DNA from: Terriglobia bacterium
Lineage (GTDB): Bacteria; Acidobacteriota; Terriglobia; UBA7540
Direction of reading: 5' to 3'
DNA: 36,143 bases
NCBI GenBank assembly: GCA_035712365.1
Contig: DASTAW010000051.1
Span: 1-36,143, forward strand
Made by a program: the position numbers and the translations under genes. Below are positions 1 to 36,143 of the stretch, one piece after another. The notes below the pieces were generated by a model. It was given only the letters and a program-made list of their open reading frames with translations, did not search any database and was not told the origin of the DNA. Each line of letters opens with the position of its first letter. The first letter of the stretch is position 1.

Positions 1-193
1 GCCATTTGATGACCACAGGCTTCGACACTCCCAGCGCCTGTTGGATATGGTCGTTCTGCTGGCCCTCAGCCGCCAGCAGGATGATGCGGGCGCGCAGCGC
101 GTCCCGCTGGGCAGCAGAAGGAGAATGGATGACGGTCTCCAGCGTCGCTCGCTCTTTGCAGGTTAGTTCAATCGTGGGTGCTCGTCGTGACAT
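1..193 (-). CDS. IS630-family transposase, N-terminal part (cut by window edge)
   Basis: The first 64 codons are visible, read leftward from an ATG at 193 and running off the window. The protein begins MSRRAPTIELTCKERATL and contains ALRARIILLAAEGQQ followed by a helix-turn-helix (ALGVSKPVVIKW). This is the layout of the N-terminal DNA-binding region of IS630-type transposases. The DDE catalytic domain would lie outside the window, so intactness cannot be judged. The upstream side (194-460) is markedly AT-rich compared with the flanking genes, consistent with the outer part of an inserted element. The family call rests on motif resemblance only. Confidence 0.7.
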   Translation of the reverse strand, partial: MSRRAPTIELTCKERATLETVIHSPSAAQRDALRARIILLAAEGQQNDHIQQALGVSKPVVIKW

Positions 194-503
194 AATCGAG
201 CACGATACGTCAATTTGCGACATAAGTCAATACAATTACATTGCGCAACACTAGCTCCCGGAACGATTAGTGTATTATGATAGGCTACATAAACACATCA
301 AACGGCCCTGAATGAGACGTTTGGGACGTTTGTCCCACAAAATTCCAAAAATGGAAGTAATTGATAAAATTTAAGTTATTAATAAATCCAGGTTAAGAAA
401 TAACGCACGACGCAAAAGACCGTCACTTTTAGGGACAGTGGGTAAAAGTTACAATTCCCGCGGCGTCCTCGCTTGACCTCCCCGGTCAGTGCGAGCGCCC
501 GGG
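194..503. other. AT-rich intergenic strip upstream of the transposase
   Basis: I see no gene here. Base composition is much lower in G+C than in the genes on either side, especially 330-410. A perfect 7-bp inverted repeat, ACTTTTA (425-431) and TAAAAGT (443-449), has an 11-base spacer (GGGACAGTGGG). It could be the terminal repeat of the IS630 element or an operator-like palindrome. A TA-flanked terminal repeat could not be proven because the other end of the element is not in the window. Confidence 0.4.
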
Positions 504-1643
504 TCAAATCTTCGCCAGCGCCTGGTCCAGATCGGCAATCAGGTCCTCTACGTCTTCGATGCCCACGGAGATTCGCACCAGGCCGTCAGTGATGCCCAAT
601 TGTTGTCGCTCCTCGCGCGGCACGCTCGCGTGCGTCATTGTGGCAGGATGGGAGATCAGGGTTTCAACCCCGCCGAGGCTCTCGGCCAACGAACAGAGCC
701 GGACAGCGTTCAGAACCGTCCTTGCATTTTCCAGCGAGCCCGTTTCAAACGAGAGCATGCCGCCCGGGCCGCTCATTTGTTTTCTGCCCAGCTCATACTG
801 CGGGTGCGACGGGAGGCCCGGGTAATGGACAAGCTTCACCTTCGGATGCCCGGCGAGGAATTTCGCCACAGCCATGCCGTTCTCGCTGTGCTGGCGCATG
901 CGCACGGCCAGCGTCTTGACGCCGCGCAGCACCAGCCAGCTATCCATCGGGCCGAGCACCGCGCCGGCGGCGTTCTGAAGGAACTTCAACCGTTCGGCAA
1001 GTTTCGCATCGTTCATCACCACCGCGCCGCCCACGCCGTCGCTGTGGCCGTTCAGATATTTCGTGGTGCTGTGGATGACAATGTCGGCGCCCAGTCCGAG
1101 CGGCCGTTGCAGATAGGGACTCATGAAAGTATTGTCTACAGCGACTAGCAATCCGCGGCGGTGGGCCAGCTCCGAAGCCGCCGCAATGTCCGTAATTTCC
1201 ATAACCGGATTGGTGGGTGTTTCAAGAAACAGCAGCCGCGTAGTATCCCGGATGGCCTCTTCGATGCTCGCCAGGCGCCTGGTGTCCACGTAGGTGAACT
1301 GGAACCCGAAATCCTTCAGCACGCGCTCAAACAGGCGAAACGTTCCCCCGTAAAGGTTTCGGCCCGCGACCACGTGGTCGCCGCTTTTGAAAAGCGTCAG
1401 GACAGTGTTGATGGCCGCCATGCCCGAAGCAAACGCGAACCCGAACTGCCCTCCCTCCAGGCGCGCCAGATTGCGTTCAAGCGCGACGCGCGTGGGATTG
1501 GCCGTGCGCGAATACTCATAGCCTTTATGCCTGCCCAGTCCCTCCTGGACGTAGGTGGAGGTCTGATAGATTGGAACGATGATGGCTCCGGTGGCAGGGT
1601 CGGGCTCCTGGCCAATGTGAATTGCATCCGTCGAAAATCCCAT
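504..1643 (-). CDS. PLP-dependent trans-sulfuration enzyme (cystathionine gamma-synthase / gamma-lyase type)
   Basis: This is a Cys/Met-metabolism PLP enzyme of fold type I. Members form or cleave the C-gamma to sulfur bond in cystathionine or related amino acids in the cytoplasm. Visible signatures are YEYSRTANPTR near the N-terminus, the SGMAAI phosphate-binding turn, FLETPTNPV, VDNTF, and the Schiff-base lysine in STTKYLNGHSD (Lys195). The length of 379 residues is normal. I chose the ATG at 1643 because GGAAAGG lies just upstream and MGFSTDAIHIGQ is the usual family N-terminus; a GTG at 1697 would add 18 unusual basic residues. Synthase, gamma-lyase and O-acetylhomoserine sulfhydrylase cannot be separated from motifs alone. 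The gene stands alone and is divergent from the secreted protein at 1828. Confidence 0.85.
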   Translation of the reverse strand: MGFSTDAIHIGQEPDPATGAIIVPIYQTSTYVQEGLGRHKGYEYSRTANPTRVALERNLARLEGGQFGFAFASGMAAINTVLTLFKSGDHVVAGRNLYGGTFRLFERVLKDFGFQFTYVDTRRLASIEEAIRDTTRLLFLETPTNPVMEITDIAAASELAHRRGLLVAVDNTFMSPYLQRPLGLGADIVIHSTTKYLNGHSDGVGGAVVMNDAKLAERLKFLQNAAGAVLGPMDSWLVLRGVKTLAVRMRQHSENGMAVAKFLAGHPKVKLVHYPGLPSHPQYELGRKQMSGPGGMLSFETGSLENARTVLNAVRLCSLAESLGGVETLISHPATMTHASVPREERQQLGITDGLVRISVGIEDVEDLIADLDQALAKI

Positions 1644-1827
1644 AGGGCCTTTCCGGGCAGCGTGCCCATTGCGCCGGCGAAAAATTGCTGTCAGCACTGA
1701 AACTATCGGACTCTCATGAGCGTGTCAATGCCAGCCGCCCGCGTGCGCTCGGGAATGGCAATGAGAGAGCGATTCGTGATAAAACTTGAGAAGCATCGAA
1801 TTACGAATTGGCAAGGAGTGGGGAGGC

Positions 1828-2226
1828 ATGCTCAAGACACTCTGGAAGCAAAGAGCCTGGGGTTGGCTCGGGACGACTTTTGTCGCCGCGGTCGCGCTCG
1901 CCATGCCGGCGAGACTCGCGGCTGCAGAACAGATGACCACTGTTCACGTCCAGGTGAACGACGCCAAAACCGGCGACCCCATTTTTCAGGCGCACCTCAC
2001 TTTGCGTTACCGCGTGCCGGGCGCATTCATGCGGCGAACCAAAATCATCTCCTACACTGCAAAGACCGACAAAAATGGCAAGGGCCAATTCCCCGTGGTG
2101 CCCAGGGGAACCATCACCCTGATGGTCACAGCGCCTGACCACAATACTTTCGGCAAAGAGTTCGACATTACCAAAGACAATCAACTGATTGAGGTAAAAC
2201 TTCAGAAGCCTCACGAGGTTTTGTAG
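1828..2226 (+). CDS. Small secreted protein with carboxypeptidase-regulatory-like (Ig-like) domain
   Basis: The 132-residue product opens with a basic stretch and a hydrophobic segment ending in MPARLAAAEQ, a standard Sec signal peptide with cleavage near residue 33. The rest is one beta-rich domain: TTVHVQVNDAKTGDPIFQA, then KTDKNGKGQFPVVPRGTITL and VTAPDHNTFGKEF. This spacing of a 'modifiable attribute' strand, a 'DKNGKGQF' turn and a 'V-APDH' strand is typical of the carboxypeptidase regulatory-like / CNA-B-type domain, often seen in acidobacterial envelope proteins. The start at 1828 follows GGGAGG (1821-1826); an upstream in-frame ATG at 1786 lacks a ribosome site. The exact role is unknown. 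Confidence 0.75.
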   Translation: MLKTLWKQRAWGWLGTTFVAAVALAMPARLAAAEQMTTVHVQVNDAKTGDPIFQAHLTLRYRVPGAFMRRTKIISYTAKTDKNGKGQFPVVPRGTITLMVTAPDHNTFGKEFDITKDNQLIEVKLQKPHEVL

Positions 2227-2668
2227 ACGACTACAACCGCTTCCTCCGATCATGGCCTCTCCGGCCGCACAAAAGAACATTTCGACGCGGGGTGACGGTC
2301 TCACATTTTCTCCGGCTGCCCCGGTGAAGTGCCTAAGGCGAAACCTGACAAGAATCCCGGAGTTCCAGTAGAAAAGGACAGGTTTCAGGCTCGACCAGGA
2401 AACGTTCGCATCGCCGTCTGCAGAACCAGCCGCGGGGAATGCTCAAGAATAGGGCAAAGAGCAGAAAGCTGTTCATTCAGCGCGCCTTAGGCCATCGAAA
2501 AGAGCGCTTTTCCACAAGCTTTTCAACAAACCTGTTGAAGGTCTCCTGTCGGCGCCCTCAGACCGTTTCATGCTCGCCTTTCGTGCAGGCGTCAGACGAT
2601 CAATGAGCAGGGCTGAGCTCAATTGGCATGTTGAAGTTTATGGGCTTTGCTAAACGTTTGCGCTTTTA
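2227..2668. other. 442-bp intergenic region without a recognised gene
   Basis: The flanking genes converge here. Two small hairpins are visible: GAAAAG-AGCG-CTTTTC at 2497-2512 and TTCAACA-AACC-TGTTGAA at 2522-2539. Neither is followed by a long T-run, although the first could act as a weak terminator. No open frame with a ribosome site and recognisable protein was found. Confidence 0.4.
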
Positions 2669-3655
2669 TCAGGGTTGCGCGGGAGTCGTTGTTCCTTCGG
2701 ATGCGCCGCTCGAAGGCGGTGGTTCCTTGAAGTAATCCGGGTCCATCCAGATATTCGCTTTGGCCTTCATGTCGTCCATTGTTGCGCGCACCTTCTCCTG
2801 CCGCAGGTTGTCCTCGATCTGGGGCGTCACGGATTTTACGTCGGGCTGGTGGCGTGAAAGCATCTGCAACATAACTACTGCGCGTTGCGTTTCCAGTGGC
2901 GCTGAGAACTGGTTCGGCTGAAGGTCAAATGCTGCCTTGTCGAGCGCGGGAATCATCTGCCCTTTGCGGACAGTCACCGGCTTGGGGTCCACGAGGACCG
3001 TATTGGGGACGTCATATTTTTTCGCGACCTCATCCATGTTGGTCCCCGCCTCAACCGCTTTTTGGATTTCCGTGAGGCGTGTCCTGGCCTCTTCGGCGGA
3101 AAGGCCCGGCTCGCCTGCCTTTGCGTCTGCGGGCTTTTTCGTGATTACGAATTCGTGGATTTCCGCCTCTTCCGGGAAGTCGTCCTTGTGCGCAGTGTAA
3201 TAGGTGTTGATCTCGTCCGGGCTGACCTGGACGCCCTGTGCAATTTTCTGGTATTCCTCCTGGGCCAGAATCTGAAGTTTCTCGAACGCGATTTTCCGCT
3301 GAATACCAGGCGCCGCATCCAGATGCTCACCCTGCGCTTTCTGCGAAAGCAGGACCATCATGGCGTATTCGTCGCCCACGGGCTTCCGTCCCTGGGTCGC
3401 CACGGCCTGCCGGACCTGCGGGTTGAGGTTGCCAATGAGAAAATCAACGTCCGCCTGGGTGACCTTGGTTTCTCCTACTTTGAGCACCACTTTTTCCGGA
3501 GATGATGCCTCCGCGGGCGTGGCGCTTTGGGTTGCGGGGTTGCCTGCAGGCTTTGGCGCGGGCGATGTCTGTCCAAGGCAAACCATCGCTCCCAAAGCTC
3601 CTGCCAAAATAGTGCTCTGAACCATAATTGCGATTTCACGATGACGAATTTTCAT
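2669..3655 (-). CDS. Periplasmic parvulin-type peptidyl-prolyl isomerase (SurA/PrsA-like)
   Basis: The 328-residue protein has an N-terminal signal segment (about residues 8-29, ending MVCLGQTSPA), a Pro/Ala/Thr-rich linker, a helical chaperone-like region (about 55-160; QADVDFLIGNLNPQVRQ, YYTAHKDDFP) and a degenerate parvulin domain (about 162-270; EIHEFVIT, AGTNMDEVAKKYD, KGQMIPALDKAAFDLQPNQ). This order matches SurA/PrsA-type folding factors, which act on exported proteins in the periplasm. The start is supported by AAGGAG upstream of 3655. The C-terminus is a short Pro/Ser/Thr tail. The isomerase core is divergent, so chaperone activity may dominate; that is inference. Confidence 0.8.
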   Translation of the reverse strand: MKIRHREIAIMVQSTILAGALGAMVCLGQTSPAPKPAGNPATQSATPAEASSPEKVVLKVGETKVTQADVDFLIGNLNPQVRQAVATQGRKPVGDEYAMMVLLSQKAQGEHLDAAPGIQRKIAFEKLQILAQEEYQKIAQGVQVSPDEINTYYTAHKDDFPEEAEIHEFVITKKPADAKAGEPGLSAEEARTRLTEIQKAVEAGTNMDEVAKKYDVPNTVLVDPKPVTVRKGQMIPALDKAAFDLQPNQFSAPLETQRAVVMLQMLSRHQPDVKSVTPQIEDNLRQEKVRATMDDMKAKANIWMDPDYFKEPPPSSGASEGTTTPAQP

Positions 3656-3929
3656 GCTGCATAACTCCTTGCTTAACCCGGCTTACAAGCCAAATCACCC
3701 CATCTTACCACACGGGAGATGCCTCCGCCCGCATCTCGGGGCGGGGAATTTGTAACAACATCCTGCCCGTGCTGCAACTGCCAGAGTGCCGGATTTGGTT
3801 GCAGCGAAGATCGGAAAAGTGAACCAACTGAGGACCGCGCCGTTGTGCTGCGGCGTCGGGAGCGCCTTCTGCCACTCGGAAGGAGCTTCCGGTAATCTCG
3901 CAGAAGCACGGACGCTGCTTTCCCGGTAG

Positions 3930-6167
3930 TCACTGCGTGGCGCTTTGCTGTCCGGGCAGCAAGCCCAGCGATTCTGGCGACGGGAGCGGCTGCCCGTTAC
4001 GCAATCCATACCGAATGTCGGAGAATTTTGCGATCAAGTCCTGCCACAAGTCACTGTTGCGCCTGTAGAGCTGGAGTATGTTCGGCATCCAGTTGGGCAA
4101 GTTCTCGCTCAGCCAAAGCTGGCGGTACAACTCCGTCAAGCGGGTGGTGTAGTCGCGCAGGTCCTGCAAGCGCCCGTTGGTCGAGCTGATGTCCCCAAAA
4201 CCTCTGCCACCCCTCCGGCGATTCGTTTCGCCCTGGTCGGCCGTCGCGTCTTCGTAACGCTCGGAAATTTCCTGAACGAACTGATAGCGCATTCCAAGGG
4301 CATCCAGTCGTAGCGCGGCAAACTCCAGGCTCTCGAGGCTGTCGGCGTTGCGCCTGGCGCGGCTGGCGCTGTTCACAAAAACCGTGTACGAGTTTTCGGC
4401 CGTCTGGCGGATCAGTGACGCCACGGGCAGCATCCGCTCAACCTGCTCCCGGCCGGCGGGCGAAAAGGGGTCCTGCCAGAAAAGGCCGTCGCTGGCGCCT
4501 CCATAACGCATGTCAAACGTCTCGACAGGCTTGCCGGCCCGCATGATCTCATTGATGTGGCCCAAACTCATCATGGCTTCGACAAGCCCGGGATCCGTAT
4601 CGCGGAAGAAATCCCAATCGAATTTGCGATTGAAGTCCTGCACATCCGGCAGTCCGTCTTCCCACGCGCAGGCCGCGCCATAAATGACGGACCACCAGCC
4701 GGGAGCAAACATGGTCTCGCCGTCATCGTTCCAGGCCTTCACGATCGTGCCGATCGCGCCGGCTTTCTTGCCATCCGCAAGGAAGTGCCCGATGTTGTAC
4801 GCAGCCTCCTCGTAATCGGGCACCATAACGCTGGTGTTGCCCACCCACGGGCAAGTAAAGATTTTCAGACCACTGCCCTCGAACGGCTTCAACCACTTGT
4901 CGTAGCTTTCGTGGGCGCTGTAAACCCAACTGTCTATAATCTGGCCCTTGGGCAGGCTGGGAATGATTTCCGGATGTGAGGTGGCGATGTCGCCCGAGAA
5001 CATCACCTGCTTGTTATAACTTTGCACGAGTTGGGCAACCTGGTTCAGGTGATCCACGTAAACTTTGCCGTAGCCCTCCTTTTCCACCAGTTCCTTGCTG
5101 CGGCCAGTCCCCAGCGCAAAGGTTTCATCGCAGCCCACGAAGTAGATCGGAGACGTAAACACCGGCAGCATCTGTTCGTACATCGCTTTCAGCAAGCCCA
5201 TTTCGTGCGGATCTTCCGGGGCCAGCACATGACCGTGCGGCCGCTCGGCCATGCTGCTGTATTGCTCAAACCGCAGGACCTTGTGCAGGTGCCCGCAATC
5301 CTCGGTTCTGGGTACGATGGTCACGTGGTAGGGGGCGGCGTAGGCCACCAGCTCGTTCCAGTCGGAGCGCGAAAGCGTGTCACTCAGGATGCCCCACAGC
5401 GGCTGACCCTGAAGCCGGAACGAATCCTCCATGTAGACGTAGAGCTGGTTCATCTTGAACTGAGCGATGGTGCGGACAATCTTCTTGAGGTAGCTCAGCT
5501 TGGCAACGGGGCCGCGGCTCAGGTCAACCTGCGTGGCGCGATATTGGAGCGACGGCCAGTCTCGGGCCTGCACGCCGAGGATCGCGGCGACAGGAGTAAT
5601 TTCCGTCGTGAGTTTGAACCGACCGTCACGCGTCACAGCGACGGCTTTCGCTTCCTGGCCCACAGGAACCACAAGCTGGCGCAAAGTTTGCACGCCGTAA
5701 AACAGCCCAGCACCGTCTTTGCCGGCGACTATGATGGCGTCGGGATGAACGTCCAGAACATAACCCTCGTTGCCCACGCCTTCCGTGCTGAGATGATGCG
5801 CCGAGAGAAGATTGCGCATCGCCGGCTGATCAAAGCGTCCCATGATGATGGCGGGCGCGCCCTGCGGCGGCTCGGGCGAACCCACGATGGGAAACTCCTG
5901 GCCCGCCATCGATTTCAGTTCATTCTGGATGCTCTCCGCCGCAAAACGGTCTTCGCTTGTCACCGGCGTCAACAGAACGATTTGCAGGCTTGGGGTCACC
6001 TGAAAGTCTTGCGCGCGGGTGTGGAGTTCGCGCGGCTGAGGGATCAGCATCGGCTGCTGCGCTAAGATGCTAGAAGGGAAAAAAGGAATGCAGATTGCGA
6101 ATGCGAATAGCAGAACGCATCGGGCCGGGGAAACCTGCTGCCGGTCGGTTGAATCTGAATTGTTCAT
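3930..6167 (-). CDS. Secreted glycoside hydrolase family 20 beta-N-acetylhexosaminidase
   Basis: The 745-residue protein would release terminal GlcNAc/GalNAc from chitin-type or peptidoglycan-derived oligosaccharides outside the cytoplasm. A signal peptide spans about residues 13-37 (LLFAFAICIPFF, then SSILAQ). Residues 40-200 resemble the GH20b N-terminal domain (GNEGYVLDV, GLFYGVQTLRQL). The catalytic barrel follows, with KMNQLYVYMEDSFR (239-251) and the catalytic Asp-Glu pair in YFVGCDETFALGTGRS (Asp347-Glu348), then SWVY, CPWVG and a helical C-terminal extension containing an Arg/Gly loop. The ATG at 6167 is preceded by GAGGAGG at ideal spacing; a more distant upstream ATG has no such site. 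The GCDE form replaces the more common GGDE. The gene appears monocistronic. Confidence 0.85.
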   Translation of the reverse strand: MNNSDSTDRQQVSPARCVLLFAFAICIPFFPSSILAQQPMLIPQPRELHTRAQDFQVTPSLQIVLLTPVTSEDRFAAESIQNELKSMAGQEFPIVGSPEPPQGAPAIIMGRFDQPAMRNLLSAHHLSTEGVGNEGYVLDVHPDAIIVAGKDGAGLFYGVQTLRQLVVPVGQEAKAVAVTRDGRFKLTTEITPVAAILGVQARDWPSLQYRATQVDLSRGPVAKLSYLKKIVRTIAQFKMNQLYVYMEDSFRLQGQPLWGILSDTLSRSDWNELVAYAAPYHVTIVPRTEDCGHLHKVLRFEQYSSMAERPHGHVLAPEDPHEMGLLKAMYEQMLPVFTSPIYFVGCDETFALGTGRSKELVEKEGYGKVYVDHLNQVAQLVQSYNKQVMFSGDIATSHPEIIPSLPKGQIIDSWVYSAHESYDKWLKPFEGSGLKIFTCPWVGNTSVMVPDYEEAAYNIGHFLADGKKAGAIGTIVKAWNDDGETMFAPGWWSVIYGAACAWEDGLPDVQDFNRKFDWDFFRDTDPGLVEAMMSLGHINEIMRAGKPVETFDMRYGGASDGLFWQDPFSPAGREQVERMLPVASLIRQTAENSYTVFVNSASRARRNADSLESLEFAALRLDALGMRYQFVQEISERYEDATADQGETNRRRGGRGFGDISSTNGRLQDLRDYTTRLTELYRQLWLSENLPNWMPNILQLYRRNSDLWQDLIAKFSDIRYGLRNGQPLPSPESLGLLPGQQSATQ

Positions 6168-6450
6168 GAAGACCTCCTCGGGATCAATAACTCCGCCCAC
6201 GATGCAGATAATCCTCCTGTTTCCTGAAGCGGAATGCAGGCCAGTTATCACAGGCGCGCGGAATTTGAACTGTGCAGTGTATTGACCCGCCCGAAAGAAT
6301 GTCAAGCTGGACGCCGCCCAGATGAAGGTTCGATTAGCAAGGAACCCTGTCTGCATGACGCTCGCGACCGCAAAGATCGCAAACGTCGCGATGCGTGCCC
6401 CAGCCGGTGGGATATCTGTGCCTACGCCAGTGCGATGCCGGACCTGACAA

Positions 6451-7269
6451 CTACTCCCAGCTATCCCATTTCAGCCGCTTCGCAAGCCACTGCAGCGCCC
6501 CGGGAGTTTTCTTCCAGACGCTCAGGCTTGACGCGGCGTAACATACGGCCTCGCTCTCGTAGCCAAGAGTGAATTCGTCCGGCAGAATACGGGGGAGGGG
6601 CTTCTTCCCAAGCAAAAATGCAGGGACATGGTAGTTGTGTCTTACGGCCGACCAAAGCAGGCTTCTGGCACTCTCGCTGTCACCTTCCTTCCGGAAGGTC
6701 AGCAGCAGGCGGCTGTAAACTGAATCGGCAATCATACCGTCTCCATAGAAATTCATGATGTCTTCAGCGTCCGAATCTCGATCTTCCTCAAGAAGGTACC
6801 GCACAAGCGTGTAGCGCACTCCCTGGTTATCGTTCGGGTTGAGTTGGAGCATTTCAGCGCAGTGCCCAATTGCCTCATCGCGTCGGCCCATTTCCCAGAG
6901 TGACTGGGCAAGCCCAAACCGCGCCCGCATGTATGGTCGAGTCCCAGTCACTCCCCAGAAATGGCCGGCATTGTCCTCAAATGTCCGAGGCCCGAGGGCC
7001 CGTTCACCTGCTGTAACGCCCTGGGCATAAAGCTCTGATCTTCGCTTGGCCGATTTTGCCTCGTTTGCAAGGATGACATAGGCATCCGCGCAGTCAGGAG
7101 AAATCTGAAGCGCCCTTTTTGCGAGGCTTATGCGCTCGCTCGGACTCGAGGCGTCCCAGGCGTCGAAGCACAGGTCCTGGGCCGCAGCAAGAGGGCTTTG
7201 TTCTGATCGGCCAATCTTCTTTTTTACTGAGGCACGCCGTCGTGCGCTGTCGGTGTCCTTTTTAATCAT
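6451..7269 (-). CDS. Tetratricopeptide-repeat protein of unknown function
   Basis: The product (272 residues) has a very basic N-terminus (KKDTDSARRRASVKKKIG) and then alternating helices. Two regions are clear TPR-like units: SLAKRALQISPDCADAYVIL and RPYMRARFGLAQSLWEMGRRDEAI followed by MLQLNPNDNQGVRY. Conserved-looking elements NAGHFWGVTGTRPYMRAR and LNPNDNQGVRY recall a widespread cytoplasmic TPR family of unknown role, often annotated simply as TPR protein or ST7-like. No signal peptide or catalytic motif is visible. It ends just before the GH20 promoter region and is probably independently transcribed. Probable partner binding is inferred from the repeat class alone. Confidence 0.75.
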   Translation of the reverse strand: MIKKDTDSARRRASVKKKIGRSEQSPLAAAQDLCFDAWDASSPSERISLAKRALQISPDCADAYVILANEAKSAKRRSELYAQGVTAGERALGPRTFEDNAGHFWGVTGTRPYMRARFGLAQSLWEMGRRDEAIGHCAEMLQLNPNDNQGVRYTLVRYLLEEDRDSDAEDIMNFYGDGMIADSVYSRLLLTFRKEGDSESARSLLWSAVRHNYHVPAFLLGKKPLPRILPDEFTLGYESEAVCYAASSLSVWKKTPGALQWLAKRLKWDSWE

Positions 7270-7482
7270 CCATTTCTCTACCGTGGGGCCGGAGTCACCT
7301 CCGGGGTCTTGACTCTCCTACAGGTCCTTCGGTTTCAAGCCCGTGTGTTTTGCAATGCGAGCAACCATGACCAGCCCATTTCTTCTGAATTGTGAAATGC
7401 CCACGAATAGTCTGACTTTTCAGGGTGGGTCAATTGTTTCTCATGTGCGAGGCAGGGAAGATACCACAGTCCGGCGCAAAGG

Positions 7483-7770
7483 CTAGCCCCGACGCGGCAA
7501 ATTTCCTGAATTCGCTCCGGTTCGTTTTTTCGGACCTTCTAATGCTTTCAACGAGATCGGTAGCTTTGTTTTAGGTTTGTTTCCGGTTTGTTTTTTCCAC
7601 AGGCACGTGTTTTCAACAACTTCTCCGCTTTGTTTTCCGGTTTGTTCCGGTTTGTTTTTTGACCATTTCTCTTTGTTTTCAACAACCTCTCCGGTTTGTT
7701 TTTCAAAAAACGTGTTTTTTCTGTCCCATTTGTCTCTTTTAGTCCCGGAAAACTCGCGGCTTGCAGGCAC
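7483..7770 (-). CDS. Doubtful Lys/Asn/Thr-rich repeat ORF within a T/G-rich tract
   Basis: A 95-codon frame with a GTG start encodes a highly charged low-complexity chain with two copies of a nonapeptide (KQTGEVVEN and KQSGEVVEN) and several KNKPE or KKQTG pieces. No good ribosome site is present. The frame is forced by the underlying DNA repeat, so it may be non-coding. If translated, it would be an intrinsically disordered basic protein. Similar frames overlap on the same strand, which lowers confidence further. Confidence 0.2.
   Translation of the reverse strand: MPASREFSGTKRDKWDRKNTFFEKQTGEVVENKEKWSKNKPEQTGKQSGEVVENTCLWKKQTGNKPKTKLPISLKALEGPKKRTGANSGNLPRRG
7517..7702. repeat. Degenerate tandem T/G-rich repeat (CCGGTTTGTT units)
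   Basis: The 10-mer CCGGTTTGTT occurs exactly at 7583, 7637, 7647 and 7691, with variants at 7517 (CCGGTTCGTT) and 7625 (CCGCTTTGTT). A larger unit beginning GTTTTCAACAAC is repeated at 7609-7636 and 7675-7702, 66 bp apart, with 26 of 28 bases identical. The plus strand is strongly T/G biased and nearly free of A outside CAACAAC and short A-runs. The tract lies in an otherwise empty 600-bp interval (7270-7869) between the TPR gene and the restriction gene. Spacing is irregular and no identical spacer-flanked repeats exist, so it is not a CRISPR array. Confidence 0.7.
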
Positions 7771-7869
7771 TGAAGGAAGACTACCATGCTAGGCCAGAAA
7801 AGTCAAGTGAAATCGGCATCGGCGCGCACCAGTAGTGCCGCTGTCTTTGACTGGAAGCGTGGGAGAGCC

Positions 7870-8961
7870 TTAGGCAGAACCTAAGAGCGAGGCCCAAGCC
7901 CGCCGGTGAACGACATCGGAACGATATTCTTCCATCTGGCTTGCGGTCTCCTTTAGGAACTCTCGCCGCCCGCTTTCTCCAACAAGCGATAGCGCGACCC
8001 TGGCAAGCGAAGGCAGATCGGTTACATAGAGACTGTACCCGCTGACGAACTCGCTCTCGATAAGCCGCTGGACATCCGACTCTTCGGACTTGGATGTGCC
8101 CTGCGCCACAAAGAAAATCTCCGAGACTTGTCTCTCGCGTATCGTAGTCATCTTCGCCCGCATCTGGCTGACCGTGATCTGCCGGTCCTTCACCTCAGCG
8201 GCCATGACCACTTCGCCGCCTTTCGAAACGCACTCGAGGTCGGCAAGCATGCCGCTCGCCTGGTCTGCGGCGGTAATCTTAGCCCGCCGGACTGTCGCGT
8301 AGAGTCGAAATCGGCGGCCGATAATCACGAACAGGGAGCAGGTAAGCGCCAGCAAACGATCTCCTCCCGAATGGTCAGCAAGGAACGCATCAATGAGCTT
8401 CATCGTCCGATCCAGGCTGACCCTGCGCGGAGTGGGGTAAACCACGTGAACCAGCGCCAACCGCCTGTAAACCTCCGTAAGGACTTGATTGAAAACCGAT
8501 GCCGTGAATTCCGGGCGTTGTTCCCTCTCGATAGAATCAAGTACTCTGCAGAGGCAATCCCATCCCTCACGATTCTTCTGAGGACCTCTATATTTTCGGG
8601 TTATTTCGGGAAACCGGAGAGGCTTACTCACATACGGCTCCTGTGAACCGCCCAGGACGTTGTCGTTTGCCTGGTCGAAAGGGACAATGACCCGATGTGC
8701 GACGCTGCGCGCATCGAAAGCACCCTTCCCGCCGCGTGCTACTTGAACTGACCGGCAGTCGATAGACGAGTCCGCTAGTTTGGCTGAAAGCTGCGTTGGC
8801 AGGACGTAGCGGTACGTTTTCGTCTTTGAGTTGATGGAGGAATGGATGTCCCGCACGAGCGATAATTGCGAGAGCCAGTCGCGGAGCTCGCCTTCCCTGG
8901 CTCGCTTCATAATCTCGGCCCAAGCAAACTTGATCGCTTGGTCAGCCTTCTCAATCAGCAT
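7870..8961 (-). CDS. SacI-family type II restriction endonuclease
   Basis: I recognise the RE_SacI layout, whose archetype cuts GAGCTC. The 363-residue chain has a helical N-terminal region (ADQAIKFAWAEIMKRA, ELRDWLSQL), the family-type segment KGAFDARSVAHRVIVPFDQ, and a late PD-(D/E)XK-like core. There an Asp in MLADLEC is followed by GGEVVMAAEVKDRQIT, giving the D...ExK triad (about Asp241, Glu256, Lys258). It follows the D12 methyltransferase gene by 28 bases, a normal restriction-modification pair. The ATG at 8961 is my choice; a GTG at 8979 would add six residues, and neither has a strong ribosome site. The target sequence cannot be read from the protein. Confidence 0.75.
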   Translation of the reverse strand: MLIEKADQAIKFAWAEIMKRAREGELRDWLSQLSLVRDIHSSINSKTKTYRYVLPTQLSAKLADSSIDCRSVQVARGGKGAFDARSVAHRVIVPFDQANDNVLGGSQEPYVSKPLRFPEITRKYRGPQKNREGWDCLCRVLDSIEREQRPEFTASVFNQVLTEVYRRLALVHVVYPTPRRVSLDRTMKLIDAFLADHSGGDRLLALTCSLFVIIGRRFRLYATVRRAKITAADQASGMLADLECVSKGGEVVMAAEVKDRQITVSQMRAKMTTIRERQVSEIFFVAQGTSKSEESDVQRLIESEFVSGYSLYVTDLPSLARVALSLVGESGRREFLKETASQMEEYRSDVVHRRAWASLLGSA

Positions 8962-8989
8962 GTTCCCAGGCCGCACCACTCTGGGAAAG

Positions 8990-9859
8990 TTAATAGTTCA
9001 TCCAGAGGGCCTCGCGTCGCGTTTTCTTCACGGAATGGCAGCGCTTGGGTGGGGCGTCCAAGCGGCGCCAGTCACCGAAGATCTCGTCCATCAGGCCACA
9101 ACGATAACCCGAAATGGCAACCTTTCCCTTGCACTGTTTGAGAGCGCGGGCGAGAGTATGGTGTTCGGCGTCCCCCATTTCGAATCCGTAAGCCTTCGAG
9201 TCCCCCCGTGTCGAGTGTACGTACGGCGGGTCGCAATAGAATAACGTTCCGGGGCTATCGTACAACTTGATAACTTCGAGGGCTGGACGGTTTTCAATCT
9301 GCACCCTCAAGAGTCGGAGCGCGATCTCTGGCAGCATTTCAACGCTTCCGAGCCACCGCGAAACGACACCGGACATTCCTGCCCTACTGGTGTTCTTGCA
9401 GTTCGCCCAGCGTCCGAGTGACGCTGTCTGTGCAAGGCCGGTCCGGGTTTGCCTGGCGCGAATGAAGAAAAGGCGTGCACGCTCTAAATCTGAGACTGGC
9501 TGCCCGTTCTTAGAAACAGCCAGATAGAACTCTTCACGCGAAAACGGCGTCAGCCCGATCGTCCGGACAAGTTCTTCGGGCTGACTTCTCAGGACTTTGA
9601 AAAAGTTAACGACCTCTCCGTCTATGTCATTGTAAGTTTCTACAGGACACGGTTCCCGGTTTAAGAGCACAGCAGCCGATCCAGCAAACGGCTCGCAGTA
9701 GTGGTGGCACTTTGGCAACAGAGGCAGCAGCCAATCCAGGTGACTGAACTTCCCGCCGTACCACCCGAAGGCGATGAGCTTCCTCTTCCGGCGCGACTTG
9801 TGCAGCCCGCCATAATCGCTTTCCCACGCTGGGAAGATCGGGGATAATGACCTCCCCAT
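8990..9859 (-). CDS. D12-class adenine-specific DNA methyltransferase (Dam-like)
   Basis: The 289-residue enzyme should transfer a methyl group from SAM to N6 of adenine. Motif X is FGWYGGKFSH (31-40), motif I is CEPFAGSAAV (55-64) and the catalytic motif IV is DPPY (210-213) in FYCDPPYVHSTRG. This order (X, I, target region, IV) defines the alpha/D12 group. The start at 9859 is set by GGAGGTGA just upstream. It is the first gene of the pair with the SacI-family endonuclease, so its job is presumably to protect the host at the endonuclease site. Pairing a SacI-like nuclease with an adenine enzyme is noteworthy. The alternative, an orphan Dam, is less likely given the 28-base linkage. Confidence 0.9.
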   Translation of the reverse strand: MGRSLSPIFPAWESDYGGLHKSRRKRKLIAFGWYGGKFSHLDWLLPLLPKCHHYCEPFAGSAAVLLNREPCPVETYNDIDGEVVNFFKVLRSQPEELVRTIGLTPFSREEFYLAVSKNGQPVSDLERARLFFIRARQTRTGLAQTASLGRWANCKNTSRAGMSGVVSRWLGSVEMLPEIALRLLRVQIENRPALEVIKLYDSPGTLFYCDPPYVHSTRGDSKAYGFEMGDAEHHTLARALKQCKGKVAISGYRCGLMDEIFGDWRRLDAPPKRCHSVKKTRREALWMNY

Positions 9860-10019
9860 AAATTCACCTCCGCCGTCAATTCACAAACCGCGCTGGAATG
9901 GTATCGGCTTGGATCGTACCAAAGATTAAAAGAATTCGTTGGCAGAGTCAAGATTTATAACACAATTAGCTGTAGTCACTGGTTAAAGTAATACAACATG
10001 CGGCGCCACCCGGCAGCCC

Positions 10020-10247
10020 TCAGCGCAGCCGGAGGTACTTGTCAACAGTGAAACCCGCGTCTTTGAGAATGCGAACCGTCAGGCCTCGACCTATGTCACA
10101 GCCGGTGTGAACAGGAATGGTCACTGTTACGCATCGATCGGGCTGCCATAAGGTGGGATGGCTTCCTGACTGGCGGTCCTCGATGAATCCCTGAGATTTT
10201 GGGAAGCGGATAAGCTCCCGGGCCGTGAGTTGGGGAAGGCGGGTCAT
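10020..10247 (-). CDS. hicA: HicA-type mRNA interferase toxin
   Basis: This 75-residue protein has the dsRBD-like HicA pattern: LTARELIRFPKSQGF, then the catalytic-histidine segment RQSGSHPTLW (His30), VTVTIPVHTG and GRGLTVRILKDAGFTVDKYL. HicA toxins cleave mRNA in the cytoplasm and are held by HicB. Its ATG overlaps the hicB stop by four bases (ATGA), so translation is coupled. The first helix contains a proline (RFPKSQ) where an aliphatic residue is usual, and the histidine is followed by Pro. Either change might weaken activity. The gene lies directly downstream of hicB and next to the methyltransferase. Confidence 0.88.
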   Translation of the reverse strand: MTRLPQLTARELIRFPKSQGFIEDRQSGSHPTLWQPDRCVTVTIPVHTGCDIGRGLTVRILKDAGFTVDKYLRLR

Positions 10248-10483
10248 TCGGGGACGCCAACGGTGAGTTCTTCGACGTGCACAAGCCGGTCCTGCTGCGG
10301 GACTGCCTGGCCGTGGGCCAGCATGGAGGCAAGGTGCTGTTCGACCGCCTCCCGGATATTGCGTTTGGCTTCTTCGATAGTTTTCCCGTTGCTGAAGCAG
10401 CCGGGAACGTTCGGGGTATATGCAAAATATCCCTCGTCCTCTGGTCCTTTTTCAATAACGATCCGGAAAGAGTAAAATTTCAT
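10244..10483 (-). CDS. hicB: HicB-family antitoxin
   Basis: The 79-residue product has the partial RNase H-like HicB fold: FRIVIEKGPEDEGYFAYTPNVPGCFSNG, then KTIEEAKRNIREAVEQHLASM. The 'Y.A..P..PGC.S.G.T..EA..N..EA' string is the family hallmark. No extra DNA-binding domain follows, so it is the short HicB form; autoregulation may be weak or use the N-terminal fold. It precedes hicA with a 4-base overlap, the antitoxin-first order. GGAGAG lies close upstream of the ATG at 10483. Confidence 0.9.
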   Translation of the reverse strand: MKFYSFRIVIEKGPEDEGYFAYTPNVPGCFSNGKTIEEAKRNIREAVEQHLASMLAHGQAVPQQDRLVHVEELTVGVPE

Positions 10484-10524
10484 CGCTCTCCGCTCTGCCC
10501 GCTCCCGTTCATTCGATCCAGTTC

Positions 10525-10746
10525 TTACCAGGCATTCGGATCGATTCTTTCGCAGCCTTCCTGGATCGCCTTTGCCATGGCATCGAGGTCCGCGGGGTCA
10601 ATAGAGCCGATGAAACCTGCGAGGTTTCGACCCGGGGTCCCGAAAGGCGCAGCCAGTCGCCTCGTGAAATCCAGCACCTGCTTGCGGCGCTTTTCGTCCA
10701 GGCGGTCAACCTGCTCGATGATCTGCTCCTTAATTGTTTGGCTCAT
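10525..10746 (-). CDS. VapB/DUF2281-like small antitoxin, no adjacent toxin
   Basis: The 73-residue product starts MSQTIKEQIIEQVDRL and continues DEKRRKQVLDFTRRLA, then FGTPGRNLAGFIGSIDPADL and AKAIQEGCERIDPNAW. The amphipathic first half and the terminal 'AI..GCE..D...W' string match a family of small antitoxin-like proteins usually followed by a PIN-domain VapC. Here the next gene downstream is hicB, 41 bases away, and no PIN protein is present. I chose the ATG at 10746; an earlier ATG at 10785 would add 13 residues unlike the family. It may be a solitary survivor of a VapBC pair or part of an expanded HicBA operon. Confidence 0.65.
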   Translation of the reverse strand: MSQTIKEQIIEQVDRLDEKRRKQVLDFTRRLAAPFGTPGRNLAGFIGSIDPADLDAMAKAIQEGCERIDPNAW

Positions 10747-10825
10747 GCTGAACTTAAATTTAGTGAAGACCCGTCCCCATGTCAAGACCGCGGCCTGATG
10801 GCAGCGTTACCTGAGGGTTGCGGGA

Positions 10826-10831
10826 TATAAT
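10826..10831 (+). promoter_or_regulatory. Putative -10 box (TATAAT) for uvrB
   Basis: A perfect TATAAT lies 94 bases upstream of the uvrB start in an otherwise empty interval. No good -35 hexamer sits 16-18 bases upstream, so this is only a candidate. No LexA-like palindrome was recognised next to it. Confidence 0.35.
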
Positions 10832-10924
10832 AGATGTTTCGGCCCTAACAGCTCCGCCGTCCAGAGCATTGATAAGGACCGGAAGAGCCGCGGACCTCAA
10901 GAGCAGAGGACCGCGCTACCTGCC

Positions 10925-12973
10925 ATGGACTTCAAGCTCGTTTCCGACTACAAGCCGCGCGGCGATCAGGTGACCGCCATCGAGCAACTGGTGCGCGGGA
11001 TTGAAGACGGAGAGCAGCACCAGGTGTTGCTGGGAGTTACGGGTTCCGGCAAAACCTACACCGTTGCCAAGGTGGTCGAGGCGATCAACCGGCCGACGCT
11101 GATGCTGGCGCACAACAAGACGCTGGCGGCGCAGCTCTACCATGAGTTCAAGGGATTTTTCCCGCGCAATGCCATCGAATATTTTGTGAGCTACTACGAC
11201 TACTACCAGCCCGAAGCCTACATCCCTTCCGGCGACGTTTATATCGAGAAAGAAGCCACCATCAACGATGAACTCGACAAGCTGCGCATGAGCGCCACGC
11301 GCTCGCTTTTCGAGCGTCGCGACTGCCTGATTGTGGCCAGCGTGAGCTGCATCTATGGCATCGGCTCGCCGGAAGCCTATTACGGCATGCTGCTGCTTCT
11401 TGAAAAGGGCCAGAAGATTGCGCGCCAGGACATCCTGAAGAAGCTGGTTGAAATTCAGTATGAGCGAAACGAAATCGACTTCCGCCGCGGTACTTTTCGG
11501 GTTCGCGGCGATGTGATTGAGGTCTACCCGACCTATGAGGACAACGCCTATCGCATCGAGCTTTGGGGAGATGAGGTTGATTCTCTCGCGCAGATCGATC
11601 CGCTGCTGGGGCAGGTGAAAGAGAATCTGGTGCGCCTGCCGATTTATCCCCGCACGCATTACGTGATGCCGCGCGACCAGCGCGAACGGGCCATTGACGG
11701 CATCCTGAGCGAGCTCGAGTGGTGGCGCGGCGAGCTGGAAAAGCAGGTGAAGATGGTGGAGGCGCAGCGCGTACACCAGCGGACCATGTTTGACGTGGAA
11801 ATGATGAAGGAGATGGGCTACTGCCACGGCATTGAAAATTACTCCCGGCACCTTTCCGGCCGCCTGCCCGGCGAGCCTCCACCCACGCTGCTCGATTACC
11901 TGCCGCACGATGCGCTGATGTTCATCGATGAGAGCCACCAGACCATCCCTCAGCTTCACGGCATGTTTCGCGGCGACCGCTCGCGCAAACAGACCCTGGT
12001 GGAATACGGTTTCCGGCTGCCGTCGGCGCTCGACAACCGGCCGCTGACGTTTGAAGAATTCGAACACCGGGCCCGGCAGACCGTCTACGTTTCCGCGACG
12101 CCGGGTCCCTATGAGCTGACAAAAACGTCAGGGGAAGTGGTGGAGCAGATCATCAGGCCCACGGGGCTGGTGGACCCGGAAGTCGAAGTGCGGCCCACGC
12201 GCAACCAGGTGGACGATCTTCTGGACGAAATCAGGAAGCGCGCCGAGGCGAATGAGCGCGTGCTGGTAACGACTCTTACCAAACGCATGTCGGAAGACCT
12301 GGCGGAATATTACGCCGAGGTCGGCGTCAAGTGCCGCTACCTGCATTCCGAAATTGAAACGCTGGAGCGCGTGAAGATCCTTCGCGACTTGCGGCGAGGC
12401 GAGTTTGATGTGCTGATCGGCATCAACCTGCTGCGCGAGGGTCTGGACCTGCCGGAAGTTTCACTGGTGGCCATTCTGGACGCCGACAAGGAGGGCTATC
12501 TGCGCTCGGCTGGCGCGCTGATCCAAACCATGGGCCGCGCGGCGCGGCACCTGCACGGCCGGGCCATCCTTTACGCCGACCGCATGACGGATTCCATGCG
12601 GCAGGCCATTGCTGAAACCGACCGCCGCCGCGCCCGGCAGATGGAGTATAACGCGGAGAACGGCATTACTCCGGAAAGCATCATCAAACCTGTCGATATG
12701 GCCCTGGTTAAAATTGTCGAGGCGGATTACGTGACGGTGCCAACTGAGGCCGAGGCTGAAGAGATTACTTCGCACGTCCAGCTTGAGGAAATGATCCGAA
12801 GCCTGGAAAACCAGATGCGCGAGGCCGCAAAGGAATTCGAGTTTGAGAAGGCCGCAAAACTGCGTGACCGGGTGAAGGCGCTGCGCGAAAAGGAAGCGGG
12901 ATTCGTTACAGGCCTGGGAGAAGAAGGCGCCGGGCAGGCCCGGGAAACGGAACAGCGCCGGCCCTCGGAATGA
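10925..12973 (+). CDS. uvrB: Excinuclease ABC subunit B (UvrB)
   Basis: UvrB is the damage-verifying helicase-like subunit of nucleotide excision repair; it is loaded by UvrA and recruits UvrC. The 682-residue chain has every expected element: Walker A GVTGSGKT (37-44), the beta-hairpin segment [10 protein letters not shown], the UvrA-binding region, the DESH box (335-338), ATLTKRM-like strand [29 protein letters not shown], motif [15 protein letters not shown], and a C-terminal UVR motif ([20 protein letters not shown]). The start [15 protein letters not shown] fits the family; only a weak AGAGGA lies upstream. The downstream DUF2520 gene begins 20 bases later, so the two are probably cotranscribed. 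Confidence 0.97.
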
Positions 12974-12992
12974 GGCGCATGGTAAAAACTTT

Positions 12993-13916
12993 ATGAGGGC
13001 CGAAACACCGCGGGCGCGGCGAGAATCAACAGTTGCAATTGTGGGGCCGGGAAGGCTGGGGCAGGCGATGGGCAGGCTGCTTCTTGGCGCCGGCGTGCCG
13101 ATCGAGTTTGTTGCCGCACGACAACTTTCGCGGGCGAAGAAAGCTGTCCGGTTCATCGGCGGCGGCAAGGCGCTCACGTCTAATGACCGCCGGCTGGCCG
13201 AGGCCAAGGTCATTCTGATGTCGACTTCGGATGCCGCAGTCGGTCCCGTGGCGCGAGCGCTTGCCGGCTTTCGCAAAGACTGGTCAGGACGGGTTGTTCT
13301 TCACACCTGCGGCTCGCTCGCGGCGTCCGTCCTCGACCCTTTCAAGAAGCGCGGAGCGGCTGTCGGATCGCTGCATCCTTATCAGACAATCCCAAGTCCG
13401 TCAGCGGGTGTGCAAAATCTTCGGGGTTGTTACTGGGCAGTGGAGGGTGACAGGCGGGCCGTGGCTGTGGCGCGGCGGTGGGTGAAGGTGCTGGGCGGGA
13501 AATCGTTCACTATCGTGCCTGAAGCCAAGGCGCTCTACCACCTGAGCGCCTTTCTCGTGTGCCCAACGGTGGTGACGCTGATGGATTGCTCTGAGAGAAT
13601 CCTGCGCGAAGCTGGCGTGCCAAAGAACATCATTCGCCCCATGCTTGGAATTTTTGTCTCAGAAACGGTACGCAACTTTGTTGAGTTTGGCGGCCGCAAA
13701 TCCTTGACGGGTCCTGCCGTGCGCGGGGACTGGGCAACGCTTCAACGCCACATCGTTGAACTGCAGCGCTTCGCGCCGGAGGTGATTCCAGCATACGTTG
13801 AGATGGTTGATTTAATGCTTGATGTTGCGGGCAGGTCTCGCAGCCGTGGCCGGAAGGCGGGGGAAATCAAATCGAGTGGGACTCAAAGCCGCTCAACGCG
13901 GCGCCGCGAAAAATAA
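12993..13916 (+). CDS. Rossmann-fold/DUF2520 NAD(P)-binding protein
   Basis: The 307-residue protein has a dinucleotide-binding start, STVAIVGPGRLGQAMGRLLLGAG (GxGxxG at about 18-23), followed by ILMSTSDAAVGPVA and HTCGSLAASVLDPFKKRGAAVGSLHPYQTIP. The last string is the signature of the Rossmann-like plus DUF2520 family, relatives of F420-dependent NADP reductases and ketopantoate-reductase-like enzymes. The helical C-terminal domain follows (YHLSAFLVCPTVVTLMDCSE, then SLTGPAVRGDW). The very C-terminus is Arg/Ser/Lys-rich and probably disordered. The substrate is unknown. It is likely in an operon with uvrB and ends at a strong hairpin shared with groEL. Confidence 0.85.
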   Translation: MRAETPRARRESTVAIVGPGRLGQAMGRLLLGAGVPIEFVAARQLSRAKKAVRFIGGGKALTSNDRRLAEAKVILMSTSDAAVGPVARALAGFRKDWSGRVVLHTCGSLAASVLDPFKKRGAAVGSLHPYQTIPSPSAGVQNLRGCYWAVEGDRRAVAVARRWVKVLGGKSFTIVPEAKALYHLSAFLVCPTVVTLMDCSERILREAGVPKNIIRPMLGIFVSETVRNFVEFGGRKSLTGPAVRGDWATLQRHIVELQRFAPEVIPAYVEMVDLMLDVAGRSRSRGRKAGEIKSSGTQSRSTRRREK

Positions 13917-13917
13917 A

Positions 13918-13944
13918 AAGGGCGGGGAATCGGTCCCCGCCCTT
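13918..13944. terminator. Strong bidirectional hairpin between converging operons
   Basis: AAGGGCGGGGA (13918-13928) pairs perfectly with TCCCCGCCCTT (13934-13944) around a 5-base loop. On the minus strand the stem is followed by a T-rich run (TTTATTT), giving a textbook intrinsic terminator for groESL. On the plus strand only GTGTTT follows, so it should stop uvrB/DUF2520 transcription less efficiently. Confidence 0.88.
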
Positions 13945-13993
13945 GTGTTTGCCTGGTTGCTGACCACTAACCACTAGTCACTGACCACTGCTT

Positions 13994-15679
<1,686 letters not shown>

Positions 15680-15775
15680 TTAAATTCCTCCAAAATTTTG
15701 CGTCCGCCCGGCGATTCAAGCCTGTCGGCGGGGTCTTCATATTCCTTTCTGCAAGTTCATCTACAGGGGGATTTC

Positions 15776-16090
15776 TTACTTCTTGCCTGCCGCAGCCTTC
15801 GCAGCCTCAAGCACACCCAGTATCTCGTCTTCGCGCAGGATCAGGTATTCCTGCTCGTCGATTTTGATATCGTTGCCGGAGTATTTTCCGAAAAGAACGC
15901 GATCGCCCACCTTCACGTCCAGCGGAATCACCTTGCCGTCTTCGGTCTTTTTTCCATGACCGACGGCAACGACTTCGCCTTCCTGGGGCTTTTCTTTTGC
16001 CGTGTCGGGAATAATGATTCCACCTTTCACGGTTTCTTTCTCTTCAACACGCTTGATCAAAATTCGATCTTGCAACGGCCTTAACCTCAT
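15776..16090 (-). CDS. groES: Co-chaperonin GroES (10 kDa)
   Basis: The 104-residue lid protein reads [17 protein letters not shown] at its start, followed by the mobile-loop segment [28 protein letters not shown] and [15 protein letters not shown]. The last seven residues (AAKAAAGKK) form a basic tail beyond the usual end. The ATG at 16090 is chosen because AGGAAAGGAG lies upstream and MRLRPL is the family start; a longer frame back to 16264 would be untranslated leader. That 168-base leader contains a perfect GTTGCC-AA-GGCAAC hairpin at 16237-16250, next to the CIRCE operator. Confidence 0.97.
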
Positions 16091-16257
16091 TGTGGACTCT
16101 CTCCTTTCCTGATTTTCCTTCATCAGCGGCAGCCTTGGTCCGCCAGTCTCAGGCCTCGTGGAACTGCTTGAGGACGAGTTGGCGGCCGCCAACCCCCGCT
16201 TTTGTTGATTGTTGAAACAAGAAGACTTATTCCAAAGTTGCCAAGGCAACCTAATAA

Positions 16258-16284
16258 TTAGCACTCTGAATCCAAGAGTGCTAA
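16258..16284. promoter_or_regulatory. CIRCE operator (HrcA-binding site)
   Basis: TTAGCACTC, nine bases, then GAGTGCTAA is an exact match to the consensus CIRCE inverted repeat. In many bacteria HrcA binds it and represses groESL until heat shock. It lies 168 bases before groES on one side and only 36 bases before the plus-strand gene at 16321 on the other, so it could affect both directions. hrcA itself is not in the window. Confidence 0.97.
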
Positions 16285-16320
16285 TTTACAACTTCGGAAC
16301 CCCTTCTGTCAAGAGATTCC

Positions 16321-17604
16321 ATGAACGAAAGACCCTGCTTGGTCACCTGCGCAGTGCAAAGCTATAATGGCCGTTTGGGGAAGGGAAAACACCAATTGCC
16401 AAGTCGCAAGCGCGCTCATCGTGATCGCTTGAATTCTGCCTTCGTGAAAATCTTGCGTGGGAAATGGATTGCCTTTTTGCTGCTGGCGACCCGTGCCGCG
16501 CTGGGCTCTCCTGCCGGCGGGCGCCCTCGCGGTACTGCAGAATTGTCTCCGGCCTCTGCGCTGGCTGTGGCGACAGCTCCGCAGGCTCAGGTCGTTCAGG
16601 AAACAGGGCCCGCGGCAGTCCCGGCTGGCCTTGAGGCGATTCAGAAGGCCATTGCCGGGGTTCGCTCCCCGGGCCTGCAGGCGCTGGCGAGAGCGCTTGG
16701 CTTGAGTTCGGCGCAGGTCGGCCAGCAGGCGTTCGAGGATTCCACGCTTGGATTGGAGGCCATCACCGGCCTTGAGCATGGCGGAATTTCTGCCGTGGCA
16801 GTTAAATGGCAACCCGCGGACCAGGGAGGGCCGCCAAAAGCCCAGCCGGAGCTTTATCTGCTTTCATGGGCCGGCGAGGGCTGGCAGGCATCTTTACTGA
16901 TGGAGGCGACTGCTGCCCTGACGCTCGAAGTTTTGCCGGGGCAAGGTGGAGGCGCAGCGCCGCTGTTTGCCGTGGTCCTCTATCGCGGCGTGACCGCTGT
17001 TCCATACCCGGTGATTTTCCGGCTCAAGGACCATCACGCCTCGCTGGTGTGGGACGGACGGTCTGATTCCGCCTCTTATACAGGATACGACTTCGGATCG
17101 ATCGAATTTGAAAAAGCGGGAAGCGGCAACGTTCCGGTCATGATCGCGGCGGGACAGGCGGACCCGGGGCTGTTGATGTTTGCCGCCTCCCCGGAGCAGA
17201 CCGGCCGGGGCTTTCAGGCGGCTACTGCTTACGTCTGGAAAAATGATGCCTATGTTCCGTTCCGGACCGAGTACACCCACAACCGGGATTACGTCCTCTA
17301 CAGGTTCATTGCCGCCTTGCACCTGCACGACTATAAGACGGCGTATTCCTTCATTGATCCGCCGCAATTTCTCAAAACGGAACAGCCGACGTTGGAGCTT
17401 TTTCGCCAGCGTATTCAGAACATGTGGCCGGAATTTATTGATGACCGGATCTTCGAGGTCCCCGCGCGGCCGGAGACGGACCCGGAAAGCCATACCTTCA
17501 TTCTGAGGCTTGGGGAGGGCAGGATAAACGCCTACCATCCAACCTTCACCCCCGGCCCGGACTATCGCCTGACGGGGCTTGAGCGAGTAGAGACGCGCGA
17601 TTAA
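16321..17604 (+). CDS. Exported protein of unknown function, divergent from groESL
   Basis: I do not recognise this 427-residue protein. A GTG at 16444 opens a segment that looks like a signal peptide (VKILRGKWIAFLLLATRAALG), and this may be the true start; the ATG at 16321 would add 41 basic residues and neither has a clear ribosome site. After an Ala/Pro-rich linker come ordered segments: ELYLLSWAGEGWQASLLME, LFAVVLYRGVTAVPYPVIFRL, AATAYVWKNDAYVPFRTEYTHNRDYVLYRF and a C-terminal helical/beta part. The alternation suggests a beta-propeller or lipoprotein-like periplasmic fold, but this is inference. It starts 36 bases from the CIRCE element. Confidence 0.7.
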   Translation: MNERPCLVTCAVQSYNGRLGKGKHQLPSRKRAHRDRLNSAFVKILRGKWIAFLLLATRAALGSPAGGRPRGTAELSPASALAVATAPQAQVVQETGPAAVPAGLEAIQKAIAGVRSPGLQALARALGLSSAQVGQQAFEDSTLGLEAITGLEHGGISAVAVKWQPADQGGPPKAQPELYLLSWAGEGWQASLLMEATAALTLEVLPGQGGGAAPLFAVVLYRGVTAVPYPVIFRLKDHHASLVWDGRSDSASYTGYDFGSIEFEKAGSGNVPVMIAAGQADPGLLMFAASPEQTGRGFQAATAYVWKNDAYVPFRTEYTHNRDYVLYRFIAALHLHDYKTAYSFIDPPQFLKTEQPTLELFRQRIQNMWPEFIDDRIFEVPARPETDPESHTFILRLGEGRINAYHPTFTPGPDYRLTGLERVETRD

Positions 17605-17652
17605 TCGTCGTTCGGGATGCCTGTCAGAGTGACCCGGGCGGGGAACCGTCCG

Positions 17653-19023
17653 TTACCGGCCTGGGCCTTTGGAGGGTGCGTGTGCCTGGAGCGATGCCTG
17701 CTCCAAGCCTTCCTTGTGGCCGCGCAGGGTTGCAAGCTCGTCGAGCATCTGGTCGCGTACCCTGGCAAAGTCCGCCCAGTCTTCCCGAGAAACGGAGAGA
17801 GCGGGCGGGAGCTTCAGCGCCAGAAAGTTTCGGAACTGGCCGTGCTGCTCGATCCTGAAATCGAGATGCGGGCCGGTTGCGAGACCGGACTTGCCGCTCA
17901 GGGCGATGGTTTGCCCCTGATGGACGTGTTCGCCGGTATGTACGAGGATGCGCGAGAGATGAAGATAAAAAGTTTCATACCCCATGGCGTGCCGGATTTT
18001 AACCTCGCGGCCGCCGCCACCATCCCAGCCGGCAAAAACCACCGCTCCATTGCCCACCGACTGCACCTGGGTGCCTACCGGAACTCCGTAGTCGATGCCG
18101 AGATGGGGCCGGTAACGCTTCAGGATGGGATGGAAGCGGTGGTAACTGAAGCGCGAGGTGATGGGCGCAGCAAACCTGAGGGGGGACCGCAGGAAGGCTT
18201 TTTTCACAGCCTTGCCATCCGGCGCATAGTAGGCTGAATCGCCGGAGGGGTCGCGGAACAGCACGGCCTGGTAATTCTGCTTGCCGCTGTCATATTCCGC
18301 CGCCAGAATTTTCCCGTAGGCGGTAAACTGCCCGTTCAGGAACTTCTTTTCGACGATCACTTCAAAGTGGTCGCCATCCTGCGTGTCGCTGTTAAAATCA
18401 AAGTCCCACGCAAAGATGTCGGCAAAATTGAGCGCAAGCTGGTCATGCTCGCCCTGCTCTTCAACCGCGGTAAACAGCGAACTGTGCACCGTTCCCGACA
18501 GGTGGGCCACTTTGGTCGCGAAGGGAATTTCCGAGACGCTGGCGTCGAAGCCGGGGGATTGCCTACGGATCCACAGCACGTGCTCCGGATCTATCTCGTA
18601 GCCGATCCTCTTGAGTCCATCCTGCTCTGAGCTGATCAGCGTAACCTTGTTTCCCGCGCGCACCCTCGACAGGTTGTAGACCGGGCGGACGTCCTCGACC
18701 ACTTCATGGATGGTGTCTGCCTCAAGTCCCTGCTCAGAAAGGAAATCGCTGAAGGTTGTTCGCGGTGGAAGTTCCCGGATCAGCCGCACTTCGTGCTTGG
18801 AAGCAATGAGCTTGGCTTCGCTGACCGCAAGCACCTTTTGTTGGGCAAGAGCATTTTCGGCGAGGCGCCGCCGGTGTATGATGACCGCCAATGCCGAGAG
18901 TTCAGAAATGATGACGATCGCCGCCAGGGCCATCAGCAGCTTGCGCCAGCTGGAAATCTGTAGACGCTTCCAGGTAATCTTCGGTCTCCATGTCCCCCAA
19001 GCGGTACTGCCCGAATGTACCAC
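17653..19023 (-). CDS. Membrane-anchored M23 (LytM-type) peptidase
   Basis: The 456-residue protein has one N-terminal membrane segment (about 28-50; LLMALAAIVIISELSALAVII), a long periplasmic region with OapA/LysM-like features (TTFSDFLSEQGL, RVRAGNKVTLI) and a C-terminal M23 domain. Zinc-site motifs are RPHLGIDYG (His307, Asp311), FYLHLS (His355) and TGPHLDFRI (His386). The last motif is HLD where the family norm is HLH, so the third metal ligand appears to be Asp388 or is missing. It may be a peptidoglycan endopeptidase or an inactive amidase activator. The start is a GTG with a weak upstream site, so the exact N-terminus is uncertain. It is divergent from mobA. Confidence 0.85.
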   Translation of the reverse strand: MVHSGSTAWGTWRPKITWKRLQISSWRKLLMALAAIVIISELSALAVIIHRRRLAENALAQQKVLAVSEAKLIASKHEVRLIRELPPRTTFSDFLSEQGLEADTIHEVVEDVRPVYNLSRVRAGNKVTLISSEQDGLKRIGYEIDPEHVLWIRRQSPGFDASVSEIPFATKVAHLSGTVHSSLFTAVEEQGEHDQLALNFADIFAWDFDFNSDTQDGDHFEVIVEKKFLNGQFTAYGKILAAEYDSGKQNYQAVLFRDPSGDSAYYAPDGKAVKKAFLRSPLRFAAPITSRFSYHRFHPILKRYRPHLGIDYGVPVGTQVQSVGNGAVVFAGWDGGGGREVKIRHAMGYETFYLHLSRILVHTGEHVHQGQTIALSGKSGLATGPHLDFRIEQHGQFRNFLALKLPPALSVSREDWADFARVRDQMLDELATLRGHKEGLEQASLQAHAPSKGPGR

Positions 19024-19191
19024 AAGTATTTAGAATCTCAACCCTTTTTATGTTACGGGGTCGGTTCTCGGGCGGTCGCAATCGCCTGCCAGGGGCCGGA
19101 CATTTGTGAATTCTCGTGGCAGGATCTTCTTTGTTTCTTGTAGAATACGTTAGCGGATGGGGCCGCAGCCAGCGAGCGGACAGGAAGGCTA

Positions 19192-19860
19192 ATGTCGCCC
19201 TTAGCGCCAGGCAATCGTTTACAGTCCGGACGGTTTACTGACCTGACGGGATTCCTTCTCGTGGGAGGAGCCAGCCGGCGCATGGGCAGGCCGAAGGAAT
19301 CCCTCCGGATTGACGGAGAATCAATGCTGGAGCGGCAAGTCCGGCTGCTTCGGTCAGTAGCGCGCCGGGTCGCCGTCATTGGAGCGCCCGCTGGTTATCT
19401 GGCCGACCTTAACGCCCCCTGCATCCCTGATGCAGTTGCCGGCCGCGGCCCTCTGGGTGGAATCTATACGGCGCTGCTCGAGAGCCGGACTGAATACAAT
19501 CTGATTGTGGCGTGCGATCTACCTTTCATTACCCGCAGGCTGTTAAGCGGTCTGGTACTTCGCGCCATGGCCGCCGGAAGCGATGCCACTGTCCCATGTT
19601 CCCGGGATGGGCGTCTGCAGCCGCTTTGCGCCGTCTACCGCCGCCGGGCGCTTTACGCCGTTCGAACGAGGCTCGAGCTGGGAGAAAACAAGTTGAGCGG
19701 GTTCTTCTCCATGGTCCATTACACGAAAATCACCTGGCGGGAACTGGCTGAGGCTGGGTTCCGGGCGTCCGTTTTCGACAATATGAATCGGCCGGAAGAC
19801 TATGAACGCGCCAGGCGAAGGGCGGAGGCGCCTGGGGCGGCCATTGCCTGGCACGTTTGA
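19192..19860 (+). CDS. mobA: Molybdenum cofactor guanylyltransferase (MobA-type)
   Basis: MobA attaches GMP to molybdopterin to make the MGD form used by DMSO reductase-type enzymes. The 222-residue chain has the nucleotidyltransferase loop LVGGASRRMGRPKESL (23-38), the metal-site Asp in VACDLPF (Asp109), GRGPLGGIYTAL and FDNMNRPEDY near the end. AGGAAGG precedes the ATG. No other cofactor genes are adjacent. A CTP-dependent relative (MocA) is possible, but the short length and NxN-PxDY ending favour MobA. A short 65-base gap separates it from the ABC ATPase gene. Confidence 0.88.
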   Translation: MSPLAPGNRLQSGRFTDLTGFLLVGGASRRMGRPKESLRIDGESMLERQVRLLRSVARRVAVIGAPAGYLADLNAPCIPDAVAGRGPLGGIYTALLESRTEYNLIVACDLPFITRRLLSGLVLRAMAAGSDATVPCSRDGRLQPLCAVYRRRALYAVRTRLELGENKLSGFFSMVHYTKITWRELAEAGFRASVFDNMNRPEDYERARRRAEAPGAAIAWHV

Positions 19861-19925
19861 AGCCTGTCCCTGCCGCGTTTCGCGCTAAACTAAGACAGTC
19901 GCCGACGGCTTGAACTACTGAGAAA

Positions 19926-20729
19926 ATGGTTGAATTCACGTCAAAAAAAACGAAGGGGCAGCCCTACATCCAGTTCTTGAACGTGTATAAAGCGTTTGAC
20001 GAACCTGTGCTGATTGACGTCAGCTTTGAAGTCGAGCGCGGAGAGATGGTTGTGGTGCTCGGCCGAAGCGGCGTGGGCAAGAGCGTTACGCTCAAGCACA
20101 TTCTGGGATTTATTCAGCCCGACTCCGGCCGGGTGCTGGTTGCGGGCAGGGAAGTGTCGGCCATGAAGGAGGAAGAGCTCCTCGATGTGCGGCGCTGCGT
20201 GACCATGGTGTTCCAATCAGGGGCCCTGTTTGACTCCCTGACGGCCGGCGAGAATGTCGCTTACCCGCTGCGGGAACGTGCTGTCAGCGGTGCGCGCCTG
20301 GACGAAGCCGCCATCCAGACCCGCGTGGATGAGCTGCTGGCGCTTGTGGACCTGAATGAGGTCCGTGACCAGATGCCTTCAGACCTAAGCACGGGCATGA
20401 AGCGCGCCGTCGCCATTGCGCGTTCGCTCGCAGCCTCCCCCGAGGCCATCTTGTATGACGAACCGACCACGATGGTGGACCCGCTGATGGCCAAGACCAT
20501 CGGCGACCTGATCTTGAAGCTCAAAAAGCAGACCGGACTGACTTCTGTCGTGGTCACTCATGACATGAAACTGGCCCGCAAGCTGGCAGACCGGGTTGTC
20601 TTCCTGGTGGATGGCCGCGTGGCTTACTTTGGCCCCATCAGCGAGCTCGGCGAATCCCATGAGGACGTCATTCAGGAATTCATCCGTTTCGACGAGGTCT
20701 CTCTCCTGCCTGAGACATCGGGGAAATAG
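19926..20729 (+). CDS. MlaF-type ABC transporter ATPase, orphan
   Basis: The 267-residue protein is a cytoplasmic ABC ATPase of the MlaF/Ttg2A class, which powers phospholipid transport between the membranes. Walker A is GRSGVGKS (46-53), the Q-loop is MVFQSGALFDSLTAGENVAYPL, the signature is LSTGM (154-158, usually LSGGM) and Walker B is AILYDEPTTMVDP. The phrase 'FQSGALFDSLT..ENV..PL' is characteristic of the MlaF group. No mlaE permease or mlaD gene is adjacent, so partners must be elsewhere. It ends 41 bases before the convergent gene at 20771; a CAGCCGGG/CCCGGCTG stem at 20755-20784 may assist termination. Confidence 0.85.
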   Translation: MVEFTSKKTKGQPYIQFLNVYKAFDEPVLIDVSFEVERGEMVVVLGRSGVGKSVTLKHILGFIQPDSGRVLVAGREVSAMKEEELLDVRRCVTMVFQSGALFDSLTAGENVAYPLRERAVSGARLDEAAIQTRVDELLALVDLNEVRDQMPSDLSTGMKRAVAIARSLAASPEAILYDEPTTMVDPLMAKTIGDLILKLKKQTGLTSVVVTHDMKLARKLADRVVFLVDGRVAYFGPISELGESHEDVIQEFIRFDEVSLLPETSGK

Positions 20730-20770
20730 ATCGGAATTCGGTGCTGGTGAGCAGCAGCCGGGCGGGACCT

Positions 20771-21604
20771 TCAGTTCCCGGCTGACGGAATGCTGGCCGA
20801 GGCTGGCATCGGCTTTGCGGTAACGCTCCGATCGACAACAAAAGTCAGGTGCGTGCCCTGGATCAGGACCAGCGGCTTTTCGTGCTTGAAGACGTTATAG
20901 ATGAGGGCTGCGCCGGCGCCAATTGCAGCGCCGTACCCGACGTCGGCCCCAAAGCTGGGTCCGCCACAATTGCCGTAATAATTGCACTCGATTTCGTGTC
21001 CCATCCCGACGCTAGCGCCTGCGCCGGCGCCCATCGCACCGGCAATGGCGGCGCCTTTCATCGCGTCCTTGGCGCTCTTTCCACAACCCTTGAGGGTCCC
21101 TTCAGAGTCGGCCGCTGTTCTGGCGCAGGGGCTGCCTTGCGCTTCTTCGAGTGATCCATTCAAGAGAAACTCGTCGCCGCGCTCAGTGGTGATATCGTCC
21201 AGCACGATGCGCATCTGGCCTACGCCCTTGACGCGTTTTGATCCCTTGACCATCACGACATGGCCGTCCACCAGGCTGCCAACCGGGACGATTTCCTTGC
21301 CGTTGACGACCACAGGCTGCTCGACATACCCGGAAAATTTGTCGCCCGTTTTATTCGTTTTCGACGTCAGTGTGGTTTGCAGCCTGACATGCAGTGAACT
21401 GCCAGCCGGCAAGAGAGTCGTGGCGGGCTTGTTGTTCGGCTGTGCTGAATTGTTGGCGGGCGCGGTGGGTGCTGTGGTGTTCGGCGCAACCGGGCCGTCA
21501 GCGCGGCGGAGAACGGGAGGACTATCCTGCGCCGCAAGGGCCAGGCACGGCAACGCGGCGGCCATAACCAGACTTGCGACCAGTGTTTTCTTTGCTTTCC
21601 TCAT
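20771..21604 (-). CDS. Secreted glycine-rich protein with TrbI-like domain
   Basis: A signal peptide covers about residues 1-25 (LVASLVMAAALPCLALAAQ). A Pro/Thr/Asn linker is followed by TLLPAGSSLHVRLQTTLTSK and KTGDKFSGYVEQPVV, resembling the TrbI/VirB10-type beta domain seen in many acidobacterial exported proteins. A glycine-zipper stretch (about 195-245; GAAIAGAMGAGAGASVGMG and YGAAIGAGAALIYNVF) could insert in a membrane. A CNYYGNCGG segment lies between. GGAGGAAG precedes the ATG. The function is unknown; an envelope or outer-membrane role is inferred. The gene is convergent with the ABC ATPase gene. Confidence 0.7.
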   Translation of the reverse strand: MRKAKKTLVASLVMAAALPCLALAAQDSPPVLRRADGPVAPNTTAPTAPANNSAQPNNKPATTLLPAGSSLHVRLQTTLTSKTNKTGDKFSGYVEQPVVVNGKEIVPVGSLVDGHVVMVKGSKRVKGVGQMRIVLDDITTERGDEFLLNGSLEEAQGSPCARTAADSEGTLKGCGKSAKDAMKGAAIAGAMGAGAGASVGMGHEIECNYYGNCGGPSFGADVGYGAAIGAGAALIYNVFKHEKPLVLIQGTHLTFVVDRSVTAKPMPASASIPSAGN

Positions 21605-21810
21605 AAAACTTCCTCCTCCGGCCGAAGCCGGAGCCGCGGGTAACCTGCCCGAGAAGCCTGCCTATTCCCTCACTCCTCATAATATGCTCTCAGCGCGGCT
21701 TCTTTGCAAGGTTCACTCAGCAATTTGATTCATCTGGCAGGCGTTTGGTTGCACTTTTGGGCGGTCTACGATACTTGAAACGCGCCCGCCGCATGCCGGT
21801 CCCTTCGCCT

Positions 21811-21931
21811 GTCATCCTAAGTGGAGCGAAGAACCACGGCAGTTCCCTGAGGGTAAACCCGCGAAGTGGGAGAAGCATCCCCGTATTTAGCTAGGAGAAA
21901 TGCAGGGACCCTTCGCTTCGCTCAGGGTGAC
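21811..21931. repeat. Palindromic dispersed element (REP/MITE-like)
   Basis: A 121-bp segment in the 364-bp gene-free gap 21605-21968 has imperfect inverted ends: 21811-21831 and 21911-21931 match at 17 of 21 positions when one is reversed. Its outer sequence (GTCATCCT.AG..GAGCGAAG) is of the kind scattered in many soil bacterial genomes. The rest of the gap holds no gene. Confidence 0.65.
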
Positions 21932-21968
21932 CAGGTGTTGCGGTGTTACACCCTTCTGTAAAACGACG

Positions 21969-22940
21969 CTAATCGCCGAACAAAGAAGCAACGAACTCGC
22001 GTGGATTGAAGGGAACCAGGTCGTCGATTCTCTCCCCGATGCCGACAAACTGGATGGGCAGGCCAAGCTCGCGGGCAATGGCGACGACCACTCCGCCTTT
22101 GGCGGTCCCATCGAGCTTTGTGAGGATGATGCCCGTTGCCCCGGCATGCTCGGTAAACTGGCGCGCCTGGGCCAGCCCATTCTGTCCCGTGGTGGCATCC
22201 ATCACCAGCAGCACCTGGTGGGGCGCGCCGGGCACTTCCCGCGAGGCAATGCGGCACATCTTGTTGAGCTCCGCCATCAGATTGTGCTTGGTGTGCAGGC
22301 GTCCGGCGGTGTCCACAATGACCGGATCGAACCCGCCTGATCGCGCGGCCTTCAGACCATCGAAGAGCACGGCGGAGGGATCTGCGCCCGCTTTCTGCTT
22401 GACGATTTCCATTTCCAGCCGCGTAGCCCAGATGTCAAGTTGTTCGATGGCAGCCGCGCGAAACGTGTCTGCGGCCACCAGCATGGGCTTGCGGCCCCGG
22501 TCCTTGTAACAGCGGGCCAGTTTGGCGATGCTGGTGGTCTTTCCGACGCCATTCACGCCTACCACCAGGATCACTTCCGGCTGGCCCCCGGCAGGCTTCG
22601 CGGGGACTCGACGGCTGTCGGCGCCGTCCCGAGGACTCTCGAGAATCCTGAGAATTTCCTGTTCCACGGCGCCTCGGATTTCGCGCGCATCTTTCAGAGT
22701 TCCGCGGCGGGTCTGTTCCCGCAGGCCGGTCAGAATGTCGCTGGAAGTGTCCACGCCCAGGTCCGCCATGATCAAGGTGGCCTCGAGGTCGTCCAGAAGG
22801 GCCGGATCAATCGCTTCGCGCCCTTCCGTCACCTGATCAAGCCGCTCGACCAGTTGGTTCTTGGTTGAGGATACCGCCTGCTTAAGCCGCTTGAAGAGGT
22901 TGCTTTTCTGTTCCTGGGGACCGAATAGAGTTTGCACCAT
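21969..22940 (-). CDS. ftsY: Signal recognition particle receptor FtsY
   Basis: FtsY is the SRP receptor GTPase that hands ribosome-nascent chains to the Sec translocon. The 323-residue chain has an N-domain (LFKRLKQAVSSTKNQLVERL) and a complete G-domain: GVNGVGKTT (128-136), AADTFRAAAIEQL, DTAGRLHTKHNLMAEL, TKLDGTAKGG and FVGIGERIDDLVPF. The acidic A-domain of E. coli FtsY is absent, so it is the short form. I chose the ATG at 22940; a TTG at 22961 is possible and no strong ribosome site is seen for either. It is the last gene of the long minus-strand run, 32 bases after the HD-GYP gene. Confidence 0.96.
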   Translation of the reverse strand: MVQTLFGPQEQKSNLFKRLKQAVSSTKNQLVERLDQVTEGREAIDPALLDDLEATLIMADLGVDTSSDILTGLREQTRRGTLKDAREIRGAVEQEILRILESPRDGADSRRVPAKPAGGQPEVILVVGVNGVGKTTSIAKLARCYKDRGRKPMLVAADTFRAAAIEQLDIWATRLEMEIVKQKAGADPSAVLFDGLKAARSGGFDPVIVDTAGRLHTKHNLMAELNKMCRIASREVPGAPHQVLLVMDATTGQNGLAQARQFTEHAGATGIILTKLDGTAKGGVVVAIARELGLPIQFVGIGERIDDLVPFNPREFVASLFGD

Positions 22941-22972
22941 GCGCTTTTTATTGTAGCGCAAAGTGGGCGAGG

Positions 22973-24835
22973 TCAGGATCTGACCTCAACACCGGGAACC
23001 TGGGAGCGGCGCCTCATTTCAAACTTCCGCAGGTAGCCCTTGGCGTAGGCCGAGTGCAGCGCATCCACAACGATGGGGTCGTAGCGGGTCCCGGCGTGCT
23101 TCTTCAGGATCTCCAGCGCGGAAGGGAAGTCGCAGCCTGTCTGGTAGGGCCGGTCGGTTGTGACGGCGTCAAAGGTGTCCGCGACGGCGACGATCCGGAC
23201 CAGCAGCGGAATCTCATCGCCGTTAATGCCGTCCGGATAGCCGGAACCATCGAGCGATTCGTGGTGCCAGCGGATAGCCGGAAGCGTACCGGCCAATTGC
23301 TGCACCTGCCGGACAATTTCAAATCCCATGATGGTGTGGCGTTTCATGAGCTCGAATTCTTCGTCGGTCAGCACTCCGGGCTTTCGCAGCACCTGGTCAT
23401 CAACGCCGATTTTCCCCACGTCGTGCAGCGTGGCGGAATCGCGGACCAGCTCCACCTCCAGGTCGTCCAACCCGATTTCTTTTGCCAGGATCATGGAGTA
23501 CTGCGATACGCGGCTCGAGTGGCCCTTGGTGTAAGGGTCCTTGGCGTCAACCGCGGCGGCCATCATTTCGATCGAGTCGATAAACAGTTGCCGGTTCTCC
23601 TCCGATGCCCGCTTCAGGTCGCTGATGTACTGCTGGAGATCTTCGGCCATGATGTTGAAGCCCTGGGCCAGTTCGCCAATTTCCGTGCGGTTGCGAACAT
23701 CAGCGCGGACGCTGAAGTCTCGTGCCGCAATGGCGCGGGCCGTGCGGGCCAGGTGGGCGATGGGCCGCGTGATCGACTTGGAAGCAAAAACGGCGACCAT
23801 CAGGCTGATGATGATGACCAGCAACCCCAGGCGAATGGTGGCATCGCGCATTTCGATGACGCTCATAAATGCGTCGCTCTTCTTCTTCTGGAGGATCACG
23901 CCCCACCGCCCGCTGAGCGTGGGCGAATAGGTCCCGAGCATGGGAACAACTCTGCCGTTGCGAACCAGGTTGTATTCTGACGTTTCAGTGAGATGGGCGC
24001 GGCCGCGCCATGCCAGGAATTTCTGCACGATGGGATTGCTCACCATGTCAAGCCCCGCGACGTTCTGGTCGGGATTGTTGGAAGCCACCGTCCGGCCCGA
24101 ATTGTCTACGATGCAGGCCTCGAGGCCCAGCCTTCTCGACTCTGCCAGCTCATCCCCCAGCGGCCGCAGAGTTACCACGGCAGCGACCATGCCAAGAAAG
24201 GTGTTCCGGCGCTCGATGGGTTCGGCCATCACCATCACCAGTTCGCTGCCACGAGGCCCCACCGCAGTCAGGGGATTGCTCTCATACCGCTGCCCCTGAC
24301 GCGCCGCCAGGAAAGCTGCTTCCAGGGCTTTGCGGACGAAGGTATCGGAGCCGGCGTTAAATCCGCTGGCTTGAGTGGCCTGGGCGCCGCGTCCGCGCGC
24401 CTCGGCGTTCAGGACGGTGACGTAGATCACGCCCGGCTGGTCCGCCAGCGAGTCTTCGAGCGCGCGTTCCATCTGTGGGTCATCTTCATACTTGGAATTC
24501 CGCACCTCGACGGCCAGCGGAGCGACCGCGTCGAAAAGTTCCTTTACCTGCTGCCGGACGTTTTCGACGTAAAGCTGGATCTGCTGGGCAAGCGACTTGG
24601 AGAGCGTCGTCTGAAGGATTTTTTCCTGCGTTTCCAGCCGGCCCTTGTTCATGCTGACCATTCGCCAGCCGAAAAACCACAGAGGAAGGACGCTGATGCT
24701 GACCAGAATCAACAGGAGGATATACTGAATTCTCAATTGCCTGGGCAACACCTGTTTCATCTGCGCTGCGCTCACTCTATCCCTGTAATTCTCGGCCATC
24801 AACGCCGAGAACTTGAGCGATGCGCCGCCTTTCAT
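22973..24835 (-). CDS. Membrane sensor with HAMP and HD-GYP c-di-GMP phosphodiesterase domains
   Basis: The 620-residue protein has TM1 at about 36-60, a periplasmic sensor of Cache type (about 65-330; YESNPLTAVGPRGSELVMVM, ACIVDNSGRTVASNN), TM2 at about 334-352, a HAMP domain (to about 405; RPIAHLARTARAIAARDFSV) and an HD-GYP domain. The latter shows HSSRVSQYS, the HD pair in TLHDVGKIGV (His471-Asp472), HHESLDGSGYPDGI (GYP at 532-534) and AVADTFDAVTTDRPY. It should hydrolyse c-di-GMP in response to an extracellular ligand. Its ATG overlaps the thpR stop by one base (TGATG), and ftsY follows, so translation is coupled. Confidence 0.92.
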   Translation of the reverse strand: MKGGASLKFSALMAENYRDRVSAAQMKQVLPRQLRIQYILLLILVSISVLPLWFFGWRMVSMNKGRLETQEKILQTTLSKSLAQQIQLYVENVRQQVKELFDAVAPLAVEVRNSKYEDDPQMERALEDSLADQPGVIYVTVLNAEARGRGAQATQASGFNAGSDTFVRKALEAAFLAARQGQRYESNPLTAVGPRGSELVMVMAEPIERRNTFLGMVAAVVTLRPLGDELAESRRLGLEACIVDNSGRTVASNNPDQNVAGLDMVSNPIVQKFLAWRGRAHLTETSEYNLVRNGRVVPMLGTYSPTLSGRWGVILQKKKSDAFMSVIEMRDATIRLGLLVIIISLMVAVFASKSITRPIAHLARTARAIAARDFSVRADVRNRTEIGELAQGFNIMAEDLQQYISDLKRASEENRQLFIDSIEMMAAAVDAKDPYTKGHSSRVSQYSMILAKEIGLDDLEVELVRDSATLHDVGKIGVDDQVLRKPGVLTDEEFELMKRHTIMGFEIVRQVQQLAGTLPAIRWHHESLDGSGYPDGINGDEIPLLVRIVAVADTFDAVTTDRPYQTGCDFPSALEILKKHAGTRYDPIVVDALHSAYAKGYLRKFEMRRRSQVPGVEVRS

Positions 24836-25398
24836 CAGGCAACAGGTCCGTCGTGCGGGAAGCGCGCGACCTTCTGGTACTCGGCGCCTCCCAGGAGCAG
24901 CCGGCTTTCCCAGAGGAAGAATTCTGACACTTCAAAGCTGCCCACAGGCGATGTTTCCTCTGCGGACAAAAGCGACTCAAACTTGGGTTGCGGGCGGGGA
25001 GTTTTGAAGCGCGCGAGGGTCAGGTGAGGTCTAAAGGGACGGTCTTCCGGCGGGAAGCCCAGCGGCGCCATCGCGCTCTCAACCTGGGCTGCCAGCCGGG
25101 CAAGACCGGGCGGGGCCTCAAGACCGGCCCAGAATACGCGCGGTCTTTTGGCGTTCGGGAAGAAGCCGAAGCCGTGGACCCGAACGGTAAATGCGTCAAA
25201 CCGTTCCATCCGGCCCAAGGCATTCTTCACCTCTGCTTCCTGCCGGGCAGAAATGTCGCCCAGGAATTTCAGTGTCAGGTGGGTCCCTTCAGGCCGCGTC
25301 CAACGGGCATCGCCGCTCGCCGCGCGAAAGCGTGCCTGCTGGCGGGCAAGGGCCTCGCGGATGGATGCCGGCAACTCGATGGCGATGAATGCTCGCAT
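24835..25398 (-). CDS. thpR: RNA 2',3'-cyclic phosphodiesterase (ThpR/LigT)
   Basis: The 187-residue enzyme belongs to the 2H phosphoesterases and opens 2',3'-cyclic phosphates on RNA ends. The two catalytic HxTL motifs are visible: GTHLTLKFLG (His40) and RPHLTLARF (His125). MRAFIAIELP at the N-terminus and RVFWAGLEAP in the middle are family-typical. The stop codon overlaps the HD-GYP start by one base. A 173-base gap with a palindromic element separates it from cinA. Such a cinA-thpR neighbourhood is common in bacteria. Confidence 0.93.
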   Translation of the reverse strand: MRAFIAIELPASIREALARQQARFRAASGDARWTRPEGTHLTLKFLGDISARQEAEVKNALGRMERFDAFTVRVHGFGFFPNAKRPRVFWAGLEAPPGLARLAAQVESAMAPLGFPPEDRPFRPHLTLARFKTPRPQPKFESLLSAEETSPVGSFEVSEFFLWESRLLLGGAEYQKVARFPHDGPVA

Positions 25399-25483
25399 AC
25401 TGATAGGCGGACCGCGGAAGAACAGCGGTGCCGGTTTTTAACAATCGATTCCGAGCAAGGAGGGGGATGCTTCGCGGAGTTTA

Positions 25484-25546
25484 CCCTGAGCCCCTTCACT
25501 TCGTTCAGGGCCGTTCGCAAATGGAGTGCGAACGGGCTCAGCATGA
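25484..25546. repeat. Nested palindromic intergenic element
   Basis: In the gap between cinA and thpR, CCGTTCGCA (25511-25519) pairs with TGCGAACGG (25527-25535). Outside it, CTGAGCCC (25486-25493) pairs with GGGCTCAG (25534-25541), and CCCTGA/TCAGGG (25484-25510) forms another small stem. The end CTCAG-CA-TGAC resembles the end of the element at 21811-21931 (CTCAG-GG-TGAC), suggesting one dispersed family. A role in transcript processing within the run is possible. Confidence 0.6.
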
Positions 25547-25571
25547 CAGGCCAGCGCTTTTCAGCGGCCTG

Positions 25572-26807
25572 TTATTTTCTGATTCGCCGCCGAAGCATCT
25601 CCAGAGCAAACTGCGAGGAGAGCAGCCGGACGCGTTCGCGGTCGCCCGGAAAATGGAATTCCCGCACCTCTGTCCCGCGATCGTCGGCGACGGCGATAAA
25701 GACCATGCCGGCGGGCTTCGTTTCGGTCCCGCCTCCGGGACCGGCAATTCCGGTGATCCCGATGCCGATGGAAGCATTGGCCTTCCGCCGGATGCCTTCC
25801 GCCAGCGCCTGCGCCACAGGTCTTGACACGGCCCCACAGGCTTCCAGCAGCTTCGGTGATACACCTGCAAATTTGGTCTTCAGTTCGTTGCTGTAGCAGA
25901 CGGTCCCACCCAGGTAATATTCGGAGCTTCCGGGCACACGCGTGATCCGTTCGCCCAGCAGGCCGCCCGTGCAGCTTTCAGCGGTGGCCAGCGTTTTCTG
26001 CCTCATCACCAGATACATTCCCACCACCTCTTCCAGGGTCTCGCCGCGGGTGGAGAAAACATGATCGCCCAGTACAGGCTCGATCTTGTCCGTCAGTTCG
26101 TCCAGCAGGGCGTCCGCTTCCTGCGGCGTGGCCGCGTGGGCGCTGAGATGCACTTCGATGGCGCCGCCGGTGGAGAGGATGGTGGTGGAAACATTGCTGT
26201 AGGGCTTGTAGAGCGGCGCGATGCGCTCGTCCACTTCGGATTCCGGCAGCCCGGCCACTTTGATGACGCGGGTGCGAATCGGAATGCCGGGCACGCGGTT
26301 CCTGAGGCGTGGCACGCACTGCTCGTCGAACATCGCCTCCATCTCGGGCGGCGGTCCCGGTAGCATCACGATGATTTTGCTGCCATGCTCAATCCAGATT
26401 CCCGGCGCCGTGCCGTTTTTGTTGGGAAGCCATTCGGCGCCTTCCGGCACGAGGGCCTGGCGCGCGTTATTGGCCGGCATCCGGCGGCCCGTGCGCGCAT
26501 AGCGCGCGGCGATGCGCTCGATGATTTCAGGGACTTCGCGAAGCGTGAGACCGAGTACGTTTGCAACCACCTCGCGGTTGACGTCGTCCTCGGTGGGACC
26601 GATGCCGCCCATGAGGATGATCAACTCACTGCGGTCGAGCGCCGTGCGGAAGACAGAGCCTAGCCGTCCGGCGTCGTCCCCCACGACGGTTTTGAACCGG
26701 ACTTCGATGCCCAGCGAATTCAGCTTGCCGGTGAGATAGAGTGAGTTTGTGTCATGGCGGTGAGGCGTGAGAAGTTCCGAGCCGACGGCGATGATTTCTG
26801 CGTCCAT
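25572..26807 (-). CDS. cinA: CinA: MoCF-like domain fused to nicotinamide-nucleotide amidase
   Basis: The 411-residue protein has two domains. The N-terminal half (1-170) is the molybdopterin-binding-like fold (IIAVGSELLTPHRHDTNSLYL, then LMGGIGPTEDDVNREV), associated with ADP-ribose pyrophosphatase activity in CinA. The C-terminal half (about 250-411) is the PncC-type NMN deamidase with the serine motif TAESCTGGLLGERIT, GGTVCYSNELKTKFAGV and GITGIAGPGGGTETKPAG. Together they recycle pyridine nucleotides. MDAEIIAVGSE is the normal start; the ribosome site is weak. It lies 84 bases after the NHL gene in the long minus-strand run. Confidence 0.94.
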   Translation of the reverse strand: MDAEIIAVGSELLTPHRHDTNSLYLTGKLNSLGIEVRFKTVVGDDAGRLGSVFRTALDRSELIILMGGIGPTEDDVNREVVANVLGLTLREVPEIIERIAARYARTGRRMPANNARQALVPEGAEWLPNKNGTAPGIWIEHGSKIIVMLPGPPPEMEAMFDEQCVPRLRNRVPGIPIRTRVIKVAGLPESEVDERIAPLYKPYSNVSTTILSTGGAIEVHLSAHAATPQEADALLDELTDKIEPVLGDHVFSTRGETLEEVVGMYLVMRQKTLATAESCTGGLLGERITRVPGSSEYYLGGTVCYSNELKTKFAGVSPKLLEACGAVSRPVAQALAEGIRRKANASIGIGITGIAGPGGGTETKPAGMVFIAVADDRGTEVREFHFPGDRERVRLLSSQFALEMLRRRIRK

Positions 26808-26891
26808 TCTGGATTAGCGATGAGCAGCCGGAAGTATTCGAAGGTCCGTCCGCGCCAGTGCCCGACGGGGGGCCACGCCGGGTTGTCCTTG

Positions 26892-27980
26892 TCACTTCCC
26901 ACTTGACTTCAGCAAAGGCAGGCCTTCAATTCCCATGAACAACTCCACCAGAGAGCTGTGGGTCGCCACAACCATGCTGCGGCGCGGCGAAAACGCCAGC
27001 CCCACGATGTTGTATCCGGAGACGCACAGCTCGGCTTTTCCCTCTGGCGTGATCCGCGCAACTCCTCTCTGCCCGGAAAGGGAAGCTGCCACGTAGAGAT
27101 TGCCCGCGGCGTCAAACGCCATTCCCTGCGGGCGGCCCAGCCCGCGATAAAAGCGTTTGACTGCACCGTGGGGTGAAATGGAGTATACGCTGTCGAAACT
27201 TGAGGTCGTTGGACCGGTGACGTAGAGGTCGCCTTCCGGCCCCATGGCCAGATGATAGGCGGAAACGCTCGGCTCGAGAGTTGCGAACACGAAGATCTGG
27301 CGGTCAGGGCTGATCTTGAAAATGGTGCCGGTACGGTCACCCGCATAGAGATTGCCGAGCTGGTCAAAGACCAGTCCCGTTGCCACGCCCATGCCCTCCG
27401 CATAAGTATTGACCTCGGCTTCCGGACTCACCTGATAGATGGTGCCTTCCATGCGGCTCGAGATGTAGAGCATGCCGTCCCGTCCAAAGGCCAGCCCTGT
27501 CGGGTTCAACAGGTCATTCACAAAAGGCTTCACGACATGCTGGCTGGTGATCTTGTAGACGGAAACCGGGACTTTCTGCCCCCGGCTGCCGCTGAATGTG
27601 GAAAAGATGTTTCCTTCTCCATCGATGGCGGGATTGGCGACAGGGTGCAGCGAGTCGGTGAGAAGTATGCCGACGGCAACCGTCGTCGGAGAAGTCGTGG
27701 CGCTGCCGGTGTCAATGGTAAGTTCACCGCTCACCACGCCCTCGGGTACGCGCACAACCAGTCGGCTGGAAGAACTCAGCAACAGACTGCCGGATTGATC
27801 GCCGAACCGGACGGTGGGACGGTTGTTGCCATTCGATATGAAATCCCTGCCGTGGATGGATATTTCACCCCCGGGAATCGCTGCCTGAGGCGTTACACGT
27901 TCAACCAGAGGTTTGCTTGCAGGTTTGTGGGCCTTGCCCGTCGCGCGGCCGGATTTAGTCCCCTTTTTCCACAAAGTCAT
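26892..27980 (-). CDS. IPT/TIG plus NHL-type beta-propeller protein
   Basis: After a basic N-terminus (WKKGTKSGRATGKAHKPAS), residues 27-105 form an IPT/TIG Ig-like domain (VERVTPQAAIPGGEISIHGRDF). From about 110 to the end, NHL/SMP-30-like blades repeat the pattern 'GLAF...G.LYI', for example NPTGLAFGRDGMLYISS, VATGLVFDQLGNLYAGD and RPQGMAFDAAGNLYVAA. No signal peptide is visible, which is odd for such a protein. The ATG overlaps the pgpA stop (ATGA), so it is coupled to it. The function is unknown; a binding scaffold is likely. Confidence 0.8.
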   Translation of the reverse strand: MTLWKKGTKSGRATGKAHKPASKPLVERVTPQAAIPGGEISIHGRDFISNGNNRPTVRFGDQSGSLLLSSSSRLVVRVPEGVVSGELTIDTGSATTSPTTVAVGILLTDSLHPVANPAIDGEGNIFSTFSGSRGQKVPVSVYKITSQHVVKPFVNDLLNPTGLAFGRDGMLYISSRMEGTIYQVSPEAEVNTYAEGMGVATGLVFDQLGNLYAGDRTGTIFKISPDRQIFVFATLEPSVSAYHLAMGPEGDLYVTGPTTSSFDSVYSISPHGAVKRFYRGLGRPQGMAFDAAGNLYVAASLSGQRGVARITPEGKAELCVSGYNIVGLAFSPRRSMVVATHSSLVELFMGIEGLPLLKSSGK

Positions 27981-28474
27981 CGAATTATGTAACCCAGGAG
28001 CGCCAGCGCCACCAGCGCATAGGCGCCCGCCAGAAGGTCATCTAACATGATACCCCAACCGCCCGGCAAACGCTCTGCCCGGCCGGCCGGAAACGGCTTT
28101 GTAATATCGAAAATCCTGAACAGGCAAAGCCCCGCGAGCAGCCACTTCCACGAGGCATGTGGGACCAGCAGAAACGTCACCATCTGCCCCACCACTTCAT
28201 CAATCACCACGTGCGACGGGTCTGTGCAGCCAAAAAATTTCTCGCTCTCGCCAGCCGCCCACACGCCAACAAAAAAAATGAGCGTCGCTGCCCCGATCAG
28301 CGCCGCGTCACGCCATTTGGTCCCGAAGGGGGCCGCATCCAATGCCGCTATGATGCCGACGCCCACCGCTGATCCCACGGTGCCCGGCAGGACGGGAAAA
28401 TAGCCGGCGCCTGCAACCGTCGCGATCCAGACCGCCGGCCTGCTCCGCTTTTCAACCGTCGTTGCCTTCGTCAC
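27977..28474 (-). CDS. pgpA: Phosphatidylglycerophosphatase A
   Basis: PgpA removes phosphate from phosphatidylglycerol phosphate to give phosphatidylglycerol in the inner membrane. The 165-residue chain has [18 protein letters not shown], several membrane segments (about 45-68, and a final helix), the catalytic acidic motif [25 protein letters not shown] and a final [11 protein letters not shown] chose the GTG at 28474, which starts inside yacG with a 23-base overlap; a longer frame back to 28567 has no family-like sequence. Its stop overlaps the next start (ATGA). Confidence 0.92.
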
Positions 28475-28629
28475 TGTTGTCCTCTGCGACGGGCTCAGGA
28501 CGGTCCTGCTTTCCGCTCGCGGTGTCTGGGACCCGGTACCGTCCCTCCAGCCAGTTGTCCAGGTCAATGAGTTTGCAGCGCTCGCTGCAGAAAGGCCGGA
28601 AAGGGTTTCCTGCGTATGGGACTTCCTTT

Positions 28630-30081
<1,452 letters not shown>

Positions 30082-30148
30082 AAACGCTTTTGTTACCCCC
30101 ACTCCGTTCTGCAACCTTGGAAAAATTTTATCACATCTCGGCCGCGCG

Positions 30149-31267
30149 TCAGGGCCCTGTGGGCGTTCGCTTCCAGATTAGAACATTCCGATCGGTGGTG
30201 GCCGCAATGTAGTTTCCGTCGGGAGAAAAGCACACCGTACTGATCGGAGCCCGGCTTTCGCTGAGCGTCTGCACGGCCCTGCCGTCATCGGCGGACCAGA
30301 CCCGCACGGTCTGGTCTTCCCCGCCAGACACCACCCAGCGAGCGTCCGGCGAAAATTCCGTCCAGCGCACGGGACCCTTGTGGCCGGAGAGCGTTCGCAG
30401 CAGTTTCCAATCCGGGACAGACCAGATCCTGACTTCACCGTCTTCGCTCGCGGTCACGAGCCGCGTGCTGTCCGCTGAAAAGCGCATGCTCAGCACGGTG
30501 TCCTGGAATCCAGCCAGCACATCCACAAACTTCTGCTCGCTCAGCCGCACTATAATTGGATTTGGCGAGCCGCCGCCGGCAATCTGCGCCAGCAGCAGCC
30601 AGTGGCCGTCAGGAGAAAAGGTGTAGAGGTGCGGCTCTCGCGTCAGTTCCGGGACCTTCACCTCCACCGCCTTGCTGCTGGCCGGACTCCAGAGAATAAA
30701 CGAACTGTCTTTGTACATCCCGAGATATTTAATGGAGGGAAAATAGCGGGGACGCCCGAAGCCTCCGCTGGACCCGAAAGTGAAAGCCTTCCCGTCCAGC
30801 GCGTCCTGCTGAACGTTCCATCGGAATCCCATCAGGGGCGTGGGATAGTCTTCCCCTTTCTTCGCGTGGACAATGCCGGTGCCAAGCAGAAACAGCGTGT
30901 TTGCGTCCAGGAAATTTGCCGACTGAATTTCCAGGTCGCGGAGGTCCTTCATCGCGGGATGCAGGACCTTCCCGATGCTGATGTTTCCTCCGGCCAGATT
31001 TTCCACCACGATCTTATCCTGGTTGACCAGGGCAAGCGCCGAACCGTCAGGCGAAAACGCCCCCGCAGGGGAGGCGTTCAGCGTAAGATGCCCTTCCACG
31101 TTGCCGACGTTGACCCACACGTAATTTTCCGGGGACGACGGCACCATCTCAACCTGGCCGCCCCGTGGCCCGGCGCGTAGCTCCGATCTACCGGCGAGAA
31201 GGCACGACATGGACAGAACGGCGGCGCAAGCCAGGATTCTGGATGGGGTACGATGCGCGGCGCTCAA
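30149..31267 (-). CDS. Secreted WD40-repeat protein
   Basis: The product (372 residues) has a hydrophobic N-terminal export segment (RILACAAVLSMSCLLAG). WD40-like blades are clear in the second half: MRFSADSTRLVTASEDGEVRIW, TEFSPDARWVVSGGEDQTVRVW and VCFSPDGNYIAATTDRNVLIW; weaker blades precede them. It probably forms a periplasmic beta-propeller for binding. The start is a TTG that overlaps the NUDIX stop by three bases, so the two genes are coupled. The function is unknown. Confidence 0.82.
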   Translation of the reverse strand: MSAAHRTPSRILACAAVLSMSCLLAGRSELRAGPRGGQVEMVPSSPENYVWVNVGNVEGHLTLNASPAGAFSPDGSALALVNQDKIVVENLAGGNISIGKVLHPAMKDLRDLEIQSANFLDANTLFLLGTGIVHAKKGEDYPTPLMGFRWNVQQDALDGKAFTFGSSGGFGRPRYFPSIKYLGMYKDSSFILWSPASSKAVEVKVPELTREPHLYTFSPDGHWLLLAQIAGGGSPNPIIVRLSEQKFVDVLAGFQDTVLSMRFSADSTRLVTASEDGEVRIWSVPDWKLLRTLSGHKGPVRWTEFSPDARWVVSGGEDQTVRVWSADDGRAVQTLSESRAPISTVCFSPDGNYIAATTDRNVLIWKRTPTGP

Positions 31268-31668
31268 ACGACGGCTCCTGCCGCAATCTGTTCAACCAGC
31301 TCGCGGTCAGCCTCAAGAAAATCGTATCCGGTCAGTTTCCGGCGCGGGACCCATTCGATGGATTCGAATACCCGGTTGGCTACGTCTTGCTGGAAGGCGT
31401 CAACGCGGAAGAAAACGACCTCGACGTAGCGGTCAGAATAGCGATGGCGCAGGCGGTACACTTCCTCTCCGATTGTGGCCTCAATCCCCAGCTCCTCGCG
31501 CAATTCGCGCTCGAGGGAGGCTTCCAATCCTTCGCTGTCCTCCACCTTGCCGCCCGGGAATTCCCATTGCAGGCCGTAAGGACCGGTGCGGCGCCGCTGG
31601 CAAATCAGGATTTCCTCGCCGCGCACGATAATCCCCGCCGTCACCAGAATGGGCTTTCGACCGCTCAT
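31264..31668 (-). CDS. MutT-like NUDIX hydrolase
   Basis: The 134-residue protein contains an exact NUDIX box: Gly40, Glu46, then REL.EELGI (54-62), in GGKVEDSEGLEASLERE and RELREELGIEA. ILICQRRRTGPYGLQWEFPGG before the box and RYVEVVFFRV after it point to the MutT/8-oxo-dGTPase group, which cleans the nucleotide pool. The ATG at 31668 is the family-like start; upstream frame to 31926 is GC-rich non-coding sequence. It is the first gene of the minus-strand run and is divergent from dodecin. Confidence 0.92.
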   Translation of the reverse strand: MSGRKPILVTAGIIVRGEEILICQRRRTGPYGLQWEFPGGKVEDSEGLEASLERELREELGIEATIGEEVYRLRHRYSDRYVEVVFFRVDAFQQDVANRVFESIEWVPRRKLTGYDFLEADRELVEQIAAGAVV

Positions 31669-31903
31669 GAAAAAATTCCATTCTACAATCGAACCATCAT
31701 AGACTGAGATGCGCAGCCGCCGCCACCCGCTGGGCCCGCGAATGCAGCTTCGTCTTGTGTAGCGCCGGGCCCGCCGGGGCGGGGCCGGCATGCTATACAC
31801 CCGCGCGGAGGCAATCCTGTATACTTCCTTCTTACGGGGGCCAAATCCTGAATTCGAATTTCCGAAACTGTTACGCTGCATCGCGGAAAGGAGATGTTGC
31901 ACC

Positions 31904-32110
31904 ATGTCAGGCGTATACAAAATCACCGAACTGGTTGGAACTTCACCCGTCAGTTATGCCGAAGCTACCAAAGCCGCCGTCGCCGAAGCTGCCAGGACCG
32001 TCCGCCACATGGACTGGCTTGAAGTGGTCGGCCAGAGCGCCAGGATCAAAGACGGCAAGATCGAGGAGTTTCAGGTGAAAGTCAAGATCGGATTTAAGGT
32101 CGAGCGCTAA
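31904..32110 (+). CDS. Dodecin (flavin-storage protein)
   Basis: The 68-residue protein is a typical dodecin, a dodecameric sequestering protein for flavins in the cytoplasm. Visible are VYKITELVGTSPVSYAEA, AVAEAARTVRHMDWLEVVGQ and GKIEEFQVKVKIGFKVE. The central Trp stacks on the flavin in the family. The ribosome site AAGGAG (31888-31893) fixes the start. It is alone before two small genes on the same strand, and a stem-loop follows its stop. Confidence 0.96.
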   Translation: MSGVYKITELVGTSPVSYAEATKAAVAEAARTVRHMDWLEVVGQSARIKDGKIEEFQVKVKIGFKVER

Positions 32111-32116
32111 CCTCGC

Positions 32117-32153
32117 CAATCTGCCTGGTGCTTGAACGCGCGGAGGCAGATTG
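32117..32153 (+). terminator. Stem-loop after dodecin
   Basis: CAATCTGCCT (32117-32126) pairs perfectly with AGGCAGATTG (32144-32153) around a 17-base loop, starting six bases after the dodecin stop. No T-run follows, so it may be a transcript-stabilising or Rho-assisted hairpin and not a classic terminator. Confidence 0.5.
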
Positions 32154-32437
32154 AAAATGGAATTAACCGGCCGTTCAAAATTACCTGTCCCGCGAGTAAC
32201 AACTCTCACTTCGATGCTGCGTCGGCGCTCCAGGTGCGCCTGCGGAGGACCATAACCTGTGCCAGGCTTACCTCAGCGATTTACCGGCAGGTGTGCGAAT
32301 CCTGTGTGCCTTGGCACGCCGTTTGCTGTAGGTGATTACGTCTGCGGAATTCGAGGTGCGGGGCGTTGCCTTCTGCCCGTTGGGCATCACACGGCCCAGG
32401 GCACAATCCAAACTTCGCGTAGCGTAAGGAGTTTTTT
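32154..32437. other. Hairpin-rich leader before microprotein 1
   Basis: No gene is recognised in this spacer. Short hairpins are dense: GGCGC/GCGCC (32224-32240), GTGCC-TT-GGCAC (32306-32317) and TGCCC-GTT-GGGCA (32374-32386). This could be a structured 5' region of the small gene that starts at 32438, but the stems are short enough to be chance in GC-rich DNA. Confidence 0.3.
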
Positions 32438-32584
32438 ATGTTCCCGCGAACCGAAATTTTTGAAACAAAGATTTACCGCCGCGAAAGGGACCAAGACGTC
32501 CTTTGCCGTTTGACCTACGAAGTGACGCCCTTTCGGGACGGTTTGATGCGATGGTTCCTGGTCGCCATCAAGGAACTCGAATAG
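32438..32584 (+). CDS. 48-residue microprotein, copy 1 (novel paralogous pair)
   Basis: I do not recognise this family. An ATG follows a perfect AAGGAG (32426-32431) with six bases of spacing. The product includes ETKIYRRERDQDVLCRLTYE, then VTPFRDGLMRWFLVAIKELE. It has no signal peptide or membrane span. The middle is strongly basic, with one conserved Cys, and alternating polar/hydrophobic residues suggest a small beta-sheet ending in an amphipathic strand or helix. The gene at 33014 encodes the same protein with 36 of 48 identical residues and mostly synonymous or conservative changes, so both are very likely translated. The gene lies between dodecin and a zinc dehydrogenase. Confidence 0.75.
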   Translation: MFPRTEIFETKIYRRERDQDVLCRLTYEVTPFRDGLMRWFLVAIKELE

Positions 32585-33013
32585 CGTGGGGCGATCAGCG
32601 GACAGGCTGCAATGTTTTCGCCGCTGCCGCACGCTGCCAGGCACGCGCCCAAGCTTCTCACCGCCGCCAGGATTTTTCGCCAATCGGAATAGTTCCATCC
32701 CTTACCGCCGTGTCTCAGCCATTGCTCCAGCCGTCCAGCGCCAGCCAACTGACTCCGAATTGTGCATCTGCCGGGGAGCAAGTGTCAGCATTTGGGGACG
32801 GTTTGTGGGCCATATTACTATTAAGTAAATCGTAATAATTAGATTATCCGTTTTCAATTCTGCGAGATGTGTCAAAGGGCGGGACTTTGGCGTGCCGATT
32901 GCTATTAATCATGCCGGACCCTGAATTCGGGGGGCAGGCACTTTGGGATCGGTCCTGAAGTCCTATGCCTGACCAGCAGCCTGCTCCCCGAAACCCGGCA
33001 ATTAGAGGTTTTC
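32585..33013. other. Spacer between the two microprotein genes
   Basis: No gene is recognised in this 429-bp stretch. A clearly AT-rich patch at 32812-32860 could carry the promoter of the second copy, but no good -35/-10 pair stands out. An inverted repeat at 32926-32992 lies just before the second gene. The two genes do not share their flanks, so only the coding parts are conserved. Confidence 0.35.
32926..32992 (+). repeat. Inverted repeat in the leader of microprotein 2
   Basis: TTCGGGGGGCAGGC (32926-32939) pairs with GCCTGCTCCCCGAA (32979-32992), 13 of 14 positions, across a 39-base loop. The second arm ends 21 bases before the ATG and just ahead of the ribosome site, so folding could influence translation of copy 2. 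Confidence 0.55.
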
Positions 33014-33160
33014 ATGAACCCGAAAACCGACATCGTTGAAACCAGGGTTTATCGCCGCGAACGGAACCAAGACGTTCTCTGCCGATTAACTTACCAGGTG
33101 ACGCCATACCGAGAAGGTCTGTTCCGCTGGTTCCTCGTCGCCATCGAGGAACTGGAATAG
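33014..33160 (+). CDS. 48-residue microprotein, copy 2 (novel paralogous pair)
   Basis: This is the paralogue of the gene at 32438. An ATG follows AGAGG (33004-33008). The product includes ETRVYRRERNQDVLCRLTYQ and VTPYREGLFRWFLVAIEELE. Compared with copy 1, 12 residues differ, mostly R/K, E/D, I/V, D/N and F/Y swaps, and 15 of the 36 identical residues use different codons. The core YRRER.QDVLCRLTY and RWFLVAI.ELE are invariant. No known motif is visible. A weak hairpin follows the stop (33163-33188). Confidence 0.78.
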   Translation: MNPKTDIVETRVYRRERNQDVLCRLTYQVTPYREGLFRWFLVAIEELE

Positions 33161-33162
33161 CG

Positions 33163-33188
33163 GAGGCGCCTGAAATCGCCTCGCTTTT
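33163..33188 (+). terminator. Possible terminator after microprotein 2
   Basis: GAGGCG (33163-33168) pairs with CGCCTC (33177-33182) around an 8-base loop and is followed by GCTTTT. It sits two bases after the stop and would separate the gene from the convergent dehydrogenase gene. Confidence 0.5.
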
Positions 33189-33226
33189 CCCGCACGATGC
33201 TCCACCAGATTACGCCACTTCACTTC

Positions 33227-34237
33227 TTACCCCTGCGCCGGGTCTACCCGCAGTACCGCTGAGCCGCGGACCGCGTCATTTTTCAGATGGTCGAGGGCGC
33301 GGTTCGCGTCTCTCAGCGGAAAAACCTCCACCTGAGTTCTGATGGGTATTTCGGCGGCGATGCGCAAAAAATCTTCGCCGTCCTGCCGCGTGTTGTTGGC
33401 CACGCTGCGCACCACGCGTTCCTGGTAAAGCAGGTCGTAGTCAATGGGCGGAGTAGGGCTCATGTGGATTCCCGCCAGCGCCAGCGTTCCGCCCTTTTTC
33501 AGAGCTTTCAGGGCCGCAGGAATAATCTCTCCCGCCGGAGCGAAAATAATCGCCGCATCCAGCTTCACCGGCGGTTCAGCCAGTGCGCCGCCCGCCCACT
33601 CGGCGCCCAGCTCCATGGCCAGTTTCTGGTGCCGCTCGTCGCGCGTCGAGGCATACACCTTGACGCCCCAGTGGCGCGCCACCTGGATGGCCACGTGCGC
33701 CGCCGAGCCAAACCCGTAAAATCCCAAATTGCCGCCGCGCTCGATGCCGGAAAGCCGCAGTGACCGGAAGCCGATGATGCCCGCGCACAGCAGCGGCGCT
33801 GCCTGCTCATCGGGAAAGTTTTCGGGAATGGAATAGGTGAACTGCTCGGCTGCAAGCGCGTATTCGGCGTAGCCGCCATCAACCGTGTAGCCGGTGAACT
33901 CAGCGTGGTTGCACAGATTTTCCTTGCCGGCGCGGCAGTACTCACAAGTGCCGTCAGTCCGGTGCAGCCAGGCAATGCCGACGCGCTCGCCAGGTTTGAA
34001 ACGCCCCGCGCGGCTGCCAGCCCGCCGAACCACGCCCACGACCTGGTGCCCGGGAATCACCGGCATCTTCCGCTGCGGCAGTTCGCCTTCAACCACGTGC
34101 AGGTCGGTCCGGCAAACCCCGCACGCAGAAACCTGCACCAGCAGTTCGTCCTCCGCCGGCTCGGGCATCGCCACGTCGGCGAGCACGAGCGGACGGCTTT
34201 CGATTTTTCCCGTCGAGTTCAGCACGCACGCCTTCAT
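33227..34237 (-). CDS. Zinc-dependent alcohol dehydrogenase (MDR family)
   Basis: The 336-residue enzyme belongs to the medium-chain dehydrogenases that oxidise alcohols with NAD(P). Catalytic zinc ligands are visible: Cys39 in [11 protein letters not shown], His64 in PGHQVVG and Cys151 in LLCAGIIGF. The NAD-binding loop is [10 protein letters not shown] (172-181). The structural zinc site has only Cys98, Cys101 and Cys109 ([12 protein letters not shown]); the fourth position (95) is Asp. [11 protein letters not shown] is typical of the AdhP-like subgroup. The gene is followed by no partner and is convergent with the microprotein genes. Confidence 0.9.
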
Positions 34238-34342
34238 CGCGTCTCCCGCTACTTCCAGTTTATCGCGGATGGATGCAGGAGGAGTCGCAATTTCAGCGTG
34301 CGCACACAGAGTTGCCGGCCGGAATTTACAGCGGCAGAGAGA

Positions 34343-34957
34343 TCAGCGGCTGGCCGTGGGTTGTCCGACGGATTGTCCCTGCTGCATGAGGTTGGTTTTG
34401 AGCTTCAGCTTCTGGCGGGGCTGCAGGGTCACTTGCGTTTCAAACGTCTGGTAGCCCGCAAGTGAGACTTTGATTTCGTGTTTTCCCGGCGTCAGCAGCA
34501 TTCCCTGGCCGGGCCCGTCGAACTGGTCGACGTGTCCTACAAACTGCTTGTCCACAAACACAGCCGCGCGTTTCGGATGTCCGGAGATTTTCACCACCGC
34601 CGTCTGGGTCCCGTACTGGGCAGAGAGATCTTTCTGCATGGCAACCGCCACGATCTGTTTTTGGCCCGGCTCCAGGTTCACTTCCTGGGTAAAGTTCTGG
34701 TAACCATCCTGGCGGACCTCGACCTGATGTTTCCCCGGCAGCAGCAGGATTTTCTTGGATCCCTTCAGCTCCTTCATGTAGCCGACGTATTGGCCGTCAA
34801 TCCACACGCCGGAGCTTTTGGCCGGCTTGTTGGCCGCTTCCAGTTCGATTTGTCCTAAAATCTCGTTCTTTGCCTGAAGTCGCCCGCCCATAAGCATCGG
34901 GGCAAGGACCACGAGACAGGGAACCAATACCTTGACCAGCTTTATTGAAAGCTTCAC
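34343..34957 (-). CDS. Secreted protein with two PEGA domains
   Basis: The 204-residue product has an N-terminal signal segment (KVLVPCLVVLAPMLMGGRLQA) and two PEGA-type beta domains. The first includes GVWIDGQYVGYMKEL, LLLPGKHQVEVRQDGYQNF; the second includes AAVFVDKQFVGHVDQF, LLTPGKHEIKVSLAGYQTF. The PGKH.I.V...GYQ.F pattern is the family mark. PEGA domains are often attached to envelope proteins and their ligand is unknown. The GTG at 34957 is chosen because GGAGGAGG precedes it closely; a TTG at 34978 is less likely. Confidence 0.88.
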   Translation of the reverse strand: MKLSIKLVKVLVPCLVVLAPMLMGGRLQAKNEILGQIELEAANKPAKSSGVWIDGQYVGYMKELKGSKKILLLPGKHQVEVRQDGYQNFTQEVNLEPGQKQIVAVAMQKDLSAQYGTQTAVVKISGHPKRAAVFVDKQFVGHVDQFDGPGQGMLLTPGKHEIKVSLAGYQTFETQVTLQPRQKLKLKTNLMQQGQSVGQPTASR

Positions 34958-35234
34958 AGTCCTCCTCCTTTGGGTCAAAGGACCCGTCTGGCTGATCAGA
35001 GTGCAAGAGACGCGCCAACCTTATCTGTCCGTTTAACTCATTGAAAAGGCGCATGATTTCTGGATTTGGTGGATGTTCTTCGAGGTAAGTTTTACTGCCC
35101 CGCAGGTGAAATTTCCCATAGGGGCTATGCAGGGCAGGCGAGGGGCGGAGCGGGAGGAATCGTCACCGAAGGCGCGAACACTCAGCCTGGAGCTTATGCA
35201 ATCTCGCGCAGCGGAGGGCTATCCCGTCTCCGGT

Positions 35235-35846
35235 TCAAACGATTGCACGAACAGATTCTATCAGGATCCTCCTGGCGGACCCGATAAATAGGGCCGCGAT
35301 CGCAACGCCAACCAGAAGGTCCGGCCAGTAGGACTCCGTCCACGCGACCGCAGCCGCTGCCCCGATCACGCTGACGTTTGCAATCACATCGTTTCGCGAA
35401 CAGATCCAGGTGGAACGCATGTTGAGGTTATCGTCCCGGTGCGAGTACAGCAGCAAAAAGCAGAGTGCGTTGGCTGCCAGAGCGAGCAGACCAATCCCGC
35501 CCATCAACGCAACTGAAGGTACCGGCGCTCCCCAGAGAGTTTTGTGCACGGCTTCAGCCATCACGGTAAACCCGAATACCAGCATCACGACGCCTTTAAG
35601 AAGGCTCGCACCCGCCTGGGAACGCAGGCTGCGGCGCAACGTGTACAGCGTCAGCCCATATACGCAGGCATCGCCCAGCATATCGAGTGAATCGCCAAGC
35701 AGGGCGGTCGAGCGGGCGAGCCAGCCGCTAACAAATTCCACCAGAAACATCGCCGAGTTGGCAGCAAAGACGGCATAGAGCACGTGCCCCTGCCGATCCA
35801 TCCGCCGGGTCAACTCCACCGCTTTGTTGTCGCAGCAGCGGTCCAT
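35235..35846 (-). CDS. Short CDF-family cation transporter
   Basis: The 203-residue protein is a six-helix cation diffusion facilitator that would export divalent metal by proton exchange. Metal-site residues are Asp-x3-Asp in TM2 (SLDMLGDACVYG) and a TM5 segment ICSRNDVIANVSVIG with Cys-x3-Asp where His-x3-Asp is usual. YSHRDDNLNMRSTW and the final RRILIESVRAIV match the family, but the C-terminal cytoplasmic metal-binding domain is absent. The N-terminus RCC is a possible extra metal site. The ATG at 35846 follows GAGGA; a TTG at 35867 would add seven residues. Confidence 0.85.
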   Translation of the reverse strand: MDRCCDNKAVELTRRMDRQGHVLYAVFAANSAMFLVEFVSGWLARSTALLGDSLDMLGDACVYGLTLYTLRRSLRSQAGASLLKGVVMLVFGFTVMAEAVHKTLWGAPVPSVALMGGIGLLALAANALCFLLLYSHRDDNLNMRSTWICSRNDVIANVSVIGAAAAVAWTESYWPDLLVGVAIAALFIGSARRILIESVRAIV

Positions 35847-36035
35847 CGTTCCTCGCCATGACTTCAACGCTTCCAGTCCCTCGTCCTCTGCTTATTGTAG
35901 CGTTCCCAGCGGGCATTCGATGGTTGTGTTTGAGACTGGCCGACCCTGGATGGCCCAAGTATGGCTGAGGCAGGAAGACGCGACACGCGGCGGAATTTGC
36001 AAGGTGACGTAAATTTGAGTGTGTAAAAGGGAGGA

Positions 36036-36095
36036 GGGTGTAAGTTGGTATCGCGGCAAGCGAGACCGAATCCTTAAAGAAGGAGACTTACACCC
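36036..36095. repeat. Perfect 10-bp inverted repeat before a transposase start
   Basis: GGGTGTAAGT (36036-36045) is the exact reverse complement of ACTTACACCC (36086-36095). The 40-base interval includes the ribosome site AAGGAG of the ORF at 36098. The motif GTGTAA also occurs at 36021. It may be the subterminal repeat of an insertion sequence or a translation-control hairpin. Confidence 0.6.
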
Positions 36096-36097
36096 TG

Positions 36098-36143
36098 ATG
36101 AGAAGAATAATCGAGTGGACGGAGCAGTTTCAACATTATGCGG
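36098..36143 (+). CDS. Start of a probable transposase (IS21-like IstA?), cut by window edge
   Basis: Only 15 codons are visible: MRRIIEWTEQFQHYA. AAGGAG lies upstream. The string resembles the opening of IstA-type IS21 transposases (M..I.EW.E..RHY), and the inverted repeat just upstream fits an element end. With so little sequence the family call is tentative. Confidence 0.4.
   Translation, partial: MRRIIEWTEQFQHYA

Follow-up and report, generated by a model that had tools for sequence, protein, structure and literature searches.

The −24/−12 promoter elements of sigma-54 (RpoN) have the consensus TGGCACGNNNNTTGCW. Example sites and the GG/TGC rule are given in the part of PMC3844500 available to us, and the available part of PMC4551910 describes envelope function as a common association of this sigma factor. 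A word search of the open-licence literature found no paper dealing with sigma-54 in connection with Acidobacteria or with small proteins. Undescribed families of small proteins are common, yet most of them come without a handle on function. The family analysed here offers several: a testable switch consisting of sigma-54 and an activator, a probable control of one paralogue at the RNA level, a fold predicted with confidence and a relative carried by a phage. Through this family the sigma-54 regulon of a soil lineage about which little is known may become accessible as well. The genes are real, sigma-54 control and the leader RNA are likely, and the biochemical role proposed below is tentative.

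Coding evidence for two 48-residue ORFs

The window, i.e. the whole stretch of 36,143 nucleotides that was analysed, is contig C51 of the 4.67-Mb draft genome (G000) of a soil Acidobacterium. Its forward strand contains two ORFs of 48 codons, copy 1 at 32438–32584 and copy 2 at 33014–33160, with ribosome sites read from the sequence at 32426–32431 (AAGGAG) and 33004–33008 (AGAGG), respectively. A recount confirmed the first-pass annotation, according to which 36 of the 48 residues are identical and 15 of the 36 codons for shared residues differ synonymously. The 32 nucleotide differences between the copies are distributed 10/4/18 over codon positions 1/2/3 (chi-square P 0.0098). Ungapped identity amounts to 78% in the coding sequence, compared with 39% and 28% over the adjoining 100 nt on the upstream and downstream side, respectively, and the similarity ends near the ORF boundaries. 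Contrary to what had been stated, the flanks are not entirely unlike, as a sigma-54-type site at −126 is common to both copies.

Purifying selection, which had been claimed from the two copies, was borne out by dN/dS ratios of 0.06–0.28 across nine pairs of family genes (Nei-Gojobori; dS exceeded 1 and was near saturation in two of the nine). The separation of silent from replacement changes was strongest in the sense frame (pS 0.27–0.66 versus pN 0.02–0.15) and weaker in one antisense frame (pS 0.22–0.42 versus pN 0.03–0.20). Homologues with open frames, a check named in the earlier annotation, turned up in 10 of the 39 genomes that represent the taxonomic family. Because these homologues keep their frames and dN/dS stays between 0.06 and 0.28, the coding reading survives, and we regard it as practically certain from the substitution pattern that both ORFs are coding genes under purifying selection. 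Overall, the earlier interpretation as selected small proteins is supported. Not included in that annotation were a third gene copy, promoters of the sigma-54 type and the probable, conserved leader RNA.

Distribution and phylogeny of the family

The third copy (copy 3) is more distant, lies on contig C56 of the same genome and adjoins a D-3-phosphoglycerate dehydrogenase gene. Among 101 related genomes searched at the protein level, 12 had matches at E 0.1. Seventeen sequences were kept in the family alignment A1, which served as a profile; G014:C334 (partial, E 7e-6), G037 (E 0.07) and G094 (E 0.0075) were left out. The profile matched in 10 of the 39 genomes of the same taxonomic family and in 10 of 40 genomes of the order. 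Within a sample of the phylum it matched in one of 396 genomes, namely the window's own; here 17 candidates per genome were scored among the matches listed, and absence is softer than in the scan of the 39 genomes. Scanning named genome contigs with the alignment yielded six loci among 21 stretches, all from Acidobacteria or Terriglobia MAGs and one from gp13, and a genome scan with a single sequence as query found none.

Most members are 47–48 residues long; the phage copy with 55 residues and the second G011 copy with 62 exceed this length. Conserved positions in A1 (copy-2 numbering) are E9, R24, L25, Y27, P31, F40, L41 and E46. Inspection of the sequences by eye revealed no apparent signal peptide or membrane stretch. 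The microproteins are a lineage-restricted family of about 47–62 residues and apparently cytosolic.

The tree contains a copy-1 clade (support 88/95), in which copy 1 of the window groups with the copy-1 genes of the sister species G001 and G002. Copy 3 falls into a second clade (95/90), and a third clade is divergent (100/97); the copy-2 genes did not come out as a clade. The two copies of the window belong to separate lineages, copy 1 grouping with genes that lie elsewhere in the sister species, and a recent tandem duplication was therefore rejected. The description 'tandem pair' holds for the position of the genes but not for their origin.

Sigma-54-type promoters and candidate activator sites

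Upstream stretches were scored out of 12 against the consensus, GG and GC being required, and a score of at least 9 within 150 nt upstream was counted as a site. Copy 1 is preceded by TGGCACGCCGTTTGCT at 32312–32327 on the forward strand (12/12; predicted transcription start about 32338) and copy 2 by TGGCGTGCCGATTGCT at 32888–32903 on the same strand (10/12; predicted transcription start about 32914). The copy-1 genes of the window, G001 and G002 all reach 12/12 at −126 to −128, and the copy-2 genes score 10 in the window and 9 and 9 in G001 and G002 at the same place (−126/−127). Sites at −48 to −59 were found for copy 3 (9 and 9), the first G011 copy (10), G014 (10), G018 (11) and G021 (11).

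Altogether, 12 of 18 family genes carry a site of at least 9/12, compared with 114 of 3278 control windows (3.5%) taken from the same loci with the real sites included. A second control consisted of 296 stretches preceding ORFs of at least 150 aa, 11 of which reached this score, and letter shuffles of the 18 upstream stretches gave a mean of 0.58 sites with a maximum of five. When copies of the same lineage were pooled and G031 and G036 counted once, seven of 12 distinct loci had a site (binomial P 4e-8). No site of at least 9/12 was found for the remaining six genes, i.e. the two G006 copies, the second G011 copy, G031, G036 and the phage copy. The rpoN gene is present in 35 of the 39 genomes of the taxonomic family, including G000 (C48:272079-272552, E 1.0e-57), G001 and G002. 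It was not found in the G018 draft, although the family gene of G018 has an 11/12 site. These results make transcription of most family genes by the sigma-54 polymerase, and hence their induction via an activator, very probable.

The exact extended sigma-54 pattern occurs twice in the 4.67-Mb genome and once for the reversed control, which is barely above background, and the copy-1 promoter is one of these two sites. The other lies 44 nt ahead of an 80-aa cysteine-rich ORF on contig C20 (L087 1230–1472, reverse strand) with a weak MYND-finger match below the Pfam cut-off. Further sites were seen before other genes. A PEGA-domain gene on the reverse strand of the window (34343–34978) has a sigma-54-like site at 35002–35017 on that strand, which scores 11/12; the corresponding position in both G001 and G002 scores 9/12. 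A 208-aa protein that looks secreted (L027 3164–3790, reverse strand; L094) has sites of 12/12 in G001, 11/12 in G000 and 10/12 in G002. For a BON gene no site scoring at least 8 was detected.

Comparison of the three copy-1 orthologues revealed a candidate activator (enhancer) dyad, TTACCTG-N5-CGAGTAA, at 32181–32199 in the window. It precedes the −24 box by 128, 128 and 131 nt, within the range of about 70–150 bp given for activator sites in the available part of PMC3844500. The dyad is perfect in G002, deviates at two of 14 positions in the window and at five of 14 in G001 (compared by eye), and eight matches within three mismatches occurred in 246,697 bases. Upstream of the copy-2 promoter, a perfect inverted repeat, TTACTATTAAGTAA, at 32815–32828 is a possible but weak activator site with imperfect counterparts in the alignment of G001 and G002. 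A search for an activator dyad common to the promoter-bearing loci found none beyond shuffle level. A dyad with at most three of 14 mismatches to the copy-1 candidate is also located at 35091–35109, upstream of the PEGA gene.

A predicted leader RNA of copy 2

Alignment and folding point to a conserved structured leader of copy 2 at 32912–33000 on the forward strand, modelled as a three-way junction with 32 pairs. Over 87 aligned columns the leader is 91–95% identical in three species, compared with 44–62% for the DNA upstream. The window sequence folds with −46.4 kcal/mol (z −3.28; none of 200 shuffles was as good). In the consensus, three pairs carry changes in both partners, and all of the 96 cells are paired, versus 31–55% in slid controls. 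The covariation is suggestive, because its score was reached by 38 of 500 shuffles and the alignment comprises three orthologous sequences from one locus. The predicted transcription start (about 32914) lies two bases inside the first helix (32912–32917), which is within the error of the prediction.

No Rfam family matched over the leader; a CRISPR-repeat match over the copy-1 start, on the opposite strand, had an E value of 1.9 and was below the gathering score. In the 39 genomes the leader model identified only the three copy-2 orthologues convincingly, weaker matches (best E 0.004) being taken as chance. Its matches to the reverse strand at the same three sites (17–18 bits) are due to the dyad symmetry there. 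The model found no such leader at copy 1, and the copy-1 leaders lack a conservation like that of copy 2. A possible upstream mini-ORF of 15 codons, MPDPEFGG(QA or RV)LWDRS, at 32911–32958 on the forward strand is kept in the three species. Since its ATG precedes the predicted transcript start and no ribosome site was seen, we rank RNA structure above a leader peptide. From conservation and folding energy it is probable that the copy-2 mRNA leader folds as a conserved three-way junction and adds a second layer of control.

Predicted fold and database comparisons

With an input of nine sequences, AlphaFold2 modelled copy 2 as a three-stranded antiparallel sheet (strands 4–14, 19–33 and 36–46) with a pLDDT of 94.6, and a divergent member was likewise three-stranded at a pLDDT of 94.6. 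The first-pass annotation had recognized no known family in the conserved core, and the searches agree with this. None of the 17 members matched Pfam (at E 10) or PADLOC. NCBIfam gave one sub-threshold match ('YcaR', E 0.03) in one of 17 members, and PHROGs, searched with nine members, two single-member matches (E 0.24 and 0.32), all of which were taken as chance. Membership in a family of these four collections was therefore rejected for want of a significant match. As sequence relatives in the PDB only three carbamoyl-phosphate synthase sequences came up, with an 11-position match at E 1.5; they were discarded, and a further PDB search gave none. A word search of the open-licence literature found no description of the family. 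Judged by these comparisons, the microproteins are a new family of small proteins.

Foldseek found no match at E 0.001 or better in the PDB or BFVD. Among its best matches was the PAS chain 3nja (TM 0.62–0.64, E 0.21–0.34; VIA Z 4.8). Other weak structural neighbours by VIA were phytocystatins (Z 5.1) and single-strand-binding proteins (Z 3.7 and 3.5). The three C-terminal strands of PAS are also called PAC. An origin from PAC found no support in a small hhalign test against five clean PAC segments, which gave a probability of 0.45% with 27 of 200 column shuffles as good.

Genomic context and a phage-borne member

Synteny is conserved around copies 2 and 3. In three species copy 2 is located between the genes for dodecin and a zinc-type dehydrogenase; Pfam confirmed the dodecin that had been named as a neighbour of the pair. 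The copy-1 genes occur at three unrelated places in three species, and the region 32110–32744 of the window, which includes copy 1, measures 634 nt against 214 nt for its counterpart in G002 and 46 nt for that in G001. The genes around copy 1 of G001 are scattered in G000 and G002, so that either the gene or its surroundings may have moved. Copy 1 of G001 lies downstream of the BON gene and of the gene for the 208-aa protein, the G000 counterparts of which are on contigs without a family gene.

A gene for an ECF-type sigma factor lies 35 nt upstream of the second G011 copy on the same strand (L031 10091–11079, reverse strand), and a single receiver-domain gene follows the G014 copy. Other neighbours are a GGDEF gene, PAS kinases and a Ser/Thr kinase in a mix that differs from locus to locus. 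At two loci (L028 and L035) a sigma-54 activator gene is found about 4.1 and 2.3 kb from the family gene. No transposase was among the neighbours scanned with Pfam. Antisense ORFs overlap several family copies.

The phage-borne member (L057 4950–5114, IMGVR_UViG_3300033977_000098) sits between tail genes and follows a receiver-like ORF at a distance of 7 nt. This ORF has no Pfam match and a weak PDB match to a response regulator (E 5e-4); its best PDB match was to a repeat protein that is unrelated (E 3.5e-9, with no stretch that passed by itself). The single IMG/VR contig was the only find of four viral scans, one of which gave none at all, and no members were detected in phage records with copy 1 as query or in plasmid records with copy 2. 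Possibly, the phage-borne member is a tool acting on host signalling.

Discussion

We propose that the family encodes a sigma-54-induced protein-binding module, probably acting in signalling or stress, with an additional leader control of copy 2; for this explanation as a whole we estimate a probability of roughly 0.55. The lineage-restricted small proteins, coding and under purifying selection, would mostly be transcribed by the sigma-54 polymerase, which would require an enhancer-binding activator. Such dependence implies that the genes would be silent until a specific signal arrives and would then be induced. The first approximately 87 nt of the copy-2 mRNA are predicted to fold before the ribosome site and may control mRNA stability or translation. 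As the copy-1 genes have no such leader, the two paralogues would be controlled differently. No helix covers the sheet in the model, so the bare sheet may act as an oligomer or bind a partner protein. Tentatively, we see an oligomeric or partner-binding protein, most likely serving as an adaptor in signal transduction or a stress response. A signalling role may be indicated by the neighbours, such as the ECF-type sigma gene, the receiver gene and the receiver-like phage ORF, which vary between loci. It is speculative, and we think unlikely, that the leader is a new class of cis-regulatory RNA beginning at the sigma-54 start and tuning the microprotein, and that the family is a beta-sheet adaptor which plugs into signalling proteins of the PAS/receiver type and is carried by phage to interfere with host signalling.

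The proteins might instead be effectors of envelope or osmotic stress, belonging to a sigma-54 envelope regulon with PEGA and BON or secreted proteins, a cell-surface programme rather than signalling. The PEGA gene of the window has an 11/12 site (9/12 in the sister species) and a similar dyad, the BON and 208-aa genes (the latter with a 12/12 site) lie upstream of copy 1 in G001, and envelope function is a common association of sigma-54 in the available part of PMC4551910. However, the microproteins have no apparent signal peptide or membrane stretch, the BON gene lacks a site of at least 8 and the BON and 208-aa counterparts in G000 are separated from any family gene, and we consider this reading rather unlikely. 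Small basic and aromatic sheets can also be pictured on RNA or DNA, possibly on the copy-2 leader itself in an autoregulatory loop, as R24, Y27 and F40 are invariant or nearly so and single-strand-binding proteins appear among the weak structural matches (Z 3.7 and 3.5). These matches reflect a common arrangement, though, the C-terminal strand ends in acidic residues and the leader was found at the three copy-2 loci only, so we consider nucleic-acid binding improbable.

The protein-binding module also has to be weighed against a small gene of a mobile or selfish kind, for instance one that served phages as an accessory gene and underwent repeated domestication. The member between phage tail genes, the three unrelated places of the copy-1 genes and the differing lengths around copy 1 (634, 214 and 46 nt) speak for such a gene, but copies 2 and 3 stay in conserved synteny, the scans found a single viral contig and no member in phage records (copy 1 as query) or plasmid records (copy 2 as query), and no transposase was seen among the Pfam-scanned neighbours; we hold this to be quite improbable. 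That the ORFs are not genes at all, their conservation being that of regulatory DNA or a shadow cast by an ORF on the antisense strand, is scarcely credible. Antisense ORFs do overlap several copies, but the similarity of copies 1 and 2 ends near the ORF boundaries and the separation of silent from replacement changes is strongest in the sense frame, and on those pS and pN values an antisense or non-coding origin was rejected.

Among described systems, the locus resembles sigma-54 (RpoN) genes in the TGGCAC-N5-TTGC-type −24/−12 elements before 12 of 18 family genes and in the presence of rpoN; it differs in that the genes driven by the predicted promoters would encode an undescribed family of Acidobacteriota microproteins. 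Like riboswitches and other cis-regulatory leaders, the copy-2 leader would be a conserved folded 5′ RNA with a junction directly before the ribosome site, but it has no Rfam match and three orthologous examples only. The modelled microprotein has a three-stranded antiparallel meander that may correspond to the C-terminal (PAC-like) strands of PAS, whereas the N-terminal half of PAS is missing and the Z score is in the range of common arrangements. A short conserved ORF without a Pfam domain is usual for small-protein families such as those of GMSC (PMC11364881, available in part), which may itself hold these sequences; what is added here is evidence on the promoters, a probable leader RNA and a fold predicted with confidence.
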